Positions 1 through 64,000 of a stretch of 64,000 nt of DNA are shown here, in pieces. The DNA is taken from positions 1-64,000 of the forward strand of contig CAIRTK010000059.1 in NCBI GenBank assembly GCA_903881475.1, written 5' to 3'. This stretch comes from an uncultured Opitutia bacterium. GTDB lineage: Bacteria > Verrucomicrobiota > Verrucomicrobiia > Opitutales > Opitutaceae. Numbering within the stretch: the stretch's first letter is position 1; each line of letters starts with the position of its first letter. The notes under the pieces are model-generated. The model saw nothing but the letters and a program-made list of their open reading frames with translations. It searched no databases and had not been told where the DNA came from. The position numbers were made by a program, and so were the translations under genes.

Positions 1-77
1 CGACCGGTTTCTCGCAGGGCACTACGATCACGATCAGCGGCGTCGCCGGTGTTCGCACGATCACCTACGCCCCGTAA
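1..77 (+). CDS. 3' end of an unidentified gene (partial)
   Basis: An open frame read from base 3 runs to a TAA at 75-77 and encodes about 24 residues ending in SGVAGVRTITYAP. A strong intrinsic terminator follows 23 bases later, which supports this being a genuine gene end. The threonine/serine/glycine-rich tail resembles the C-terminus of a secreted or pilin-like protein, but too little is visible to name it. Confidence 0.5.
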   Translation, partial: TGFSQGTTITISGVAGVRTITYAP

Positions 78-100
78 TCAAGTCCGTCCTGGTTTTACCC

Positions 101-136
101 AAGCCGTCCGCCTTCAAAAGCGGACGGCTTTTTTTT
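101..136 (+). terminator. Rho-independent terminator
   Basis: Perfect 11-bp stem AAGCCGTCCGC (101-111) with GCGGACGGCTT (120-130), an 8-base loop, and a run of T through 136. It ends the partial gene at 1-77 and isolates it from the glycan genes that start at 208. Confidence 0.93.
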
Positions 137-207
137 GCCCGGCCTCCGTGGCTTGAGCGTCGTGCCGTCAACGGGCTTTCAATTTTAAGCAGAAGTATTC
201 AGTCTCC

Positions 208-2088
208 TTGCACCGCATGACCCAGTCCGCCTTTTCGTTTCTATTTTCCGACAAACGCCTCTGGCTTTTCCTGCTTTCCGGGGCCCTAGCGGTCGTGCTT
301 GGGTTCTTCGCCATTCCCGGGACGATGGCCATCCTGCTGGTCTCGGACACCGGCTACTGGTTCGAGCTGGTGGCGTTCCTGATCTTTGGGTGGGCGCTGT
401 GGCAGGCCTTTCGCGACGACCTGCGCGGCCTATCCTGGCGGACCCTGGACTGGGCCTCGCTTGCCGTCATCGGTCTCAGCGGTCTCGTGCTGCTGGTGCA
501 TGAGTCGTTTGGGTTCAAGATCGTGATGGATGAGATCATGCTGCTCGGCACCTCGATGAGCATGCATTTCGACAAGACGGTGCTCACGCCGCTGCGGGGC
601 AACGATATCCAGGGGGCGTTTGTGATCCTCGACGGCATGATGGACAAGCGGCCGCTGTTTTTCCCCTTTCTGCTGTCACTGCTGCATGACATCACCGGCT
701 ACCGTCCGGCCAACGCCTTTGTGCTGAACGGGGTGCTGACCTTTGTCTTTCTGGGGCTGGTCAACCAGTGCGGCCGGATGCTGGCCGGCCGCCGGGCGGG
801 CTGGCTGGGCGTGCTGCTGTTCGCCGGGCTGCCGCTCCTGGGGCAGAACGCCACCGGCGGCGGATTTGAGCTGCTCAACCTGGTGATGATCATTGCGACG
901 CTGCTGCTCGGGGCGCGGTGGGTGGCCAGGCGCGACGCGGTCACGCTGACGGCCTTCTGCTACTCGGCGCTGCTGCTGGGCCAGACGCGGTACGAGTCGC
1001 TGATCTATGCGCTGCCGGCGGCGATCCTGATCCTGTGGGTCTGGCTGCAGGAGCGGCGGGTGATCCTCTCCTGGCCGGTGGTCCTGGCCCCGCTGCTGCT
1101 GCTGCCCTATCCGCTCCAGCACCGCATTTTCGAGCTGCGCACCTCGGCCTGGCAGCTGGAGAGCAAGCCGGAGTTTTCGCGGCCGTTCGCGTTTGCCTAC
1201 ATCCCCGACAACCTCGCGCACGCGGAGAAATTCTTCTTCGCCAGCGCGACCGACCAGCCGATTTCCCTGACCCTCTCCATCCTGGGATGGATCGCCATCC
1301 CGTTCTTCGTGCTGTTTGCCGTGAAGCGGGTGCGGACCCTAAGCACGGAACCGCCGGCGGTGGCGGCCTCCGTGGTCTTTTCAATCGGGTTTGCCGGCCA
1401 GTTCCTGCTGATGATGTGTTATTTCTGGGGCAAGTTTGACGACCCCATCATCCGCCGGCTGAGCCTGCCGACGCAGCTCTGGCTCGTGGTCGCCGTGATG
1501 ACCGTCCTGCCGCAGTTTGCGGCGGCGGGATTCCAGCGTTTTTTGCTCGGCGTGGCGGCCTTCGGGGCGATTGCGAGCGGCATCCCCTCGATGGCGGCGC
1601 ACGCCTACAGCCAGGAATACCTGCCGGGCCGCGAGACGGAATGGCGCCGCCAGTTCATCGCCGATCAGCCGCGGCATGACTACCTGATGATCGACAACGA
1701 CTCCATCCTGTGGATCGCGCACCAGATCTCCGCGACGACCGTGCCCGAGGCGATCCACCGCCGCGACGCGATCGCCTTCCACCTGCGCAACCGCACGTTC
1801 TCCGGCGTCTATGTTTTCCAGCGTTACAACATCGATCCGAAGACCGGCGTCATGACGCTGCGGGAAGGCGATGATCTCGGGCCCGGTTTTGTGCTCGAGC
1901 CGGTGCGCGAGGAGCGCATGCAAACCCTCACGCTCACGCGCATCAGCCGCATCACGGAAGTGAAGCTGGGGGCGGTCTCCCTGTCCGCGTCCGCGCCGGG
2001 CAGGCCGCCGGTGGTCCCGAAGGATCGCGCCGAGATCGAGAAGCTGCGCAAGGCGTACCTCGAGAATTTCATCAAGCAACTGCCATGA
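208..2088 (+). CDS. GT-C type membrane glycosyltransferase-like protein
   Basis: A 626-residue protein with about a dozen hydrophobic segments and a hydrophilic C-terminal tail of about 130 residues. An acidic pair (MDEIML, near residue 107) follows an early membrane segment, as in GT-C/PMT-fold enzymes that use polyprenyl-phosphate sugars. It shares the blocks LLSLLHDITGYRPAN, GQNATGGG and QTRYES with the next gene, so the two are tandem paralogues. It opens a plus-strand block of five membrane proteins. ATG at 208 is used; ATG at 217 is an equally good start, and neither has a clear Shine-Dalgarno. Donor and acceptor cannot be read from the sequence; GT-C membership is inferred from topology and the acidic loop motif. 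Confidence 0.75.
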   Translation: MHRMTQSAFSFLFSDKRLWLFLLSGALAVVLGFFAIPGTMAILLVSDTGYWFELVAFLIFGWALWQAFRDDLRGLSWRTLDWASLAVIGLSGLVLLVHESFGFKIVMDEIMLLGTSMSMHFDKTVLTPLRGNDIQGAFVILDGMMDKRPLFFPFLLSLLHDITGYRPANAFVLNGVLTFVFLGLVNQCGRMLAGRRAGWLGVLLFAGLPLLGQNATGGGFELLNLVMIIATLLLGARWVARRDAVTLTAFCYSALLLGQTRYESLIYALPAAILILWVWLQERRVILSWPVVLAPLLLLPYPLQHRIFELRTSAWQLESKPEFSRPFAFAYIPDNLAHAEKFFFASATDQPISLTLSILGWIAIPFFVLFAVKRVRTLSTEPPAVAASVVFSIGFAGQFLLMMCYFWGKFDDPIIRRLSLPTQLWLVVAVMTVLPQFAAAGFQRFLLGVAAFGAIASGIPSMAAHAYSQEYLPGRETEWRRQFIADQPRHDYLMIDNDSILWIAHQISATTVPEAIHRRDAIAFHLRNRTFSGVYVFQRYNIDPKTGVMTLREGDDLGPGFVLEPVREERMQTLTLTRISRITEVKLGAVSLSASAPGRPPVVPKDRAEIEKLRKAYLENFIKQLP

Positions 2089-2113
2089 CCTCACCGGCAG
2101 CCTTGATCGCGTG

Positions 2114-3916
2114 ATGAGCTGGCTGAGCAAGTTTGGCTTCGGGGCCGCGGCCCGGAAACGCCTGCTCTGGTTCGGGCTGAGCGGCGTCGTGGCGGTCGGA
2201 CTCGGCTTTGTGGCGGTCAGTCCACAGGACGGGCAGCTGCTGATCACGTACGGCGGTTATTATTACATGCTGGGGCTGTTCGGCCTGTTCGTCGCGTATG
2301 CGGTCCGGGTGGCGCAATCCCGGCGGGAAGTGTGGTCGGCGTGGCTGAGGCGCCCGGGCTGGCCGGCCGCGGTGATCATCGCCGCCACGGCGTTCGCGCT
2401 CTGGTCCGATCCGTTCCTGCACAAGGTGCTGTTCGATGAATATGTCCTTCAGGCCACGGCCTTCCACATGCACGCCACGAAGGAAATCGGCACGGTGGTC
2501 CGGGCCTACGATTTCGACGGCACGTGGCTGCCGATCGACACCTTCCTCGACAAGCGGCCCTATTTTTTCACGTTCCTGCTTTCGCTCGTGCATGACCTGA
2601 CAGGCTTCCGGGTCGCCAACGTTTTTTTCCTCAACGCCGCCTGCACCGCGGGGTTCCTCGGCCTGACGTACTGGTTCGCCCGGGCCCTGGCCGGGCGGGC
2701 GGGCGGGCTGCTGGCGGTTGCGCTGCTCGTGACCATGCCCTTGTTCGGCCAGAATGCGACCGGGGCCGGAATGGAGATGCACAACCTCATGATGCTCGTC
2801 CTCGTGATGTGCCTCGCGCTGCTGTACCTGCGCGCGCCGGATGACGACCGGCTATCGCTCCTTTGCCTTGGCACCGTGCTGCTGGCGCAGAGCCGCTATG
2901 AGTCCGTGATCTTCGCGGGCCCGGTCGCGGTCATCGTGGTCCTCGGCTGGTGGCGGGCGGGCCGCGTGCTGCTCCCGTGGGCGGCCATCGCCACGCCGCT
3001 CCTGCTGGTGCCGTATGCCTGGCGCAACCGGTATGTGTCGGCGGCCCCCGCGCTCTGGCAGCTGGGGGAGGGGCAGCAGTCGCGCTTCAGCACGCGCTAT
3101 CTCGCGGGCAACCTGAAGGCGGCCGTCGAATTCTTTTTTAACACCAGTCCGGCGCTGGCGAATTCCTGGTATCTTTCCGCGCTGGGCTGCGCGGGGCTGG
3201 CTTACGGCCTGCTTGTTCTGGTGCGGCGGATCCGCCGGCGGGAAGCCGTTTCCCCCGGAACGACGGTGACGGTCCTGTTCGGGGTGGGGGTCGCGGGAAA
3301 TTTTGCGCTGCTGATGTTTTATTATTGGAGCCAGCTGACAGAGCCGATTGCCGCCCGGTTCGCGCTGCCCGCCTGCCTGATGCTGGCGCTGCTGGCCGCC
3401 GTGCTGGTGCACCGGCTGGACCGCCGCTGGCCGGCGAGCCGCGCGGCCTTTTTGGGCGTCGGGGTGTTCCTGCTCGTCTCGGCCCTGCCGGCGATGGCGC
3501 GCCGGCTGTATACCTCGCAGAATCTGGTGATGCAGGAGGTGAATTGGGAACGGGAGATTTTCCTGACCCGTCCGAAAGGGTACGACCTTTTCATCTCCAA
3601 CAAATCCAGCATCCCGTGGATCCTGTGGCAGACTCCCTCGCTCAACCTCAGCAGCGCCCGCCTGCGGGCGGAGCAGCTGCGCTATCATCTGGCGCAGGGG
3701 ACGTTCCGGGAGATCCTCGTCGCCCAGGCGCTGCGCCCGACCACGCGCGAGGGAAAGTTCGGCGTGGATCCCGACGATCTGCTGCCCGACGGTTTCCGGC
3801 TGGAGACTTTGGCGGAGAAACGTTTCGGCGGCCGGATGGCCCGGGTGAGCCGGCTGGTGGCGGTTGATCCGGAGCCCGCGATGCCGGCCGAGACCGCCAA
3901 GCCCGTGGCCCCGTGA
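2114..3916 (+). CDS. GT-C type membrane glycosyltransferase-like protein (paralogue of upstream gene)
   Basis: A 600-residue multi-pass membrane protein, about the same length as its upstream neighbour and sharing its signature blocks: FDEYVL acidic loop, KRPYFFTFLLSLVHDLTG, GQNATGAG and QSRYESV. It begins 25 bases after the previous stop; a GTG codon sits directly before the chosen ATG. The last base of its TGA is the first base of the next gene's ATG (TGATG), so translation is probably coupled. The pair probably arose by tandem duplication. Expected role is transfer of sugar from a lipid carrier on the outer face of the inner membrane; substrate unknown. Confidence 0.75.
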   Translation: MSWLSKFGFGAAARKRLLWFGLSGVVAVGLGFVAVSPQDGQLLITYGGYYYMLGLFGLFVAYAVRVAQSRREVWSAWLRRPGWPAAVIIAATAFALWSDPFLHKVLFDEYVLQATAFHMHATKEIGTVVRAYDFDGTWLPIDTFLDKRPYFFTFLLSLVHDLTGFRVANVFFLNAACTAGFLGLTYWFARALAGRAGGLLAVALLVTMPLFGQNATGAGMEMHNLMMLVLVMCLALLYLRAPDDDRLSLLCLGTVLLAQSRYESVIFAGPVAVIVVLGWWRAGRVLLPWAAIATPLLLVPYAWRNRYVSAAPALWQLGEGQQSRFSTRYLAGNLKAAVEFFFNTSPALANSWYLSALGCAGLAYGLLVLVRRIRRREAVSPGTTVTVLFGVGVAGNFALLMFYYWSQLTEPIAARFALPACLMLALLAAVLVHRLDRRWPASRAAFLGVGVFLLVSALPAMARRLYTSQNLVMQEVNWEREIFLTRPKGYDLFISNKSSIPWILWQTPSLNLSSARLRAEQLRYHLAQGTFREILVAQALRPTTREGKFGVDPDDLLPDGFRLETLAEKRFGGRMARVSRLVAVDPEPAMPAETAKPVAP

Positions 3917-6051
3917 TGGACGGCCGGGCGCTGCTCCTCTGGCAATTTTTCTGCCTGCTGGTCACGGCGGCGGGGTGGGGCGTCTGGGTGTGGAACTTCG
4001 CCGGCCGGCCGGCTCCGCTTCGCCGCACCGCCTGGCTGTGGTGCGGACTGGGCGGGTTTTGCGCCCACGCGCTGGTCCTGCAGGGTCTGGTTTATCTCGA
4101 CGTACCGATCACGCGCACGGCCTGGCCGGCGTTCGCGGTGGCGTGGGCCGGGCTGGCGACGGCGGCCTGGCGCGGTTGGCGGGGCCGCGGCACGGGATCA
4201 GAGCAGGGATGGAGTGAGGCCCGGTGGTACGCGGGCGTTTTCCTGATCGTCATCGCGGTGCAGTCCATCGGGCTGTTTTGGGTGGGGCCGGCGGACTATT
4301 ATGGCAAGGGGCGCTACGACCAGGCCAACTATGTCGTTACCGCGCAGTTCCTGGTCGAACGGCCCTTTTCCACGGCGGGCAGCGATATCGGCCTGCATCC
4401 CTGGCTGGCGAAGGCCGTCGAGACCAAGGAGCAGCGCATCACGCAGTCGGTGGCGCATGGCGCCCTCGCGGTGGCAAGCGGCGCGGATGCCCAGCAGGCC
4501 TACGGCGCCATCAGCGTTTTTTTCATCGGCCTGGCCGGCCTGGCGGTGGTGGCCTGGCTGCGGGCCTGGGCGGTGCCGCGCTGGCTGGCGGCCGCCGGTG
4601 GTGCTGGGGCGGCGCTCGGCCCGGCGGTGACGACCCTGCAGCTCGACTGCTACTATTCCCAAGCCAGCACGCTTTTCGTCCTGCCGGCGCTGGCCGGTCT
4701 GCTGGCCACCCGCGGCCCGCTGCGGGCCTGGCAACGGCTGGTCGCGGGCCTGTTGCTGGCCTTTCTGATCGGGGCCTATTCCGAGATCGCGGTGGTGGGA
4801 GCGGGACTGGTGGTTTCGCTGCGGCTGATGGCGAAGGTACCGTGGCTGTGCCGCTGGCGTGATCTGGGCTGGATTTTCGCCGGTGCCTTGCTCGCGAATC
4901 CCGGCTACCTGCCGCGGTTACCGCGGTTTCTGCTCCAGCAGGGAGTTCATATGCGCGACCCCAACCTGCTGGCGGCGCTGGTGCCGGAAAGCGGCACGTG
5001 GTCCGGCTGGGGCCGGCTGTTTCTCGATCTGCCAGCCGGCCGCCTGGGGGATGTCGCCGTGGTCGCGGCGGGTGCGCTCATGCTAGCCCTGATGATCTCC
5101 GCCCTGTGGCGCCGGAACCGGATGTTGCTGGCAACCCTGATTGCGCCGGTGGGAGTGCTGGGCTGGCTCCTGTTGCTGCCCGTCCTGGCAAAATATCCCT
5201 TTGCCAAGCTGGGTGCGGGCTTTGCCCCGCTGTGGGTGGGCACGGCGGTGCTTGGCTGGGCGACACCGGGCCGCCGTCTTGCTGGAATCCGGATCGCACT
5301 GGCCGTGGCTTTTCTTGGGGCCGGCGCCGTGAGTGCGTTGAGGCAGCAGGTGCAGGTGATCGGGCGGGAGGCGACCCTCGCGGAGTTGGATTCCGCCGGA
5401 ATCCACCGGGCCAGGGCGGAAGCCAGCGCGCATCCTGAAAGAGCGTATCTGGTCGTCAGCGACCATCCGCTGATTGCCCAGTGGCTCTGCTATTTTGCCC
5501 GCGCCTCGGAGGTCTATCTCGACCGGCGCCATCTCGGTGATCGCGTGGTGCCCAGCGAAACTTATGCCTTCCGCCGGCTGCCGGCCGGTGGCGCGGTCCT
5601 GTGGTGGCTGGATCTCCAACGCCAAGGTCCGGTCGCGAGCCACCAGCCCGCCTGCACCCTGCGGGTGAGCGGCGCGGCGGAGGAGGGGACGGTCACGATC
5701 GGGCGTTACTATCTGGCGCGAACCGCGCTCGATCTGGAAATCGACCGCCCTGCCGCGGATCCGGCGCTGCTGCCCCTCTGGCTGGATTTCGTGGGCACGC
5801 CGATGCCCGGGGCGGCCCCTTACGAGCTCGAGCTGGTCGATGCCGGCGGACACCGTCAGCACACGACGGTGACCGGCCCGCGCATGCTGCGGTTTCAGCT
5901 CGTCCTCTCCCGCGGGCTCAACCGCTACACGCTGCACGTGGAACCGGGACCGCACCAGCCCGCCGGATCCGGCGGGCTGGTGGTGCAGTCGCTCAGCCTG
6001 GATCCGGTGACGGCAGTCGGGTTGGCGACGGATCCGGCGCCAGCCGAATGA
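3916..6051 (+). CDS. Large membrane protein, GT-C-like, with C-terminal soluble domain
   Basis: About 711 residues. The first roughly 480 residues are a series of hydrophobic segments; the last 230 or so are soluble and rich in beta-type sequence, probably periplasmic. A GRYDQANY motif follows the third or fourth membrane segment, in the position where GT-C enzymes carry their acidic loop. It overlaps the stop of the preceding gene by one base and belongs to the same transcription unit. I do not recognise a named family. Role in the same lipid-linked sugar process as its neighbours is inferred from context only. Confidence 0.68.
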   Translation: MDGRALLLWQFFCLLVTAAGWGVWVWNFAGRPAPLRRTAWLWCGLGGFCAHALVLQGLVYLDVPITRTAWPAFAVAWAGLATAAWRGWRGRGTGSEQGWSEARWYAGVFLIVIAVQSIGLFWVGPADYYGKGRYDQANYVVTAQFLVERPFSTAGSDIGLHPWLAKAVETKEQRITQSVAHGALAVASGADAQQAYGAISVFFIGLAGLAVVAWLRAWAVPRWLAAAGGAGAALGPAVTTLQLDCYYSQASTLFVLPALAGLLATRGPLRAWQRLVAGLLLAFLIGAYSEIAVVGAGLVVSLRLMAKVPWLCRWRDLGWIFAGALLANPGYLPRLPRFLLQQGVHMRDPNLLAALVPESGTWSGWGRLFLDLPAGRLGDVAVVAAGALMLALMISALWRRNRMLLATLIAPVGVLGWLLLLPVLAKYPFAKLGAGFAPLWVGTAVLGWATPGRRLAGIRIALAVAFLGAGAVSALRQQVQVIGREATLAELDSAGIHRARAEASAHPERAYLVVSDHPLIAQWLCYFARASEVYLDRRHLGDRVVPSETYAFRRLPAGGAVLWWLDLQRQGPVASHQPACTLRVSGAAEEGTVTIGRYYLARTALDLEIDRPAADPALLPLWLDFVGTPMPGAAPYELELVDAGGHRQHTTVTGPRMLRFQLVLSRGLNRYTLHVEPGPHQPAGSGGLVVQSLSLDPVTAVGLATDPAPAE

Positions 6052-6115
6052 TGCGCGATGAAATCATCCGGACGTGTCTTTGCGGACAACCTTTCCCAAG
6101 CTGAAGGCCTTTCCC

Positions 6116-7372
6116 ATGCTTGAACCGGCCAAACCCGCCCCGTTGCCCTGGACCCTCCGCACCGGATTGCTGGGGATGACCACGCTGTATTATTGGGCGG
6201 CGTTTTTCTGGCATCCGGTCTGGCTGCGTCATGTCGGCATCATCCAATACAAGGGCTGGTTCCTTGATGCCTTCGCCCTGCTTGCCTCCAGTGACGCCGC
6301 GGCGCTGGGCCTGGATCCCTATGCGCCGAACCCGCTGGATTATTTCCACCGGGCGCACGTGTATTCGCACTGGTGGCTGCATTTGCACGATCTGGGCCTG
6401 ACGCGGGCGGATGTGGTCTGGGTGGGCGCGGGCTTGGGCGCCGGGTTCTTGCTCACGGCCTTGTGGCGGCTGCGGCCGGCTTCGCCGGGACAATTCCTCT
6501 GGTACCTGGCGGTGCTCTGCTCGTCGCCGGTGATCCTCGGCGTGGACCGGGCCAACAACGACCTCGTGATTTTCATCCTGCTGACGCCGCTGGTGCCGTG
6601 CCTGCTCAGCCGGCATGGCGCCGTCCGGCTGCTGGCGCCGCTGCTGGTGATCGCGGCCGCGATGTTGAAGTATTATCCGGCGGCGGCGGGCTTGCTGCTG
6701 CTCACGGCCGCCCCGCGGCAGGAGGTGCGCGCGCGGGTGGCCATCACCCTCGGACTGCTGGCCCTGGCGGGCTGGGGCGTGGCGGGCGACCTGGCCCATT
6801 TCGGCCAGATTGGGCCGAAGCCCGAGGGACTGATGAGCTTTGGCGCGGCGGCCGCTTTCAACACGCTGGGCTGGAGCGGGTGGATGCCCAAGGCCGTGGG
6901 ACTCGCGGCCGGAGCGGCCGGAGCGGCGGCGTGCTGGTTCCGGCGGACGCTGCGTGACTGGCAGCCCGCGCCGGGGCAGCAGTCCGACTGGCTGCATTTC
7001 GTGCTGGGCGCGGCCCTGCTGACGGGCTGCTTTTTTCTGGGCATGAACTACGGGTACCGGTGGATATTTTCGATCTGGATGGCCCCGTTCCTTTGGAAAC
7101 TGCCGGCCGACCCGGCGGCCCCGGGTGCGGTGCAACGGCTGATGCGCGGCCTGCGATGGCTGCTGCTGCTCTCGCTCTGGTGGGATCCCGTCTGCTGCTT
7201 CGTCATCAATCAGCTCACTGGAGTCATGCCGGGTGGCATGATTGTCCGGGTCGCCGACGGTCTCTTTCTTGCCGGGCAGCCGATTGACTGGGCTTTTTTC
7301 CTGGGCCTGCTCGTTTTCCTGACCGCGTTTGCGCGCCGGGGGATTGACCTTCTCCGGGCCAGGACGGGCTGA
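6116..7372 (+). CDS. GT87-like (DUF2029-type) membrane glycosyltransferase
   Basis: About 418 residues, strongly hydrophobic. The segment DRANNDLVIF followed by LKYYPAA resembles the N-N-D/L and K-P-Y-P signatures of DUF2029/GT87 polyprenol-phosphate-dependent mannosyltransferases; MNYGYRWIF near the C-terminus fits a late membrane loop. ATG at 6116 is chosen because GAAGG lies eight bases upstream (6104-6108); a GTG at 6074 would add 14 residues. Fourth gene of the plus-strand glycan block, followed after 13 bases by the TMTC-like gene. Family assignment is moderate; acceptor unknown. Confidence 0.65.
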   Translation: MLEPAKPAPLPWTLRTGLLGMTTLYYWAAFFWHPVWLRHVGIIQYKGWFLDAFALLASSDAAALGLDPYAPNPLDYFHRAHVYSHWWLHLHDLGLTRADVVWVGAGLGAGFLLTALWRLRPASPGQFLWYLAVLCSSPVILGVDRANNDLVIFILLTPLVPCLLSRHGAVRLLAPLLVIAAAMLKYYPAAAGLLLLTAAPRQEVRARVAITLGLLALAGWGVAGDLAHFGQIGPKPEGLMSFGAAAAFNTLGWSGWMPKAVGLAAGAAGAAACWFRRTLRDWQPAPGQQSDWLHFVLGAALLTGCFFLGMNYGYRWIFSIWMAPFLWKLPADPAAPGAVQRLMRGLRWLLLLSLWWDPVCCFVINQLTGVMPGGMIVRVADGLFLAGQPIDWAFFLGLLVFLTAFARRGIDLLRARTG

Positions 7373-7385
7373 ACCGCCGGCGACC

Positions 7386-9059
7386 ATGAACCCTGCCATC
7401 CGGCCCGACGCCAAGCCCCAGGCCCCCCGTCCCTTGCCCTGGCTGCTGGGAGCCGTGCTGGTGCTCGGCTGCCTGATGATTTACCGGCGGGTGGGAGAGT
7501 TTGATTTCGTCGCGTTCGACGACGACTACAACCTGCTCTTCAACCCGCACCTGGGCCCGCTTTCACTGGAGCGCATGCACTGGGCGTTCAGCGACTGGTC
7601 TTATGCGCGCCGCTGCATGCCGCTGGGCTGGCTGGGATTTTCCGCGGTCTTTTCAGTGGGCGGGCTGAATCCCGCCGGCTATCACCTCGCCGGACTTGGA
7701 CTGCATGCCGTCAACACGCTGTTGTTTTTCGTCCTGCTCTGCCGGCTGGTTGCGGCGGGAGATTCCCCGGTCGACGAAGCGACGCGCAATTGGAGCGTGG
7801 GCTGCGCCTTTCTGGGCGCGATGTTCTGGGCGTGGCATCCGTTGCGGGTGGAGACGGTCGCATGGTCATCGGGCCTGCTGTACGGGCAGGCGGAATTTTT
7901 CCTGCTGCTGGCCTTGGTGATATTCGTCGGGTCGCCCGTGGGTCCTGCCTCGCGGCTGGGGGCGCTGCTGGCCTACGCGCTGTCGCTGCTGAGCTACCCG
8001 CTCGCGATCGGGTTTGCGCCGGTGTTCGCGCTGCTGGCGGCGTGGCGTTTGAAGGATAACCGGCGCGGTTGGCGGATCGCGTGGCCCTTCATCCTGCTGG
8101 CCGCGGGGGCGACGGTGGCAAATCTCGTGGCCCGAGTGGGCGCCGACGGCGCGTTCGCCCGCGTGCCGACGCTCACCGAGTTTTCGCCCGCCGCCCGCGT
8201 GATGCAGGCCGCCTATGCCTGGATCTATTACATCTGGGTACCGTTCTGGCCCGTGCGACTGACACCGGTCAACCCGGTGCTCGTGGATTTCGATCCCTGG
8301 TCGGCTCCCTTCGTCACCAGTGTCCTCGCGCTGGTGATATTCACCCTGCTCTGCAGCGCCTGGCCGGCGGCACGGCGCACGCTGGGACCCTTCTGGCTGG
8401 CGCACCTCTGCGTGCTCGCTCCCCTGATCGGCCTGGTCGAGCACCCCTATTATCCCTGCGACCGATACTCGGCCTTTCCCCAAGGCGTGCTAACCGCGGC
8501 ACTGGTGATGGGGCTGGTGCAATGGCAGCGGGTCCCGTACCGGCGCCTCGCACTGGCGGCCGGCTTGGTGGCCGGCAGTGGCTTGGGCGTGCTCAGCGTG
8601 CGGCAAACGGAAATCTGGCGGGACACGCCAGCGCTGTTTCAACGCATCGCCGACGGCTTGTCCCCGGCGGCTTCGCCGCTGATGTATTTCCAACGTCCCG
8701 CCCTGGTGCGGTTCCGTAATGGCGACGTCCCGGGTGCGCTGGCCCTGATCGACCAGGGCCTGGCCTTGCTGCCGGACAATCGCGCCCTGCGGGCCGAGCG
8801 GGCGGACCTGCTGCGCCAGGCTGCAGCGCTGCGGGTCCTGCTCATTTCCGTCGGGGCCCCGCCGGCCACCCCGCTGGCGGTGCTCATGCAGCAGGAGTTG
8901 GGGCTGGCCGCGGCGCCGGCTCGCCGGATTTCTACGCGCCCGCCTACAATCGTGCGCTGGTTTGCCTCCGGCTCGGCGAGCCGCGGGCGGCCTTGGGCTG
9001 CTATCTTTGGGCCGAGGCCCACGGCGGCGGCCACCTTTCCGCGCGCGCTCGAACGGTGA
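7386..9059 (+). CDS. TMTC-like protein O-mannosyltransferase (frameshifted near its 3' end)
   Basis: The frame encodes 557 residues. FVAFDDDYNLL near residue 35 followed by LERMHWAFSDWSYARRCMP and a histidine-proline segment AWHPLRVETVAW is the hallmark of TMTC-type (transmembrane-TPR) O-mannosyltransferases, whose DD pair binds the polyprenyl-phosphate mannose donor. The membrane part is followed by a TPR-like helical region from about residue 440. After about 8930 this frame becomes low-complexity arginine/proline sequence, while the -1 frame continues a convincing TPR-like tail to 9154, so one base appears to be missing between about 8895 and 8928. ATG at 7386 is preferred to the upstream in-frame codon at 7329, which lies inside the previous gene. 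Confidence 0.75.
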   Translation: MNPAIRPDAKPQAPRPLPWLLGAVLVLGCLMIYRRVGEFDFVAFDDDYNLLFNPHLGPLSLERMHWAFSDWSYARRCMPLGWLGFSAVFSVGGLNPAGYHLAGLGLHAVNTLLFFVLLCRLVAAGDSPVDEATRNWSVGCAFLGAMFWAWHPLRVETVAWSSGLLYGQAEFFLLLALVIFVGSPVGPASRLGALLAYALSLLSYPLAIGFAPVFALLAAWRLKDNRRGWRIAWPFILLAAGATVANLVARVGADGAFARVPTLTEFSPAARVMQAAYAWIYYIWVPFWPVRLTPVNPVLVDFDPWSAPFVTSVLALVIFTLLCSAWPAARRTLGPFWLAHLCVLAPLIGLVEHPYYPCDRYSAFPQGVLTAALVMGLVQWQRVPYRRLALAAGLVAGSGLGVLSVRQTEIWRDTPALFQRIADGLSPAASPLMYFQRPALVRFRNGDVPGALALIDQGLALLPDNRALRAERADLLRQAAALRVLLISVGAPPATPLAVLMQQELGLAAAPARRISTRPPTIVRWFASGSASRGRPWAAIFGPRPTAAATFPRALER

Positions 9060-9154
9060 CCCTCGGAATCATGGCCGATCAATTCGCGGCGGCCGGCGAA
9101 TCGCGCCTGGCGGCCGCGGGGCGGGCCCGCGCCCTCAGGGTGCCCCGCCCGTGA
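8918..9154 (+). pseudogene. Displaced 3' end of the TMTC-like gene
   Basis: Reading from 8918 in the shifted frame gives about 78 residues beginning GSPDFYAPAYNRALVCLRLG and ending RALRVPRP before TGA at 9152-9154. FYAPAYNRALVCLRLGEP is typical TPR sequence (A-Y-N-x-A at helix A and L-G at the turn), and it continues the helical repeats of the upstream frame. With one base restored the full protein would be about 588 residues and would overlap the convergent gene by 20 bases. A real mutation and a sequencing error cannot be told apart here. Confidence 0.7.
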
Positions 9155-11183
9155 CCGTGCGCCGGATCAGCGCCTGCCAGTCGTCCAGCGAACCGGCGGT
9201 CGCGGCGGCAATTTCCGCCGTGCTCAGGCGGTAGATCAGGATCGAGTAGCCGACCTGGGCGTCGGGCCGGCGCACGCGCAGGTAGTGGCACAGCCGGGCA
9301 AAGCGCAGCTGGTCGTGACGCGTCCAGGCCCGCTTCCATTTTTCCGGGCTGGCCTCGCGGTCCAGCTCGGCCTGGCGCGCGGGATCGTGAAAATAGACCT
9401 CAAAGATCGGTTCGAAGCTGCGCATCCACTGGTATTCCTTTTCCAGGGCCGGGGTCCATTCGCCGCGGATGGGGCTGTCGACATGCTCCAGCGCGGTTGC
9501 GCTGATGCAGTAAATGCCGGCCCGGAGCGGCACCCAGGGCTGGGGAATCTTGAACCCGTTGATAAACGGGAGCCGCCGGGCGTGAATGCCGTAGTAATCC
9601 GGTTCGCCGGAGCCGAAGTAGGAAAGGTACACCGGTTCGCCTGCCGCGTGGGCATCGAGCCACGCCTTCAGCCCGGGCAGATCCTGGCCCCAGTCGAGCG
9701 AGCTGTCCACCAAGTGGCGGTGGCCCTGCTCCGGCCCGCCGGCGATGGGGTTGAAGTAGGCGAGATAGTCGGGATAAATGTGCACGGCTTCCCGGACCTG
9801 CCAGCCGAGGAGCCCGGCCACGACCAACGCCGCGACCGGGCGCCGCCAGTCCAGCCAGCGGCCCAGGATGCCGACCAAGATGAAGAGCACCGGATAGACG
9901 GGCAGGATGTGGCGGTGGCCGATGTTCAGGTGGAGCCGGAGCGAGGCGATCCAGTAGATGCCGAAGAGCGCGAGGAGCGGGGTCACGCGGTACAGGTCGC
10001 CGCGCACGGCGGCCCAGACCGCGCTCCGCCGCCAGCGTGCGAGGACGGCGCCGACCGCCGCGACACACGCGAGCAGCAGGGGGAGCGTGCTCTTGTAGAG
10101 GAACGCGAGCGGGAAGAACCGGACCCAGCCGACCACGCTGTAGGCGCCGTCGAGGAAGGCCGAGCGGTACTCCGACATCTCGATGACAAAGGAAAAGCCA
10201 TAGAGAAACGCCTCGGGCAGCACGTGCCACGCGGCCAGCCGGCGGATGAAGTCCCCTTGCGCGCCAATGTTGCTGAGCGTCGTCTCCCATGGCCGGATAA
10301 AATGGTCCGCCCCGGGCAGCGCGGGGTTGAACGCCGTGTAGCGGAAGCCGAAAAACGCCCAGATCACCAGCACGGCCACCAGCCCCTGTCCCACGGTCGA
10401 GAGGGCAATGGCGCCGAACTTGCCGGCCCGCGTGGCGAACGTGCGCCCGGCCAGGGCGAGCGGCTCCGGGGCCCAGGCGCGCACCAGCGCCATGATCATC
10501 ATCATCGGGAGCAGCAGGACCGCCGAGAATTTCGCCACGCACGCCAGGCCGAACAGGAGTGCGCTCAGCACCCACCAGCGGGCCCGCGGATCGTGCAGGT
10601 GCCGCCAGTACGCGCCGACGGAGGCCAGGAAGAAAAAAACCATGCAGACGTCGGAGGTGACCAGGGCGCCATGCGCGAGGAAGTTGGGGCAGAAGGCAAA
10701 GAAGCCCAGCGACACGAGGCCGCCGGCGGGGCCAAAGAGCCGCCACGACCAGCCGAGGACGAGCAGGCCGGTGGCCACGCTGAACAGCGCGATCATCGCG
10801 CGGCCGGCCATCAGCCGCGGAAAATGATCCTCGCCGGTTTCGTAGAAAAACTGGTGGCCGAGGATCCAGGCATCGGAGGTCCGCCAGTAGGGATTGCCGG
10901 CCGGCGCGGGAAATTTCGCCCCCTCGAGCCACGCCGGCAGGGCGGCCCAGCGCTGCGGCAGGTTGCCGTTTTCGGGCTGGATCCGGTAGTCATTGAAGTG
11001 CCAGTACGTGAAGCCCCCGGTGAGGTGCGCCAGCTCGTCGGCGGTCACGCTCTCCCCGCGCTTGCTGCCGACGGCCAGCAGCCAGTGCAGCGCGAGCAGG
11101 GTGGCCATCACGGCGAGCAGCACCGGGCGCGTCCGGTGCAGGACGACGGCCGGTCGGGCCAGCGGGACGGAAGGCGGATTCAT
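9135..11183 (-). CDS. Glycosyltransferase family 39 (PMT-like) membrane protein
   Basis: A 682-residue protein. After an N-terminal membrane segment it has TADELAHLTGGFTYWHF, the D-E acidic loop of PMT/ArnT-type GT-C enzymes, then RIQPENGNLPQ. Later segments include LNIGHRHILPVYP and VDSSLDWGQDLPGLKAWL, both common in bacterial GT39 proteins. The last roughly 150 residues are soluble and probably periplasmic. It converges with the TMTC-like gene and is transcribed away from the methyltransferase at 11255, with 71 bases between the two start codons. Expected reaction is transfer of a sugar from polyprenyl phosphate to an extracytoplasmic acceptor. Confidence 0.82.
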   Translation of the reverse strand: MNPPSVPLARPAVVLHRTRPVLLAVMATLLALHWLLAVGSKRGESVTADELAHLTGGFTYWHFNDYRIQPENGNLPQRWAALPAWLEGAKFPAPAGNPYWRTSDAWILGHQFFYETGEDHFPRLMAGRAMIALFSVATGLLVLGWSWRLFGPAGGLVSLGFFAFCPNFLAHGALVTSDVCMVFFFLASVGAYWRHLHDPRARWWVLSALLFGLACVAKFSAVLLLPMMMIMALVRAWAPEPLALAGRTFATRAGKFGAIALSTVGQGLVAVLVIWAFFGFRYTAFNPALPGADHFIRPWETTLSNIGAQGDFIRRLAAWHVLPEAFLYGFSFVIEMSEYRSAFLDGAYSVVGWVRFFPLAFLYKSTLPLLLACVAAVGAVLARWRRSAVWAAVRGDLYRVTPLLALFGIYWIASLRLHLNIGHRHILPVYPVLFILVGILGRWLDWRRPVAALVVAGLLGWQVREAVHIYPDYLAYFNPIAGGPEQGHRHLVDSSLDWGQDLPGLKAWLDAHAAGEPVYLSYFGSGEPDYYGIHARRLPFINGFKIPQPWVPLRAGIYCISATALEHVDSPIRGEWTPALEKEYQWMRSFEPIFEVYFHDPARQAELDREASPEKWKRAWTRHDQLRFARLCHYLRVRRPDAQVGYSILIYRLSTAEIAAATAGSLDDWQALIRRTVTGGAP

Positions 11184-11254
11184 GCGGAGCGAGACAAAAA
11201 CGTGGACTCAGCATCGCGTGCGCGCGACGCTGCAACAAGCCAGAACCCTGATTC

Positions 11255-12001
11255 ATGAACGCGGAAGAATACACGAACCTGGACCGAGTCGAAGGGGAGC
11301 ATTGGTATTATTCCGGCAAGCGCCGGTTCGTCCGGGACTGGCTGTGCCGGGTGCGCCCGCCGCAGGCCGGGGACGTGCTGCTGGACTGCGGGGCCGGGAC
11401 CGGGCGGTTTGCGCTGGAAATGCAGCCGCTGTGCCGCGTGCTGGTGCTGGACGACCATGAGGAGGCACTGCGGCTGCTGCGCACGCGGTTCAAGCCGGAG
11501 CAGATCCTGAGTTTGTCGGGCGACACGGTGCCGCTGCCGGACGGCTCGCTGGAATATGTCACGGCGCTCGACGTGCTCGAGCATGTGCCGGACGACGCGG
11601 CGGTGGTGCGGGGATTCCACCGGCTGCTCAAGCCCGGCGGCCTCGCGGCGGTGACGGTGCCGGCGGGAATGGCGCTGTGGAGCGACTGGGACGTCGCGCT
11701 GCATCACTTCCGCCGCTACCACCGCGCCCAGCTGGCCGCCCTGTTTCCCATGGAGGCCTGGGAGATCGTCTACGTCAATTACACCAACGTGCTCGTTTAT
11801 CCCGCCGTGTGGGCCGTGCGCAAATGGCGGGCGCTGCGCCGCCGGCTCGGCTGGTCCGGGCCGGCCGCCCGGACCGAGGACCGGTTGCCGCCGCGCTGGC
11901 TGAACGGACTGCTGCGCTCCGTGTTCGTCGGCATGGCCAAATGGCACGTGCCGTTTCATTTCGGCGTCAGCCTGGTGCTGGTCGCGCGCCGCCGGAGCTA
12001 G
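11255..12001 (+). CDS. Class I SAM-dependent methyltransferase
   Basis: A 248-residue soluble protein. LLDCGAGTGRF (about residues 43-53) is the SAM-binding motif I, LDDHE the acidic end of strand 2, and ALDVLEHVPDD with LLKPGGLAAVTVPA the Methyltransf_11 post-motifs. HHFRRYHRAQL is typical of methyltransferases found in polysaccharide loci. Transcribed divergently from the GT39 gene; its 3' end runs into a large inverted repeat before the convergent gene at 12139. Likely methylates a glycan or lipid-linked intermediate, inferred from location. Confidence 0.85.
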   Translation: MNAEEYTNLDRVEGEHWYYSGKRRFVRDWLCRVRPPQAGDVLLDCGAGTGRFALEMQPLCRVLVLDDHEEALRLLRTRFKPEQILSLSGDTVPLPDGSLEYVTALDVLEHVPDDAAVVRGFHRLLKPGGLAAVTVPAGMALWSDWDVALHHFRRYHRAQLAALFPMEAWEIVYVNYTNVLVYPAVWAVRKWRALRRRLGWSGPAARTEDRLPPRWLNGLLRSVFVGMAKWHVPFHFGVSLVLVARRRS

Positions 12002-12140
12002 GAACGAGGATCGATTTACGAGGGACGACTTCGCAAGCGCAGCCTTGCGCCAAAATCCTCCCTCGATTCCGGCTCGCATAATCGCGTGTTACACGGGCCG
12101 TCGCCCTCTTCCCTCGTAACTCGAACCTCGTAAATTTCCT
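12000..12140 (+). repeat. Imperfect inverted repeat filling a convergent intergenic gap
   Basis: The left arm (12000-12027, AGGAACGAGGATCGA then TTTACGAGGGA) pairs with the right arm (12110-12140, TCCCTCGTAA then TCGAACCTCGTAAATTTCCT) with a few gaps and mismatches. The word CGAGG plus TTACGAGG is reiterated. The element spans the whole space between two convergent genes and touches both stop codons. It may act as a bidirectional 3'-end hairpin. Confidence 0.75.
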
Positions 12141-14388
12141 ACGGGCGCAGGCGGACCAGCGCGAGCTCGGCCCCGGCGGCATTGCGCACGATGAGGAACG
12201 TGCGCTGCGGCGAAAACCCGCGCCCGCCGCGGTTGAAGTAGATCGCGACCTCGGCCGGGCCGGGCAGCGCCAAGGGCCACGTGCCGGCCGCGGGCCGGCC
12301 CCGGGCCTTGCCCTCTAAGTCGATCGGAGTGACTTCCACGCGGGCATTGGCGGACGAAAGAACCAGCGGCGGGTTTCGGTGATCATCCATCTCCGCCAAC
12401 TCCACACTCGCGACCGTCTGGCCGACCGGCAAGAGCAGTTCGAATTTCACCAAGGCATAGGGGCCGGGATTCTTGGAGGGGTCCGCGGCCTTCTGCTGGA
12501 AAATCTCGCCGGTGAGAAAGGCTGCCACCGTCCGTCCGCGGCGCACGCGGAACTCGAAGCCGTCGATCACGAAGGCCGTCTCGAAGCGGGTCATGACGTA
12601 GTCATAGAGCGGGCCGGCGGGAGCGAAATGATGCGTCCGGAGGTACTCGAGATGGTCCTGCTGCACGATTACACAGGCGCGCGGATGGCTTTCGAGCGCG
12701 CGGATGATCGCCTGCTGCTGGGTGGCATCGAGCAGCGAAAACCAGTGGGTGACATTCGTCAGCGTGGGCGAAGGCAGGCCGGACCAGAGGTTGAGGCTGA
12801 ACATACCGGGCAGCGAAAAGAGCATGTCGCTGTGCGCGTTCGCGTTGAACATGAGCAACTGGTAAAGCGCCGTCGTGCCGTCGGGCAGACGCACGCTCTC
12901 GGCCCCGGGCAGGTCGAGCGAACGGCTGTCGAGATACCGCCGGCCAATCAGGCCCAGGCTGCGGCCGGTCCATGCGGCGAAAACCACGAGCAGCCCGGCT
13001 AGTCCGAGGCGGAGGATCCGGGTCGGGGCCGGTGGGAAAATCCGGCCGTACCGCGGGACGAGCCACGTCGCCGCCTGCCACGCGCCGATGGTGCCGAGCG
13101 GTAGGGCGAGGAAGGTGCCCCAGGCGATCTGACTGCCTGGCACGGGAAACGCATGGAGCCACTGGCCGAGGAACACGAGTGCGAGCCAGCTGCGCGCGAG
13201 GACGACGGAGGCCGCCTCGCCCTCCAGCGGCCAGATGAAAAACCACAGGCACGACACGGAAAAGGCGAGGACCGGATGGTCCGGGCTGCTGTCCGGGAAT
13301 TGCCAGATCGCAAGGGCGAGCCCCACGCCGGCGGCCAGCCTTAGCCCGGCCACGCCGGTGTCCACGACCGCCTTGCTCCACCAGCCAAAGCGCAGGCCCC
13401 CCCAGGCCAGGACGAACAGACCGAACGAGACGAGGGCGGCGGCGCGCGAGCCGGCCGGCCAGGGAAAGGTCAGGCTGAAATGCCCCGGGTGCTGCAAAGG
13501 ACCGAGAATCACGCCCTGCAGCAGCTCGCCGGGCGTTGTGCCGCGGGCAAAGACCACGCCGAGGACCACCACGGCCACGCCGCTCCCGGCGGCCAGGGCG
13601 GCCAGACCGGAACGGAGCCCGGCCTGTGGACCGGTCTGGCGGCCGAGGGCGACGGCCACGGGAATCGCCGCGAGCGCGAAGATCGCGGCGTAGGTCTGCA
13701 CCCACTCGGTGCCGAGCAGCGGCCGCATCAGCGCGAAGGGCAGCAGGAGCAGCCCGCCGGCGACCAGCCACGGCGCCCAGCGTCGTAGCGGCTCGCTGCG
13801 GGCGTGCAGGAGCAGCAGTCCGACCGAGGCCAGCGTGGCAAACGCTCCGATGTTGATCTTGGTCAGCAGCAGGACGGTGCTGCCGGCTCCGGCCAGCACC
13901 GCCCAGGCGGTCCAGCGTCCGGTGGCGAGCCAGCGGCCGCCGAGGACGGCCATGATGGCCGTGGTAAGGGCAATCAACCCGCCGGGATGGCTGGGTTCGC
14001 TGATCATGATCCAGAGATACGCGAACACCGCCGAGAGCACGGCCAGCATGCTGGCGATACTCCGCGTCGCCCGCCAGACGGTCCACGCGGACAGCGTGGC
14101 GGACCCGCTCCAGGCGGCGAGCGTCAGCAGCCTTCCGGCGGTGTGCGTCAGCGGCAGCCCCAGCAGATTGAGCCCGTAGTAGAACACGTAGGGGAACGGG
14201 CCATACTGCGTGTAGACCTCGCGGTAGAGCCGGCCGTGCTCGGCGAAATTGCGCAGCGAGATCAGCACGTAGCCCTCGTCGTCGTAGAACATGAACGAGC
14301 TGAACAGCCACAGGCCCGCCACCACGGTCAGCGCGGCGGACGCGAGCACGAGCAGCAGAAACGGCAGCCTGATCTTAGTCGCGCCCAA
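12139..14388 (-). CDS. GT-C type membrane glycosyltransferase-like protein
   Basis: A 749-residue protein. An N-terminal signal-anchor is followed by FMFYDDEGYVLISL (D-D-E acidic loop near residue 38) and YGPFPYVFYYGLNLL, a pattern common to GT39-like enzymes of glycan loci. About ten further hydrophobic segments follow, then a soluble C-terminal region of about 270 residues that is probably periplasmic. Its ATG lies 14 bases inside the end of the upstream GT2 gene, so the two are almost certainly co-translated. A GtrB-like lipid-sugar synthase overlapping a GT-C enzyme is the layout of O-antigen glucosylation and arabinosylation systems. It is the last gene of the seven-gene minus-strand block. 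Confidence 0.75.
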   Translation of the reverse strand: MGATKIRLPFLLLVLASAALTVVAGLWLFSSFMFYDDEGYVLISLRNFAEHGRLYREVYTQYGPFPYVFYYGLNLLGLPLTHTAGRLLTLAAWSGSATLSAWTVWRATRSIASMLAVLSAVFAYLWIMISEPSHPGGLIALTTAIMAVLGGRWLATGRWTAWAVLAGAGSTVLLLTKINIGAFATLASVGLLLLHARSEPLRRWAPWLVAGGLLLLPFALMRPLLGTEWVQTYAAIFALAAIPVAVALGRQTGPQAGLRSGLAALAAGSGVAVVVLGVVFARGTTPGELLQGVILGPLQHPGHFSLTFPWPAGSRAAALVSFGLFVLAWGGLRFGWWSKAVVDTGVAGLRLAAGVGLALAIWQFPDSSPDHPVLAFSVSCLWFFIWPLEGEAASVVLARSWLALVFLGQWLHAFPVPGSQIAWGTFLALPLGTIGAWQAATWLVPRYGRIFPPAPTRILRLGLAGLLVVFAAWTGRSLGLIGRRYLDSRSLDLPGAESVRLPDGTTALYQLLMFNANAHSDMLFSLPGMFSLNLWSGLPSPTLTNVTHWFSLLDATQQQAIIRALESHPRACVIVQQDHLEYLRTHHFAPAGPLYDYVMTRFETAFVIDGFEFRVRRGRTVAAFLTGEIFQQKAADPSKNPGPYALVKFELLLPVGQTVASVELAEMDDHRNPPLVLSSANARVEVTPIDLEGKARGRPAAGTWPLALPGPAEVAIYFNRGGRGFSPQRTFLIVRNAAGAELALVRLRP

Positions 14389-15322
14389 GGGTCCGTTTGA
14401 CGATGTACTGCGGCCGGTGCTTCACCTCGTCGTAGATGCGGCCGAGGTATTCGCCGAGCACGCCGATGCCGATGAGCTGGATGCCGCCGAGGAAGAGGAT
14501 CAGGGTCACGAGGGTCGTGAAACCCGTGGCCGCGGTCTCAATGCCGAGGATGCGCCGGATGGCGAAGAACACGCCCGCGGCGAAACCGATGCCGGCGACA
14601 AAGAGCCCGCAATAGCTCAGCAGGCGGAGCGGCAGGTAGGAAAAGCTGAACAGCCCGTCCATCGCATAGCGGACGAGCCGGCGGAAGCTCTGCTGCGGCT
14701 GGCCGGCGGCCCGCGGTTTTCGGTCGTAGGGCACGTCGGCGGTCGTGAACCCGATCCAGGCCCGCAGGCCGGGAAAAAACCGGTGCCGCTCCGGCAGGCC
14801 GTTGAAGGCCTCGAGCGCGGCGCGCCCGAGCAGGCCGAAGGTCCCGGTGTTCGGCTCGATCGGATAGTCGGTGAGCCGGCCGTAGAGCGAGTGAAACAAA
14901 TCGAAGCCTGCGCGGCGCAGGCCGGTTTCGCTGCGGGAGCGCCGCGAGGCCCGCACGATGTCGGCGCCGTTGCGCCAGGCGGCCACGAGTTCCGGGATGA
15001 CCTCGGGCGGATCCTGCAGGTCGGCGTCCATCGTCACGACCGCGTCGGCATCAGCCGTGCGCGCCAGCCCGGCGGACAGGGCGCTTTGAAACCCGAAGTT
15101 GCGGGACAGCTCGACCAGCCGGAACCGCGGGTCCTGCGCCGCCTGCGCGCGGATCAGGCCGGCCGATTGGTCGCGGCTGCCGTCGTCGACGAGCACGGCC
15201 TCCCACCGGCAGCCCGGCTGCGCAGCAAACAGCGCGGTCAGCCGCGCAAGCAGCTCGGGCAGCACGGCCTCCTCGTTGAACACGGGGATGACGATCGCGA
15301 TCTTGGGTGTGGTGGCGGACAT
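14375..15322 (-). CDS. GtrB-like polyprenyl-phosphate glycosyltransferase (GT2)
   Basis: 315 residues. IAIVIPVFNEEAVLPEL opens a GT-A fold; VLVDDGSRDQS and TMDADLQDPPEVIPEL (D-A-D) bind the nucleotide sugar and metal; LSRNFGFQSALSAG is characteristic of DPM1/GtrB/ArnC enzymes. Two C-terminal membrane helices (about residues 235-300) match GtrB rather than soluble DPM. Known family chemistry: NDP-sugar plus polyprenyl phosphate gives polyprenyl-phosphate sugar on the cytoplasmic face. It overlaps the downstream GT-C gene by 14 bases, its probable consumer. Sugar identity not readable. Confidence 0.88.
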   Translation of the reverse strand: MSATTPKIAIVIPVFNEEAVLPELLARLTALFAAQPGCRWEAVLVDDGSRDQSAGLIRAQAAQDPRFRLVELSRNFGFQSALSAGLARTADADAVVTMDADLQDPPEVIPELVAAWRNGADIVRASRRSRSETGLRRAGFDLFHSLYGRLTDYPIEPNTGTFGLLGRAALEAFNGLPERHRFFPGLRAWIGFTTADVPYDRKPRAAGQPQQSFRRLVRYAMDGLFSFSYLPLRLLSYCGLFVAGIGFAAGVFFAIRRILGIETAATGFTTLVTLILFLGGIQLIGIGVLGEYLGRIYDEVKHRPQYIVKRTLGRD

Positions 15323-15418
15323 GGCGTGATTCGCTGTAAGGCAGGCGGACAGGATTGAGACTGGGGATTATCCGTCACAGGGCGAGCACAAGCGGGGTGC
15401 CGCGGCCCGAACGGACGG

Positions 15419-17122
15419 TCACTCCGGCAGCGCGCGGAGGCGACGGAGGGCGAGCCCAAGCAGGCCGGCCAGCAGCACCGGGACGAACCAAGCGGGCACC
15501 GCCACGACGTCGCCGAAAAATGCCAGCCCGTGCAGAAGTTTGCCGGCGAGATTCATATCGGCGCTCCAGTTGTAGCGGGAAGGCAGGCCGGCGGGAGCCC
15601 CGGCAAGAATGAAAGCCAGGTCCGGGGTCCGGCTCTGAGCGTAAAACTGCAGGGCCATCCCGAGGCAGAAATCCACGGCTGCGCCCGCGGCCACGGCGAG
15701 CTGCCAGCCGCGCCCCAGGACCCGCCAGCGCGCAGCGAGGTAGGCCAGGCCGAGCACGAGCACGGCCTGGAGGCAGATGTGGGCGAGGCCCCAGTGGTCG
15801 CGCGCGCCATGGACGGCGATGCCCAGCAGGATTGCCCCGCCGGCAAACCACAGCCAGAAGCCGCGCGGTCGCGCGTCCGCCGCGCGTCCGTCGCGGAACA
15901 GCCGCACCGCGAGGGTGAGCCAGGCGACGCTGCCGAAGAGAAAGAGCAGGTTCACCTGGTACAGTTGGAAAAACCAGTCCCGGGCATAGCCCCACGGGCT
16001 GCCCTGGGTGATCAGCGCCGGATCCAACGTGCGCAGGAAGTGCGGCACGAGGGTGTCGCGCAGGTTGAGCGCGATCTTGAGGAGCTGGTTGCCCTGCCGC
16101 GCCTCCGGCACGGCGACGGTCGAATTGGAGAACAGGGTCGTGTGCGCGCCATAGACGGCGAGCGACCAGCCGAACCACGTGGCCAGGATCAGGCCGCCGA
16201 TCAGCCCGAGCCGGCCGGTCTGCCGCCACCAGGCGGGATCACGCCAGCGGGCGTGGTTCAGCCCGAGCCATGCGCCGGCGAGCAGGACGACATAGGGCCC
16301 GGCGGAATAATGCGCGAGCAGGCCGGCGGCGAGACCCGCCGCGCAGAGCGGTCCGGCCGAGGCCGGGGCTCCGGGATCGTTCGCCCGCAGGAAAAAATAC
16401 AGCCCGGCCAGGATGAAGAAGGCCGCGATCAGCTTGGTCCATGCGAAGGTGGCGTTTTCCACGAACGACGGATTGAGCATGAGGAGCACCGTCAGCACCG
16501 CGATGGCGGCCCCGCCGCCGCCCGTCCGGGGGAGGAAACGGCGGGCGAGCAACCCGGCGGGCAAAACGACGAGGCAGTTGAGCAGGGTGGTGACGAGCTG
16601 GTAGCCGGCAAAACTCACGCCCGGAACCGCCAGCAGGGCGCCCGTGACCAGGTTCGCTAGCGGCGGCCGCGCGGGCAGCGCATTGAAGCCGAGGAATTTC
16701 GCCTGGTACGGCCAGCGTTCGATAAAAAAGCGCAGGCGCTCCCAGTGCTCAAACCAGTCGCCGGCCCAGCCACCTCCGGAGTAGGAGACGACCAGCAGGA
16801 GCCAGCTCAGGCACCAACCCGTGACCAGCAGGAGCCCGATGAGCAGACCCCGGGCATCGCTGTCGCGGAGCACGGCGCTGAGCGGGCGCAACCGGGCGAG
16901 CAGGCCGGCGGCGGCCAGCAGCGGCAGCACCCCGAAGGCCGCGAGCGGCAGCCGGAACACATAGATGGCGAAGGCGGCGAGATAAACGCCCAGCAGGGAG
17001 AGCAGGACCGAGGCGCAGAGTTTTTCCGCCGGATCCAGGGCGAGCCGCGCGGCCAGCGGCCACGCGAGGCCGAACGTGACCCCGAAAAACAACAGCAGGC
17101 AGGCGGTGAAGGACAGCAGCAT
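15419..17122 (-). CDS. GT-C type multi-pass membrane protein
   Basis: 567 residues, almost entirely hydrophobic segments separated by short loops. GWAGDWFEHWERLRFF follows the fourth segment and is followed by ALPARPPLANL, a loop seen in bacterial GT39-like proteins (R-P-P-L-x-N). Starts five bases after the stop of the upstream membrane protein (17128) and lies 96 bases before the GtrB-like gene. Probable extracytoplasmic glycosyltransferase, based on topology and context only. Confidence 0.68.
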   Translation of the reverse strand: MLLSFTACLLLFFGVTFGLAWPLAARLALDPAEKLCASVLLSLLGVYLAAFAIYVFRLPLAAFGVLPLLAAAGLLARLRPLSAVLRDSDARGLLIGLLLVTGWCLSWLLLVVSYSGGGWAGDWFEHWERLRFFIERWPYQAKFLGFNALPARPPLANLVTGALLAVPGVSFAGYQLVTTLLNCLVVLPAGLLARRFLPRTGGGGAAIAVLTVLLMLNPSFVENATFAWTKLIAAFFILAGLYFFLRANDPGAPASAGPLCAAGLAAGLLAHYSAGPYVVLLAGAWLGLNHARWRDPAWWRQTGRLGLIGGLILATWFGWSLAVYGAHTTLFSNSTVAVPEARQGNQLLKIALNLRDTLVPHFLRTLDPALITQGSPWGYARDWFFQLYQVNLLFLFGSVAWLTLAVRLFRDGRAADARPRGFWLWFAGGAILLGIAVHGARDHWGLAHICLQAVLVLGLAYLAARWRVLGRGWQLAVAAGAAVDFCLGMALQFYAQSRTPDLAFILAGAPAGLPSRYNWSADMNLAGKLLHGLAFFGDVVAVPAWFVPVLLAGLLGLALRRLRALPE

Positions 17123-17127
17123 GGGTA

Positions 17128-18777
17128 TCAGGGTTGGCCGGGAGGGACGGATTTAACGGCATCCAGCCGGTCATTGCGCACGAAGAGACGGGTGCCGTCG
17201 AGGTCGGCGACCAGCGTGTAGCGGGCCCGCACCCAGGCGCGCAGCGGGGGGAACGACTCGTGCGCCCGCTCGCGGTTCACGTAGGCAAAGTTACCCGGCC
17301 CCACGGCATCGGCGAACACCGGCGGATTGGCGGCCTGAAAATCCTCGAGGTAGCGCCGGAGAAAATACGGCTGAAGCGTGCTGGGGTAAATCTGCGCCTC
17401 GGTTTGCGCCTGGCGCGTGGCCTGGGGCCGGCCGGCCTCCACGTAGAGCGCGCACCGCCAGCCCCAGACGGCGAGCGGTTCGCCCGGGTTGGAATAGGCG
17501 CGCACGAGCGCCACCAATTCCTGGCGGGCCGGATTGACCCCGGCGGAATTGATGGCCGCGAAGGGGTCGAATCCGCCCGCCCGCAATGCCATCTGGGGAA
17601 GAAGGCCGCAGCCAAGGAAGAGGCCGGCCATGAGCAACCGGTTTCGGGCCGCGGCCGGCGTGGCCTCGGGCCGCCATCGCAAGGTCAGGGCCGCTCCAGC
17701 CAGCCAGAGCAACGGCAGCACCATGAGCTGCAGGTGATGCGCCGAGGGCCGGCGCGGGGCGAGGGCGCTGAAAACACCGACGGCGAACACCAGGAGGGCG
17801 GCCGTGGGGACGGTGCGACTGCGCCGGAAGCCGAGTCCGGCGACAAAGAACCCCGTGCCCACGAGCCAGAACGCGAGATAGCCGTCCGAGAGCGCATTCT
17901 GCCATTGCCCGGCCGCGCTCGCCCACCACGAAAACTGCGGCGCCCCGACATACGCGAAGTTCCGGAGGATATAGGGCACGATCAAATGCTCGGTCTGCCG
18001 GGTGAGCACGGCGAGGCTCAGGCAGGCCAGGGCAGGCAGCAGCGCACCGATGACCAGGGGAGTGAGGGAGCGGGCCCGGCCGGCGCGAGATTCGCGCACG
18101 GCCACCAGCGCCCACAGTACGGCGGCGATCGGTGCCGCCTGGAGCTTGGCCCAGGGCACTGCGCCCAGCAGCAGCCCGGTCAGCCACGGCCATCGCGGCG
18201 CCGGTGCGCGGCCCTGGCGCACGGCGGCATAGCCGGCCGCGGCGAGCAGCAGTCCGGGCATGAGCTCGGTTGAGTAATGCGCGAAATCCGGATCGGTCGT
18301 GAATCCCGCGGCTGCGAGCGCGGGCAGCAGGGCGACCCGGGCCAACGCGGCGCCGGCCGTAAGCGCGAGGGCCTCGCCGACAAAGACCACCGAGGCAAAA
18401 ACGACGGCCAGGGCGATCAGGCGCGACACGGCATAACTCGCATAACCGTCGGCCCACGCGGCCGGCAGCAGGGGATAATAGTCGAGCGGTCCGGCGGTGG
18501 CGCCATCCACGGATCGCCAGAAAACGGGGTCGTGGCGCAGGGTGAGGGCTCCGGCGATGAGCTGGCTTTCATCGGGATTCAGCGGGTGCGTGATCCACAG
18601 GAGCGGCCAGCGGAAGCACACCAGGATCGCGGCGGCGAGGCCCCACCATTTCCAACCGAGGGAAGCGGCCGCCCCGGGCTCGCGCACGGCGCGCAGGCTC
18701 CAGCCCGTCGCCAGCAACAGCAAAACCCAGCCCAGCGCGGCCGGAAAAAAAACCGCTGTCCGGGCCGCCAGACTCAT
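17128..18777 (-). CDS. GT39-like membrane glycosyltransferase
   Basis: About 549 residues from ATG at 18777; an in-frame ATG at 18807 would add ten. HPLNPDESQLIAGALTL near residue 70 carries the D-E acidic motif, followed by DGATAGPLDYYPLLPA and, later, DPDFAHYSTELMPGLLL. These match the PMT_2 type of bacterial GT39 proteins. The soluble C-terminus of about 130 residues includes WGWRCALYVEAGRPQATR, a segment recurring in this kind of protein. Five bases separate it from the downstream membrane protein. Confidence 0.75.
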   Translation of the reverse strand: MSLAARTAVFFPAALGWVLLLLATGWSLRAVREPGAAASLGWKWWGLAAAILVCFRWPLLWITHPLNPDESQLIAGALTLRHDPVFWRSVDGATAGPLDYYPLLPAAWADGYASYAVSRLIALAVVFASVVFVGEALALTAGAALARVALLPALAAAGFTTDPDFAHYSTELMPGLLLAAAGYAAVRQGRAPAPRWPWLTGLLLGAVPWAKLQAAPIAAVLWALVAVRESRAGRARSLTPLVIGALLPALACLSLAVLTRQTEHLIVPYILRNFAYVGAPQFSWWASAAGQWQNALSDGYLAFWLVGTGFFVAGLGFRRSRTVPTAALLVFAVGVFSALAPRRPSAHHLQLMVLPLLWLAGAALTLRWRPEATPAAARNRLLMAGLFLGCGLLPQMALRAGGFDPFAAINSAGVNPARQELVALVRAYSNPGEPLAVWGWRCALYVEAGRPQATRQAQTEAQIYPSTLQPYFLRRYLEDFQAANPPVFADAVGPGNFAYVNRERAHESFPPLRAWVRARYTLVADLDGTRLFVRNDRLDAVKSVPPGQP

Positions 18778-18870
18778 GGGACCGATCCGGCGCGAGGCCG
18801 GACGCAAGCGACCGGGCTTCCCGCCGGTCCGATAACCGGTGCGGGAAAAAGCGCAGCGAGTCCGGTCGGT

Positions 18871-20745
18871 TCAATGGACATAAACGGGCGGAGCCGCCCG
18901 GCGCTGTCCGGCGGGATAGAGGTCATAGAGGAAATAAAGCCGGGCGGACAAGACGGGCGGCGTGGCCGCGAGCCCGGGAAAGAACGGGTAGGCGGCCAGC
19001 TGGGTATCGATGAACCGGTTCTCGCGCGTGATCAAAACAAAGCGGTATCCGGCGGCGCGCAGGCGGGTGACGCCGGCCTGGAACCCCGTGTCCGGCCGGA
19101 ACAGAAACCGCACGTCCGGACTGAAGAGCGGCACCGCGTGGGCGCCGTGATCGACCAGCAGCGCGTGCACGATGGGGTCGGACACGAGGATCTTGCGATC
19201 CTCCGCGGCGTCGACGATTGCCTGCCAGCGGGCGTCCTCGCTCCACTGCCGGCGCAGTTCGCCGAAGAGATGCCAGGCCAGCGGGGGTTCGCGCCACCAC
19301 GCCGGCCGGACCGTGAGGGGAAGGTACAGCGAGGTGGCGCCCGCCTGGACCGCCAGCACGCCGAGGGCAAGGGTCACGAGCCAGCCATGGCGAAGGGCGG
19401 CGGCGCGGGCGAGCCAGCCTCCGCCGAGGGCGGCGCCGAGCGCGATGGCGGGGGCGAGCGAGCGCGTCGAGTAAACCACGCCGCCCGAGGTCAGCCCGGC
19501 GAGCCACAGCCACAGCACAAACAGCGCGAGCAAGGCGCCGAGCCATGGGCCGGACTCGCGCCAGCGCGCGAGACCGGCGGCGCAGCCCAGGACCAGCGGC
19601 AGGCCGGCCAGCAGTGCGACGGTGGCCGGGAGCGGCGCGAATACGTCCGGATTGGCAGCGAGATTGAAGGCCTTCGCGACGAGGTGCATGTACTCCGCGT
19701 GGACCGGATTGACCGGAAAGAGCGTGCCGAGCTCGAAGCAGTAGAGCGGGTGGCCGGTCTTGATCCAGTTGCGCAGGTACCATGGCAGTGACACCGCGGC
19801 GGCGGCCGCGAGGAAAGCGAGGGCTTGGCGGACCGGCCGGCGCCACCACACCAGCGCGAGCAAGCCGAGCGCCGGGAAGCAGAGGCCGTATTCCCGCGCG
19901 AGCGCACCGCTGCCGGCGGCGACCCCTGCCCAGATCATCCAGCCGGTGCGCGGGTCGGTCCGGCCCCGCTCGATGAACCAGAACATCGTGACGACCGAGA
20001 GCGCCGTCAGCCCGGTCTCCTGGCCCATGGCGACGGCCCAGAGGAGCGCCGCGCTGGTCGCCAGCAGCGCGGCCGCGGCGAAGCCGGCGGCGGGTCCGGA
20101 ACGCGCGGCGGCGAGCCGACCGACGACGTAAAAAATCAGCAGCCCTTGGGCGCCGACGACCGGCGTGGTCGCCCACGTTTCCATGCGGCCGAGGCTGAGG
20201 TAGGACCAGGCATAGAGACTGGAGACGAGCGGGGCGATGCCATCGCACCAGCCATAGTGAAGAAAATCATCCGCGGTGAACGGGGGATAAAATCCCAGAT
20301 TGCCGGTGCGGATCATCTCGCGCGCGAGAAAGTCCCAGCGGAACGGGCAGTCCCAACCGGACAGGGGTTCGATCAAAGTCCGAACCACGATTGCCAGCAG
20401 GCCGGCCGAGGCCGGAAGCAGCAGCCAATAAAATGACTGCCATCGCCAGCGCGCCCGCTCCGGCCGTGGAGCCGCCTGGAGGTTTGGGCGCGGACGCAGG
20501 CGTGCGATGAGGACGAGCCCGGCGCAAAAGAGGGCCAGCGCGAGCGAAAGCCGCGGGGCATCGAGCCGCACGCCGATCGCATCGAGCAGCAGCAATAGAT
20601 TCGTCAGCAGTGCCGCCGAACCCAGCAGGGCCCCGGCCGGGCCGCCCGGAGTGCCCAGCGCCCGGCCCAGCAGCCAGCCCGGCAGCAGGAGGCCGCCGGC
20701 CAGCAACGCCACGAACCGGAGGAGGTGCAGCAAATCAAGGGACAT
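18871..20745 (-). CDS. GT-C type membrane glycosyltransferase-like protein
   Basis: 624 residues with about twelve hydrophobic segments. PLSGWDCPFRWDFLAREM and YPPFTADDFLHYGWCDGIAP form the first large outer loop; the D/D-D residues there would be the donor-binding acidic positions of a GT-C enzyme. LPWYLRNWIKTGHPLYCF in the middle is characteristic of PMT_2-type GT39 proteins. It lies 69 bases downstream of the GT2 gene at 20815, suggesting donor supply by that enzyme. The C-terminal roughly 130 residues are soluble. Confidence 0.72.
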   Translation of the reverse strand: MSLDLLHLLRFVALLAGGLLLPGWLLGRALGTPGGPAGALLGSAALLTNLLLLLDAIGVRLDAPRLSLALALFCAGLVLIARLRPRPNLQAAPRPERARWRWQSFYWLLLPASAGLLAIVVRTLIEPLSGWDCPFRWDFLAREMIRTGNLGFYPPFTADDFLHYGWCDGIAPLVSSLYAWSYLSLGRMETWATTPVVGAQGLLIFYVVGRLAAARSGPAAGFAAAALLATSAALLWAVAMGQETGLTALSVVTMFWFIERGRTDPRTGWMIWAGVAAGSGALAREYGLCFPALGLLALVWWRRPVRQALAFLAAAAAVSLPWYLRNWIKTGHPLYCFELGTLFPVNPVHAEYMHLVAKAFNLAANPDVFAPLPATVALLAGLPLVLGCAAGLARWRESGPWLGALLALFVLWLWLAGLTSGGVVYSTRSLAPAIALGAALGGGWLARAAALRHGWLVTLALGVLAVQAGATSLYLPLTVRPAWWREPPLAWHLFGELRRQWSEDARWQAIVDAAEDRKILVSDPIVHALLVDHGAHAVPLFSPDVRFLFRPDTGFQAGVTRLRAAGYRFVLITRENRFIDTQLAAYPFFPGLAATPPVLSARLYFLYDLYPAGQRRAAPPVYVH

Positions 20746-20814
20746 CGCGCGGCTGGCTCACCCGGGGGTTCCCGATTGCCACCGGGAGGTGTGCAGCGGG
20801 CGCGGGCACGGCGG

Positions 20815-21504
20815 TCAGTGAAACACGTTGTATTTCACGATGGCCCAGAGGGCGCGGAAGCCGTCGCGCCAGCCGATCTTTTTCCCCTCGGCGTACGTGC
20901 GGCCGTAGTAACTGATGCCGACCTCGTAGATGACGCAGTTGAGCTTCGCCACCTTGGCGGTGATCTCCGGCTCGAAGCCGAAGCGGTTCTCCTCGATCGT
21001 GATCTTCTGCAGCACGTCGCGCCGGAAGACCTTGTAGCAGGTCTCCATGTCCGTGAGGTTGATCCCGGTGAACATGTTGGAGAGCAGGGTGAGAAACTTG
21101 TTGCCGACCATGTGCCAGAAATAAACCACGCGGTGCGCCTCGGCGCCCATGAAGCGCGAGCCGAACACCACGTCGGCCTTGCCGTCGAGGATGGGCTTGA
21201 GCAGCCGCGGATATTCCTGCGGATCATACTCGAGGTCGGCGTCCTGCACGATGACGGCGTCGCCGGTGGCGGCGGCAAAGCCCGTGCGCAGGGCGGAGCC
21301 CTTGCCCTGGTTGAACTCGTGGTAGATCACCTTGTCCACCAGCGGGGCGATCTGCGTGCGGAGCAGGTCCCGGGTGCCGTCGCGCGAACAGTCGTCCACG
21401 ATGATGATCTCCATGCTGGCGACCGGGGCGGCCCGCACGCGGTCGACGATGGTACGGATGGTCTTGGCCTCGTTATAGCAAGGGATGACGATGGTGAGCT
21501 TCAT
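20815..21504 (-). CDS. DPM1-like polyprenyl-phosphate glycosyltransferase (GT2)
   Basis: 229 residues without membrane helices. [30 protein letters not shown] and [18 protein letters not shown] (D-A-D) are the GT-A and metal-binding motifs; [28 protein letters not shown] and [12 protein letters not shown] are the conserved DPM/DPG blocks. Known family reaction: sugar transfer from an NDP-sugar to polyprenyl phosphate. It sits in the minus-strand block between two GT-C proteins and would charge their carrier. Unlike the GtrB-like gene at 14375 it lacks C-terminal helices, so two distinct lipid-linked sugars may be made. Confidence 0.9.
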
Positions 21505-21609
21505 GCGGGCGGCCCACCGTAGCCGAGCGGGGAAGGGACGGAAGTTTTTTCCGGCCGGGCGGAAAGACGCGGGAACGGACGCAGGTTGCGATCCGACCGA
21601 GGACGCCTT

Positions 21610-23403
21610 TCAGGGTAACTGCCAAAGGCTCCAGCCCTGTTCCTGGTCGATGCGGCGCCCCGGCAGGACAGGATGCCAGGCATCGCGCGTCAGGATGAAT
21701 TTTGCGCCGTAACGGGTGGCGAGTGCCCGGAGTTCATTCGGGGTGTGGGCGCGCCAGGCGGCGGTGGCATCGGTCGCCCGGTTGAGGGGACTGCCCAGCA
21801 CGGCATCCATCCGCTCCTTCCATTCGCGCAGGCCGCGCTCGGAAAAGGGAGAATTCTTGTCATCCCCCACGGCGCCCCGGCGGGCATACAGTTTGAAGCT
21901 CCAGGTTTCCCCCGCCGGCGGCAGCAGCACCATGGCGTCGGTCGGCGAATTCTCCCCGAAACGCCACCCGAGCAGGCCGGGGGCGTCGGACGGGGCCGCA
22001 TTGACCGCAAAGCGCGCCGCGAGGAACGGCGGCCAGTCGCCCCGGAGCGAGGCACGGACGCACAGGCCGGCGCCGACCACGGCCAGAAGGGCGACGAAGG
22101 CCAGAACCCGGGGTTGACGCCGGAGCCAGGCCGGCGCGCATTGCACGGCGAAGATCGCCGCATACATCCCGTAGCGAAGCCCGCGGGCCGCGAGGGAGTG
22201 GTCAAAGGGTTGGAAAGCCAGCAGCACCGCCCCGGCGAGGACGAACGTGGTCCACGACGGCGGACGCTCCGGCTCCGCCGGCCGGGTTAGCACGGCGGCG
22301 AGCGCCAGCAGGAATCCGGGGAAAAGCGAGAATGGTATCAGGACGAGCAGAACGGCGCCGAGCCAGTCCCGGCGGACGGCGCGGGCCTGAATGCGGGTCG
22401 CCAGCAGGACCAAAATCACGCCTTGGGCGAGCGGGGTAATCCGCGCGGGCTGCAGTTTGGCGACCAAGGCCAGGGGCATCCATTCGATGAACAGGTAGTT
22501 CAGGACGAGGGCGCTGGCCGTGACGGCGAGCGTGAACCAGAGCAGAGGCCGCTCGAACGCCGGGCGTCCGGCGGACGTCCGAGACAGGAACCAGGCGGTC
22601 CCCGCATAAAAAGCCAGGGCCTGGGTCCAGACCGCCCAGCCCCAGGCGGAGGGTACCAGATGGTGGGGCAGGCGCAGCTGGGCGTAGATCTCGACGAACG
22701 CCCGGTTGTCGAGCGCGCCGGATCCCGTGTCCGCACCCAGGCGCAGCGGGACATAGACGAGGGCGAGTCCAAGCGCCCACCAGCCGAGCGCCGCGAGGCG
22801 TTGCCGGCCGGTGGCCTTGTACAGCAGGGGCAGCGCCAGCAGGCCGGCATAAAATCCGACGAGGAACTGCAGCAATGCGGCCAGGCCGAAGCAGGCGTAC
22901 GCTGCCGCGCTGCGTCCGCGGGCCGCGAGCGCCGCGCCCACCATGACCGCGGCCCCGGCCCAGACCGCCGGCACCGGGGCATGCGTGTAGAAATACACGC
23001 CGCCCAAAGTGCCGATGCCGACGGTCAGCAGCCAGGTGCCCAGGGTGGCGGTCGCGAAGGTGCCCAGCCCCAGCGACCGGGCGAGCGACCGGATTCCCCA
23101 CAGCAACGCGGCCAGCGCCACCAGGTGCCAGCCGGCAAACGCCCAGGCCAGCGGCAGGCCGGCCCGGGCCGGCAGGAGGATGAGTTCATTGTAGTAAAAG
23201 CGCGGGCTGAACTGCAGCGCTTCCTGGACGGCGAAATCGTGCGGAAACAGCCGGGGATCGAGGGCCGCCTGCAGGGTTGCGACCTCCACGTTGCTCAACG
23301 TCGGCCACACGTAGCCCCGCAGCACCCAGAGCGCCGCGGTGAGGAAGACCAGTTCGCCGGCCGCGACGGTGGCGGCCTTGACCGGGCTGGGGGCGGAACT
23401 CAT
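21610..23403 (-). CDS. Multi-pass membrane protein of unknown family, GT-C-like
   Basis: 597 residues. An N-terminal helix is followed by a soluble loop containing DPRLFPHDFAVQEAL and FYYNELILLPAR, then about eleven hydrophobic segments and a soluble tail of about 130 residues that includes SPTDAMVLLPPAG. The loop-then-helices plan is like the other GT-C proteins here, but I do not recognise the family. It heads the seven-gene minus-strand block. Its start codon is only 10 bases from the divergent flippase start, so its promoter must lie inside the flippase gene or be shared. Confidence 0.68.
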   Translation of the reverse strand: MSSAPSPVKAATVAAGELVFLTAALWVLRGYVWPTLSNVEVATLQAALDPRLFPHDFAVQEALQFSPRFYYNELILLPARAGLPLAWAFAGWHLVALAALLWGIRSLARSLGLGTFATATLGTWLLTVGIGTLGGVYFYTHAPVPAVWAGAAVMVGAALAARGRSAAAYACFGLAALLQFLVGFYAGLLALPLLYKATGRQRLAALGWWALGLALVYVPLRLGADTGSGALDNRAFVEIYAQLRLPHHLVPSAWGWAVWTQALAFYAGTAWFLSRTSAGRPAFERPLLWFTLAVTASALVLNYLFIEWMPLALVAKLQPARITPLAQGVILVLLATRIQARAVRRDWLGAVLLVLIPFSLFPGFLLALAAVLTRPAEPERPPSWTTFVLAGAVLLAFQPFDHSLAARGLRYGMYAAIFAVQCAPAWLRRQPRVLAFVALLAVVGAGLCVRASLRGDWPPFLAARFAVNAAPSDAPGLLGWRFGENSPTDAMVLLPPAGETWSFKLYARRGAVGDDKNSPFSERGLREWKERMDAVLGSPLNRATDATAAWRAHTPNELRALATRYGAKFILTRDAWHPVLPGRRIDQEQGWSLWQLP

Positions 23404-23413
23404 CGTGACCCGA

Positions 23414-24739
23414 ATGCAGCAGCTGGCCGACGTTTTGGCAAAGCCGGGTTTTCAAAAGGCCGCCGCCAACCTCGGCTGGCTTTTTGCCGAGCGGGCCGTG
23501 CGGTTTGTCCTGGGTGTGATGGTCGGCTTTTTGGTGGCCCGTCACCTGGGCCCGGTCCGGCTGGGCGGGCTCAGTTACTGCGCCGCGATTGTCTCGCTGA
23601 TCAGCGGCGTGGCGTCGCTGGGGCTTGATGGCGTGGTCAAGCGGGACCTCCTGCAAAACCCGGCCGACCCCGCGGACCTGCTGGCCAGCAGCGTAATCAT
23701 GCGCCTGGGCGCCGGCCTAGCCTGCTTCGCCGGCCTGATCACACTGGGATTTTCCGGCGTGCTCGGATCCGGCGAGGAGCCGCGGCTGCTCGCGATCCTG
23801 GGCCTGACGCTCTTCCAGCCGGCCTTGCTTGTCCCCGACCTTTGGCTGCAAGCCCATCTGCGGGCGAAGCTCTCGGTCGGCGCGCAGACCGCGGCCCTGG
23901 CGCTCGGTGCGGCCCTGAGGATTTACCTGATCTATTCTGGGGCGTCGCTGGCGGCGTTTGCCTGGGCCGTCGTGGTGGAAGGCCTGCTGGCGGCGGCGGG
24001 CATTCACCTGCTGGCGCGGCGTTCCGGCCTGGAATTTTCCTGGCTTGCCGCGCGGGCCGCCACGATGCGCCGGCTCGCGGCCGAGGCGTGGCCGCTGATG
24101 TTTGCCGGCCTGGCGGTGGTCGTCTACATGAAGATCGACGAAGTGATGCTCCGCGTGCTGGTCGGTCCCGCCGCGGTGGGAATTTATTCGGCGGCCAGCC
24201 GGCTCACCGAGATCTGGTACTTCATTCCCCTGGCGCTGGCCTCGAGCCTGCTGCCGGCCCTGTTGCGCGCCCGCGAGCGCGGTGAACACGATTACCGGTC
24301 GCGCCTGCAGCATTACTATGATCTCAACGCCGCCTTGGCCTACGGGCTGTCCGTGCCCGTCGCGCTGGCGGCTCCGCTGATCGTGCGCCTGGCCTATGGC
24401 GAGGCTTTCGCGGCGGCGGGTCCGATTGTCGCCGTGCATATCTGGTCGAGCATTTTTGTCTTTATCGGCGTCGCCCGTGGACAGTGGCTGGTGAATGAAC
24501 GCCTGCAGCGGTTCTATCTCGGTGCGACGCTGGCGGGCGCGGCGGTCAACATCGCGCTGAACTTTTTTGCGATTCCGCGGTGGGGCGGCTTGGGCGCAGC
24601 GGCGGCCACCGTGGTGTCGCAGGCGCTGGCGTCATGGCTGTCGTCGTTTTGCCTCGCCGGCACGCGGGAGACCGGCTGGATGCAAACCCGCGCCCTGCTG
24701 GTGCCCGTGCTGGGCTGGCGCCATTTCCGCCGCGCGTGA
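23414..24739 (+). CDS. Wzx-type polysaccharide flippase
   Basis: 441 residues, about twelve to fourteen helices, of the MOP superfamily. ANLGWLFAERAVRFVLGVMV at the N-terminus and FLVARHLGPVRLGGL are the signature of polysaccharide biosynthesis protein flippases, which move undecaprenyl-diphosphate-linked repeat units across the inner membrane. KIDEVMLRVLVGPAAVGIYSAA at about residue 240 is the matching mid-protein block. ATG at 23414 is chosen because longer frames would invade the divergent gene. It overlaps the next gene by four bases (GTGA). Confidence 0.88.
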   Translation: MQQLADVLAKPGFQKAAANLGWLFAERAVRFVLGVMVGFLVARHLGPVRLGGLSYCAAIVSLISGVASLGLDGVVKRDLLQNPADPADLLASSVIMRLGAGLACFAGLITLGFSGVLGSGEEPRLLAILGLTLFQPALLVPDLWLQAHLRAKLSVGAQTAALALGAALRIYLIYSGASLAAFAWAVVVEGLLAAAGIHLLARRSGLEFSWLAARAATMRRLAAEAWPLMFAGLAVVVYMKIDEVMLRVLVGPAAVGIYSAASRLTEIWYFIPLALASSLLPALLRARERGEHDYRSRLQHYYDLNAALAYGLSVPVALAAPLIVRLAYGEAFAAAGPIVAVHIWSSIFVFIGVARGQWLVNERLQRFYLGATLAGAAVNIALNFFAIPRWGGLGAAAATVVSQALASWLSSFCLAGTRETGWMQTRALLVPVLGWRHFRRA

Positions 24740-25629
24740 ATCCCGTCCCCGTCATCCTCTTTGCCTACGCCCGGCCCGCCCACCTGGCGCGGGTGCTGGA
24801 CAGCCTGCGCGAAAACCGCGTCCCGCTGGTGTACGCCTTTGCCGACGGAGCCAAGGGTACCGCCGATGCCGACGCCGTGGCGGAGACCCGGGCCCGGTTG
24901 CGGGCGGTCGACTGGTGCGAACTCCGGCTCACGGAGCGGAAGGAAAACCTGGGCCTTGGCCGCAACGTCCTGGCCGGCGTGGGCGAGGTGGCGGCGCGGC
25001 ATGGGGCCTTTGTGGTCTGGGAGGACGACCTCGTCGCGGTGCCCGGTACGTATGCCTGGCTGTGCGCAGCCCTCGCGCACTATGCGGAGGATCCCCGGGT
25101 CATGAGCGTCACCGCCTGGACGCATCCGCGGGTGACCCCGCCCGGGATCGGTTTGGCCCCGTATTTTGACGGCCGGGCGGAATGCTGGGTCTGGGGTGCC
25201 TGGTCGCGCAGTTGGTCCGGCATGGCGGAGGAGACCGCCGCGGCGAAGCTGCGGTCTGCAGAGGTCTGGGGAGTGGCGCCCGACGCCTATGGGGCCGACC
25301 TGCCGGCGATGGCGCGGGTTGAAGTCCGCAAGAACATCTGGGCTGTCCGGTGGCTGTATCATCACCTGGCGCGCGGCGGCCTGTGCCTGCGTCCGCCGTG
25401 GAGCATGGTGGAGCACCTGGGTTTTGATCACACGGCAACCCACGCCGCGGGTGCCAAGGAATGGGAGAACCCGCCGTTGCGGCCGGCCCCGCCCGTTCCG
25501 GAGGAGTGGCCGGTGGCGGTGGAGAATCCCGCGTGCCGACCGCTCTGGCGCGCGGCCAATCCGCCGCGCCGGTGGTGGACGCGGCTCTGGCGGCGGGCGA
25601 CCCTGGCCTGGGCCGGGAATTCCGGATGA
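24736..25629 (+). CDS. Glycosyltransferase (GT2/GnT-I-like)
   Basis: 297 residues from a GTG that overlaps the flippase stop (GTGA). VPVILFAYARPAHLARVLDSL opens a GT-A fold, and VVWEDDLVAVPGTYAW carries the E-D-D metal site of the type found in GnT-I-like and other GT2 enzymes that modify sugar chains. ECWVWGAWSRSW is a conserved aromatic loop in these bacterial homologues. No membrane segment. The tight coupling to a flippase and two methyltransferases suggests it extends the lipid-linked repeat unit. The GTG start is inferred from the overlap. Confidence 0.8.
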   Translation: MNPVPVILFAYARPAHLARVLDSLRENRVPLVYAFADGAKGTADADAVAETRARLRAVDWCELRLTERKENLGLGRNVLAGVGEVAARHGAFVVWEDDLVAVPGTYAWLCAALAHYAEDPRVMSVTAWTHPRVTPPGIGLAPYFDGRAECWVWGAWSRSWSGMAEETAAAKLRSAEVWGVAPDAYGADLPAMARVEVRKNIWAVRWLYHHLARGGLCLRPPWSMVEHLGFDHTATHAAGAKEWENPPLRPAPPVPEEWPVAVENPACRPLWRAANPPRRWWTRLWRRATLAWAGNSG

Positions 25630-26450
25630 ACCGCTTATGGAAAGCCGCCGCGAAAGCGGCTGTGCCGCCCGGAGTCCGCACGCTGCTGCGGGCGTGGCTG
25701 GGCTGGCGCTGGTTCGAAGGGAATTATGCCACGTGGGCCGCGGCCAAGGCGGCGAGTGGCGGTTATGATGACGCGCTGATCGTGGAGCGCGTGGCCGCGG
25801 CCACCCAGTCGGTCCGGGACGGCCGCGCCGCTTACGAGCGCGACGGCGTGAGTTTTGCCGATCCGTTGCCCGAGCAAGCGCTGATGGAGGCGCTGGGGCT
25901 GGTGGCCGGGGCGAACGGCGGACTGTTGCGGGTGCTCGATTTCGGCGGGGCACTCGGGACGACGTACTGGCGGCATCGGCGGGAACTCGCGGCCCTGGGT
26001 GAAGTGGGCTGGAACATCGTCGAGCAGCCCCGGTTTGCCGCCCGGGGCCCGGCCCTGGCTGATGGCACGCCCCTCCGGTTTTTTCCCAGTGTGGCGGAGG
26101 CGGCGGTGGCGGGCGCGCATGACGTGCTGCTGGCCTCGACCACGGTCCAATACCTCGCGGACCCCGCGGCGGTGATCACGTCCTGGATGGACCGCGGCTT
26201 TCCGTGGCTGCTCTTCAACAACCTCCCGTTGCATCGCGACGCCCCCGACCGCATCGCGGTGCAGCATGTGCCGCCGGATATTTATCCCGCAAGCTATCCG
26301 GTGTGGTTTTTCAATCGTGAACGGTTCCTGGCCCGCTTTGATGGCCGCTATGAAGTTGTCCGCGAGTTCGCCTCGGAAGCGGTCTGGCCGGTGGGCTGGC
26401 GGACTTACCCGTCGACGGGCCTCCTGCTGCGGCGGAGGGAGGCGCGATGA
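25626..26450 (+). CDS. TIGR04325-type methyltransferase
   Basis: 274 residues. LRVLDFGGALGTTYWRHRREL is a variant SAM motif I typical of the TIGR04325 family, followed by WNIVEQPRFAARG and DVLLASTTVQYLADP. LLFNNLPLHRDAPDRIAVQ and YPVWFFNRERF near the C-terminus are also family blocks. Members lie in polysaccharide loci, and methylation of a sugar is presumed. ATG overlaps the previous stop (ATGA), and its own stop overlaps the next start in the same way. Confidence 0.82.
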   Translation: MNRLWKAAAKAAVPPGVRTLLRAWLGWRWFEGNYATWAAAKAASGGYDDALIVERVAAATQSVRDGRAAYERDGVSFADPLPEQALMEALGLVAGANGGLLRVLDFGGALGTTYWRHRRELAALGEVGWNIVEQPRFAARGPALADGTPLRFFPSVAEAAVAGAHDVLLASTTVQYLADPAAVITSWMDRGFPWLLFNNLPLHRDAPDRIAVQHVPPDIYPASYPVWFFNRERFLARFDGRYEVVREFASEAVWPVGWRTYPSTGLLLRRREAR

Positions 26451-27400
26451 ACTGGATTGACCGCATCATGGCCGAGCCGGAGCTGCGGGCAGCGCCGCCC
26501 GTGCTCGTGGACATCGGCGCGGCCGGCGGGGCCCACCCGGCGTGGCGGCGGATTGCGCGGCATGCGATCGGGATCGGCTTCGAGCCCGATCCGCGGGAGG
26601 CGCCGCCGGCGGGGCCGGCGCAGCGGATGTTCGCGCGCTGGATTTTTTGCCCGGGCCTGGCCGTGCCCCGGCCGACGGCCGACGGTTCCCACCCGCTGCA
26701 CCTCACCGCGTCGCCCCAGTGCTCGAGCACCCTGCGGCCGCGGCCCGCGGTGCTGGGGGACTGGGCGTTCGCGGATTTTTTCGCGGTGACGGAAACCCGG
26801 ACCTTCCCGGCGACGACCATCGAGGCGGCGCTGGCCCGGGAAGGCATCGGCCGCGTGGACTGGCTGAAGTGCGACACGCAGGGCCTTGACGCCCAACTCT
26901 TCCTCAGCCTGCCGGCGGCTTGGCGGGCGCGGGTGCTCGCGGTGGAATTCGAACCGGGGCTGATCGATGCGTATGAGGGCGAGGACAAGCTGGCCGAGGT
27001 CTTGACCGCGATGTCCCGGGAGCCGTTCTGGCTGTCGGAGCTGCGGGTGGGCCGGACGCCGCGGGGCCGGCCGGATTTGCTGGCGGGCCGGCTGGGGCCG
27101 CGCGGCGTGGCCTGGATGCGCCGGCTGGCGCCCGCCGCCCCGGCGTGGGCCAACGCGCGGTTCCTGCGGGATGTCACCCTGGCGCCCGATTCGCTGGACC
27201 GGCGCGAATTTCTGCTCGCCTGGGTGTTCGCCACGATCACCGGCCAGCACGGCCAGGCGTTGACGATCGCCGAGACAGGTGCGCGGCGGTTTGGCGACAG
27301 GCTGTTTCCGGCGATGGCGGGGTCGAGTGTGCGGCGCCTGCGCTGGGCCATGGTCCGCGGCCTGCCGCGTGCGCTCTGGCGCCGGCTCACCCGTGAGTGA
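26447..27400 (+). CDS. FkbM-family methyltransferase
   Basis: 317 residues. PVLVDIGAAGGAHPAW near residue 19 is SAM motif I, GIGFEPDP the acidic strand-2 end, and VDWLKCDTQGLDAQLFLSL the W-x-K-x-D-x-x-G/E block diagnostic of FkbM enzymes. These O-methylate sugars or polyketides. It is the second of two adjacent methyltransferases joined by an ATGA overlap. The C-terminal 100 residues are helical and less typical. Confidence 0.85.
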   Translation: MNWIDRIMAEPELRAAPPVLVDIGAAGGAHPAWRRIARHAIGIGFEPDPREAPPAGPAQRMFARWIFCPGLAVPRPTADGSHPLHLTASPQCSSTLRPRPAVLGDWAFADFFAVTETRTFPATTIEAALAREGIGRVDWLKCDTQGLDAQLFLSLPAAWRARVLAVEFEPGLIDAYEGEDKLAEVLTAMSREPFWLSELRVGRTPRGRPDLLAGRLGPRGVAWMRRLAPAAPAWANARFLRDVTLAPDSLDRREFLLAWVFATITGQHGQALTIAETGARRFGDRLFPAMAGSSVRRLRWAMVRGLPRALWRRLTRE

Positions 27401-27407
27401 CCGCGCG

Positions 27408-28472
27408 ATGAACCACTACTGCACCTATTTTGACCGCGGTTTCCTGATCCAGGGCCTGGCGCTCTGGCGCTCCCTCGCAGCGCATGACCCCGAGGCCTCG
27501 CTGTGGGTGCTCGCGCTGGACGACGATGCGGCGGAGGCCCTGCGCACGGTAGGCGGGCCGCGGCTGCACCTCGTGACGCTGGCCGAACTGGAGGCGGGGG
27601 ACGCGGAACTCCTCGCCGCCAAAGGGAACCGCTCGCGGGTGGAATATTACTTCACCCTGTCCCCCTGCTGGCCGCTCTGGCTGCTGCGGTTGCGGCCGGA
27701 GATCCGGCGGATCACCTATGTGGACGCGGATATGTTTTTCCTGGGAAGTCCCGCGGAAGTCTTCGCGGCCATGGAGACGGCCCGGGCCAGCGTGCTGGTG
27801 ACCGGACACCGGTTTCCGAGCTGGCTGGGCCATTATGAGCGGCATGGAAAATTCAATGTCGGCCTGCTGTGCTTTGCCAACGACCCGGCGGTACTGGACT
27901 GCCTCGCCGGGTGGCGGGACCAATGCCTGGACTGGTGCCATGACCGGTTGGAGGACGGCAAATATGCCGACCAGAAATACCTCGACGGCTGGCCGGAAAA
28001 ACTCGGCTCCCGCCTGATCGTGTTGGAAAATCCCGGCGTAAACCTCGCCCCGTGGAACTGGGCGGGCCGGCGGTACGAGATTTTGCCCGGTCACACGGTG
28101 CGCGTGGATGGACAGCCCGTGGTGCTGTTTCACTTCGCGCGTTTCCGGCCGCTGCTCGGCACCTGGTGGTGGCAGTCCGGGCAGCTGGACTACGGCATCA
28201 TGCCGTGGCGCCTTCGCCAGAACCTGTATGGTCCCTACTGGCAGGCGCTCGGACGAGCCCGGTCTGAACTCGCCGGGTGGCGGGTGGGTTTCGATTTTTC
28301 CCGCCGGCCGGTCCGGCTGGGCCGCGATTTCTGGCGGACGCTGCCGTTGCGGGCCGTTTTCGGCGGCGACTGGCTCCGCCTGGGCGGGATGTTTTTCAAT
28401 CTCCGCGTAGGACTCGGCCGCTGGTCGGGTCAGGTTCTGGCGAGACTGCGGACGATTTTCTTGCGAAGGTAA
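27408..28472 (+). CDS. GT8-like glycosyltransferase
   Basis: 354 residues from ATG at 27408, seven bases after the FkbM gene; a longer in-frame extension would overlap that gene. CTYFDRGFLIQGLALWRSL opens the protein and RITYVDADMFFLG supplies the D-A-D metal site (about 106-108) in the Y-V/L-D-x-D context of GT8. FNVGLLCFAND and YADQKYLDGWPE match the N-x-G and D-Q segments that complete the GT8 active site. HFARF ends the catalytic core. It converges on a GT2 gene and overlaps it by 43 bases. Confidence 0.82.
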   Translation: MNHYCTYFDRGFLIQGLALWRSLAAHDPEASLWVLALDDDAAEALRTVGGPRLHLVTLAELEAGDAELLAAKGNRSRVEYYFTLSPCWPLWLLRLRPEIRRITYVDADMFFLGSPAEVFAAMETARASVLVTGHRFPSWLGHYERHGKFNVGLLCFANDPAVLDCLAGWRDQCLDWCHDRLEDGKYADQKYLDGWPEKLGSRLIVLENPGVNLAPWNWAGRRYEILPGHTVRVDGQPVVLFHFARFRPLLGTWWWQSGQLDYGIMPWRLRQNLYGPYWQALGRARSELAGWRVGFDFSRRPVRLGRDFWRTLPLRAVFGGDWLRLGGMFFNLRVGLGRWSGQVLARLRTIFLRR

Positions 28473-29194
28473 CGCAGCACGGAAACCACGTCCCACGGCC
28501 AGCACTGGTAGGCGGCGAAGTGCCGGTGGCGCACGCGGATCTCCTCGCGGTAGCCCTGCCAGCTGCCCCGGTCGCTCAGGCCGCGGGTGCCGCAGCGCGT
28601 GACCAGCAGGGGAAACGGCTTGAAGCGCACGTGGCTTTTCCAAAGGCGCAGGTTGAAATCGTAGTCCGCCATGATGGCGAGCATCGGATCGAACCCGCCC
28701 TTTTCCACGAAGAGGCTGCGACGGTAGAACGCGGCCTGATGGTGCACGAAATTGCGGGCGCGCGGATTCGGGGCCGCCGCGAGGCGGTAGCTGCGGCCGT
28801 CGGCGTAGACGGCTTCGCCGACGCCGACGCCTCCGGCGGTCTGCTGCAGCTGCAGGTGCATCGCGGACAGAGCGAGATCAGTGGACAGCTCGTCGTCGGC
28901 CCCAAGAAAAAGCACCCATTCTCCGCGCGCAGCGGTGAGTCCCTTGTTCATTGCGTCGTAGACCCCTTTGTCGGATTCAGAGACCAGCGTGGCGATCCGT
29001 GGGCGCTGGGTCTCAAGCCACTCGCGGGTGCCGTCGGTTGAACCGCCGTCGATCACGATGAGCTCGGGCCGGAGCTCGCGCTGCTCCCAGACACTCAGCA
29101 GGGCCGACTCAAGACGCGGGCCCGGATTCTTGCAGACGACAATCACGCTGATGGGCGGCGGCGAATCGGGAGGCATTGCGTTCGTCACGAGCAT
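28430..29194 (-). CDS. GT2 glycosyltransferase (WcaE-like)
   Basis: 254 residues. ISVIVVCKNPGPRLESALLS, LIVIDGGSTDGTREWL, ESDKGVYDAMNKGL and WVLFLGADDEL (D-D metal site) are in the order seen in colanic-acid-type WcaE and related GT2 enzymes. A second in-frame ATG at 29176 begins just before the conserved core and may be the true start. The 3' end overlaps the convergent GT8-like gene by 43 bases. Soluble, cytoplasmic; likely builds the repeat unit exported by the flippase. Confidence 0.87.
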   Translation of the reverse strand: MLVTNAMPPDSPPPISVIVVCKNPGPRLESALLSVWEQRELRPELIVIDGGSTDGTREWLETQRPRIATLVSESDKGVYDAMNKGLTAARGEWVLFLGADDELSTDLALSAMHLQLQQTAGGVGVGEAVYADGRSYRLAAAPNPRARNFVHHQAAFYRRSLFVEKGGFDPMLAIMADYDFNLRLWKSHVRFKPFPLLVTRCGTRGLSDRGSWQGYREEIRVRHRHFAAYQCWPWDVVSVLRYLRKKIVRSLART

Positions 29195-29210
29195 CGCACA
29201 GCGTCAGGGC

Positions 29211-30122
29211 GTGTCCACGCCGAACACGCCGCTACTTTCCGTCATCATCGTTGCCTACAAGTCCCGGGATGAAATCACGGCGTGCCTCGCCTCGCTCCCC
29301 CGGGAACTGGAGGGAGGGGAGGTGGAAATCATCGTGGTGGACAATTCGCCGGATGACGGCGCGGGAGAGATCGTGCGGACGCAATTTCCCCGGGCGGCTT
29401 ACCTGGCACCGCCCGCCAACCTGGGATTCGGGCGCGCGAACAACCTCGGCTATGCGCGGGCCCGGGGTGAGTTCATCCTGTTCCTCAACCCGGACACCGT
29501 GAGCAATGGGCCGGCGCTGGAGCACTGCCTCGCGCGACTGCGGTCGGATGACCGGATCGGGTTGATTTCGCCGCGGCTGCTGCTGGCCGACGGGTCGATG
29601 GATCTCGCCTGCCGGCGCAGCATCCCGACGTTGTGGGACGGTTTCAGCCGGGCGAGTGGCCTGGCGGCGATGTTCCCGAGTACTGCGTGGCTGGCGGGCT
29701 ACAACCTGACCTACCTGCCCGTCGAGGGCACCTATGAGGTCGGGGCGATCAACGGGGCCTTCATGCTGGCCCCGCGGCGCATACTGGCATCCGTGGCGCC
29801 AGACGGAAAAATTTTCGACGAGAGCTTTTTCATGTACGGCGATGATCTGGATCTCTGCATCCGCGTGGCCCGGGCGGGCTGGAAGATCATGTATGACGGC
29901 CGGGTCACGCTCACGCATTTGAAGGGGCTGAGTGTCGCCAAAGAGTATGGGGCGATGTCGCAGGCGATCTTCGATGCGAACCGCGAGGTTTACCTGAAGC
30001 ATTTCAATCCGCGCGGATCGGCGCTGGTCCGCTGGAAGTACGCCCTCGCCTTTGGCGCTTGGAAAAGGGTGGCGCAGCTGCGAGCCGCGCTGCGGGGACA
30101 CCGGCAGGTGAGACCGCTGTGA
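29211..30122 (+). CDS. GT2 glycosyltransferase (rhamnosyltransferase-like)
   Basis: About 303 residues from GTG at 29211, the first start that does not invade the divergent GT2 gene; an in-frame ATG at 29151 exists inside it. LLSVIIVAYKSRDEITACL, IIVVDNSPDDGAGEIV, ANLGFGRANNLGYARARGEF and FLNPDT are the blocks of WbbL-like GT2 rhamnosyltransferases. FFMYGDDLDLCIRVARAGWK (the E/D-D-x-D-L-C-x-R acceptor-site block) confirms it. Followed by a frameshifted membrane protein. Confidence 0.88.
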   Translation: MSTPNTPLLSVIIVAYKSRDEITACLASLPRELEGGEVEIIVVDNSPDDGAGEIVRTQFPRAAYLAPPANLGFGRANNLGYARARGEFILFLNPDTVSNGPALEHCLARLRSDDRIGLISPRLLLADGSMDLACRRSIPTLWDGFSRASGLAAMFPSTAWLAGYNLTYLPVEGTYEVGAINGAFMLAPRRILASVAPDGKIFDESFFMYGDDLDLCIRVARAGWKIMYDGRVTLTHLKGLSVAKEYGAMSQAIFDANREVYLKHFNPRGSALVRWKYALAFGAWKRVAQLRAALRGHRQVRPL

Positions 30123-30135
30123 CGACCCCGCGCGC

Positions 30136-31526
30136 ATGAACGGCGAATCCCACGGGCGCGCAGGCCCGCCTTGGCGGCTGGTCTGGGCGGTCTTTGGGTT
30201 CGTGCTCATCCTGCAGCTGCTGCTCGTGGCGCGGACCGGCACGGACTTACCGTTCCAGGACCAGTGGGATGTCGAAGGCCGCTGGCTGTACCCGGCGTGG
30301 CGGGAGGGAAACTTGCACGCGACCGACCTGTTGCGGCCGCATAATGAACACCGGATCGTCTGGACCTACGGCCTGGACCTCGTGCTCTTCGCGGCCAACG
30401 GGCAGTGGGATCCGCTGGTGCAGCTGGCGGCCGGTGCGGTGCTGCGGGCGGCGGTGGCGGCGGGGCTCGCCGGACTGCTGGTCCGTGGCGCGGGCCCGGC
30501 GGGCCGGATCTGGGGGATGGCCGGGGTGGCGCTGCTGTTTCTGCCGCACCTTGCGTGGCAGAACGCGCTGTGGGGCTTCCAGTCGTCGGTTTTTCCGTGG
30601 CGGCGTTCGCCCTGCTTAGTGATGCGCAGCGATCCCGCGGGCGCCTCGTCGGGGGCATCGCGGCGGCGGTGGCGGCCCAGCTGGCGATGGGCCCCGGATT
30701 GCTCGTGCCAGTCGCGTTGCTGGGACTTGCGGGAGTGCGCGCAGTGGAAGGCGGGGGAATTTATCGATCAGCCGGGCGGCTGCTGGGAACGGCGCTGGGA
30801 TTGATTGGGCTGGCGTGGACGTTTCACGTGTCGGTGCCGGCGCATGCGGCCCTGCATCCGGAAAATACCGGGCAATTTTTCAACGCGCTCGGGCGGGCGC
30901 TGGCGTGGCCCCATGTCGGCCAGCCGGTGGCGGCGGTGGTGCTGAACCTGCCGCTCGTCTGGGTGGTGCTGGCCCGGCTGGGCGGCCGGCACCGCGCGGC
31001 TGAAGGCGAGGATTTTATCCTGCTGCTGGCCGGCTGGGCAGTGGCCCTGTCCGTCGCGATGGCGTGGACGCGGGGCGGCGGACACGAATTCGATGCCGGC
31101 GTGCCCTCGCGCTATGTTGATTTTCTTGTGCTTGTGCCGCTCGCGAACAGCTGGTGTGTCGTCGTATTGCTCCGCGAGGCCGCAGTCCGGCGGCGTCCGG
31201 CCATGCGGCTGCTCGCGGCAGCCTGGGGCGTCTTCCTTCTCGTGGGCTGGCTGGGGTTGTCCGCGGAAGTGATGCGCGGCCTGGTCCTGCCCCGGATGCG
31301 GGACCGGGAGGCGCCAGTGCGGCTGGCCGTGGCATTCCAACGCAGCGACGACGCGGCGGTGTTTGCCGGACAGCCGCTCTTACTCATCCCGCATCCGAAT
31401 CTCGGCGCGGTGCGCGCCGTCCTGCACGATCCCGTCATGCAGGGCGCTCTGCCGCCGTCGCTGCAGCCCGGGCGTCCCATGGGTCCGCTTTCCCGGATGG
31501 CGCGCTGGCTGCTGGGACGTCAGTAG
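30136..31526 (+). pseudogene. GT-C-like membrane protein, frameshifted
   Basis: Frame 1 from ATG at 30136 encodes about 153 good residues including DQWDVEGRWLYPAWREG, LRPHNEHRIVWTYGLDLVLF and LAWQNALWGFQSS. The H-N-E-H-R and W-G-F-Q-S motifs recur in a family of large bacterial membrane proteins. After 30590-30594 (five T) the frame degrades into basic low-complexity sequence. The frame one base earlier continues with FSVAAFALLSDAQ and a series of hydrophobic segments to TAG at 31526. Adding one T would restore a protein of about 463 residues. It overlaps the convergent initiator gene by seven bases. Confidence 0.75.
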
Positions 31527-32965
31527 GCGTTGGTATCGCGCCAGCGCACCAACGTCAGCAGCACGATCTGCACGTCGAGCCAGACGGACCAGTTCTCGAT
31601 GTAGTAGATGTCGTGCTGCACGCGCCGGCCGAGGTCGCTGTCACCGCGGAGGCCGTTGACTTGCGCCCAGCCGGTGAGGCCGGGTTTCACCAGATGGCGG
31701 GGCAGGTAATGGGGGATCGATCCCGCGAGCTGGTCGACGTGGTGGGGCCGTTCCGGGCGGGGACCGACGAGGCTCATATCTCCGCGCAGGATATTCCAAA
31801 ACTGCGGCAGCTCATCGAGGTTCCAGCGGCGCATGAAGGCCCCGATATGGAGCAGTCGCGGGTCGCGGCGCGCGGTGCTCTGCCGGACGTCGTCGGTCAG
31901 GCCGGCGTCCGGGGCCATGCTGCGCAGCTTCCAGAGGGTGAACGGCCGGTGGCCCGCGCCCACGCGGGTCTGGCGGAAAAACACCGGGCCGCCGGGCGAC
32001 TCGCGCTTGATGAGCACGGCGAGGACGAGCACGACGGGCGAGGCGAGGACGAGGCCGATCAGCGCGGCGACGACGTCGAAGGCACGCTTGAGCGCGCGGT
32101 TGAAGAGGCGGTTGATGGCGAGTTCCTCGACGCCGAGCACCGGAACGCGACCGATGGTCTGCAGACGGAGGCCGGTCAGGAAAATATCGAAGGCGCCAGG
32201 GACGATCTTCCACTCGACGTAGACACGCTCACAGGTCTCGACGATGCGGCGGACCTCGGGTCGGGGCAGGTCGAGCCGCGTGGCAATCAGCAGGTCGGCC
32301 TTTTCCCGGACCAGGATGTTTTCCAGATCCGCCACCTCGCCGAGGGTGGGGCAGATTTCGCGCGGCGGCAGGTCGAAAGGCACATTGGTGTCCACGGGCA
32401 GGCGGATGCAGCCGGCGAGGGTGAAGGGATGGACCGGGTCGCGCGTAATCTCAGCAGCGAGGGTGCGGGCATCCTCGTTCCAACCGAGCAGGATGGCCCG
32501 CCGGCGCAGCCGCCCGAGCAGCGCGCTGCGGGCGACCAGCACATAGGCGAGGGTGCGCCACGCATAGAGCAGCGCGACGACGCACACGAAGGCCACGATG
32601 ACGAACAGCCGCGAGATGGGTGGATCGAATTTCAGCACCAGCGAGACGCCGAGGTAGGCGACGAGCCAGAAGACGGTGCCTTTAAGAATGGCGCTCAGGC
32701 TCTGATAGCGGCGGAGCAGCAGGCGCGCATCGTAGAGCCCGAACTGCGCGAACGCACCGATGAGCAGGGCCACGCCGACCAGGAGCAGCGGCAGGTAGTG
32801 CGCAAAGGCGGCGTCGGGTACGGCGAGGCCGAGGCGGGCCAGCGGAGAGGCATAACGCAGCCACCAGCCCAAGGTCAGCCCCGCGAACGTCACGAGCGTG
32901 TCGCCCGCTAGGAGCGCGAGCGGCACGACGGTTTCACGAAGGGAATGGGAGGAGGCGCGGGGCAC
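31520..32965 (-). CDS. WcaJ-type undecaprenyl-phosphate sugar phosphotransferase
   Basis: 481 residues. Four N-terminal membrane helices and a CoA-binding-like cytoplasmic region (AILLGWNEDARTLAAEI) precede a single helix, KRAFDVVAALIGLVLASPVV, and the PF02397 catalytic domain. Catalytic-domain motifs are GPVFFRQTRVG, FTLWKLRSM, RRWNLDELPQFWNILRG and MSLVGPRPE. Known reaction: transfer of a sugar-1-phosphate to undecaprenyl phosphate, the first step of Wzx/Wzy polysaccharide synthesis. Transcribed in the same direction as the ligase-like gene four bases upstream. Together with the flippase it shows that the island makes a polymer. Confidence 0.92.
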   Translation of the reverse strand: MPRASSHSLRETVVPLALLAGDTLVTFAGLTLGWWLRYASPLARLGLAVPDAAFAHYLPLLLVGVALLIGAFAQFGLYDARLLLRRYQSLSAILKGTVFWLVAYLGVSLVLKFDPPISRLFVIVAFVCVVALLYAWRTLAYVLVARSALLGRLRRRAILLGWNEDARTLAAEITRDPVHPFTLAGCIRLPVDTNVPFDLPPREICPTLGEVADLENILVREKADLLIATRLDLPRPEVRRIVETCERVYVEWKIVPGAFDIFLTGLRLQTIGRVPVLGVEELAINRLFNRALKRAFDVVAALIGLVLASPVVLVLAVLIKRESPGGPVFFRQTRVGAGHRPFTLWKLRSMAPDAGLTDDVRQSTARRDPRLLHIGAFMRRWNLDELPQFWNILRGDMSLVGPRPERPHHVDQLAGSIPHYLPRHLVKPGLTGWAQVNGLRGDSDLGRRVQHDIYYIENWSVWLDVQIVLLTLVRWRDTNAY

Positions 32966-32968
32966 GGG

Positions 32969-35056
32969 TTACGAAGACTGTTCTGCCCATAGCGGAAGGA
33001 ACAGACGGGCAGGGAGCCAGCCTTTGTGGGGAAAAAGAAAGCGGAGTTCACCCGTGGCGAGGGCGTTTTCCTGCACGTCGAACAGGTCGGTGGGCGCGGG
33101 CAGGTCGAGGTTGCGCATCAGCACGGGATAGCCGCTGCGTTCGCGGCGATAGTGCTGCACCGGGGCGTCGGCGAAGACGGAGGGTGACGGATGACGGCTG
33201 AAATAGTCCATGCGTTCCGGCGTGTTGGCGCGGGCGCTGACTTCGCCGGACGACGCGGTGCCGGCGAGCCAGGGAATCAGCTCAGTCAGGTAGCCGGCCT
33301 CGCGATCGGCAAAAGGCGAAACCTCGCTGTGCCGAAGAGACCGGGCATCTTGGATCATCGCCAGGGTCAGGGCCCTAACGGCCGGTTGCAACGGCTGCAG
33401 GGCCGGCTGGTGCCACCACGGCGACACGAGGAAGACCGGATCATTGAGGCATTCGAGAGCAAGGGCCCGCACGGCGGCGGCGCGATGACCCTGGTTGAGC
33501 CGGGCAAGTCCGAGGCCGAAATAAACTCCGCCCTTGTCGGGTACGAGCTGCGCGGCGGCGATAAAGTGGGCTTCGGCCGCGGCGGGATCGCGCACGACGA
33601 GGAGCCAAGCCAGGTTGAAGTGCGCAATCTCCTGATCGGGATTAAGCGCGAGTGACTGCTTGAACAGTGAGACGGCCGTTTCCTGCTGCACCGGATCACT
33701 GGCGAACGAGAGCGCGCGGAGATTGAGCTCCGGCGTGGGATCGGGCCGGCCCAGCAACGCCATCACCCCGAGTGCGGTCACGGTAAGGAAACCGAGGACA
33801 CGCCGGCTCAGTTTGTCACCTATTGGGTGACAAACTGCGGGAGCGGGCGGGGCGAGGAGGGCGGCGCAGGCGGCGACGGCGAAGGCGAACACGGGGACGT
33901 CGAGCTGATAGTCGGTGAGCGCGAAGGCGGCATAACCGCCGAGCGTGACGGCGGCGGGCAGGCAGCGCGTGGCGTTGCGCGCGGTCAGGAGCACGAAAAC
34001 GAGCAGGCCGGCAAGGCCGGCGGCGCCGAGTTCGGCCCAGAGCTGCACGGGCAGGCTGTGGAGTTGGAGGACGTTTTCCACGCCGCCATCGAGTTGGGCG
34101 CGGAAGCGCGGGTAGGCCAGCGGCGTGGTGCCCGGGCCCCAGCCGAACAGCGGGCGCGCGAGTCCCATCAGGCCGCCGGCCCGGGCCATGGCGGTGCGCT
34201 GGACGTTGCTGATATTGGGCTCGGCGGCGGGATCCGGCCGGTGAAACATCGCCCGGGTGCGCGGATGGGCGAGGGCGAGGGCCAGGGCCGCAATCACGGC
34301 GAGCACGGCGAAGCCGAGGGTCTTTCGCCAGCCCAGTCGCAGAGCCAGCAACCCGCCGGCCATCAGTGCGCCGAGTCCGAGCAGTCCGCCACGACTGCCG
34401 CTGGTGAACAGCAGAACGAGGGCGAGCAGACCTGCTCCGGCCCAGGCGAGGCGGGGCGCGCCGGTGGCGCGGGTCGCGAGCATCGTGAAACAGGGCAGCA
34501 TGAGCAGCGCCAGCCCGGCGGTGTAGTTGGAATGGCCGAGCGGGTAGGGATTGCGCGCCTCGAAAATTTCCCGGACCGAAGCTCCCGGCAACCCGGCGAG
34601 CCACAGGCCGAGGCTGGTAAGCGCGATGATCGCGAGGAAAAATCCGGCGCGCTTCAGCACCGAAGAGCCGCTGGTGCCGGAGCCCATGGGTCCGGCATGG
34701 ACTGCGTCGAACCCGACAAAGAAAAAAGCGAGGCCCGACAGCAGCGGCGCGGACCACAACAGGCTGGGGCCGCGATACGGACTCGTGAGGGCGGACGCCA
34801 GGATGGCCACCGCGCCGGCCAGTGCCGTCCAGCACCAGGATCGGGCGGGCAGGATGAGGGGGCGATTGCAGTCAAAGGCACGCAGGAGCAGGACGGCGGC
34901 CGGCGCCAGCAGCGCGAACCCGTAGATACAGGACCACGGTGACGAGTGCATCCGGGTGGCGCCGGGACTGGCGAGCGTGATGACCAGCAGGGCGGCGGCC
35001 CCGACCAAGCCGAGCAGCGGGGCCAGGCGGGAAGCGGAGTCGGCGGGACGCGTCAT
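32969..35056 (-). CDS. O-antigen ligase/polymerase-like protein with repeat tail
   Basis: 695 residues. About twelve helices include GHSNYTAGLALLMLPCF, LLFTSGSRGGLLGLG and RPLFGWGPGTTPLAYPRF, the blocks of the Wzy_C/WaaL family, with a histidine in VLQLHSLPVQLWAELG at the position of the family's essential loop histidine. The C-terminal 270 residues contain TPR-like helices (ALNPDQEIAHFNLAWLLV, KGGVYFGLGLARLNQGHR). Such chimeras are known as ligases for O-antigen or protein glycosylation. Residues about 407-416 (VCHPIGDKLS) are encoded by a perfect palindrome also found in intergenic positions, so a mobile short repeat appears to have landed in frame in a linker. It lies four bases upstream of the initiator gene. 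Confidence 0.87.
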   Translation of the reverse strand: MTRPADSASRLAPLLGLVGAAALLVITLASPGATRMHSSPWSCIYGFALLAPAAVLLLRAFDCNRPLILPARSWCWTALAGAVAILASALTSPYRGPSLLWSAPLLSGLAFFFVGFDAVHAGPMGSGTSGSSVLKRAGFFLAIIALTSLGLWLAGLPGASVREIFEARNPYPLGHSNYTAGLALLMLPCFTMLATRATGAPRLAWAGAGLLALVLLFTSGSRGGLLGLGALMAGGLLALRLGWRKTLGFAVLAVIAALALALAHPRTRAMFHRPDPAAEPNISNVQRTAMARAGGLMGLARPLFGWGPGTTPLAYPRFRAQLDGGVENVLQLHSLPVQLWAELGAAGLAGLLVFVLLTARNATRCLPAAVTLGGYAAFALTDYQLDVPVFAFAVAACAALLAPPAPAVCHPIGDKLSRRVLGFLTVTALGVMALLGRPDPTPELNLRALSFASDPVQQETAVSLFKQSLALNPDQEIAHFNLAWLLVVRDPAAAEAHFIAAAQLVPDKGGVYFGLGLARLNQGHRAAAVRALALECLNDPVFLVSPWWHQPALQPLQPAVRALTLAMIQDARSLRHSEVSPFADREAGYLTELIPWLAGTASSGEVSARANTPERMDYFSRHPSPSVFADAPVQHYRRERSGYPVLMRNLDLPAPTDLFDVQENALATGELRFLFPHKGWLPARLFLPLWAEQSS
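33809..33837 (+). repeat. Type A palindrome inside the ligase-like gene
   Basis: Perfect 12-bp arms CAGTTTGTCACC (33809-33820) and GGTGACAAACTG (33826-33837) around TATTG. The same core occurs at 47907 and 56497. Here it is translated in frame as part of the linker between the membrane and TPR-like regions. Confidence 0.9.
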
Positions 35057-35129
35057 CGGCGGCGATCAGAGCCGGATGCGGCGGAACGGGCAAGCCTGCC
35101 TCTTCAAACCGAATCGTACATCGCAGATT

Positions 35130-35204
35130 GCAGTTCGGAGATCGCAGATCGCGGCCGCAGGGATAAACGGACGGTGCTTCGACGAACTCCGAACTCCGAA
35201 CTGC
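35130..35204 (+). repeat. Inverted repeat of GCAGTTCGGAG words
   Basis: GCAGTTCGGAG (35130-35140) pairs with CTCCGAACTGC (35194-35204). Around the arms are reiterated words: GATCGCAGATCGC on the left and GAACTCCGAACTCCGAAC on the right. It fills the gap upstream of the TVP38 gene. Related words recur at 40579-40610 and 57660-57692. Confidence 0.7.
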
Positions 35205-35294
35205 GAATCCCCATTTGCGAAGGTCGGCGCCAGCTGGCGCGGGCCTCGGACGGGCGCGCTTGACGGTGGCGCGCGCGGGCGGACAGGCTGGGGC

Positions 35295-35966
35295 ATGTCG
35301 TCGGAAGCGCCTGCCGTCAAAAAACTCCCGTGGGTGAAGCTGGCCGTTGCGGGCGTGGTGCTCGCCGTGGCCGCGGTGCTGGTCATGCGCGGCGTGGATT
35401 TGCCCGCGCTGATCAACCGCGGCATGGACCTGATCCGCCGGGTCGGGCCGGTGGCGTTTTTCCTCGCGATGGCGGTGCTGCCGACGGCGGCGGTGCCGTT
35501 TTCCCTGTTTACCATCCCGGCGGGCGAGGCGTTTGCGCCGCAGCTGGGGCTTGGCACGGTCATCGCCATCGCCCTGGTGGTGCTGGCGGTGAATCTCGCG
35601 CTGAGCTACTGGGTGGCGCGTTACGCGCTGCGGCCGGTGCTCACGCGGCTGCTGCAGCGTTACGGCTATGCGGTGCCGCGCGTGACGCCGGACAATGCGC
35701 TGGCGGTGACGCTGGTCATGCGGCTCACGCCCGGCCCGCCGTACGTGGTCCAATGCTATGTGCTCGGGATCGCGGAGGTACCCTTCGGACTCTACATGAT
35801 CGCCTCTTGGCTGTGCCAGGCGCCCTGGGTGGTGGGCTTCATCGTGCTCGGCCAGGGACTGCTCAACGGCAACTTCATCGTCGCGGCGAAGGGGCTCGGC
35901 GTCCTGGTCGTCCTCGTGGTCGCGGTGCAATGGCTCCGGAAAAAGTACGCGAAGCGTGAAGGCTGA
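35295..35966 (+). CDS. TVP38/TMEM64 (DedA-like, VTT-domain) membrane protein
   Basis: 223 residues from ATG at 35295. Six or so hydrophobic segments surround the VTT core: VPFSLFTIPAGEAFAPQLGL, then YWVARYALRPVLTRLLQRYG, and VMRLTPGPPYVVQCYVLG, where the R-x-x-P-G-x-P segment is the family's conserved re-entrant loop. Family members act in membrane lipid or undecaprenyl-phosphate handling; the exact role here is not determined. The 3' end overlaps the xseA start by 11 bases. A much longer upstream extension is open but is repeat-derived and not believed. Confidence 0.87.
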   Translation: MSSEAPAVKKLPWVKLAVAGVVLAVAAVLVMRGVDLPALINRGMDLIRRVGPVAFFLAMAVLPTAAVPFSLFTIPAGEAFAPQLGLGTVIAIALVVLAVNLALSYWVARYALRPVLTRLLQRYGYAVPRVTPDNALAVTLVMRLTPGPPYVVQCYVLGIAEVPFGLYMIASWLCQAPWVVGFIVLGQGLLNGNFIVAAKGLGVLVVLVVAVQWLRKKYAKREG

Positions 35967-37239
35967 AATCGATCTTGGCGACAGCGGGGCCCGCGCGGAA
36001 AGCGTAGGTGAATTCACGCGGCGGGTGAAGAGCCTGCTGGAAAGCGGGATCCGCCCGGGCTGGGTGCGCGGCGAGGTGTCCAACCTGCGCGCACAGGCGA
36101 GCGGGCACGTTTATTTCTCGCTGAGGGACGCCACGGCGCAGGTGAGCGCGGTGCTGTTCCGGGGCGATGCGGCGCGGCAGACGGTGAAGCTGCGCGACGG
36201 ACAGCAGGTCGTGGTCTTTGGCGCGGTGAGCGTGTACGAGGCGCGCGGCCAGTATCAGCTTGTCGTGCGTGCGGTGATCGAGGACGGCGTGGGCCGGCTG
36301 CAGCAGGAGTTCGAGCGGCTGAAGCAACGGCTCGCGGACGAGGGCTTGTTCGCCGCAGATAGGAAACGGCCGATCCCGGCGATGCCGGCGACGGTGGGTT
36401 TCATCACGTCGCCGACGGGCGCGGCGGTGCAGGATTTCATGCGAATCCTGACGCGGCGCGGCTGGCGCGGGCGGCTGGTGGTGCTGCCGGCCAAAGTGCA
36501 GGGCGACGGCGCGGCGGCGGAGATGGTCGCGATGCTGGAGCTGGCGCAGGAACTGAAAATCTTCGACCTGATGGTGATCGGCCGCGGCGGCGGGAGCCTG
36601 GAGGACCTATGGGCCTTCAACGAGGAGCCGCTGGTCCGCGCGGTGGCGGGCTGCGCGATCCCGGTCATCTCGGCGGTGGGGCACGAGATTGATTTCACGC
36701 TGTGCGACTTCGCCGCGGATGTGCGGGCGGAGACGCCGAGCGGCGCGGCGGAGCTGATCTCGAGCAACTTCGTCCGCTGCGCGGAACAGGCGGAGCAAGC
36801 GTCCGAGGCGATGCTGGCGGCGGCCGGGGGCGCGGTGGAGCGGGCGGGCGAACGGCTCGATCATGCGCGCTCGCGGCTGCGGCTGCTGACACCGGCGGCC
36901 CAGATCGAGCAGGGATTTTTGCGGCTCGACGATTTTTCCAACCGCCTGGCCGCGGCCCTGCGGTCAACGCTGCAGCTGCGCCGCCAGCAATTGGGCGACG
37001 TCCGGTCCCGGCTGATGCAGGCTTCCCCGGAAACACGCGTGCAGCTTGGCTCGCACCAATTGCTTTCGCTCTACAAGCGGCTGCAGGCGGCGAGCCCGGC
37101 GTCAGTGCTCCACCGCGGGTTTGCGATCGTGCGCGACGAACGCGGCCAGCCGGTGGCGCGGCGCGCGGCGGTCAAGGCCGGCCAGCGGCTGAGCGCGGAG
37201 TTCAGCGACGGATCGGTCAAGGTGCGGGCGGAGGAATGA
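35956..37239 (+). CDS. xseA: Exodeoxyribonuclease VII large subunit
   Basis: 427 residues, the usual length. An N-terminal OB-fold (about 12-110; RPGWVRGEVSNLRAQASGHV, VYFSLRDATAQ) binds single-stranded DNA. The catalytic region includes GFITSPTGAAVQDFM, VIGRGGGSLEDLWAFNEE and SAVGHEIDFTLCDFAADVRA, with coiled-coil sequence after it. GTG start at 35956 lies within the last codons of the TVP38 gene. The small subunit xseB is not in the window next to it. Known role: degradation of single-stranded DNA in repair. Confidence 0.96.
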   Translation: MKAEIDLGDSGARAESVGEFTRRVKSLLESGIRPGWVRGEVSNLRAQASGHVYFSLRDATAQVSAVLFRGDAARQTVKLRDGQQVVVFGAVSVYEARGQYQLVVRAVIEDGVGRLQQEFERLKQRLADEGLFAADRKRPIPAMPATVGFITSPTGAAVQDFMRILTRRGWRGRLVVLPAKVQGDGAAAEMVAMLELAQELKIFDLMVIGRGGGSLEDLWAFNEEPLVRAVAGCAIPVISAVGHEIDFTLCDFAADVRAETPSGAAELISSNFVRCAEQAEQASEAMLAAAGGAVERAGERLDHARSRLRLLTPAAQIEQGFLRLDDFSNRLAAALRSTLQLRRQQLGDVRSRLMQASPETRVQLGSHQLLSLYKRLQAASPASVLHRGFAIVRDERGQPVARRAAVKAGQRLSAEFSDGSVKVRAEE

Positions 37240-37251
37240 ACCCAGAATGGA

Positions 37252-37339
37252 TTGTCATCGCGAGGGGCGCGAAGCGCGCCGTGGCGAGCCAGCTGGATGG
37301 CCTCGTCGTCCCGCCGGGCGGGACTCCTCGCAATGACAA
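37252..37339 (+). repeat. REP-like inverted repeat (GTCATCGCGAGG family)
   Basis: TTGTCATCGCGAGG (37252-37265) pairs with CCTCGCAATGACAA (37326-37339) with one mismatch, and the interior is itself partly palindromic (GCGCGAAGCGCGCC; CCCGCCGGGCGGG). It resembles a widespread environmental repeat whose ends read GTCATTGCGAGG. It fills the gap between xseA and msrB. Confidence 0.8.
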
Positions 37340-37405
37340 ACGGGGCACAATTGAATGACGGGCCCGCTGGAATAATTGGCCGGGCTGAGTACTCTTACCG
37401 GTACG

Positions 37406-38002
37406 ATGAAGCTCCGACTGTTAACCCTCTTTGCCACGCTGGCGCTCGCCGCCTGCGCCCAATCTGACATGATGAAATCCACCCAACCCGCGAAAGACGC
37501 CCTCGAGTGCAAGCCCGACGAAAAATCCGCCTGCGGCCTGCCGTCCCACGTCGTGATCGACATGAGCAAGGCCAAGGTGCAGCGCACCGACGCCGAGTGG
37601 CAGCAGCTGCTCAATGCGCGCCAGTTCCAGGTCGCGCGGAAACAGGGCACCGAGCCGCCGTTCCAGAACGAGTACTGGGACAACCACGCGGACGGCGTCT
37701 ATTTCTCCGTCTGCAGCGACACGCCGCTCTTCGACAGCCGGGACAAGTTCGAGAGCGGCACGGGCTGGCCGAGCTTCACGAAGCCGATCGAGAAGGCGTT
37801 TGTCGGCGAGACGACGGACACGAGCTATGGCATGGAGCGCACGGAAGTGCACTGCAACGTGGACGGCGCGCACCTCGGGCACGTCTTTGAGGACGGCCCG
37901 GCGCCGACCGGCCTGCGCTACTGCATCAACAGCGCCTCGCTGCGCTTCGTGCCGCGCAAGGCGTATGAGGCGTGGGTGGCGAAAAATCAGCCCGCTAAAT
38001 AG
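37406..38002 (+). CDS. msrB: Lipoprotein peptide-methionine (R)-S-oxide reductase
   Basis: 198 residues from ATG at 37406. A signal peptide ends in the lipobox LALAAC, giving an acylated Cys17. The MsrB domain has ESGTGWPSF (about 117-124), GAHLGHVF (154-161) and RYCINSASLRF with the catalytic Cys173. Both zinc-binding C-x-x-C pairs are reduced to single cysteines (VCSDTPLF and VHCNVDGAHLG), so this is a zinc-free form. Known role: reduces methionine-R-sulfoxide in proteins; the lipoprotein signal puts it in the cell envelope. The stop codon lies inside the terminator hairpin. Confidence 0.94.
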   Translation: MKLRLLTLFATLALAACAQSDMMKSTQPAKDALECKPDEKSACGLPSHVVIDMSKAKVQRTDAEWQQLLNARQFQVARKQGTEPPFQNEYWDNHADGVYFSVCSDTPLFDSRDKFESGTGWPSFTKPIEKAFVGETTDTSYGMERTEVHCNVDGAHLGHVFEDGPAPTGLRYCINSASLRFVPRKAYEAWVAKNQPAK

Positions 38003-38015
38003 CGGGCTGATTTTT
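37982..38015 (+). terminator. Rho-independent terminator of msrB
   Basis: Perfect 15-bp stem from AAAAATCAGCCCGCT (37982-37996) and AGCGGGCTGATTTTT (38001-38015) with loop AAAT. The msrB stop codon lies in the loop and right arm. A/T runs on both ends make it usable in both directions. Confidence 0.92.
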
Positions 38016-38016
38016 G

Positions 38017-38126
38017 GGAGCAGGGAGATTGTAGCTGGGAGATGGAATGCCCGAGCCTTGTGGAAGGGAAGACGACTCGCCGAAGACTTCCATCTCCTAT
38101 CTCCAAGTTCCCGTCTCCGATTTCCT
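38017..38126 (+). repeat. Imperfect inverted repeat of GGGAGATGG words
   Basis: The left arm (38017-38046: GGAGCAGGGAGATT, GCTGGGAGATGGAA) pairs with the right arm (38087-38126: TTCCATCTCCTATCTCC, GTCTCCGATTTCC). The words GGGAGAT/ATCTCC recur. Related left-arm words (GGAGCTGGGAGATGGGATG) occur at 57617-57635. Confidence 0.75.
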
Positions 38127-38163
38127 AAAGCCCGGGTCGCGCAGCTGCTCAGGCTTTAGGAAA
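38121..38163 (-). repeat. Hairpin at the 3' end of the Gfo/Idh gene
   Basis: Perfect 12-bp arms TTTCCTAAAGCC (38121-38132) and GGCTTTAGGAAA (38152-38163) flank a GC-rich loop. The right arm is coding (last codons of the oxidoreductase) and the left arm is intergenic. It may act as a 3'-end stabiliser or terminator; no long U tract is present. Confidence 0.65.
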
Positions 38164-39306
38164 TTTCAGCCACTTCGCGCCGAGCTTCGAGCTCTTCACC
38201 ACGGTCTCGATGAAGGCCATGCCCTCAACGCCGTCGTCGATCGTCGGGAAATCGAGGTCCTTTGGCGGGCGCTGGCCCTCGACCTCCGCGGCAATTGCGC
38301 GGAAGGCCTCGAGGTAGATGTTGGCGAATGCCTCCAGGTAACCCTCCGGATGACCGGCGGGGATGCGGGTGAATTTGCCGACCTTGGGTGAGAGATAGCC
38401 ATTGCCGCGGCGCCAGACCTGCCGGGGCTGGTCGCCGAACTTTACGACGAGCTCGTTGGGGAATTCCTGCCGCCATTCGAGCCCGGCCTTGGTACCGTAG
38501 ACGCGAATGTTGAGCATGTTTTCATCGCCGATGGAAATCTGCGAAGAGTGGAGCACGCCCTTGGCGCCGCCCTGGTAGCGGACGAGGACGTTGCCGTCGT
38601 CGTCGAGCTTGCGGCCCTTCACAAAGGTGGTGAGGTCGGCGCAGAGGGACTCGATGTGCAGCCCGGTGATGTAGCGGGCGAGATTCTCGGCGTGGGTGCC
38701 GATGTCGCCCATGCAGCCGGCGGCGCCGCTGCGCTTCGGGTCGGTGCGCCAGCCGGCCTGCTTCTGGCCGGTTTTTTCCAGGAACGTGCTCAGCCAGCCC
38801 TGCGGATACTCGACGACGATCTTGCGGATGTCGCCGACGGTGCCGTTTTGCACGAGCTCGCGCGCCTGCTTCACCATGACGTTGCCGGTGTAATTGTGGG
38901 TGAGGACGAGGATCTTCTTCGTCTTCTTCACGACTGCGCGCAGTAGCTTGGCCTCGGCGAGGTTGAAGGTGGCGGGCTTGTCGAGGACCACGTTGAAGCC
39001 GGACTCAAGAAACAGCTTGGCCGGCGGGAAATGCTGGTGGTTGGGCGTGACGATGACGACGAAGTCGAGCCGCTCGGCGGCGGGCCTTTTGGCCTCGGCC
39101 TTCGCCATCTCCTGATAGCTGCCGTAGACGCGGTCCGGATCGAGAAAGAGATCGGCGCCGGAGGCCTTGGAGCGCGCGGCGTCGGAGGAAAAGGCGCCGG
39201 CGACGAGTTCGGCCTTGCCATCCATGATGGCGGCAATGCGGTGGACGGCGCCGATGAACGCGCCGCGTCCGCCGCCGATCATGCCAAAACGAAGTTTACG
39301 ATTCAT
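38149..39306 (-). CDS. Gfo/Idh/MocA family oxidoreductase
   Basis: 385 residues. [20 protein letters not shown] is a Rossmann NAD(P)-binding start. [16 protein letters not shown] and [15 protein letters not shown] are the second and third family blocks; the usual E-K-P is D-K-P here, keeping the catalytic lysine. [18 protein letters not shown] matches the G-D-x-G-x-H substrate-side motif. Known role of the family: NAD(P)-dependent oxidation or reduction of sugars and inositols. It lies upstream-to-downstream with a sugar isomerase/epimerase on the same strand, a common pair in such catabolic units. Confidence 0.92.
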
Positions 39307-39322
39307 AGGGGAATTTTGAGGG

Positions 39323-39407
39323 AAGCGCGAAGACGCAAAGACGCTAAGGCCGGAGCAAAGGAAGGGGCACTTGGCGTGGGCCTTCGAAACTTCGCGTCTT
39401 TGCGCTT
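39323..39407 (+). repeat. Inverted repeat of GCGAAGACGCAAAGACGC words
   Basis: The left arm (39323-39339, AAGCGCGAAGACGCAAA) pairs with the right arm (39391-39407, TTCGCGTCTTTGCGCTT) with two mismatches; the left side continues as a reiterated AGACGC word. It fills the gap between two co-directional sugar-metabolism genes. Confidence 0.78.
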
Positions 39408-39416
39408 AATCGGGGT

Positions 39417-40460
39417 TTACTGGTTCTTTTTGTCGAACGCCGCGTCGAACGCGAGGGAGCTGGAGGGGAAGTCGACCTTGCGCACGAAGGCGGCGGCTTC
39501 GGTGCCGCCGTGGACGCGGTCCATGCGGATATCTTCCCACTCGACGGAGAGCGGGCCGCGGTAGCCAATGTCGTTCAGCGCGACGATGATATCCTCGAAC
39601 TTGATGTCGCCGTGACCGAGCGAGCGGAAATCCCAGGCGCGGCGGGCGTCGCCGAAGCTCACGTGTCCGCCAAAGGTCCCGACGGTGCCGTCGCCATGGC
39701 CCCACCACACGTCCTTCATGTGGACGTGGTAGATCCGGTCGCTGAACGTGCGGATGAACTTCACGTAGTCGACGCCTTGGTAGCCGAGATGGGACGGATC
39801 GTAATTGAAGCCGAAGCGCTTGTGGCCCTTGACGGCGGCGACGGCGCGCTGGGCCGAGGCGATGTCGAAGGCGATCTCGGTCGGGTGAACCTCGAGGCCG
39901 AAGTTCACGTTGGCCTTGTCGAAGGCGTCGAGGATCGGGCCGAAGCGCTTGCCGAAGTCGGCGAAACCGGCGTCCCAGTAGGCCTGCGAAGTCGGCGGGA
40001 AGGCGTAGATCGAGTGCCAGATGCTGGACCCGGTGAAGCCGTTGACGACGGCCGGGAAGGCGTCGCCGCCCTTGCGGCCGGGCTGTGCGTCGAAGAAGGC
40101 ACGGGCGGCCTTGGCGGTGAGGGCGAGTTTCTTCGCGGCGCGCTGGCGCACGCCCTCGGGATCGCCGTTGCCCCAGACGTCGGGCGGCAGGATGGCCTGG
40201 TTGCGCTCGTCGATGCGGTCGCAGACGGCCTGGCCGACGAGGTGGCTCGACACGGCGAAGCAGGAGAGGCCGTGGTCCTTCAGGAGCGCCCAGTGGTTGG
40301 CGGCGTATTTTTTCGAGGACGCGGCCTGGTCGGGGTCGAAGTGGTCGCCCCAGCAGGCGAGTTCGACGCCATCGTAGCCCATTTTCTTGACGAGCGGGGC
40401 AAGTTTCTCGAGGGGCAGGTCGGCCCACTGGCCGGTGAAGAGCGTGACGGGTCTCGGCAT
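39417..40460 (-). CDS. Sugar phosphate isomerase/epimerase (xylose isomerase-like TIM barrel)
   Basis: 347 residues. [59 protein letters not shown] and [13 protein letters not shown] are the AP-endonuclease-2-like barrel blocks; the E, D, H and E residues in them form the metal site. Family members interconvert ketoses or inositol derivatives. Starts 110 bases before the Gfo/Idh gene and reads in the same direction, so the two probably act in one pathway. Substrate not readable. Confidence 0.9.
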
Positions 40461-40510
40461 AAAACGCGGAGGTTGGGGTTGAGGGGAAAACGGCCGGGCG
40501 CGGGGCGTGA

Positions 40511-40578
40511 CGGCCGGCGGAAGATTTCGCCGGCCGGACGGCGAGCGGCAAGGGAAATTCGGCGCTCCGCGCCGAATT
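40511..40578 (-). repeat. Two adjacent perfect hairpins downstream of namZ
   Basis: CGGCCGGCG (40511-40519) pairs with CGCCGGCCG (40528-40536), and AATTCGGCGC (40556-40565) pairs with GCGCCGAATT (40569-40578) around TCC. They follow the NamZ-like gene in its transcription direction and may serve as its 3' end. The adjoining 40579-40610 carries GCAGATCGG and GCAGTTCGG words related to the repeat at 35130. Confidence 0.65.
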
Positions 40579-40631
40579 CGCAGATCGGAATTCGCAGTTC
40601 GGCGATCGGCGGAGACGGGCGGTGTACCCGC

Positions 40632-42035
40632 TTACCGGTACAGCCAGTAGCGCTTGCTCTGCTCCTGATAGATGGCCGCCCGTTGCCGCCAGTCGGCGAG
40701 GAACTTGGCGACATCCACCCGGGCCCCGTCGTGCTGCAGCGCATGGAGAAATTCCTCCGAGCCCATGTGGCGGAGGAAGCCGCTGAAGTCCCGGCCGGGG
40801 CCGGGAGCGAAGGGATTCTTGGCGTCAAACTTACAGGCCAGCTTCATCAGGTAGAAGTTCAGCTCGGTCGGCTGCCACTCATCGTAGTCGGTGATCTCGA
40901 TGAAGAGCCCGACCGCCGGCTTGCCCTCGCGGTCCAGGGCGTTCACGCGGCGGAACTGCAGGCCGTGCAGGTTGAGGGCGCGGAGTTCCTTCTCGACGAC
41001 ATCGATCTTCACAAACTTGTGCGAGATGCCGCGGAACGGGTAGGACTTGCCGACGCCGTGGCGGAATCCGGTGTCAATCTTGGGCGGGTCCCAGAAGGCG
41101 CCGAGCCCGACCATGGGGTAGCCCTCGATGGCGGCAAAGTCCGGCATAAACTGGGAGGTGGGTATCCAAGTCAGCCCGGTCTCGGGCCAGCGCATTGAGC
41201 GGCGCCAGCCGCGCATCGGGATGACGGTGAGGCGGCCGTGCTCGCGCACTGCATCCGGCACCGCGAGCACGCCCGGGGCCTCCTTCGCCATGCGGGCGAG
41301 TTCGCCGATCGTCAGGCCGTGGACGTAGGGCACGCGAAATGCGCCGACGTAGCTGCTCCACTTGGCGTCGAGCGGCGGGCCGTCCACTTTGAGGCCGCCG
41401 AGGGGATTCGGGCGGTCAAGCACGATGACTTCGACGTTGTTCGCGAAGCACGCCTCCATCGTGACGCGCATGGCGCTGATGAAGGTATAGCTGCGCGAGC
41501 CGATGTCCTGCAGGTCGATGACCATCGCATCGATGCCCTTGAGCGAGGCCTTGGTCGGCTTGCGGCCGGGCATGGCATAGATCGAATACGCGGGCAGGCC
41601 GGTGCGTTTGTCGATGGTGTTGGGGACCAGGAACTCAGCCGGGGCGTCGCCATTGACGCCGTGCTCAGGGCCGTAGAGTGCAACCAGCTTCACCCCGGGG
41701 GCGCGGCGCAGGACGTCAATGGTCCGCTCCCCGCGGCGATTCACGCCGGCGGGATGGGTGAGGAGGCCGATGCGCTTGCCCTTGATCGCGGCGAAGCCCT
41801 CCGACTCAAGGACGTCGATGCCGAGCATCACGGGATAAATCGGCGCGGAGGACGCGATGGTTTGCGTCACGTGCAGGACGGTCACGGCCGGAGCCCTGGG
41901 CGTCGTCGGGGCGATGGGCGCCGAATCGGCGGGCCGGGTGGGCGGGCGGCTGGCGCTGCAGCCGAAGAGGCCGAGCAACAGGAGGAGGGAGGCGCAGAAG
42001 TGCTTCAAAGGGAGCAGGCGGTGAGAACCAGGCAT
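40632..42035 (-). CDS. namZ: NamZ-like (DUF1343) exo-beta-N-acetylmuramidase, lipoprotein
   Basis: 467 residues from ATG at 42035; the frame stays open further upstream but that part is repeat-derived. LLLLLGLFGC is a signal peptide with lipobox (Cys near residue 26). The DUF1343 domain has GKRIGLLTHPAGVNRRG, LVALYGPEHGVNG, MVIDLQDIGSRSYTF, VIVLDRPNPLGG and FRVPYVHGLTIGELA. Known family role: removes terminal N-acetylmuramic acid from peptidoglycan fragments. The lipoprotein signal places it in the envelope. It is followed by hairpins and, upstream, separated from glycerate kinase by a long inverted repeat. Confidence 0.9.
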   Translation of the reverse strand: MPGSHRLLPLKHFCASLLLLLGLFGCSASRPPTRPADSAPIAPTTPRAPAVTVLHVTQTIASSAPIYPVMLGIDVLESEGFAAIKGKRIGLLTHPAGVNRRGERTIDVLRRAPGVKLVALYGPEHGVNGDAPAEFLVPNTIDKRTGLPAYSIYAMPGRKPTKASLKGIDAMVIDLQDIGSRSYTFISAMRVTMEACFANNVEVIVLDRPNPLGGLKVDGPPLDAKWSSYVGAFRVPYVHGLTIGELARMAKEAPGVLAVPDAVREHGRLTVIPMRGWRRSMRWPETGLTWIPTSQFMPDFAAIEGYPMVGLGAFWDPPKIDTGFRHGVGKSYPFRGISHKFVKIDVVEKELRALNLHGLQFRRVNALDREGKPAVGLFIEITDYDEWQPTELNFYLMKLACKFDAKNPFAPGPGRDFSGFLRHMGSEEFLHALQHDGARVDVAKFLADWRQRAAIYQEQSKRYWLYR

Positions 42036-42125
42036 GCGGGCCGAAACCTTGGTGGGTGACGCGGCACCGTCGAGGATGTTTCCCAACGATTTTTTACCGG
42101 CAAATTGTTCGGGAGTGAGACCGAG

Positions 42126-42239
42126 GGTGGGAGGGCACGTCCCGGTGCCCGCATGGGCGAGGGTGATAGCGAACACGCATGCCACGCCGCAGATAGGCTC
42201 GTGTTGGGGAATGCGGGCACCGGGACATGCCCGCCCACC
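42126..42239 (+). repeat. Long inverted repeat between glycerate kinase and namZ
   Basis: 29-base arms: the left (42126-42154) begins GGTGGGAGGGCACGTCCC and the right (42211-42239) begins ATGCGGGCACCGGGACATGC; they pair with two mismatches. The central 56 bases are unique. No open gene or transposase is associated. Confidence 0.85.
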
Positions 42240-42265
42240 TCCGAGGCGACGTGGCGAGAAACCTA

Positions 42266-43426
42266 TCACTGGGCCAAACGGTCGACGGCGGCAGCGAGGT
42301 TGCCCTTGGCGTTGAGCAGTGCCGCGGCGAGCGGTTGGCCGGGGGGTGTGATCACGTGCAGGGTGAGGCCGGGGCGGGCATCCCCCGCGGTGACCTGGCC
42401 GGCAAACACGTGCACGGGCTTGCCGAGCGCCAGCGCCCGGGCGGCGACGGCGCCGGGGCCCTTGCCGCTCAGCGAGCTGTCGTCGAAACGGCCCTCGCCC
42501 GTGATGATCACATCCGCGGCGGCAATGCGGGCGTCGAGGTCGAGCCAGGCGGCGACGAGTTCGAAGCCGGGCAAAAGCGTGGCACGGGCGGCGGTCATCA
42601 GGCCGAACGCGATGCCGCCCGCGGCGCCCGCGCCGGGTAGGTCCATGAGGCTGTCCGACTGCCCGCTCTGGGCGCACAGCAGCAGCCCGAGCCGGGCGCT
42701 GGCGTGGTCGAGCTTGGAGAGATCGGCCAGCTGGAGGCCCTTTTGCGGGCCGTAAACCGCGGCGGCCCCGCGGGGACCGAGCAGGGGATTCGAGACATCG
42801 CACGCAATGCGGACGGGCGGCAGGGAGGAAATTTTCCCTGCGATGCGTTCGATCATGTCCCAGCGGGCGGGAATGGGCGGCCGGATGGCTTCGTCGCTGC
42901 GGGAGAGACACACGAGCCCGAGGGCGGAAAGGGCGCCCAGCCCGAGATCGTTGGTGGCGCTGCCGCCGACCCCAAGGACGATGGCGGCCGCGCCGGCCTG
43001 CGCGGCCGCGGCGATGAGCTGGCCGGTGCCGAGGGTCGTGGTGTGCCAGGGATCGCGCTGCTCCGGCGGCAGCAGGGCGAGTCCGCTGGCCGCGGCCATC
43101 TCGATCACGGCGATTTCGGCGTCGCCGGGGGTCGTGTCCGGCAGTTGTAGCAGCCGCCGGGCAGGCGCAGGAATTTTTGCCCACGGCACGAGTCCGAAGG
43201 CAGCGGCGACCGGCGAGCCGCGCGGGCCGGTGACGGATAAGTCCGAGAGAGTGCCGCCGGCGGAGCGCGTGAGGATCTCGGCGAAGCCCTCGCCGCCGTC
43301 GGCCAGCGGGCAGAGGTCGAGCGACCAGCCGGGATGCCGCTGGCGCAGGGCCGCCGCGGCCGCCTCGCAGGCCGTGGACGCGGCGAGAGAGTCCTTGAAC
43401 TTGTCGAAGGCGAGGAGCGCGCGCAT
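42266..43426 (-). CDS. Glycerate kinase (GlxK/GarK type)
   Basis: 386 residues, the usual length for glycerate kinase type 1. ALLAFDKFKDSLAASTACEA and CPLADGGEGFAEIL open the domain. IVLGVGGSATNDLGLGALSALG is the conserved glycine-rich block, and PGAGAAGGIAFGLM and VIITGEGRFDDSSLSGKGP are the downstream nucleotide and substrate blocks. Known reaction: D-glycerate plus ATP to phosphoglycerate. It is the upstream minus-strand neighbour of NamZ and may channel sugar-acid breakdown into glycolysis. Confidence 0.95.
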   Translation of the reverse strand: MRALLAFDKFKDSLAASTACEAAAAALRQRHPGWSLDLCPLADGGEGFAEILTRSAGGTLSDLSVTGPRGSPVAAAFGLVPWAKIPAPARRLLQLPDTTPGDAEIAVIEMAAASGLALLPPEQRDPWHTTTLGTGQLIAAAAQAGAAAIVLGVGGSATNDLGLGALSALGLVCLSRSDEAIRPPIPARWDMIERIAGKISSLPPVRIACDVSNPLLGPRGAAAVYGPQKGLQLADLSKLDHASARLGLLLCAQSGQSDSLMDLPGAGAAGGIAFGLMTAARATLLPGFELVAAWLDLDARIAAADVIITGEGRFDDSSLSGKGPGAVAARALALGKPVHVFAGQVTAGDARPGLTLHVITPPGQPLAAALLNAKGNLAAAVDRLAQ

Positions 43427-43444
43427 GGCCCCACCAGAAGGTGG

Positions 43445-43579
43445 GGAAATTCGAAGGTCAAAATCCGAAATTCGAAGGAAGCGCCAATGCGAAGCCTCCG
43501 ATCACGCTCCAGCCACCCGCGCTGTGTTCTTCGGGCTTCTATTTTCTTTCGAATTTCGGGTTTCGATCTTCGAATTTCC
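43445..43579 (+). repeat. Imperfect inverted repeat of TTCGAA/ATCCGAAATTCGAA words
   Basis: The left arm (43445-43478, GGAAATTCGAAGGTC then AATCCGAAATTCGAAGG) pairs with the right arm (about 43544-43579, TTTCGAATTTCGGG then ATCTTCGAATTTCC). Only scattered mismatches occur, and pairing extends inward through GAAGCC/GGGCTTC. It runs up to the stop codon of the DUF1653 gene. A single arm of the same words is present at 63915-63965. Confidence 0.82.
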
Positions 43580-43818
43580 TAACCCGGTCCGGCATAGGCG
43601 AAGCGCGGGACGCGCTGCCCATTCACCTCGACGATCTCGCTCCACATCCCGGCGGGACGCACCCAGATCCCATGGTCGCCGTAGAGTGCCTGGTAGACGA
43701 CGAGGGGCTCGAGCGTCTCGGAATGACGGGCGAGTTGGAGGACGCGGTAGTCGTTGCCCTTGTAGTGGCGGTAAAGACCGGGGCGCGGCTCGGCGGGCAG
43801 AGGCGGCAGTGAACTCAT
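43579..43818 (-). CDS. DUF1653 protein
   Basis: 79 residues from ATG at 43818, which overlaps the stop of the GH32 gene (ATGA). RPGLYRHYKGNDYRVLQLAR, HSETLEPLVVYQALYGDHG and IWVRPAGMWSEIV are the DUF1653 blocks, nearly the whole protein. Function is unknown for the family. An ATG further upstream (43869) would lie inside the GH32 gene and is not preferred. The 4-base overlap implies translation coupled to GH32. Confidence 0.9.
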   Translation of the reverse strand: MSSLPPLPAEPRPGLYRHYKGNDYRVLQLARHSETLEPLVVYQALYGDHGIWVRPAGMWSEIVEVNGQRVPRFAYAGPG

Positions 43819-45179
43819 GGTTGGTTGGGTTGAAATCCCATCGTGGGCGGCGCGGCGCGCAGGGCCCAAGCCCGGCCGGAGAGCAGGCGGACAGTGCCAC
43901 CGGCCGAAAGTTGCGTGACGGAGGCGAAGGGAAAGGGCACGACCCCGGTGTAGACTACGCGGTCGTTCACGAAGATCTCGATCAGCGAACGATCGAGCAG
44001 CCAGTGCACGCGGATTGGCGCGGAGGCGGACAGGGCGACGGGCGGACGGTCGTTGAAGCGCACGCCGTCCGGGCCGATGGTGATCGGCACGCCGGCAATT
44101 TCGCAGCGCACCATGGCAGACGGAGCGCGCTCGAACGTCAACTCGGCCTCGTGCAGGTGGTCGCCGGGCAGGGCGAGGTTGATCGGCGCGGAGCCGAGGG
44201 CATGCGCGGGGAATGTCGTCTCCGCTGTACGCAAGGAGGCGAGTTCGGCCACGGGCGCGGCGCAGAGATCGCCGGCGGCATCGAGCCAGATGCGCCGCGG
44301 CGCGCTGAGGCGGCCGTTCCAGCCGTGGCCCTTAGGAAAGCGCTGGACCCAGCCGACCAGCACCGTGCGGCCCGAGGGATCGGTGATGGTCTGGGTGGCG
44401 TAATAGCTGTCGCTTTCATCCACCCGGCCGCGGCGCTCGACGTGAAACGTGTATGTGGCGAGGTCGAGCGTGCCGCTGCACCATTCGACCTCGCGGACGG
44501 GCGAGGTGATCAGCAGCCATTTTTCCCCGAGTTGGAATAAATTGGGGCACTCGAAGAAGATAGTCTCGGAAACCGGTGCGCGGTGAACAATGCCGCGGTA
44601 AACCCAGTGGCGCAGCCCGCCATCGGGGTTTTCGTAGATCGGGATCACAGCTTCGTCGCCCAGCCGCGCGCCGAGGACGAGGAACGTGCGGCCCTCGGTC
44701 CGGAAGACGTAGGGATCGCGCCATTCGCGGCCGAAATGCGGGCCGCTATGGGTGGCGAGATCGAGGAACGGTGCGGCCACGTCCTGCTTCCAGCCGATCA
44801 GGTCGGGATCGTTCGGCGAGACGAAGACTTGAGCACCGGGTCCGACGGGATCGTGCGCCACGCTGGTGTACAGGATCCGCGGCGTGCCGCCGGCATCGAG
44901 GGCGGCGCAGCCGGAATAGCAGTGACCCTCGCCGAGCGCGAGCTGCGGACGCAGGGCCAGCGGCAGGTGCTCCCAGTGCACGAGGTCGCGGCTGCGGGCG
45001 TGGCCCCAGTGAATATCGGCCCATTCCTCGCCGTTGGGGTTATGCTGGTAGAACACGTGATACCACCCATCGTGCCAGAGCGTGCCGTTGGGGTCGTTCA
45101 TCCACTGGGCCGGCGGACCGAAGTGCCAGACGGGCCGAGCGGGATCGTTGATTGCGGGATAGGCGGGCCAGTCTGTCAT
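43815..45179 (-). CDS. Glycoside hydrolase family 32 (beta-fructosidase)
   Basis: 454 residues without a signal peptide, so probably cytoplasmic. The five-bladed propeller carries WMNDPNG (nucleophile Asp29), REWRDPYVF (transition-state Asp155) and FFECPNLFQLG (acid/base Glu210), the three GH32 catalytic motifs. The C-terminal beta-sandwich ends near IEIFVNDRVVYTGVV. Known reactions: hydrolysis of sucrose, sucrose-6-phosphate or short fructans. It is coupled to the DUF1653 gene and lies near an L-fucose-isomerase-like enzyme. Confidence 0.94.
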   Translation of the reverse strand: MTDWPAYPAINDPARPVWHFGPPAQWMNDPNGTLWHDGWYHVFYQHNPNGEEWADIHWGHARSRDLVHWEHLPLALRPQLALGEGHCYSGCAALDAGGTPRILYTSVAHDPVGPGAQVFVSPNDPDLIGWKQDVAAPFLDLATHSGPHFGREWRDPYVFRTEGRTFLVLGARLGDEAVIPIYENPDGGLRHWVYRGIVHRAPVSETIFFECPNLFQLGEKWLLITSPVREVEWCSGTLDLATYTFHVERRGRVDESDSYYATQTITDPSGRTVLVGWVQRFPKGHGWNGRLSAPRRIWLDAAGDLCAAPVAELASLRTAETTFPAHALGSAPINLALPGDHLHEAELTFERAPSAMVRCEIAGVPITIGPDGVRFNDRPPVALSASAPIRVHWLLDRSLIEIFVNDRVVYTGVVPFPFASVTQLSAGGTVRLLSGRAWALRAAPPTMGFQPNQP

Positions 45180-45194
45180 CGGATGGCTATCCTA

Positions 45195-45274
45195 ATCGCG
45201 AAAACGCCGAGGAGCGGAAGCGCGGAATGAAGCCAGGAATTCTCCGTGCTTCCGCCCCTCCGCGTTTCCGCGAT
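45195..45274 (+). repeat. Inverted repeat between GH32 and the isomerase-like gene
   Basis: 32-base arms: the left (45195-45226) begins ATCGCGAAAACGCCGAGG and the right (45243-45274) ends CCTCCGCGTTTCCGCGAT; four mismatches, 16-base loop. GCGGAAGCGCGGA words are reiterated. It occupies most of the 119-base gap. Confidence 0.82.
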
Positions 45275-45298
45275 CAGTTTAGGCTGGGTTCTCAGCGC

Positions 45299-46921
45299 TC
45301 AAAACTTCGAGCCGTCGGCCTTGGTGCCGCAGAGCGAGACGGTGAGACCGAGTTCGGCGGCGAGGGCGGCCTTGGTGTACATCGCGAGGTCGGCTTCCGC
45401 GGCGGAATTCGCGTAGGCGACCTGGATGTGGTTGGCCTTGTGACGGGCCATCATCTGGTCGCGGCTCACGCCGTAGGTCACGGCATGCATGATGGGCCAT
45501 TGCACGGTCGTCTCCTTCCAGCGGCGTTCGGTCTCGGCGCGCGGGAGGGCGATGGCCTTGGCGCGGCCGAGGTCCATCTTGAGCTTGCCGCCCTCGACGA
45601 AGACGCGGCTCCAGACGATCTCGCCGGGCTTGGCGATGCCGCGCACGGTCCCGCCGCCGAGGCGGAAATACATGTAGGGCTGGCGCAGCGAGTCGGTGCC
45701 GCGGTAGCCGTCCACGTGGTGCGCCGGCGGCGCGCTTCCGGAGATGAGGAACACCCAGACGTACTCCTTCGTCGTGCCGCTCTGGTCGTAATCACCCCAG
45801 CGCAGATCGTGAAGCGTGTTCTCGACCGGCTGGCCGAGGGCGGTATGCACGCGGTTGGTGAAGAGGCCGTCGAGACCGGCGCATTCGTCCACCTCGTTGA
45901 AATGGGTGAGCGGCTGGCCGTCGCGGATGATTTCGCCGCGGGCGTTGGCGACGGGCGGACGGTCGGAATTGTTGAGGAGGCCCTCGACGAGGTCGGAGGC
46001 GGGCAGGAGGTCCTTGAGGCCCTGCTGGTACTGGATGCCGATGGTTTCGCAGCCGAACTCGTCGGCGATGCGGAGCGCGGCGACGTACGTCTTGCACTGC
46101 CAGAGGACCTGCGCCTCGGTGAGTTCGGTGGCATCGTCGGTGCCAAGGTGGAACTTCATGCCCTTGGCCTTGAGCCAGGTGAAGACGCCGCGGGCCTCGG
46201 TGTCGCTGACCTGCGTGGCGCCATAGTAGAGCGCGGACTGGGAGAGGCGCTCCTTGTAAACTCCGGTGGAGAAGAGCAGCTCGTCGGGGATGATGGCGTT
46301 GAACATGCCCATGCAGCCTTCGTCGAAGATACCCATGATGGATTTTTTGCGCCGGAGATCGTCGGCGATCTTCTTGGCGAGGGCGCGGGCCTTGGGCGGC
46401 ACCTTGGACTTGCCGAGGGCGCGGACGTGGGGAACCGGGTGCTTGATCGCACCACTTTTCAGCCAGCCGGCGAGATTCTTCAGGAAGAAGTCGTCGGTGA
46501 AGTCGGCGCTCCAGAGCGTGGAGTATTTCACGCCGGCCTTGGTGAGGGAGCCGTTAAGGTTGAGCATGCCGACGAGGCCGGGCGCGGTGCCGGACCAGTT
46601 GGCGACGGTGAGGATCGGCGCCTGGTGCGAGACGAGGCCGTGGAGGACGTGGTGCGAATACTGCCAGACGGACTCGGCGACGATGATCGGGGTCGTGGGG
46701 TCGATGGTGGCGAACACCGCCATGCCCTCCTTCTGCGAGCTGATGAAGCCGTGCTTCACCTCGGGCTTGTAGGGATGGGCGCGGACGAGCTGGTAGCCGA
46801 GCTTCGCCACGGCGGCCGTGAGCTGCTGCTCCATGGCGACCTGGCCGGACCAGGTCTTTTCGTTGGCGGACTGGCGGAGGTCGCCGTTGGCGACGAGGAG
46901 AATGGTTTTGGATTTGGCCAT
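45299..46921 (-). CDS. L-fucose isomerase-like protein
   Basis: 540 residues, similar to L-fucose/L-arabinose isomerase-fold proteins. [21 protein letters not shown]-type start, [39 protein letters not shown] and [18 protein letters not shown] carry candidate metal-binding Glu/Asp residues. [22 protein letters not shown] and [20 protein letters not shown] complete the C-terminal barrel, with a histidine-rich end. Known family reaction: aldose-ketose isomerisation. It is divergent from the AraC-type gene, which probably controls it. The true sugar is unknown. Confidence 0.82.
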
Positions 46922-47023
46922 GGGGAAGGGTGCTGGTGGGGTTGCCTAGTTAAAATCGACCGGGATGAAGAAACAGAATGCACTCGAAATGCCCATGAAG
47001 GAATGGATAGAACCGGCATTCAC
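46922..47023. promoter_or_regulatory. Divergent control region of the isomerase-like and AraC-type genes
   Basis: This roughly 100-base gap separates two divergent start codons. A 12-base direct repeat TAAAATCGACCG occurs at 46951-46962 and again at 47029-47040, the second copy overlapping the first codons of the AraC-type gene. AraC-family proteins often bind direct repeats, so this is a candidate operator; no clean -35/-10 pair was seen. Confidence 0.35.
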
Positions 47024-47905
47024 ATGGATAAAATCGACCGAAAGACTGCCTCGGGTCTCCTGTCACAGCAAGTCACGCACGCCCGGTATTTCTTTCACAA
47101 CCTCGTGCCGCGGAGCAGCGGTCCGTTCGGGCTCGTGATGGGCGGCCGGGAGCACTGCAACCCCGATTACGCGCTGCGGCGGCCGAGTTTTCCCTTCTAT
47201 GGCTTGGAGTATGTCGCGGCGGGGCACGGCACGGTGAAGCTCGGCGACCGCTGGCAGAACCTCGGGCCGGGCATGGTGTTTGCCTACGCGCCCGCGACCC
47301 GCTGCGAGATCCGCACCGACCCGCGCGACCCGATGGTGAAATATTTTCTCTCGTTCGCCGGCGCCGATGCTCCGCGGCGGTTGCGGCGCTGCGGGGCCGC
47401 GGTCGGGCGCACGCGCCAGCTGGCAGCCCACGCCGAGATCACGAGCGTCCTGGAGGACCTGGTGCGCGAGGGGCAGCGCTCAGGGGCGTTGGCGGGCCGC
47501 ATTTGCGCGGCGCTGATGGAGGTCCTGCTGCTGAAGATCGAGGACACGGCCACGCTGGCGCCGCATGCGAGCGAGCCGGCACGCGAGGCGTTCCTGCGGT
47601 GCAAGGCGGTGATCGACGCGCAGGTCGAGCGGCTGGGTTCGCTGGAGGAAATCGCCCGCGTCGCCGGCGTGGAGGCGTCGAGCGTGTGCCGCTGGTTCCG
47701 CCGGTACCAGGGCACGAGTCCCTACCAGTACCTGCTGCGGCGGAAGATGAACCTCGCGGCCGAGCATCTCGTCGAGAACGGCGGGCTGGTGAAGGAGGCG
47801 GCGCAGCGGCTGGGGTTTGCCGACCCGTACCACTTTTCCCGCGCCTTCAAGTCGGTGCATGGCGTCGCCCCGCGGACCCTGCTGCGCTACCGGCGGGCCG
47901 GCTAA
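47024..47905 (+). CDS. AraC-family transcriptional regulator
   Basis: About 293 residues from ATG at 47024; ATG at 47003 is an alternative. The N-terminal cupin-like sensor includes LEYVAAGHGTVKLGDRWQNL. The C-terminal double helix-turn-helix has LEEIARVAGVEASSVCRWFR, YQGTSPYQYLLRRKMNLA and VKEAAQRLGFADPYHFSRAFK followed by GVAPRTLLRYR. Family members are sugar-responsive activators. Divergent from the isomerase-like gene. The TAA at its end is directly followed by a palindrome pair. Confidence 0.9.
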   Translation: MDKIDRKTASGLLSQQVTHARYFFHNLVPRSSGPFGLVMGGREHCNPDYALRRPSFPFYGLEYVAAGHGTVKLGDRWQNLGPGMVFAYAPATRCEIRTDPRDPMVKYFLSFAGADAPRRLRRCGAAVGRTRQLAAHAEITSVLEDLVREGQRSGALAGRICAALMEVLLLKIEDTATLAPHASEPAREAFLRCKAVIDAQVERLGSLEEIARVAGVEASSVCRWFRRYQGTSPYQYLLRRKMNLAAEHLVENGGLVKEAAQRLGFADPYHFSRAFKSVHGVAPRTLLRYRRAG

Positions 47906-47906
47906 G

Positions 47907-47929
47907 TTTGTCCCCTATTGGGTGACAAA
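47907..47929 (+). repeat. Type A palindrome after the AraC-type gene
   Basis: TTTGTCCCC (47907-47915) and GGTGACAAA (47921-47929) around TATTG; one mismatch in the arms. Same core and loop as the copy at 33809. Confidence 0.85.
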
Positions 47930-47956
47930 TGGCCGGGCGGCGCTGCGGCGGGAATA

Positions 47957-47971
47957 TCACGTATTACGTGA
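47957..47971 (+). repeat. Type B palindrome
   Basis: TCACGTA (47957-47963) and TACGTGA (47965-47971) around a single T; the flanks are diverged. It lies 27 bases from a type A copy. A longer perfect copy is at 56436. Confidence 0.8.
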
Positions 47972-48033
47972 CACTTGCCGTGGCTGGGGCCGGAAGCGGC
48001 CCGTCGGGGCGACGGGCCCTGCCGTGTGGGCAC

Positions 48034-48062
48034 AAAAAAGCCAGGCCCCGGGAGGGCCCGGC
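48034..48062 (-). terminator. Rho-independent terminator of the BON lipoprotein gene
   Basis: Read on the minus strand, GCCGGGCCC pairs with GGGCCTGGC (one G-U) around a short loop, followed by six T. It begins 21 bases after the stop codon of the gene at 48083. Confidence 0.85.
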
Positions 48063-48082
48063 GGTGAGATGCCGCGGACGGA

Positions 48083-48574
48083 TTACTTCGTCTCGACCGT
48101 GAGGAGCGAGTCGACCTCGTGCACGCCGTCGGTGTCGAGGGCGAGGGCGATTGCCTTGCCGATCAGGTCGGGCGAGGAAACGGTGCCCTTGAGGGTGACG
48201 GTGCCCTGGTCGGCATCCACGTTGATCTTCAGCGCGGAGAGGTCGGAGTCGCCGACCAGCTTGGCGTTGATGACAGTGACAATGCGGGCGTTGTCGGTGA
48301 CGGTGCCGATCTTCTCGCCGGCGGCGGCCGTCTTCGTGCGTACGATGCGGCCGCCCTTTTCCAGGTCGGCCTTGATGTCGGACGGTGTGAGCTTCCACTC
48401 GGTGAGCTTGTCGGAAACGGCGTTCTTCACATCGATGGCCGCGGCCTTGGTCTTGTCGACGGCGGTCTGTGCGGCGTCCTTCGTCTTGTCGGCGAGGGTC
48501 TGGGAATCGTCCTTCTGGCCGCAGCCGGCGAGGACGAGACTGAGGAGCGAAAGGGCAAGGAGGGATTTTTTCAT
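48083..48574 (-). CDS. BON-domain lipoprotein
   Basis: 163 residues from ATG at 48574. LLALSLLSLVLAGC is a signal peptide with lipobox and Cys18. A lysine/alanine-rich helical stretch (TLADKTKDAAQTAVDKTKAA) precedes a BON domain (about 95-163): ARIVTVINAKLVGDSDLSAL, INVDADQGTVTLKGTV and IGKAIALALDTDGVHEVDS. BON domains attach to phospholipid membranes; the role may be envelope stress or osmotic protection as in OsmY-like proteins. A terminator follows. Confidence 0.9.
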   Translation of the reverse strand: MKKSLLALSLLSLVLAGCGQKDDSQTLADKTKDAAQTAVDKTKAAAIDVKNAVSDKLTEWKLTPSDIKADLEKGGRIVRTKTAAAGEKIGTVTDNARIVTVINAKLVGDSDLSALKINVDADQGTVTLKGTVSSPDLIGKAIALALDTDGVHEVDSLLTVETK

Positions 48575-48698
48575 GAGGGAATATAGGTTCGCAGCGATGG
48601 ACCCATGAATCGGGAGTTGGTTCGTGGTTCGGATGAAATTTCGGACAGCCGGCAGAATCAACATTGCCCGGCGCGAAGGGGATCGCTTCGCTGGCCCC

Positions 48699-49481
48699 AT
48701 GGCTTCGAAAACCGCACTCGTCACCGGCGCATCGCGCGGCATCGGCCGCGGCATCGCCCTGGAACTCGCCCGCGCGGGCTACCGCGTGGCGATCAACTAT
48801 GCCGGCAACGCCGAGGCGGCCGCGGAGGCGCTCGCCCTTGTCAAGGCGGCGGGTGGCGACGGGTTCATCGTGCAGGGCGACGTGGCGGTGGCGGCGGACC
48901 GCGAGCGGCTGGTGACGGAAACGATCAGGCACTTTGGACGGATCGACCTGCTGGTGAACAATGCCGGCGTCGCGCCGAAGGTGCGTGCCGACCTGCTCGA
49001 CGCGGGCGAGGAAAGCTTTGACCGCCTGTATGCGATCAACCTCAAGGGGCCGTTTTTCCTCACGCAGCTCGTGGCGAAGCAGCTGCTCCTGCAGGCGCCC
49101 GACGCCGAGGGTTTCCGCGGCCGCATCGTGAACATCACGTCGATGTCGGTCTACACGGCGTCGATCAATCGCGGCGACTACTGCATGGTGAAGGCGGGGC
49201 TTGCGATGATGACCAAGCTGTTCGCCGACCGGCTCGCGCGCGACGGCATCAACGTCTACGAGATCCGTCCGGGCGTGATCGCCACGGACATGACGGGCGG
49301 CGTGAAGGAGAAGTACGACAAGCTCATCCTCCAGGACCAGCCCGGGATTACGCCGATCCGGCGCTGGGGCAAACCCGAGGATGTCGGCCGGGCCGTGCGG
49401 GCGATCGCGGAGGACCGGTTTCCGTTTTCGACCGGCGCGGTGTTCGACGTCGACGGCGGGTTTCACCTGCACCGGCTCTGA
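48699..49481 (+). CDS. Short-chain dehydrogenase/reductase
   Basis: 260 residues from ATG at 48699. [20 protein letters not shown] is the cofactor-binding glycine motif, LLVNNAGV the N-N-A-G structural motif, and [11 protein letters not shown] gives Tyr161 and Lys165 of the catalytic Y-x-x-x-K; the serine is in [11 protein letters not shown]. The C-terminus has [12 protein letters not shown] and [10 protein letters not shown]. Most like FabG-type 3-oxoacyl reductases, but substrate is not determined. Not clearly in an operon. Confidence 0.93.
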
Positions 49482-49588
49482 GCGGCTGCGGGAAGGCGGG
49501 CGGGCTAGGCGGCGTCGCCGACCCCGCCCGGCCACGATGGCCGGACGGCGCTTGCGAAAGGCGCGGCCGGCCCTACGGTTGGGGCGTC

Positions 49589-49981
49589 ATGAAAAAAATC
49601 GTTGCCCTGTGCTCCACCCTGTTCCTCGCCCTGGCTGCCTTTGCGGCCTCGGCCACGGTTGCCGACATCTCGCAGACCGAGCTGACGGCGGCCATCGCGG
49701 CCAAGTCGGCTGTCATCCTCGACGTCAACGGCTCTGATTCCTACAAGGCCGGCCACATTCCCGGCGCGATCGACTACATCGCCCACAAGGACCAGCTCGC
49801 CTCGCTGCTGCCGGCCAACAAGAGCGCGCTGGTGGTGGCTTATTGCGCCAGCCCGTCGTGCCACGCCTACGCCATGGCGGCGGATGCGGCCGTGAAGCTC
49901 GGCTACACCAATGTGAAGCACTTTGCGCCCGGCATCGCCGGCTGGAAAAAGTCCGGCGCACCGACCGAGAAGGGCAGCTGA
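49589..49981 (+). CDS. Periplasmic rhodanese-like domain protein
   Basis: 130 residues. A signal peptide (MKKIVALCSTLFLALAAFAA) leads to a single rhodanese domain: AVILDVNGSDSYKAGHIPGA, then VVAYCASPSCHAYAMAADA with active-site Cys86 in a six-residue C-A-S-P-S-C loop, and FAPGIAGWKKSGAP. Known chemistry: sulfur transfer through a persulfide on the cysteine. Secretion suggests a periplasmic role. A terminator follows 26 bases after the stop. Confidence 0.92.
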   Translation: MKKIVALCSTLFLALAAFAASATVADISQTELTAAIAAKSAVILDVNGSDSYKAGHIPGAIDYIAHKDQLASLLPANKSALVVAYCASPSCHAYAMAADAAVKLGYTNVKHFAPGIAGWKKSGAPTEKGS

Positions 49982-50006
49982 GCGGTCCGCGACCGCAGAA
50001 TCTTGC

Positions 50007-50035
50007 AGCCCGGGCGAAATGCCCGGGCTTTTTTT
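50007..50035 (+). terminator. Rho-independent terminator after the rhodanese gene
   Basis: AGCCCGGGC (50007-50015) pairs with GCCCGGGCT (50021-50029) around GAAAT, with seven T at 50029-50035. The remaining 245 bases up to 50279 show no recognisable cobalamin riboswitch; ATGCGCGATAATACTGC at 50159-50175 contains a weak -10-like GATAAT. Confidence 0.92.
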
Positions 50036-50279
50036 GCGCCGTCCGTCCGCAATCCGGCGAGGATATGGTGCGTGTTTTTTGTCCCGGTGCGGGATAGAAG
50101 ACGGTCGGATCGGGCGTAAATGCAGGGAAAAAATGCGCGGTGTGCTTCAATTGCTATCATGCGCGATAATACTGCGCGACCACAACCGGCGGTGGATTGA
50201 CGGAGCCGGAACCCCAACCGATGGTGGCCCGCTCGCCCCGGTCGGGATCGTTCCCGCAGCCGCGCGAAGCACCGATTCC

Positions 50280-52808
50280 ATGAACACCCTCACGCTGCCC
50301 GCCCCGTCCCCCACCGAACTTGCCCGCCCGCAGCCGCCCGGCCGCAAGGGCGCGCAACTGTTGAACCGCGCGGTTCCCGCCGAGGCGCGCATGGTGGTGA
50401 AGCGGGACGGGGCCAAGGTGCGCTTTGACCTGAACAAGATCACGCGGGCGATCGCGCTGGCGTTCCACGAAGTCCGCACGGACAGCGCGCCGAATCCCTG
50501 CCGGGACGACGCGCTGGCGTGCTATGGCCTGGAAAGCGCGACCTACCGCGAGGTGGCCGGGATCGCGGCCGCGGTCGCGCAGATGCTTGAGCTGCACTAC
50601 CGTGACGGCCGGCATCCGACCATCGAGCAGGTGCAAGATGCGGTGGAGAAGGCGATCGCGGCGGCGGGCCATTGGGAGGTGGCGCGGGCCTACATGCTGT
50701 ACCGGGCGCGGCGGGCGGAGCGCCGGCTGACGGCGTACGCGAACAACGGGATGGCGGACTACATCGCGATGGCGAAATACGCCCGTTACCGGCCGGAGCT
50801 GGGCCGGCGGGAGCTTTTCGCGGAAGGCGTCGAACGGGTGCGCGACATGCATCTGGGATTTTTCGCGGCGAAGCGGGAGAGCCGGATTCCCGCGGAGTTG
50901 CCGCCGGACATCGCGGAGCTGGCGGGCCCGCAGGCCGGGCTGCTGGCGCACGCATGGGCGGGACGGACGCTCGGGGAGCTCATCGGCGACGCCTTTGCCC
51001 AGGTGGCGGCGAAGAAGGTGCTGCCCAGCATGCGCTCGATGCAGTTTGGCGGGGAGGCGATCCTCCGGAACCACAGCCGCATGTTCAACTGCAGCTTCTC
51101 GAACGTGGACCGGGTGGAGTTTTTCCGGGAGTACTTCTTCCTCCTGCTCAGCGGCTGCGGGGTGGGCTTCTCAGTGCAGAAGCACCATGTCGCGCTGCTG
51201 CCGCCGCTGCCGGCGCGGGCGGCCGAGAACGACCTGCCGGTCGAGCACCACCGCGTGACCGACACGATCGAGGGCTGGGCGGACGCGCTACACGCGCTCA
51301 TCGCCTCGTTTTACGAGGGCCGGATGATCGAGTTCGATTACTCGGCGATCCGGCCGCGGGGCGCGCCGCTGCGCACGTCGGGCGGCAAGGCCCCGGGCCA
51401 TCTCCCCCTGCGCAAGTCCCTGCAGCGCGTCGCGGAAATCATGGAACGCGCCGCCGGCCGGTCGCTACGGCCGATCGAGATCTACGACATCAACATGTAC
51501 GTCGCGAAGGCCGTGCTCGCCGGGGGCATCCGCCGGTCGGCGACGATCTGCCTGTTTTCACCGGACGACGAGGAGATGATGAACGCGAAGACCGGGAACT
51601 GGTTCGCGGACAACCCGCAGCGGGCGGCGTCGAACAACTCGGCGGTGCTCTCGCGCAGCGACCGCAACGCCGAGCATTTCCGGAAGCTGTTCAAGGCGCA
51701 GAAGGAGTTCGGCGAACCCGGCTTCTATTTCTGCGACCGGCCCGACGCCGGGTGCAACCCCTGCGCCGAGATCAGCCTGCTGCCGGTGGTGGACTGGGAG
51801 CTGTCGGCGGCCGAGCAGGAGACGCTGTTCCGCCACGGGTACAAGGGCGACCTGCCGGGCACGACGCGCCTGTCGGGCTTCCAGCACTGCAACCTCACGA
51901 CGATCAACGGCCACGCCGCGGTGAGCGAGCCGGCCTTCTACAAGGCGTGCCTGGCGGCGGCGGCGATCGGCACCCTGCAGGCCGCGTACACGGACATGCC
52001 CTACCTGGGGCCGGTCACCCGCGTCATCAACGAGTACGACGCGCTCCTGGGTGTCTCGATCTGCGGCTTCATGGACAACCCGACGGTGCTCTTTGACCCG
52101 GAAGTCCTGACGCAGGGCGCCCGGCTGTGCCGCGCAGCGAACCGCCTGGTCGCCGCGCTCATCGGCATCCGCCCGGCGGCGAAGCTCGCGACCTGCAAGC
52201 CCGAGGGCACGGCCTCGCTCATCCTCAACGCCGCGTCGGGCATCCACCCGCACCACGCCCGGCGCTACTTCCGGCGCGTCCAGGCAAACCGCAAGGAGCC
52301 GGTCTATGCGTTCTTCAAGGCCGCGAACCCGCAGATGACGGAGCCGTCGGTCTACAACCCCGACACCGACGACGTGATCACGTTTCCCGTCGAGGCGCCG
52401 AAGAAGGCGATCCTCCGCAAGGACCTCACGGCGGTGCAGTTCCTCGAGCTGGTGAAGCTGGTCCAGCAGAGCTGGGTGATCCCGGGCGGAGACCCGCAGT
52501 CGCGGGCGCCGGACCTGCATCACAACGTGTCCAACACCTGCACCGTCAGTCCGACGGAGTGGGACGAAGTGGCGGAGTTCATCTGGTCGAACCGGAGGTT
52601 CTTCACCGGCATCTCGTTGTTCCAGGACGCCGGGGACAAGGCCTATGCGCAGGCGCCGCGGGAGGAGGTCATGACGGAGGCGGACATCTTCAAGTGGAAC
52701 GCGCTCCGGCCGGGTCGCGTGGACTACACGCAGATGCGGGAGGTCTCGGACGAGACCGAGCTCAAGCAGACGGCCGCCTGCGCTGGCGGGGCGTGCGAGT
52801 TGCTGTGA
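50280..52808 (+). CDS. nrdJ: Adenosylcobalamin-dependent ribonucleoside-triphosphate reductase
   Basis: 842 residues from ATG at 50280. An ATP-cone (about 37-148; VVKRDGAKVRFDLNKITRAI) provides allosteric control. The class II core has MFNCSFSNVD (redox Cys272), LSGCGVGFSVQKHHV, AGCNPCAEISL (Cys496, candidate thiyl radical residue) and FQHCNLTTINGH (redox Cys538). The tail QTAACAGGACELL has a C-x4-C pair that would re-reduce the active site. Known reaction: ribonucleotide to deoxyribonucleotide with coenzyme B12, oxygen-independent. No other ribonucleotide reductase gene is present in the window. The frame is open further upstream, but that part lies across the terminator. Confidence 0.93.
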   Translation: MNTLTLPAPSPTELARPQPPGRKGAQLLNRAVPAEARMVVKRDGAKVRFDLNKITRAIALAFHEVRTDSAPNPCRDDALACYGLESATYREVAGIAAAVAQMLELHYRDGRHPTIEQVQDAVEKAIAAAGHWEVARAYMLYRARRAERRLTAYANNGMADYIAMAKYARYRPELGRRELFAEGVERVRDMHLGFFAAKRESRIPAELPPDIAELAGPQAGLLAHAWAGRTLGELIGDAFAQVAAKKVLPSMRSMQFGGEAILRNHSRMFNCSFSNVDRVEFFREYFFLLLSGCGVGFSVQKHHVALLPPLPARAAENDLPVEHHRVTDTIEGWADALHALIASFYEGRMIEFDYSAIRPRGAPLRTSGGKAPGHLPLRKSLQRVAEIMERAAGRSLRPIEIYDINMYVAKAVLAGGIRRSATICLFSPDDEEMMNAKTGNWFADNPQRAASNNSAVLSRSDRNAEHFRKLFKAQKEFGEPGFYFCDRPDAGCNPCAEISLLPVVDWELSAAEQETLFRHGYKGDLPGTTRLSGFQHCNLTTINGHAAVSEPAFYKACLAAAAIGTLQAAYTDMPYLGPVTRVINEYDALLGVSICGFMDNPTVLFDPEVLTQGARLCRAANRLVAALIGIRPAAKLATCKPEGTASLILNAASGIHPHHARRYFRRVQANRKEPVYAFFKAANPQMTEPSVYNPDTDDVITFPVEAPKKAILRKDLTAVQFLELVKLVQQSWVIPGGDPQSRAPDLHHNVSNTCTVSPTEWDEVAEFIWSNRRFFTGISLFQDAGDKAYAQAPREEVMTEADIFKWNALRPGRVDYTQMREVSDETELKQTAACAGGACELL

Positions 52809-52850
52809 GCGGGAACCGGGCGGGCTTTGGGGTGGACGGACCCGCGGGCG

Positions 52851-53870
52851 ATGGCTCACGTTCGCGGGATGTTGCTGACCTGCCAGGCCGGATTCGAATC
52901 ATTGCTGGGGCGTGAGCTGGCAGCGGCGGGTATTGCTGTGGCCGAGTCGGGGCCGGGTTGGGCGAGGACGGAGACGGAAGTCCCGGTCGAGGCGCTGGCT
53001 TTCCCGTGGCTCACGCTCAAGGCGCCGGTGGAACTGCGCGGCGAGTCCGTCAACGCGCTGGCGCAGCGGGTGGCGGAATTTTTCCTCACGAGCCTGCAGG
53101 GGGAGCGGATCGAGGCGGCATGGCCCAATGTGTGGCTGGGGCCGCAGGAAATCACCGGGCTCGGCCGGCGGATCTCCAGCGTGGAGGCGGCCTGCGGCGA
53201 ATTCCTCCGCAAGCGGCTCTCCCGGGTGGCCAAGCTCGCGGTGGCGGACGTGCCGCGTGGCATGGGCCCGGCGCGCGGGCTGTTCGTGTATTTCACCGAC
53301 TTTGGGCGGGTGTTCGTGGCGCGGGAGGCTTTCGTGCACGGCCAGCGCCGGATGGCGGACGACGACCTGGCGCCGTCGCGCTCGTACCTGAAGGTTGAGG
53401 AGGCCTACATCGTGCTGGGCCGCGAACCGGCCGGGGGCGAAACGGTGTGCGACCTCGGCGCCGCGCCGGGCGGTTGGAGTTACAGCGCGGCGAAGCGCGG
53501 GGCGCGCGTGCTCGCGATCGACAACGGCCCGCTGAAGGGCGGCGCGTTGAACCATCCCTTGATCGAGCACCGGCTGGAGGACGCGTTCAAGTTCACCGTC
53601 TCCAGGGACGAGCGCTTTGACTGGCTGTTCTGCGACCTGGTGGAGGAGCCGCATCACGTGCTGCAGCACCTGGTGACGCCGTGGCTGGCGCAGGGTTGGT
53701 GCCGGCGGTTCGTGATCAACCTGAAGTTCGGCCGCGTGGATGCCGTCGCGCTGCTCCAAGAACTGAGGGGCGCGGACTCGCCGTTCGTCCTGCATGCCCC
53801 GGGATTCCGGGTGCGGCACTTATATCATGACCGCGAGGAGTTCACGGTGGTGGGGGAAGCCGGCTCGTGA
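52851..53870 (+). CDS. RlmM-like 23S rRNA 2'-O-methyltransferase
   Basis: 339 residues from ATG at 52851. The N-terminal part resembles a THUMP-like region (GMLLTCQAGFESLLGRELAA, FVYFTDFGRVFVAR). The FtsJ/RrmJ methyltransferase domain has SRSYLKVEEAYIVLG, VCDLGAAPGGWSYSAAKRGA and DWLFCDLVEEPHHVLQHL, then FVINLKFGRVDAV; its catalytic tetrad is expected to include the K of SYLKVEEA, the D of FCDLV and the K of NLKFG. RlmM methylates C2498 of E. coli 23S rRNA; this protein is shorter than the E. coli one. Adjacent to nrdJ, 42 bases downstream, same strand. Confidence 0.88.
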   Translation: MAHVRGMLLTCQAGFESLLGRELAAAGIAVAESGPGWARTETEVPVEALAFPWLTLKAPVELRGESVNALAQRVAEFFLTSLQGERIEAAWPNVWLGPQEITGLGRRISSVEAACGEFLRKRLSRVAKLAVADVPRGMGPARGLFVYFTDFGRVFVAREAFVHGQRRMADDDLAPSRSYLKVEEAYIVLGREPAGGETVCDLGAAPGGWSYSAAKRGARVLAIDNGPLKGGALNHPLIEHRLEDAFKFTVSRDERFDWLFCDLVEEPHHVLQHLVTPWLAQGWCRRFVINLKFGRVDAVALLQELRGADSPFVLHAPGFRVRHLYHDREEFTVVGEAGS

Positions 53871-54200
53871 ATGGCCGCGGATTGACGCGGATCCGGGTGA
53901 ACCCAGGCCAGGGCGTTTCCCTTTTGCCATTCCGAGCGCAGCGAAGAATCCAGTTGGATGGTGCCGAAGCCGGACGCGGAATCTTACTGGATTCTTCGCT
54001 GCGCTCAGAATGACAAACCAACGAAGTTAGGGCGACGTGTCGGGCACGGCGGGCAGCAGGCGGGTTGGGGACGCCGCCCTGCTTTCGAACCCAGCCTCCT
54101 TACGTCGGCTGCTACTGGCGCTGGCGAGTTGGCAGAGATTTTCTTTTTTTGCCCTAGTCATCCGCCCGGGGGCGGTGCTTCATGTGGGAAGTTTTCCACC
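53871..54200. other. 330-base gap with a REP-like element
   Basis: No gene is supported here. It contains CCGCGGATTGACGCGGATCC (53876-53895), a reiterated GCGGAT word, then the 27-base-armed inverted repeat at 53928-54012, then about 190 bases without recognised structure before the secreted protein gene at 54201. The T-rich TTTTCTTTTTTTGCCCTAGTC at about 54142 could be part of a promoter but no clear -35/-10 was found. Confidence 0.6.
53928..54012 (+). repeat. Long inverted repeat (CATTCTGAGCGCAGCGAAG family)
   Basis: 27-base arms with one mismatch: left (53928-53954) starts CATTCCGAGCGCAGCGAAG, right (53986-54012) starts ACTGGATTCTTCGCTGCG. The 31-base centre is unique. It resembles a widely distributed environmental repeat of the form GTCATTCTGAGCGCAGCG and is distantly related in its ends to the element at 37252. 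Confidence 0.9.
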
Positions 54201-54734
54201 ATGAAACGCATCCTCCTGAAACTTCTCCTGGTCGCGTGGCTCCTGCCGCTGGCGGCGATGGCCGGCGACCCGGCCTTCAACGGCCGCTGGCGCCTCGACG
54301 TGGCGCGCAGCACCGCGCTCGACGGCTGGTCCACGCTCGACCTCGTCATCCAGACGGACGGCAGCAAGGTCAGCCTGCTGCACGACCTGACGTGGCATTC
54401 GACCAAGGCCACCGCCACGAATGTGATCGATACGACGGCGCCGGCAGAGGTCGGGAATTTCTTCCGTCTCGATCAACGGCACATGGCGGTTTACGCGCGG
54501 CCCAAGGAGGCGGCGCATGTCACGGCGACGTGGATCGACGGCGGCCGTACGCTCCGCGTCGAGGCGCTGGTGCCGGTGGAAACCTCGCAGGGCAATACGA
54601 CTCTGCGGCTCTACGACGAATACCGCCTGCTCGAGGGCGGCAGCGACCTGGTGCTGATCGAGCTCCACAACACGCGCAGCCGGCCGCTGGTGTATCGCTT
54701 CACGAAAGTGCCGGCGGAGGCGGCGAAGAAATAA
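54201..54734 (+). CDS. Secreted protein of unknown function
   Basis: 177 residues from ATG at 54201. MKRILLKLLLVAWLLPLAAMAG is a signal peptide with a probable cleavage after AMA. The mature part is a predicted beta-barrel-like fold: FNGRWRLDVARSTALDGW, LVIQTDGSKVSLLHDL, TATWIDGGRTLRVEALV and NTTLRLYDEYRLLEGG. This alternation of short strands resembles lipocalin-like or DUF-type small periplasmic proteins seen in Verrucomicrobiota. It lies four bases upstream of the GxGYxYP gene, so the two are co-transcribed and likely function together. Confidence 0.82.
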   Translation: MKRILLKLLLVAWLLPLAAMAGDPAFNGRWRLDVARSTALDGWSTLDLVIQTDGSKVSLLHDLTWHSTKATATNVIDTTAPAEVGNFFRLDQRHMAVYARPKEAAHVTATWIDGGRTLRVEALVPVETSQGNTTLRLYDEYRLLEGGSDLVLIELHNTRSRPLVYRFTKVPAEAAKK

Positions 54735-54738
54735 TCCC

Positions 54739-56385
54739 ATGAAACGCCTGATCCTGACCTTGGCTTTGATTCTTTCGGCGACGGTGTGCGGTCGCGCCGC
54801 AGAGCCCGCCCCGGCCGTGCCGGCCCGCGAGGCCTACGTGATGCATTTCGACGGGGACTGGCGCGTGGCCGGCGGCCTGCCGGAGAAGGCGCTGCTCATC
54901 AGCCTGCAGGGCCTCGCGAACCGCGCCGCGCCGCAATTCTATGTGATCCACCCGCGGGATTACCAATGGGAGATCACGCTGCCGCTCTATGAATACTATG
55001 AGCACAAATATGGCGTGCACTTCACCGAACTGAAGACGGCGGGTGACGCGCTCACGCAGTTCAGGTCCGCGCTCAAGGGCTACGTGGTGTGGGACAAGGC
55101 CGTGCCTACGTCGCTCAACGTCGCCTTCACGATCGCCGGCCTTGAGGACGCGGTGGTGGTCACCGCGGACCTGATCCCGCTGGTGGAGCAGCACGGGCTG
55201 AAGCCGGTTGACGACCTGCGCGGCCGCTACACGGGCCGGACCGATGCGCAGATCTACCAGGACGCGGTGAACCGCTACTGGGCGCGCTGCAACCGGGACG
55301 CCGTGATGATGATGGGCGGGCAGCGCGGCGCCATCATGATGCCCGGCATGGCCGACTGGGGCGTGCGCGAGAAGATGTTCTTCCACGACCTTGCGGCGAA
55401 TCCCGAGATCCCGGCCGAACTGGCGCTGGAGAAACGGCTGCTGTCCGAACTGAATCCCGGCGCGACCGTCTTCGGCTGGCATCCCTACGGCAAGGACACG
55501 GAGGAGATGCACACGACGCTGATCTCCAGTCACGGCCTCAAGATGGAGGGCCTGCATAACCTCCCGAACCTGAGCTTCAACTGCCAGTTCACGTTCACGC
55601 CCGGCTTCAAGTTCACCAACCACGCGCACGTGGCGCTCGATGCTAAGTTGGAGGCGCAGGACAAGGTCTACCTTTCGTTCGTGCAGTCCGACAGCATCGG
55701 CATCGGCGTGTGGACGAAGCCCGGCCGCGGCCAGCTGCCCTTCGCGTGGCAGGTCACGATGAACTGGACGAAGTTCTCGCCCGCAGCGCTGGAGTATTTC
55801 CACGAGAGCGCGACGCCGAACGACTACTTCATCGGCGGCCTGTCCGGACCGGGTTACATGTACCCGAACCACATCCCGGCGGACAAATTCCCGCTGCTGA
55901 TGAAGCAGGCGAATGAACTCATGGGCCTGCTCGACGAGCACGTGCTGGAGATCATGGACAACTCCGCCGCCGACGGAAACCTGGGCAACGCCGACCTGAC
56001 GAAGGAGACGGTGGACCGGTATTACCAGGCGTTCCCGAACGTGATCGGCTTCATCAACGGCTACGGTCCGGCACGCACCCGCGACCTGCGCGGCACGCAG
56101 CCGCTGATTTCGTATGATTACTACATCGACCCCCGCCGCCCCCGCGAGGAAGTCGCCGCCGACCTCGAGGAGCTCATCGCGCTGAATGCCAAGCGGCCAT
56201 ATTTCCTGCTCGTGCACGTGCGCGAGTCGAACGACGTCAACAGCCTGATCACGATCGTGAAGCAGCTCACGGGCCCGACGGAGGTCGTGCCGCTCGATGT
56301 CTTCCTCAAGCTCGCGGCGAGCAAGCAGACCTACACAACGCGCTACCAGGACCCCGCGGACCCGAAGCATTTTAAAGGCTTCTGA
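54739..56385 (+). CDS. Secreted GxGYxYP-motif (PF14323-like) protein
   Basis: 548 residues with signal peptide MKRLILTLALILSATVCGRA. LSGPGYMYPNHI (motif at 370-376) is the GxGYxYP signature; nearby are FWHPYGK-like GWHPYGKDTEEMH and SFVQSDSIGIGVW. Such proteins are annotated as putative glycoside hydrolases or carbohydrate-active enzymes in Bacteroidota, Planctomycetota and Verrucomicrobiota; the activity has not been established to my knowledge. Four bases separate it from the upstream small secreted protein, and a palindrome pair follows it. Confidence 0.88.
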   Translation: MKRLILTLALILSATVCGRAAEPAPAVPAREAYVMHFDGDWRVAGGLPEKALLISLQGLANRAAPQFYVIHPRDYQWEITLPLYEYYEHKYGVHFTELKTAGDALTQFRSALKGYVVWDKAVPTSLNVAFTIAGLEDAVVVTADLIPLVEQHGLKPVDDLRGRYTGRTDAQIYQDAVNRYWARCNRDAVMMMGGQRGAIMMPGMADWGVREKMFFHDLAANPEIPAELALEKRLLSELNPGATVFGWHPYGKDTEEMHTTLISSHGLKMEGLHNLPNLSFNCQFTFTPGFKFTNHAHVALDAKLEAQDKVYLSFVQSDSIGIGVWTKPGRGQLPFAWQVTMNWTKFSPAALEYFHESATPNDYFIGGLSGPGYMYPNHIPADKFPLLMKQANELMGLLDEHVLEIMDNSAADGNLGNADLTKETVDRYYQAFPNVIGFINGYGPARTRDLRGTQPLISYDYYIDPRRPREEVAADLEELIALNAKRPYFLLVHVRESNDVNSLITIVKQLTGPTEVVPLDVFLKLAASKQTYTTRYQDPADPKHFKGF

Positions 56386-56435
56386 GCGCAACGTTCGCGT
56401 GCCGAGGGGCTAAATCGCTGATTCCGTCCCTCCGT

Positions 56436-56460
56436 CAATGTCACGTATTACGTGACATTG
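56436..56460 (+). repeat. Type B palindrome (perfect)
   Basis: Perfect 12-bp arms CAATGTCACGTA (56436-56447) and TACGTGACATTG (56449-56460) around T. A shortened copy is at 47957. Confidence 0.92.
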
Positions 56461-56496
56461 GCAAAGGTCCGCGGATGGAAGCGGCGAAGGTCGGAG

Positions 56497-56527
56497 TGAG
56501 TTTGTCACCCCTTAGGTGACAAACTCA
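56497..56527 (+). repeat. Type A palindrome (perfect)
   Basis: Perfect 13-bp arms TGAGTTTGTCACC (56497-56509) and GGTGACAAACTCA (56515-56527) around CCTTA. Compare copies at 33809 and 47907. It ends 74 bases before the TrmH-like start. Confidence 0.92.
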
Positions 56528-56600
56528 GCGAGAGATTCCAGCGGGCGTGACGCTGCGCGCTTTTGTTTGGTTTTGGGCGGCGACTGCTCCAGCGTGCGGC

Positions 56601-57575
56601 ATGGCTTCCTTTTCCAAGTTTGGTCCGGGCTCCCGTCCAGTGCCGCGTGCGTCGGAAAACGCCGGTGAATTCGTCGCGCCGGCCGGCGGCATGCGGCTGC
56701 GCGGCGCCTCGGAAGTGCCGGGGGGCAAGCCCGCGGCAGTGCCGGCGGTACGGGCCGAGGCGCCGGCTGGGGCCGAGCCGGCGGGTTCCCGCAGCGGGCC
56801 GGCGCGCCATGACGAACTGAAGCTCTGCGGGCTGGCGGCGGTGCGCGCGCGCTTTGCGCGCGATCCGGCTTCGATCAAGCGGCTGTTTTTCGACAAGGAC
56901 ACGGGGCAGCGGGTCGGCATCATCTGCAAGGTGCTCGCGCGGGAAAAGAAGATCTACCGGCAGGTGGAGCCGGCCGAGTTGGAGAAAATCTCCGGTTCGC
57001 TCCACCACGGTGGCATTGTCGCGGTGGTCTATGCCCCGCCGCTGCGGACACCGACTGGCGAGGATATCCGGGCATGGGCGAAGCGCGGCGAGCCGCTGCT
57101 GGTGCTCGACCGGATCGGCAATGCGCACAACCTGGGGGCGGTGGCGCGCACGGCGGCGTTTTTCGGCGTGCCTCGGCTGGTGATACCCGAGGATCCCGCC
57201 GCGGCGCGGCCCAATGATGCGGCCTATCGCGTGGCCGAGGGGGGATTCGAGCATCTGGAGGTATGGCGCGTGCCGGTTTTGGCGGCGTTTGTCCGGGAAC
57301 TCACGGCGGCGGGCTATGAGGTGGTCGGCGCGGCGACGCGCGGCGGCCGGCTCGGGGCAAAGCGGGGTGAGGGCACCCCGCCCACATCGGAAACTGGGAA
57401 AGGGGCCGCCAAGCTTGTCGCGCTGGTTCTGGGCAACGAGGAGCAGGGGCTCGCGCCCGAGGTAACTGCGGCCTGCACGCGGCTCGTGACGATTCCCGGC
57501 AGCGGCAAGGTCGAGTCGTTGAACGTCTCGGTCGCGGCGGCGGTGCTGATGTGGGAGATTTTTCGCAGACCATAG
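56601..57575 (+). CDS. TrmH/SpoU-family RNA 2'-O-methyltransferase
   Basis: 324 residues from ATG at 56601; an in-frame GTG at 56547 is possible. The N-terminal 65 residues are low-complexity, and the SPOUT domain has LVLDRIGNAHNLGAVARTAA (motif 1), LVALVLGNEEQGLAPEV (motif 2) and TIPGSGKVESLNVSVAAAVL (motif 3), the three trefoil-knot blocks. An L30e-like substrate-binding region precedes it (LCGLAAVRARF). Target nucleotide (tRNA or 23S rRNA) is unclear. Between motifs an in-frame insert AKRGEGTPPTSETGKGAA is encoded by a hairpin-forming sequence (57362-57381). Confidence 0.9.
   Translation: MASFSKFGPGSRPVPRASENAGEFVAPAGGMRLRGASEVPGGKPAAVPAVRAEAPAGAEPAGSRSGPARHDELKLCGLAAVRARFARDPASIKRLFFDKDTGQRVGIICKVLAREKKIYRQVEPAELEKISGSLHHGGIVAVVYAPPLRTPTGEDIRAWAKRGEPLLVLDRIGNAHNLGAVARTAAFFGVPRLVIPEDPAAARPNDAAYRVAEGGFEHLEVWRVPVLAAFVRELTAAGYEVVGAATRGGRLGAKRGEGTPPTSETGKGAAKLVALVLGNEEQGLAPEVTAACTRLVTIPGSGKVESLNVSVAAAVLMWEIFRRP
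57362..57381 (+). repeat. Hairpin inside the TrmH-like gene
   Basis: GCGGGGTG (57362-57369) pairs perfectly with CACCCCGC (57374-57381) around AGGG. It encodes part of a linker that is not part of the conserved SPOUT motifs, and its GGGCACCCCGCCCAC tail recalls the repeat arm at 42211. Confidence 0.5.
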
Positions 57576-57708
57576 CGCGCAGATTGGCCTGATTTGCGCG
57601 CTGTGAGTTGGGAAATTGGAGCTGGGAGATGGGATGCCGCGCCAGGATGGGCGGCCGTATTCGAACTCCGAGCTGCAGGCAGCGAACTCCGCCTGGGCTC
57701 AGCCCGGC

Positions 57709-58173
57709 TCAGTAATCATCCATCACGAACCGCATGATCCAGGTGAGGCAGATGCTGTAGAAGATGATGCCGGCGCCGCAGAAGAGCGCGCCGACGCTGG
57801 TCAAGCCGAGGTGCAGGGCTGGGACGAGGATGGCGATGAAGGCATCGCCGAGGATCAAGAGTGTCCAGTACTCGCGATTCCGGCGCGACATGCGCTTCTC
57901 CTTCAGCGTGATGTCGTTGAAGCCCGCCTGGTTGGCGTGGTCGAGGTTGGCGCGGAGAATGGCATGGACATCATTCAACGCTGGCGGCGGTGGCGGGAAG
58001 AGCGGCTCGGCTCTGGCGGCATTGGCCTGCTGGTAAAGTTTACGCAGGTCGATCGACCCGGTGTCGCCCGGCTCGCCAAGCGGACGGTTGGTGCGCTCGA
58101 ATTCCGTCGGCTTGAACTGGAAGGTACGCGGCGGGGGCTCCGGTTCGGTCGGATCGGCGGGAGCGTCGCTCAT
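57709..58173 (-). CDS. Small membrane protein of unknown function
   Basis: 154 residues. The N-terminal half is hydrophilic and proline-rich (PPPPPALNDVHAILRANL); the C-terminal half holds two hydrophobic segments, TLLILGDAFIAILVPALHLG and VGALFCGAGIIFYSICLTWI. The FNDITLKEKR segment before the membrane region is helical. No family recognised. Lies between the TrmH-like gene and a divergent conserved gene at 58329. Confidence 0.75.
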   Translation of the reverse strand: MSDAPADPTEPEPPPRTFQFKPTEFERTNRPLGEPGDTGSIDLRKLYQQANAARAEPLFPPPPPALNDVHAILRANLDHANQAGFNDITLKEKRMSRRNREYWTLLILGDAFIAILVPALHLGLTSVGALFCGAGIIFYSICLTWIMRFVMDDY

Positions 58174-58328
58174 GCCGGAAGCGAAGGCGGAAAGCGCGGC
58201 GAGGCCAAGTGGGAAAGGACGCGGAAGAACACGTAGCCCTTTGAAAGGAGGCCTTCGTGGGCCAGTAACGCGGTCTTTTCATGGCAGCGTCCGTCCGTTT
58301 AAACTTCTCCAGCAAACCCGGACGGGAC

Positions 58329-59759
58329 ATGAACGTTGCAACAAGGACCACCCCAATCCCCATGGTTTCCCGCTCGTCGCCTCCTGAGAACGCCGCGGGC
58401 CAGTTTGACTGGCCGCTGGCCTATGAGGCCGAGCACTTGCTGGGCCGCTGGGTCGAGACCTTCCTGCGCCACAACGGCTTTGCGCGCGGGCTGGCCGCCC
58501 GCATGCGGGAGGAGACCGGGACGGATTTCTACGAGTGGGTCGACCATCTCGTGATGGGGCCCGAGCACGCCGCGGAACTGTGTGCCGCCGGCCTGGTTGA
58601 GGAGCCGGCTGGCGGCCCGGCGGGCGTGACGGTACTGCACCATCCGAAGGCGATGATGCCGCGCGTCCTGCTGCGCGCCGGCGGCAGCAGCGGCGGGGTG
58701 CCTTCCGTGCTCGCGGTGCGGCCGGAGTCGGTCGTGGATTTTCTCGCCCGCCATGACCTGGCCCCGGTGATCGAGGGTGAGTTCGGGGCCCGCCTGCGCC
58801 GGGCCGTGGTGGCCGAGGAGAACGGCACGCGGTTCGAGGCGGTCGAGCGGCTGGGCTGGCGTGGCTTCACGGCCGGACCCGCCGAACGGGCCGATGCCGT
58901 GGTGAAGGCGCGCGAGCTGTGGCGCACGCGGAAGCGCGATTTTCCCGACGACGCGGACGGGGTGAGGCACGCCTTGGCGGTGCTGGACCAGGTGCTGGCG
59001 TTGGTGCCGCGCGACGTGGCCTGCGAACTGTTTTTCTCCGAGGAGCGGGTCTACTGGGAGTCCCGCAACCGGGCCGGCCGGGTGCAGAAGCGCCGGCAGG
59101 ACCTGCTCGGACTCGGCTGGGGCAACCACGATCATCACACGTTCCGCTGCTCGCGGCGGCTGTTCCCCGACCTGATCGGGTTCCTGTCGCGGCTCGGGCT
59201 GGACAAGCGCGAGCGCTACTATGCGGGCGAGGAGGCGGGCTGGGGCGCGCAGATCATGGAATCGGCGGCGGCGGGCATCGTGGTTTTCGCCGACGTGGAC
59301 CTGAAGCCCGGTGAGATCGACATCGACTTTGCGACGCAGCGGCTGCCTGAGCTACCCGCGCTGCGCACGGTCGGGCTCTGGTGTGCGCTGCATGGCGACA
59401 GCTTCCTGCAGGCGGGCATGCACCACCTGGAGGCGCGGTTTGATTTCGCGCGGCTGCGCGACCAGCTGGGCGCCGAGGGTGTGGCGACGATGAAGCCGTT
59501 CTCGGATTTCGCGTTTCTCAAGCAGGCCTTCACCGAGGGCGAACGCTGGCGCGTGCCAACCGGGCGAATCACGGCCCTGCTCCGGCGCGGGCTCATCACC
59601 CCGGCGCAGGCCGACAGTTTCGCCGGGGACGGAGCCATCGGCAGCCACTTGGAGAACCTCCAGCGCAAGGGCGGCTTCAAGGGGTTCAACCAGAAGGCGG
59701 TCAGTGCGATCATCGCCGCGACCGACCCGCGGAGGATTCACGGGCGGGATTTGTCGTGA
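58329..59759 (+). CDS. Conserved protein of unknown function
   Basis: 476 residues from ATG at 58329; ATG at 58362 is an alternative. Soluble, with no membrane segment or signal peptide. Striking blocks are WGNHDHHTFRCSRRLFPDLI near residue 265, the tyrosine-rich RERYYAGEEAGWGAQIME, FADVDLKPGEIDIDFATQRL and GLWCALHGDSFLQAGMHHLEA. The Asp/His/Glu-rich pattern might bind metal, but no family or fold is recognised. Its strand and spacing suggest an independent gene. Confidence 0.8.
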   Translation: MNVATRTTPIPMVSRSSPPENAAGQFDWPLAYEAEHLLGRWVETFLRHNGFARGLAARMREETGTDFYEWVDHLVMGPEHAAELCAAGLVEEPAGGPAGVTVLHHPKAMMPRVLLRAGGSSGGVPSVLAVRPESVVDFLARHDLAPVIEGEFGARLRRAVVAEENGTRFEAVERLGWRGFTAGPAERADAVVKARELWRTRKRDFPDDADGVRHALAVLDQVLALVPRDVACELFFSEERVYWESRNRAGRVQKRRQDLLGLGWGNHDHHTFRCSRRLFPDLIGFLSRLGLDKRERYYAGEEAGWGAQIMESAAAGIVVFADVDLKPGEIDIDFATQRLPELPALRTVGLWCALHGDSFLQAGMHHLEARFDFARLRDQLGAEGVATMKPFSDFAFLKQAFTEGERWRVPTGRITALLRRGLITPAQADSFAGDGAIGSHLENLQRKGGFKGFNQKAVSAIIAATDPRRIHGRDLS

Positions 59760-59876
59760 CCACAAATGCACCCGAATTCCCACGAATCCGGACAACGACC
59801 AAAACCCGGGCGCACGGGGCCGGCGGCTAATTTGTTTTGCGCCGGAATTCGTGTTCATTCGGGTCCATTCGTGGTT
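59758..59876 (+). repeat. Imperfect inverted repeat of CACGAAT words
   Basis: The left arm (59758-59794: ACCACAAATGCACCCGAATT, CCACGAATCCGG) pairs with the right arm (59841-59876: CCGGAATTCGTGTTCATTC, GGTCCATTCGTGGTT) with a few mismatches. The word CACGAATG/CATTCGTG is reiterated. It fills the gap before the ALDH gene. Confidence 0.8.
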
Positions 59877-59890
59877 GAAACTCCAATGTC

Positions 59891-61438
59891 ATGAGCACGA
59901 ACGTCAAAAAAACCGCGGCCGAGATTTTCCCCCGCCTCGGCCTGAAGGTGCACAACCGCGGGGTCTTTGCCGGCGAGTGGTTTGGGTCGGGCACGCCGAT
60001 CGAGAAATACTCGCCGATCGACGGCAGCGTGCTCGGCTACGTGTCGACCGCGACGCATGCCGACTACGACCGGGCGGCCGGGGCGGCGCAGCGGGCGTTC
60101 CTGACCTGGCGGGAAGTGCCGGGGCCGAAGCGCGGCGAAGTGGTGCGCAAGCTCGGCGAGGCCCTGCGGGCGCACAAGCGCGACCTTGCCAAACTGGTCA
60201 CGCTCGAGACCGGCAAGATCCTCGCGGAAGGCGAGGGCGAGGTGCAGGAGATGATCGACATCTGCGATTTCGCAGTCGGCCTGTCGCGCCAGCTGTACGG
60301 CCTGACGATCGCCACGGAGCGCCCCGGCCACCGGATGATGGAGCAGTGGCACCCGCTGGGCGTGGTGGGGATCATCTCGGCCTTCAATTTTCCCGTCGCC
60401 GTCTGGTCCTGGAACAGCGCGCTGGCGGCGGTCTGCGGCGACGCGACGCTCTGGAAGCCCTCGGAGAAGACCCCGCTCACCGCGGTGGCCTGCGTGAAGA
60501 TCGCGGAGCGCGTCTGCCGCGAGTGCGGCGCGGACCCCGCGATCTTTTCCCTCGTGGCGGGTGACGGTGCCAGTGTCGGCGAACTGCTCGCCGCGGACCA
60601 CCGGCTGCCGCTGGTGTCGGCGACGGGCTCGACGCGCATGGGGCGCCGCGTGGGCGAGGTGGTGGCGAAGCGATTCGGGCGCCCGCTGCTGGAGCTGGGC
60701 GGCAACAACGCGATCATCGTCACGCACTCGGCCGACCTGAAGCTGGCGGTACGCGGCATCCTGTTCGGCGCGGTGGGCACGGCCGGCCAGCGCTGCACGA
60801 GCACGCGCCGGGTCATCGTGCACGAGTCGGTGGAAACGAAGCTGCTGCAGGCTCTGCTGGAGGGCTACAAGCAGGTGCGCATCGGCAATCCGCTCGACCC
60901 GGAGACGCTGATGGGCCCGCTGATCGATTTTGCCGCGGTGGAAAACTTCACGAACACCCTCACGGCGGCAAAGCAGCACGGCGGTCGCGTGCTCACCGGC
61001 GGCAAGCGGCTGACAGGCGCGGGCTACGCCAGCGGGCTCTATGTGACCCCGTGCATTATCGAGGCGGAAAACGCCTGGAGCGTGGTGCAGCACGAAACCT
61101 TCGCCCCGATCCTGTACGTGATGAGCTACCACACGCTGGGCGAGGCGATCGCGCTGCAGAACGGTGTGCCGCAGGGGCTGAGCTCGGCGATCTTCACCAA
61201 CGATGTGCGCGAGGCGGAGACGTTCCTCGCCGCGCGCGGCAGCGACTGCGGCATCGCCAACGTGAACCTGGGCACCAGCGGCGCGGAGATCGGCGGGGCG
61301 TTTGGCGGCGAGAAGGAGACCGGTGGCGGCCGCGAAAGCGGCAGCGACGCCTGGAAGGCCTATATGCGGCGGCAGACGGCGACCGTGAACTACTCGAAGG
61401 AGCTTCCGCTGGCGCAAGGGATAAGGTTCGGCGGCTGA
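59891..61438 (+). CDS. ALDH7-type aldehyde dehydrogenase (aminoadipate semialdehyde / P6C dehydrogenase-like)
   Basis: 515 residues. SAFNFPVAVWSWNSALA (Asn166), LWKPSEKTPLTA (Lys189), RPLLELGGNNAIIV (general base Glu268) and GTAGQRCTSTRRVIV (nucleophile Cys302) are the aldehyde dehydrogenase active-site blocks. The C-terminal run EIGGAFGGEKETGGG, SGSDAWKAYMRRQTATV and SKELPLAQGIRFGG is the ALDH7A1/antiquitin signature. Known reaction: NAD-dependent oxidation of alpha-aminoadipate semialdehyde in lysine breakdown. No lysine genes are adjacent, so the physiological substrate is inferred only. Confidence 0.94.
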   Translation: MSTNVKKTAAEIFPRLGLKVHNRGVFAGEWFGSGTPIEKYSPIDGSVLGYVSTATHADYDRAAGAAQRAFLTWREVPGPKRGEVVRKLGEALRAHKRDLAKLVTLETGKILAEGEGEVQEMIDICDFAVGLSRQLYGLTIATERPGHRMMEQWHPLGVVGIISAFNFPVAVWSWNSALAAVCGDATLWKPSEKTPLTAVACVKIAERVCRECGADPAIFSLVAGDGASVGELLAADHRLPLVSATGSTRMGRRVGEVVAKRFGRPLLELGGNNAIIVTHSADLKLAVRGILFGAVGTAGQRCTSTRRVIVHESVETKLLQALLEGYKQVRIGNPLDPETLMGPLIDFAAVENFTNTLTAAKQHGGRVLTGGKRLTGAGYASGLYVTPCIIEAENAWSVVQHETFAPILYVMSYHTLGEAIALQNGVPQGLSSAIFTNDVREAETFLAARGSDCGIANVNLGTSGAEIGGAFGGEKETGGGRESGSDAWKAYMRRQTATVNYSKELPLAQGIRFGG

Positions 61439-61517
61439 GCCGGCCCCGGCCCGACTGCAGCCGGTTGATGACGCAACTTCTGATTGTGCCGGCCCGGCAA
61501 ATTCGCAGGATGACCGC

Positions 61518-62222
61518 ATGGCGATCCCGGTCCTGCGGCATGCGCGCCCCCGGCGCATCATGGTCCGGGCCCTTTGGGGAGCCGGGCTGGTCGCAATGGG
61601 AGGCTGCCGCGACCTTTGCACCCCGGATACAACCTGGTCGCCGCCGGTGGCGCTTGTCACCCAGCAGGCTTGGAAGGAAGCCGCCATGGTGGCGGAAAAA
61701 GTACCGTCGAGCATGGTTGTAATCGGTCGCGGTGGCAGCATGGAGCCGCTCTACCCGGATGGAACCGTCCTGGTCGTGCGGCGCTTGCGCTGGGAGAACA
61801 TGGTCCCCGGGATGACCACGCTCTACCGCAAGGATCCGGACAACCCGTACAACCTGGTGGCACACGTGCTGGTGGCACGGGACAAGCCCGGCGTCAGATG
61901 GACGGTGCAGGGGCTGGCCGTCGATGTACCCGACGCGGACAAAGTGACCTCGGAAAATTATGTCGGCACCGTGGTGGCCGCCTTTCGCCAGATCAAGCCG
62001 CAGGAGGTGAAGGGAATCATCCGGGAGGTTTCGCATTACCAGTCCGGGACCTGCCTCCTCCGCTGCCACGTGCAAGCAGCACCGCCGCAGCAAATGGCTG
62101 CGGGTGATCCGCCTCGCGACGTGAAGCGTGAAAGTTTCCATACCCGGACGATTCCCCTTGGGTCCCCCGGGTCGTGGCAATTACCGGCGGTTGATCCGGC
62201 CAAGGTCTTTTGCTGCCGATAA
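61518..62222 (+). CDS. S26/S24 signal-peptidase-like protein, possibly lipoprotein
   Basis: 234 residues from ATG at 61518; ATG at 61560 would give RALWGAGLVAMGGC, a possible lipoprotein signal (Cys near residue 30). VIGRGGSMEPLYPDGTVLVV has the G-x-S-M-x-P box in which Ser is the nucleophile of S24/S26 peptidases, followed by a second beta segment (VRRLRWENMVPGMTTLY). The usual catalytic lysine block is not evident: LVAHVLVARDKPGVRW occupies its position. It may be an inactive or divergent homologue. The tail after about residue 180 is not conserved-looking. Confidence 0.65.
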   Translation: MAIPVLRHARPRRIMVRALWGAGLVAMGGCRDLCTPDTTWSPPVALVTQQAWKEAAMVAEKVPSSMVVIGRGGSMEPLYPDGTVLVVRRLRWENMVPGMTTLYRKDPDNPYNLVAHVLVARDKPGVRWTVQGLAVDVPDADKVTSENYVGTVVAAFRQIKPQEVKGIIREVSHYQSGTCLLRCHVQAAPPQQMAAGDPPRDVKRESFHTRTIPLGSPGSWQLPAVDPAKVFCCR

Positions 62223-62332
62223 GGCGCCTGGGGGCGGACTCCAAGGGGGATAGACCGCATTACCGTTTCCGCCCCTGCTGAAAAAAATCGCCAGCCGTCC
62301 GGCTTTTGTCCAATAACACGGTCCACTTTCCC

Positions 62333-62803
62333 ATGAAAATCCGCCTCCTGCTCCTCTCCCTCGCTGTTGCCTTCGTTCCTGTTTCCGGCCTGCGGGCCCA
62401 GGACGCCAAACCGGCCGCGCCGGCCGTCCCGGCGGAAAAGCCGGAAACCGAGCTGGAACAGACCATGGGCAAGATGGGCAAGGCCTGGAAGCAGGTCCGG
62501 CGGGCCGCGCGCGACGGCAAACTGACCGCAGCCACGGCCGATCTCGTCGCCACCATCCGGACCAACGCCGAGGCGGCGACCAAGCTCACGCCCGCGCTCG
62601 AGGCGGAAAAGCCCGCGGCGGACCAAGCCAAGTTTCAGGCGGACTATGTGGCGCAGATGAAAAAACTCATCGAGAAGCTCTCCACGCTGGAGGCCACGCT
62701 GAAGGCCGGTGACACGGCGACCGCGACCAAGCTGGTGGCGGAAGTCGGCGACCTGATGAAATCCGGGCACAAGGATTTCCGGAAACCGGAAGAGCACAAA
62801 TAA
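62333..62803 (+). CDS. Cytochrome b562-like secreted helical protein
   Basis: 156 residues from ATG at 62333. A signal peptide ends near GLRA. The mature chain is a four-helix-bundle pattern: ELEQTMGKMGKAWKQVRRAA with candidate haem ligand Met45 or Met48, and KLVAEVGDLMKSGHKDFRK with candidate ligand His146, matching the Met/His spacing of cytochrome b562. The class often is annotated as cytochrome b562 or as a haem-free homologue. Followed by 180 bases without a clear terminator. Confidence 0.75.
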   Translation: MKIRLLLLSLAVAFVPVSGLRAQDAKPAAPAVPAEKPETELEQTMGKMGKAWKQVRRAARDGKLTAATADLVATIRTNAEAATKLTPALEAEKPAADQAKFQADYVAQMKKLIEKLSTLEATLKAGDTATATKLVAEVGDLMKSGHKDFRKPEEHK

Positions 62804-62982
62804 GCGGAAGGCGGCAGGCTTTAAGCCTTGGGCTGAAGTCAGGGCATCGGCCTGCGCCAAGGGGCTGGGCCTGACATTTTCTCCGGCAGGCATTTTTGCC
62901 GTTTTGCCCGACGCTGGCCTTGCCAGGCAAACATAGCTTAACGCCCATAGCCTAGCGCTGCGGCTGGCGCAGCGGGCCGCTC

Positions 62983-63909
62983 TCAGATATCCCAGTTGGC
63001 ATACTCATCGCCGAGTACGGGCGAACCGCCCTTGTCCCGGCGGGGCCGGACCACGAGCTGGTCGCCCTTGAAATACGCGACGGAGTCCGGGGGAACCGAC
63101 TTCATGATCCACACATTGGAGCCGATCACGCTGTTTGCCCCGACATGGGTGTCGCCGCCCAGGATCGTGGCGTGGGCATAGATCGTGACATGGTCGCCGA
63201 TGTCGGGATGGCGCTTGGTGCCCTTGACGGGATCGCCGGTGGGATCGGTCTCGAAGGACTTGGCGCCGAGGGTGACTCCTTGGTAGAGCTTCACGTGATT
63301 GCCGATGCGGGCGGTTTCGCCGATGACGACCCCCGTGCCGTGGTCGATGAAAAAATGCGTGCCGATGGTGGCGCCCGGATGGATGTCGGTGCCGGTACGC
63401 TCGTGGCCGTACTCGGTGAGCATGCGGGGCAGGAGCGGGATGCCGAGCCGGTACAGCACCTGGGCGAATCGCTGGACGGAAATGGAGAGCACGCAGGGGT
63501 AGGCGAGGATGATTTCCTCGACGCTGCGCGCGGCGGGATCGCCCCGGTAGGCGGCCGTGACATCGGTCTGGATGACCTGGCGCAGCGCGGGCAGCTGGCC
63601 GAGCGCCTCGGCCGTGAGCGCGCGGGCGCGGTCCGCGGGGTGGGGATCACGGGAGAAGCGCAGGCTTTTCTCGACCTCCGTCTTCAGCCGCTCCTGCAGG
63701 CCGGAGAGGAGGGCGTCGACGTGCGCCGGCACGTCCTTTTTGGTTAGCGCGGTAGCCTCGAAAAACCCCGGAAACATCAGGTGCATGTAATCCGACGCGA
63801 GGCGCTGCACCGAGTCCTGGGCGGGGAGGTTGACCCCGTCGAGGTGGTTGATGCCGCCGTGCTGCTGGTAGGAATCCAGCAAGGCCTGTTTGATGGGGTC
63901 GAGGTTCAC
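62983..63909 (-). CDS. cysE: Serine O-acetyltransferase
   Basis: 308 residues. The helical N-terminal region is followed by the left-handed beta-helix: YGHERTGTDIHPGATIGTHF, FIDHGTGVVIGETARIGNHV, YQGVTLGAKSF and RHPDIGDHVTIYAHATILGG, ending in ANSVIGSNVWIMKSVPPDS. The H-G-T-G and the D-I-H-P/K-R-H-P motifs belong to the active site and hexapeptide turns of serine acetyltransferase. Known reaction: L-serine plus acetyl-CoA to O-acetylserine in cysteine synthesis. This is the longer (epsilon) type often paired with cysK, which is not in the window. Its start is followed upstream by a TTCGAA repeat arm. Confidence 0.95.
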   Translation of the reverse strand: MNLDPIKQALLDSYQQHGGINHLDGVNLPAQDSVQRLASDYMHLMFPGFFEATALTKKDVPAHVDALLSGLQERLKTEVEKSLRFSRDPHPADRARALTAEALGQLPALRQVIQTDVTAAYRGDPAARSVEEIILAYPCVLSISVQRFAQVLYRLGIPLLPRMLTEYGHERTGTDIHPGATIGTHFFIDHGTGVVIGETARIGNHVKLYQGVTLGAKSFETDPTGDPVKGTKRHPDIGDHVTIYAHATILGGDTHVGANSVIGSNVWIMKSVPPDSVAYFKGDQLVVRPRRDKGGSPVLGDEYANWDI

Positions 63910-63914
63910 TGGAA

Positions 63915-63965
63915 AAAGTTCGAAGGATAAAATCCGAAATCCGAAGTGAATCCAAACTTCGGAAA
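63915..63965 (+). repeat. Repeat arm of the TTCGAA/ATCCGAAAT family
   Basis: TTCGAAGGATAAAATCCGAAATCCGAAG (in 63919-63946) followed by CTTCGGAAAT shares words with the repeat at 43445-43579. The element is cut near the window end, so its partner arm is only partly seen. Confidence 0.6.
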
Positions 63966-64000
63966 TATTCTAACAGTAAATGGAAGACGGGATCCCCTCG

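Follow-up and report, generated by a model that had tools for sequence, protein, structure and literature searches.

Palindromes of two types (A and B), which occur as close pairs in the 64,000-nucleotide stretch of DNA from an uncultured Opitutia bacterium analysed here (the window), are fairly probably REP-like repeats, served by a dedicated small helix-turn-helix (HTH) protein that recognises them and not by a RAYT transposase. The HTH-type protein, which is uncharacterised and encoded outside the window, probably recognises the palindromes; its binding is inferred and has no binding experiment behind it. The palindromes of the window and their neighbouring genes are listed in Table 1.

Table 1 Palindromes of the window and adjacent genes
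Feature	Position	Strand	Remark
Palindrome type A, pair 1	47907-47929	.	TTTGTCCCC-TATTG-GGTGACAAA, one mismatched pair
Palindrome type B, pair 1	47955-47973 (core 47957-47971)	.	outermost pair but one mismatched
Palindrome type B, pair 2	56436-56460	.	12-bp arms, 1-base centre
Palindrome type A, pair 2	56497-56527	.	13-bp arms, 5-base centre
Palindrome type A, single copy	33809-33837	.	within predicted gene 32969-35056 (- strand)
AraC-type regulator, neighbour of pair 1	47021-47905	+	start not determined; context only
BON-domain protein, convergent to AraC-type gene	48083-48574	-	other neighbour of pair 1; context only
GxGYxYP protein, upstream of pair 2	54739-56385	+	context only
SpoU-type methylase, downstream of pair 2	56601-57575	+	start approximate; context only

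The initial annotation had placed the first palindrome two bases after the stop codon of the AraC-type gene; the TAA occupies positions 47903-47905 and one base lies between, so that the annotation is accurate to within one base. The 27 bases noted from type A to type B, as well as the opposite order in the second pair, agree with the coordinates, and the proposed common half-site GTGAC is found as GTGAC(A) in both types, the next inner base being different. The single type A copy within an open reading frame was not part of this annotation. Allowing up to three mismatches, the B core matched five places in the window and none in each of 100 shuffles; a reversed control searched genome-wide likewise gave zero. 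An excess over chance was thus confirmed, as was the co-occurrence of A and B, with two pairs in the window and close pairs recurring in other genomes. With 38 sites in a genome of 3.2 Mb, two A+B pairs spaced by less than 70 bp would not be expected by chance, according to our own estimate of about 0.03.

Of four window copies examined, three are predicted to fold with -12.5 to -19.7 kcal/mol and the fourth with -5.5 kcal/mol. Such stable predicted folds, and the location of several copies in the source genome directly after stop codons, would suit RNA hairpins that act as terminators or mRNA stabilisers. However, the window copies are not followed by a T run, Rfam yielded no match in the window, and the copies inside genes, the sequence-specific core and the linked HTH gene also contradict such a role, which appears hardly tenable. 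Wobble pairs in type A, inspected by eye only, showed no sense-strand bias.

In the source genome (G000, a draft of 3.21 Mb in 83 contigs), TGTCACSTAATASGTGACA with up to three mismatches occurred at 38 places, and its reversed control at none. Types A and B constitute one family with the half-site GTGACA and are separated by the inner base that follows it, which is C-G at 16, G-C at 15 and T-A at two of 36 sites. The location relative to genes was determined for 37 of the 38 places, leaving out the weak site C37:115532: 28 were intergenic, seven fell within predicted genes, and two extended across a gene end. These classes are approximate because the home-made gene caller missed the AraC gene. 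According to our own count, intergenic sites occur in every gene orientation without preference for promoters. The AraC-type regulator itself was considered as the reader of the palindromes; it matches ordinary AraC domains, and it was set aside because most sites adjoin other, unrelated genes.

The bases flanking the 19-bp core vary among copies, yet they stay self-complementary. For 36 sites of G000, pairing at the first five flanking positions amounted to 89, 89, 78, 61, and 67%, compared to 29-44% after shuffling. For 166 sites in other genomes, the first three positions paired at 87, 69, and 45% (shuffled, 32-37%), and background was reached by the fourth. Binding of a dimer alone leaves this copy-specific pairing unexplained; perfect arms might be kept by a requirement for a hairpin, or by template switching during replication that would correct them. 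When 15 of the 28 sites listed for the sister genome G008 were examined, ten matched a palindrome at the corresponding place in G000, and five had no counterpart in the G000 sequence examined. Across 11 corresponding pairs of sites, three of the 66 cells at GTGACA positions had changed, each on one side; changes were more frequent at the inner base and in the flanks, where they often affected both sides. At one place the type itself is exchanged: where G000 has a B as the second palindrome of pair 1, G008 has an A. Paired arm changes and loop inversions at corresponding sites, as described for template switching (PMC8604942, PMC8794818), could also result from a purely mutational process in which template switching perfects imperfect inverted repeats without any protein. 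This process accounts neither for a shared core at dozens of places nor for the association with a gene, and as the sole cause it is scarcely credible; template switching may still maintain the arms, acting alongside either a protein or a host role.

Several comparisons revealed insertion-like behaviour, namely pairs with conserved spacers, filled and short forms of rlmN, and absence of the HTH gene unit between the same flanking genes. The rlmN gene (named by eye from a sequence motif) contains about 39 extra bases including a palindrome in G000 and other palindromes in G011 and G004, and has the short form in the other nine of 12 aligned genus members. An epimerase-like gene carries differing palindromes at the same place in several genus members and none in others. 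In a methyltransferase-like gene, the palindrome is present with almost no change in length, and one coding site compared in ten genus members shows no length change except for three extra bases in G006, indicating that not every site is a simple insertion. A clean target-site duplication was not found in the comparison of genus members, since their intergenic sequence is mostly not alignable. Close pairs in other genomes are mostly 43-60 bp apart; those of one groundwater genome have a 48-bp offset and a conserved spacer, and paired palindromes of this kind resemble a mobile two-hairpin unit. A pair spacing near whole helical turns was suggested by the data, but as one genome dominates the set, the idea was set aside. 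Four tandem palindromes with a 43-bp period are present in L241 near 1044-1191. L224, L225, L239, and L240 (Opitutus sp. GAS368 MAG) contain a partly conserved AT-rich stretch after type B palindromes, which ends near CAGAG and has CTCTGAAAA upstream in some copies; these copies perhaps represent a longer miniature element.

Exact copies of TGTCACNNANTNNGTGACA were present in 43 of 115 relatives, all from the same family (0 to 67 copies each; controls zero); the 42 genomes of the order that belong to other families lacked them. A named collection contained the B core in at least 112 stretches, and the 80 titles listed were all Opitutaceae, Opitutus, Opitutae/Opitutia, Verrucomicrobia or Candidatus Synoicihabitans. 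Other cores are found in related genomes, each protein lineage having its own. Within the genus, a broader pattern occurred in 26, 51, and 21 copies in G002, G004, and G005, respectively, mostly TGTAACC...GGTTACA and TTTCACTT...AAGTGAAA among the places listed, and in one or two copies in G003, G006, G009, and G010. An origin from phages or plasmids was rejected, the B core being found in no viral contig; three stretches with the A core share near-identical AT-rich surroundings and were read as unrelated. No description of the palindromes or of the HTH protein was found in open-licence papers at the level of titles and the beginnings of abstracts.

A gene located between two type B palindromes was observed outside the window at G000:C11:43280-43627; the palindromes are 434 bp apart and flank a 133-codon open reading frame. 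Its product, a protein of about 120-130 residues, has an HTH-like predicted fold. The homologue in G001 also lies between palindromes, that of L279 (another genus) between palindrome pairs, and that of L272 is preceded by three palindromes of a different core. The family could not be assigned by Pfam (best E value 0.03, below the cut-off), NCBIfam or PADLOC (no match), PHROGs (best 0.076) or PDB sequences (best 0.73), and the protein matched neither viral contigs, plasmids or phages nor any transposase family. The structure model, based on three sequences, is of moderate quality (pLDDT 70). Foldseek returned no match with E <0.001 for it; residues 46-115 resemble POU/CUT, MuB N-terminal, and lambda-repressor-like domains with Z scores of 4-7, a level that is common according to the tool, with POU/CUT and MuB N-terminal domains scoring up to 6.8 and lambda-repressor-like domains 4-5. 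In this protein, the initial annotation's suggestion of a DNA-binding protein has gained a candidate reader.

A five-row profile detected the gene in 33 of the 115 relatives, all of the same family. Among the 17 family genomes that have nine or more TGTCAC palindromes, 16 contain it, as compared to 17 of 56 others (Fisher 2.7e-6, uncorrected for kinship). The sole exception among the 17 is G008, with 27 palindromes and no gene detected, and several of the 17 low-TGTCAC genomes that have the gene carry other cores. Palindromes without the gene also occur in G031 (8), G015 (6), and G028 (5). Palindromes at the gene were defined as odd-centred, with 10-bp arms, no more than one mismatch, an A/T pair around the centre, and a distance of up to 330 bp from the matched domain. 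Of 30 gene loci, 25 fulfil this definition, 21 of them on both sides, and five lack a nearby palindrome; four sets of other sequence contained 0.01-0.07 palindromes per kb, and the outer parts of the same loci three in 67.7 kb. The cores differ by protein and include CGTGAC, CGTGAA, GATGAC, GTTGAC, AGTTAC, GGTTAC, CGGACT, CGGCAA, and others. The neighbourhoods of the 30 loci are mostly unrelated: homologous flanks on two sides link only G000-G001, G002-G005-G032, and G030-G051, and on one side G038-G062 and G039-G060. The same flanking genes enclose 611 bp in G000 and 999 bp in G001; in G008, G007, and G010, where the gene unit is absent, they are 86-151 bp apart. The 747 bp in G006 remain unexplained, and a negative distance obtained for G003 was ignored. 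The open frame before a truncated homologue in L283 reads, by eye, as an IS21-type transposase, and its insertion may have cut that copy.

Residues and bases were compared for 27 protein-palindrome pairs (25 loci as well as L272 and L410). An acidic residue at position 7 of the recognition helix goes with n2=G in 26 of the 27 pairs (Fisher 4e-6; the exception is G057), proline at position 2 with n5n6=AA in all 27 (four cases; 5.7e-5), and histidine at position 6 with n3n4=TG in 24 (3e-4). The three traits were picked after inspection of the data, and the protein tree supports only one, one, and two independent contrasts, so that the observed pattern is not significant after kinship is considered. 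In the model, the three residues fall in the helix 81-89, the second of the predicted helix-turn-helix. According to a prediction written down before the search, G020, G039, G053, and G069 should contain multiple copies of TGTCAT...ATGACA; it was met in all four, with 25, 12, 64, and 6 copies, respectively. Among the 69 other family members, six or more copies of this class were found in G026 (16), G040 (20), G057 (9), and G071 (9), and none of 42 genomes outside the family contained it (Fisher within the family, 6.4e-5). Of these additional carriers, G040 and G057 possess the gene, and it was not detected in G026 and G071. A second written prediction was met as well: the AAGTCC class is present in G062 with seven copies in 400 kb, of which three lie at the gene. 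This genome also yielded two additional classes, one directly before another gene copy. By the same reasoning, TTTGCCGTAWTACGGCAAA in G050 and GTTGACA-type palindromes in G034 are expected to be multicopy. In G062 (L402-L421), the HTH gene is present five times, together with three or more palindrome classes.

A protein that consists of an HTH domain only, with symmetric palindromes near its gene and dozens of sites per genome, might also be a global regulator or chromosome-organising protein, the sites being operators that are useful to the cell and the gene being autoregulated, with nothing selfish involved. This reading is in line with the G008 comparison, in which ten of 15 sites have a G000 palindrome at the corresponding place and the half-site has hardly changed; autoregulation is an inference. 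What makes it unlikely, albeit a serious contender, is that intergenic sites occur in all orientations without promoter preference, that copy numbers span 0 to 27 within one genus, that the gene resides in mostly unrelated neighbourhoods and is missing from several genus members, and that there are pairs with a conserved spacer. Chromosome-organising proteins of the Noc, SlmA, and MatP type likewise have tens of palindromic sites per chromosome, but the Opitutaceae palindromes are patchy in one genus, partly paired with conserved spacers, and have lineage-specific cores. The HTH protein recalls lambda-repressor-like/XRE regulators such as HipB and restriction-controller proteins in the palindromes beside its gene and, by weak matches, in the predicted fold of residues 46-115; it differs in having no sequence family match, and dozens of dispersed copies replace a few operators.

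The reading as REP-like repeats with a dedicated HTH protein involved a comparison with REP/REPIN sequences and their RAYT (TnpA-REP; REPtron). The broad-sense criteria for REPs are met, i.e., palindromes of 20-40 bp in many copies, mostly intergenic, single or paired. REPtrons likewise comprise many short palindromes, which are single or paired across spacers of tens of bases and are located chiefly between genes and sometimes within them, together with a gene that has its own palindromes on either side; in both systems, protein and palindrome seem to evolve together (PMC3733652, PMC8266576). Mobilisation of ordinary REP sequences by a RAYT (Y1 HUH) transposase might be considered, given hairpins, pairs, intergenic bias with some genic copies, and species-specific cores as in PMC3733652, which also reports Opitutus terrae to be rich in GTAG repeats. 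Yet the protein encoded beside the palindromes does not belong to the Y1 HUH transposases. No Y1_Tnp (PF01797) was detected in G001, G007, G011, and G027, with their 24, 26, 12, and 18 palindromes, whereas it was found in G009 and G010 with one and none. GTAG occurred within 14 nt outside the core at 0 of 36 sites in G000 and 7 of 165 in other genomes, and the clusters listed for the 112 named stretches contained no recurrent transposase near sites. Membership in the GTAG super-family thus fails for want of a GTAG-type tetranucleotide and of a Y1 gene flanked by the repeat, and RAYT-driven mobilisation is very improbable; by analogy, the layout and apparent co-evolution are like those of REPtrons, and the membership tests failed. 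CGTC-tagged REPs and Rickettsia palindromic elements are palindromic repeats which occur also in frame within genes and have no dedicated transposase (PMC3733652), and the spread of transposase-free REP-like repeats is an open question, stated there for CGTC REPs. In contrast to these, the Opitutaceae palindromes have a linked protein and no general CGTC tag, which was found at 9 of 36 sites in G000 (control, 2) and at control level elsewhere (18 of 165); moreover, TGTC of the core is paired with GACA, unlike the unpaired CGTC/TGTC tag of CGTC REPs, which is accompanied by a CCA-like tail.

If the palindromes are REP-like repeats read by the HTH protein, a homodimer, itself inferred, would probably contact the two GTGACA half-sites. 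As the inner base that distinguishes the two types is apparently not read, one protein could serve both, and changes in the putative recognition helix would go with changes in the half-site. The arrangement palindrome-gene-palindrome looks like a complete unit, from which palindromes that occur singly or in pairs would derive by lack of the gene. The data directly show the repeat family with its limits, the position of the gene next to palindromes, its association with copy number, and the residue-base pattern, whereas a contribution of the protein to the spread of the repeat is inferred; since no catalytic domain is visible, spreading by the HTH protein alone is hard to picture. That it drives spreading is only possible, and retention of the sites for the benefit of the host is just as conceivable. 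Tentatively, and with more doubt than conviction, we propose a transposase-free selfish system in which HTH protein and palindromic target spread together through the Opitutaceae, the specificity of the protein changing in concert with dozens of sites; copies would arise when a protein-bound palindrome or hairpin makes host replication or repair copy it elsewhere. The palindromes form a compact family whose plausible partner is not a transposase; several protein-site specificities can be compared, and the family provides a natural data set for an HTH recognition code. Natural gain, loss, and changes in specificity within one genus render binding and mobility directly testable.

The window contains further repeats. 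Strong inverted repeats with 15- and 16-bp arms, even- or 2-base-centred, at 5953-5982 and 37982-38015 are unrelated to the GTGACA palindrome family; the latter has A and T runs and is terminator-like. An intergenic repeat of about 95 bp with inverted ends (ATTC...GAATGAC type) at 53924-54019 matches many places in the genus with 80-90% identity, notably in G000, G005, and G008.

Follow-up and report, generated by a model that had tools for sequence, protein, structure and literature searches.

What are the two perfect palindromes that lie side by side between a putative glycoside hydrolase gene and an RNA methyltransferase gene of this Opitutaceae genome, and is there a protein that reads them? 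In the window (the whole stretch of 64,000 nucleotides that was analysed), a 25-nt palindrome of type B, CAATGTCACGTA-T-TACGTGACATTG, with perfect 12-bp arms, is followed after a gap of 36 nt by a 31-nt palindrome of type A, TGAGTTTGTCACC-CCTTA-GGTGACAAACTCA, with perfect 13-bp arms (Table 1). The sequence agrees exactly with the preliminary description of these palindromes, their arms and loops, the gap and the flanking genes. Five distinct perfect palindromes with arms of at least 12 bp and loops of at most 5 were counted in the window, versus one case in total over 20 windows simulated with a first-order Markov model. No T-run stands beside either palindrome at 56436-56527, on either side or either strand, in keeping with the earlier view that they are not standard terminators. 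The SpoU methyltransferase gene downstream has orthologues in 11 members of the genus. Between its start and the pair lies GCGCTTTTGTTTGGTTTTGGGC (56559-56581). The nearest relative (G008) preserves this stretch amid changing surroundings, as G005 very nearly does, and it may serve as a promoter or leader signal. The window also holds a textbook bidirectional terminator hairpin with perfect 16-bp arms at 37982-38015 (AAAAATCAGCCCGCTA-aa-TAGCGGGCTGATTTTT), a loopless perfect 30-bp palindrome where a long ORF ends, at 5953-5982 (CACCAGCCCGCCGGATCCGGCGGGCTGGTG), and degenerate dispersed phrases between genes, such as AAATTCGAAGGTCAAAATCCGAAATTCGAAG and GGAGCTGGGAGATGGGATGCC (43447-43477, 63916-63946, 38015-38051 and 57602-57638).

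Table 1. Palindromes of the family in the window and the genes on either side of the 56436-56527 pair.
Feature	Position	Strand	Core	Remarks
A-type palindrome	33809..33837	.		within minus-strand gene 32969-35056, open frame ..AVCHPIGDKLS..
A-type palindrome	47905..47931	.	47909-47927	one mismatch; immediately 3′ of AraC-like ORF stop codon
B-type palindrome	47951..47977	.	47955-47973	one mismatch; 46 bp from A core
GxGYxYP putative glycoside hydrolase gene	54739..56385	+		upstream of palindrome pair; PF14323 E 1.7e-57
B-type palindrome CAATGTCACGTATTACGTGACATTG	56436..56460	.	56439-56457	G008 orthologous place reads CGTCAATGTCACGTAATACGTGACATTGACG
A-type palindrome TGAGTTTGTCACCCCTTAGGTGACAAACTCA	56497..56527	.	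56503-56521	64 bp start-to-start from B core
SpoU-family RNA 2′-O-methyltransferase gene	56601..57575	+		downstream of pair; PF00588 E 3.7e-34

Whereas A and B had been described as two types, they are variants of a single core, TGTCAC-S-YAWTR-S-GTGACA. Pattern searches, from which all copy counts derive, identified 37 distinct copies with at most two half-site changes in the genome itself (G000; 3.2 Mb, 83 contigs), where a reversed control pattern gave no match at zero mismatches. Five of these copies fall in the window, namely two A+B pairs (56436/56497 and, as the second, about 47905-47977) and the copy at 33809-33837. Copy number ranged from 1 to 30 in other genomes of the genus and from 0 to 71 in other Opitutaceae genera, and 20 genomes from other families of the order contained no palindromes, bar one unrelated match. 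When 84,980 species genomes were scanned for the pattern, the matches listed were almost exclusively from Opitutaceae/Opitutae, and viral contigs yielded only four stray matches. The papers searched included none with these sequences, none with such a repeat in Opitutaceae and no earlier description of this family. The palindromes are one family of short sites scattered through Opitutaceae genomes. In the GC-rich genome G030, some A copies (L126, L125, L130) border AT-rich spacers and stand next to a different palindrome, ATTAGCC..GGCTAAT.

By a simple purpose-written gene caller, approximately 75-80% of the G000 and G008 copies lie between genes, compared with approximately 20% of random positions. 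The intergenic copies of both genomes occupy co-directional and convergent gaps and seldom divergent ones, and some copies are intragenic, in open frames. The gene around the copy at 33809-33837 encodes a 695-aa, O-antigen-ligase-like membrane protein, and approximately 4-6 residues are absent at that place in most of five same-genus orthologues; likewise, an RlmN-like gene carries a 45-nt in-frame stretch in G000 and not in G008. A palindrome in a TrmH-like gene (C37:40648) was rejected as a coding coincidence, its V-T-H-Y-V motif being conserved in several orthologues, and was excluded from the comparison of orthologous sites. In that comparison, the palindrome is retained in G008 at 19 of the 21 G000 sites having an orthologous stretch, both window pairs included. 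The counterpart of the palindrome at 56497-56527 stands at the same place with two half-site changes (TTTGCCATC...); in the second pair, the place of 47905-47931 holds an intact A copy, and the B copy at 47955 corresponds to an A-type copy 45 bp from its partner. The two genomes differ at 3.5% of half-site positions (a lower bound, because orthologous G008 sites had to resemble the core), 8% of loop A/T, 32% of S, 32% of loop-end and 37% of W positions, and at 26% of the outer arms and approximately 50% of the flanks. Of the seven S pairs that changed, five are unpaired (C..A) in one of the two species. Half-sites are under constraint between these two sister species. Perfect arms had earlier been taken to imply selection or recent insertion; it is the former that the comparison upholds, the pair being both non-random and kept at the same place in G008. 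Clean empty sites for single palindromes were also sought, and the G008 alignments were too ragged for insertion ends or target duplications.

Unbiased blastp clustering of the genes adjacent to approximately 330 palindromes revealed one most recurrent neighbour, a gene encoding a predicted lambda-repressor-like HTH protein of 110-150 aa, which in G000 lies at C11:43280-43633. The gene adjoins copies in seven genomes and stands between two copies in five; in most genera having it, palindromes lie beside it, usually on both sides. A family profile found the gene in 17 of 57 relatives, all of them Opitutaceae. Among 37 Opitutaceae genomes, it is present in 15 of the 16 with at least 10 copies and absent from 19 of the 21 with fewer (Fisher p = 2e-7). 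The palindrome-gene-palindrome unit occupies different genomic places in most genera. The nearest relative, G008, keeps 27 copies and has no HTH gene: a stretch of 108 bp (G008:C49:12448-12556) takes the place of the 632 bp that contain the unit in G000. Because G001 has the upstream neighbour of the unit in common, loss from G008 is the simpler reading. Clear additional decay is not seen in the G008 copies, suggesting that the gene was lost recently, that a further protein reads the sites or that they depend little on the HTH protein.

The conserved part of the HTH protein reads LRPGxxTPLWNxL...G.K..LAR.LG.PRQRV. Pfam searches returned a weak match to PF15943 YdaS (best E 5e-4, below the gathering score) and HTH_3 at E 0.11; there was no NCBIfam match, a PDB sequence search with the HTH profile gave nothing meaningful, and no catalytic domain was recognised. 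An AlphaFold2 model of moderate confidence (pLDDT 73) predicts a four-helix HTH domain (helices 52-64, 70-78, 82-90 and 98-112) after an N-terminal helix. Its structural neighbours in the PDB are mostly lambda-repressor-like (POU, XRE, HipB, YdaS), with Z scores up to 7, as is common for small helical domains. A phage origin was rejected, relatives of the protein being absent from phage records and viral contigs.

In Cro/CI-type HTH proteins, positions 1, 5 and 6 of helix 3 usually contact bases. Across 22 units with six cores, the recognition helix of the HTH protein co-varies with the flanking core: position 1 (R/P) tracks half-site base 2 (p = 5e-4), position 5 (H/N/S) tracks base 4 (p = 0.01) and position 6 (E/D, V/L or A) tracks base 6 (p < 5e-5), in a permutation test that took units as independent, ignoring shared protein ancestry, and collapsed G002/G004b/G005. 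Helix PRQR[VL]H[EDN] is found with core TGTCAC, PRQRLN[DE] with TGTAAC, PPQRVH with TTTCAC, PPQRLS with TATAAC, [PS]RQRLH[VL] with TGTCAT and DRQxx[NH]A with TGTCAA. The base-4 relation fails in G017 (RVN) and L221 (RVD). The dispersed copies of G002, G004 and G005 read mostly TGTAAC, matching the sites at their own HTH genes. From the PPQR helix of G014 we predicted dispersed TTTCAC sites before looking, and the prediction held: the 800 kb examined, which make up 13% of the chromosome, contain five TTTCAC, no TGTCAC and four TGTAAC palindromes. The compensatory changes that the preliminary description had proposed to look for are borne out in part, as a genome-wide co-change of both arms from TGTCAC to TGTAAC, but they track a DNA-binding protein and do not demonstrate an RNA hairpin.

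The arrangement of neighbouring palindromes is also regular. Their start-to-start spacings fall at 42-48, 54-57 (60), 64-66, 76-81, 86-89, 101-102, 110-112, 120 and 126-128 bp, with isolated single cases at 36 and 69 and none at 49-53, 61-63, 70-75, 82-85 or 90-100. The Rayleigh R was 0.53 at a period of 10.5-10.7 bp (n = 64, G017 left out), with a simulated p of approximately 1e-3 when each spacing value was counted once; a rule of multiples of three was weaker than a period of 10.5-11 bp. Units with other cores showed spacings of 45, 45, 54 and 67, also 58, 69 and 136. Arrays in G017 (e.g., L385, L387-L389, L398, L401) consist of four palindromes at 46-55-46, the 55-bp unit having GAGGG at its centre, and at L253 a palindrome pair, given as a 70-bp pair and as a GAGGG-bearing 48-bp pair, lies on both sides of the HTH gene. 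Such phased spacing points to proteins on double-stranded DNA. Covariation of the outer arms, beyond the 19-bp core, was seen in G000, in G008 and in a mixed set from the family (z up to 13.6) but was weak or absent in G030 and G017; the two S bases match each other in 94% of sites. Mismatches in the sense-strand stem are more often A-C than G-U (69 versus 41), the opposite of what upkeep of an RNA stem would leave. We attribute the symmetry of the arms to a second process, as yet unexplained (palindrome extrusion, templated correction or the spreading of a few arm types), and not to an RNA function.

Judging from these sequence comparisons, the palindromes are probably binding sites of the small HTH protein, and it is quite likely that the product of the gene on contig C11 binds those of G000. 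We infer that one HTH dimer would occupy each palindrome on double-stranded DNA, with helix ..PRQRVHE.. reading the TGTCAC half-site but not the S, Y and W bases at the centre, and that phased pairs (approximately 45, 55, 66, 78, 88 bp and so on) would be bound cooperatively on one DNA face. Sites adjoin the start codon of the HTH gene and follow its stop codon, so that the gene probably represses itself, by way of the site immediately preceding its start. The dispersed sites would probably be roadblocks, local structuring points or tolerated by-products of the spread of the system. Outer-arm covariation and the matching S pairs go beyond what a plain dimer would need, so that hairpin formation or correction of palindromes may play a part as well; the 27 copies of G008, and the 6-9 copies in each of G015, G028 and G031, all without the gene, likewise count against binding by this protein. 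More tentatively, and with rather more doubt than belief, we consider an undescribed Opitutaceae system in which HTH protein and sites evolve together in specificity and spread in units of one gene between two palindromes, no transposase being encoded, and in which helically phased pairs structure the chromosome or protect gene ends.

Two other readings would dispense with the HTH protein altogether. Short dispersed palindromes in pairs and arrays like those of G017, in-frame copies within genes, and gains and losses of copies between sister species are what REP-like hairpins moved as single-stranded DNA by a Y1 transposase (RAYT), present or past, would also produce, and Opitutus terrae was reported to be rich in GTAG REPs (PMC3733652). 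A REP-associated transposase had been suggested from the outset; yet none of the 31 Y1_Tnp loci inspected had these palindromes nearby, genomes with 24, 28, 12 and 19 copies have no Y1_Tnp match, and the RAYT on contig C11 of G000 is flanked by GCGGGGTG..CACCCCGC and not by the palindrome core. A GTAG tag occurred at the ends of 10 of 658 site-strands, no more often than other tetranucleotides, and CGTC preceded the stem in 34 of 658 versus 33 for CCTC, showing no enrichment, although a few own-genome B copies do read CGTC. Flanks and co-occurrence led us to reject a RAYT/REP origin, which we regard as very improbable. Both flanks of the C11 transposase gene itself (G000:C11:5576-6083, L061) carry GCGGGGTG-ccct-CACCCCGC / GCGGGGTG-aggg-CACCCCGC, probably the REP of that RAYT. 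RNA hairpins at gene 3′ ends, acting as terminators without a U-tract or as mRNA stabilisers, would fit the copies near 3′ ends and between convergent genes, their scarcity in divergent gaps, the covarying outer arms and the T-runs beside some G030 copies. Against them stand the mismatch pattern, the phased spacing and helix-site covariation, which both point to double-stranded DNA, the little or no arm covariation in G017 and G030, and the window copies without a U-tract, so that an RNA role appears highly unlikely.

The remaining two readings are compatible with binding by the HTH protein and concern what the sites do. A selfish system, in which gene, two palindromes and scattered sites spread jointly at no benefit to the host, is suggested by the shifting placement of the unit among genera, its gain or loss as a block, the copies inside genes and the repeated pair at L253; we hold it to be rather unlikely, as the protein has no recognised catalytic domain, the palindromes are strongly constrained in place between sister species and no clear target-site duplication was seen. 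An ordinary transcription-factor regulon, each site acting on the adjacent promoter, would account for a single HTH protein, conserved dimer-type sites and sites beside its own start codon. Only a minority of sites lie in divergent gaps, however, many are between convergent genes or intragenic, and neighbours other than the HTH gene are inconsistent across genera; we therefore judge a regulon unlikely. Overall, the preliminary interpretation of the palindromes is partly supported.

To our knowledge, most dispersed bacterial palindromic repeats have either no known binding protein or a transposase. Here, sequence comparison ties a repeat family to a specific, predicted DNA-binding protein, with a readable residue-base code in six natural variants. 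Because the family is linked to one protein and a helix-base code, the role of the scattered palindromes becomes directly testable in a cultured Opitutaceae strain.

Among known systems, REP/BIME elements with RAYTs (the GTAG superfamily) resemble the Opitutaceae family in being short, dispersed and mostly intergenic palindromes, in pairs or arrays and sometimes within genes, that also stand on both sides of a linked gene; the Opitutaceae family differs in having no GTAG tag, an HTH protein gene in place of a Y1 transposase gene, a near-invariant half-site and phased pair spacing. The CGTC REPs, including Rickettsia RPE-4 and RPE-6 (PMC3733652), share an 8-9 bp stem with a 5-nt centre, the lack of a dedicated transposase and in-frame copies within genes, whereas our family does not carry CGTC as a rule, shows no CCA tail and has a candidate cognate HTH protein. 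Palindromic sites scattered over the chromosome, some in genes, with one reader protein are likewise known from parS/ParB, matS/MatP and SlmA, but the Opitutaceae protein and core are unrelated to these and the pairs are phased. With lambda-repressor-like regulators (XRE, Cro, YdaS), the HTH protein has in common a predicted four-helix HTH, sites beside its own gene and helix-3 positions 1, 5 and 6 tied to palindromic half-site bases; unlike them, it is accompanied by tens of near-identical sites genome-wide, including intragenic and 3′-end copies, and by sites on both sides of its gene, is covered by no Pfam or NCBIfam family, and is absent from phage collections. Neither an enriched tag nor a RAYT gene flanked by the element, tested as defining features of the two REP superfamilies, was found, and the family joins a REP-like layout to a protein resembling a phage-type repressor.
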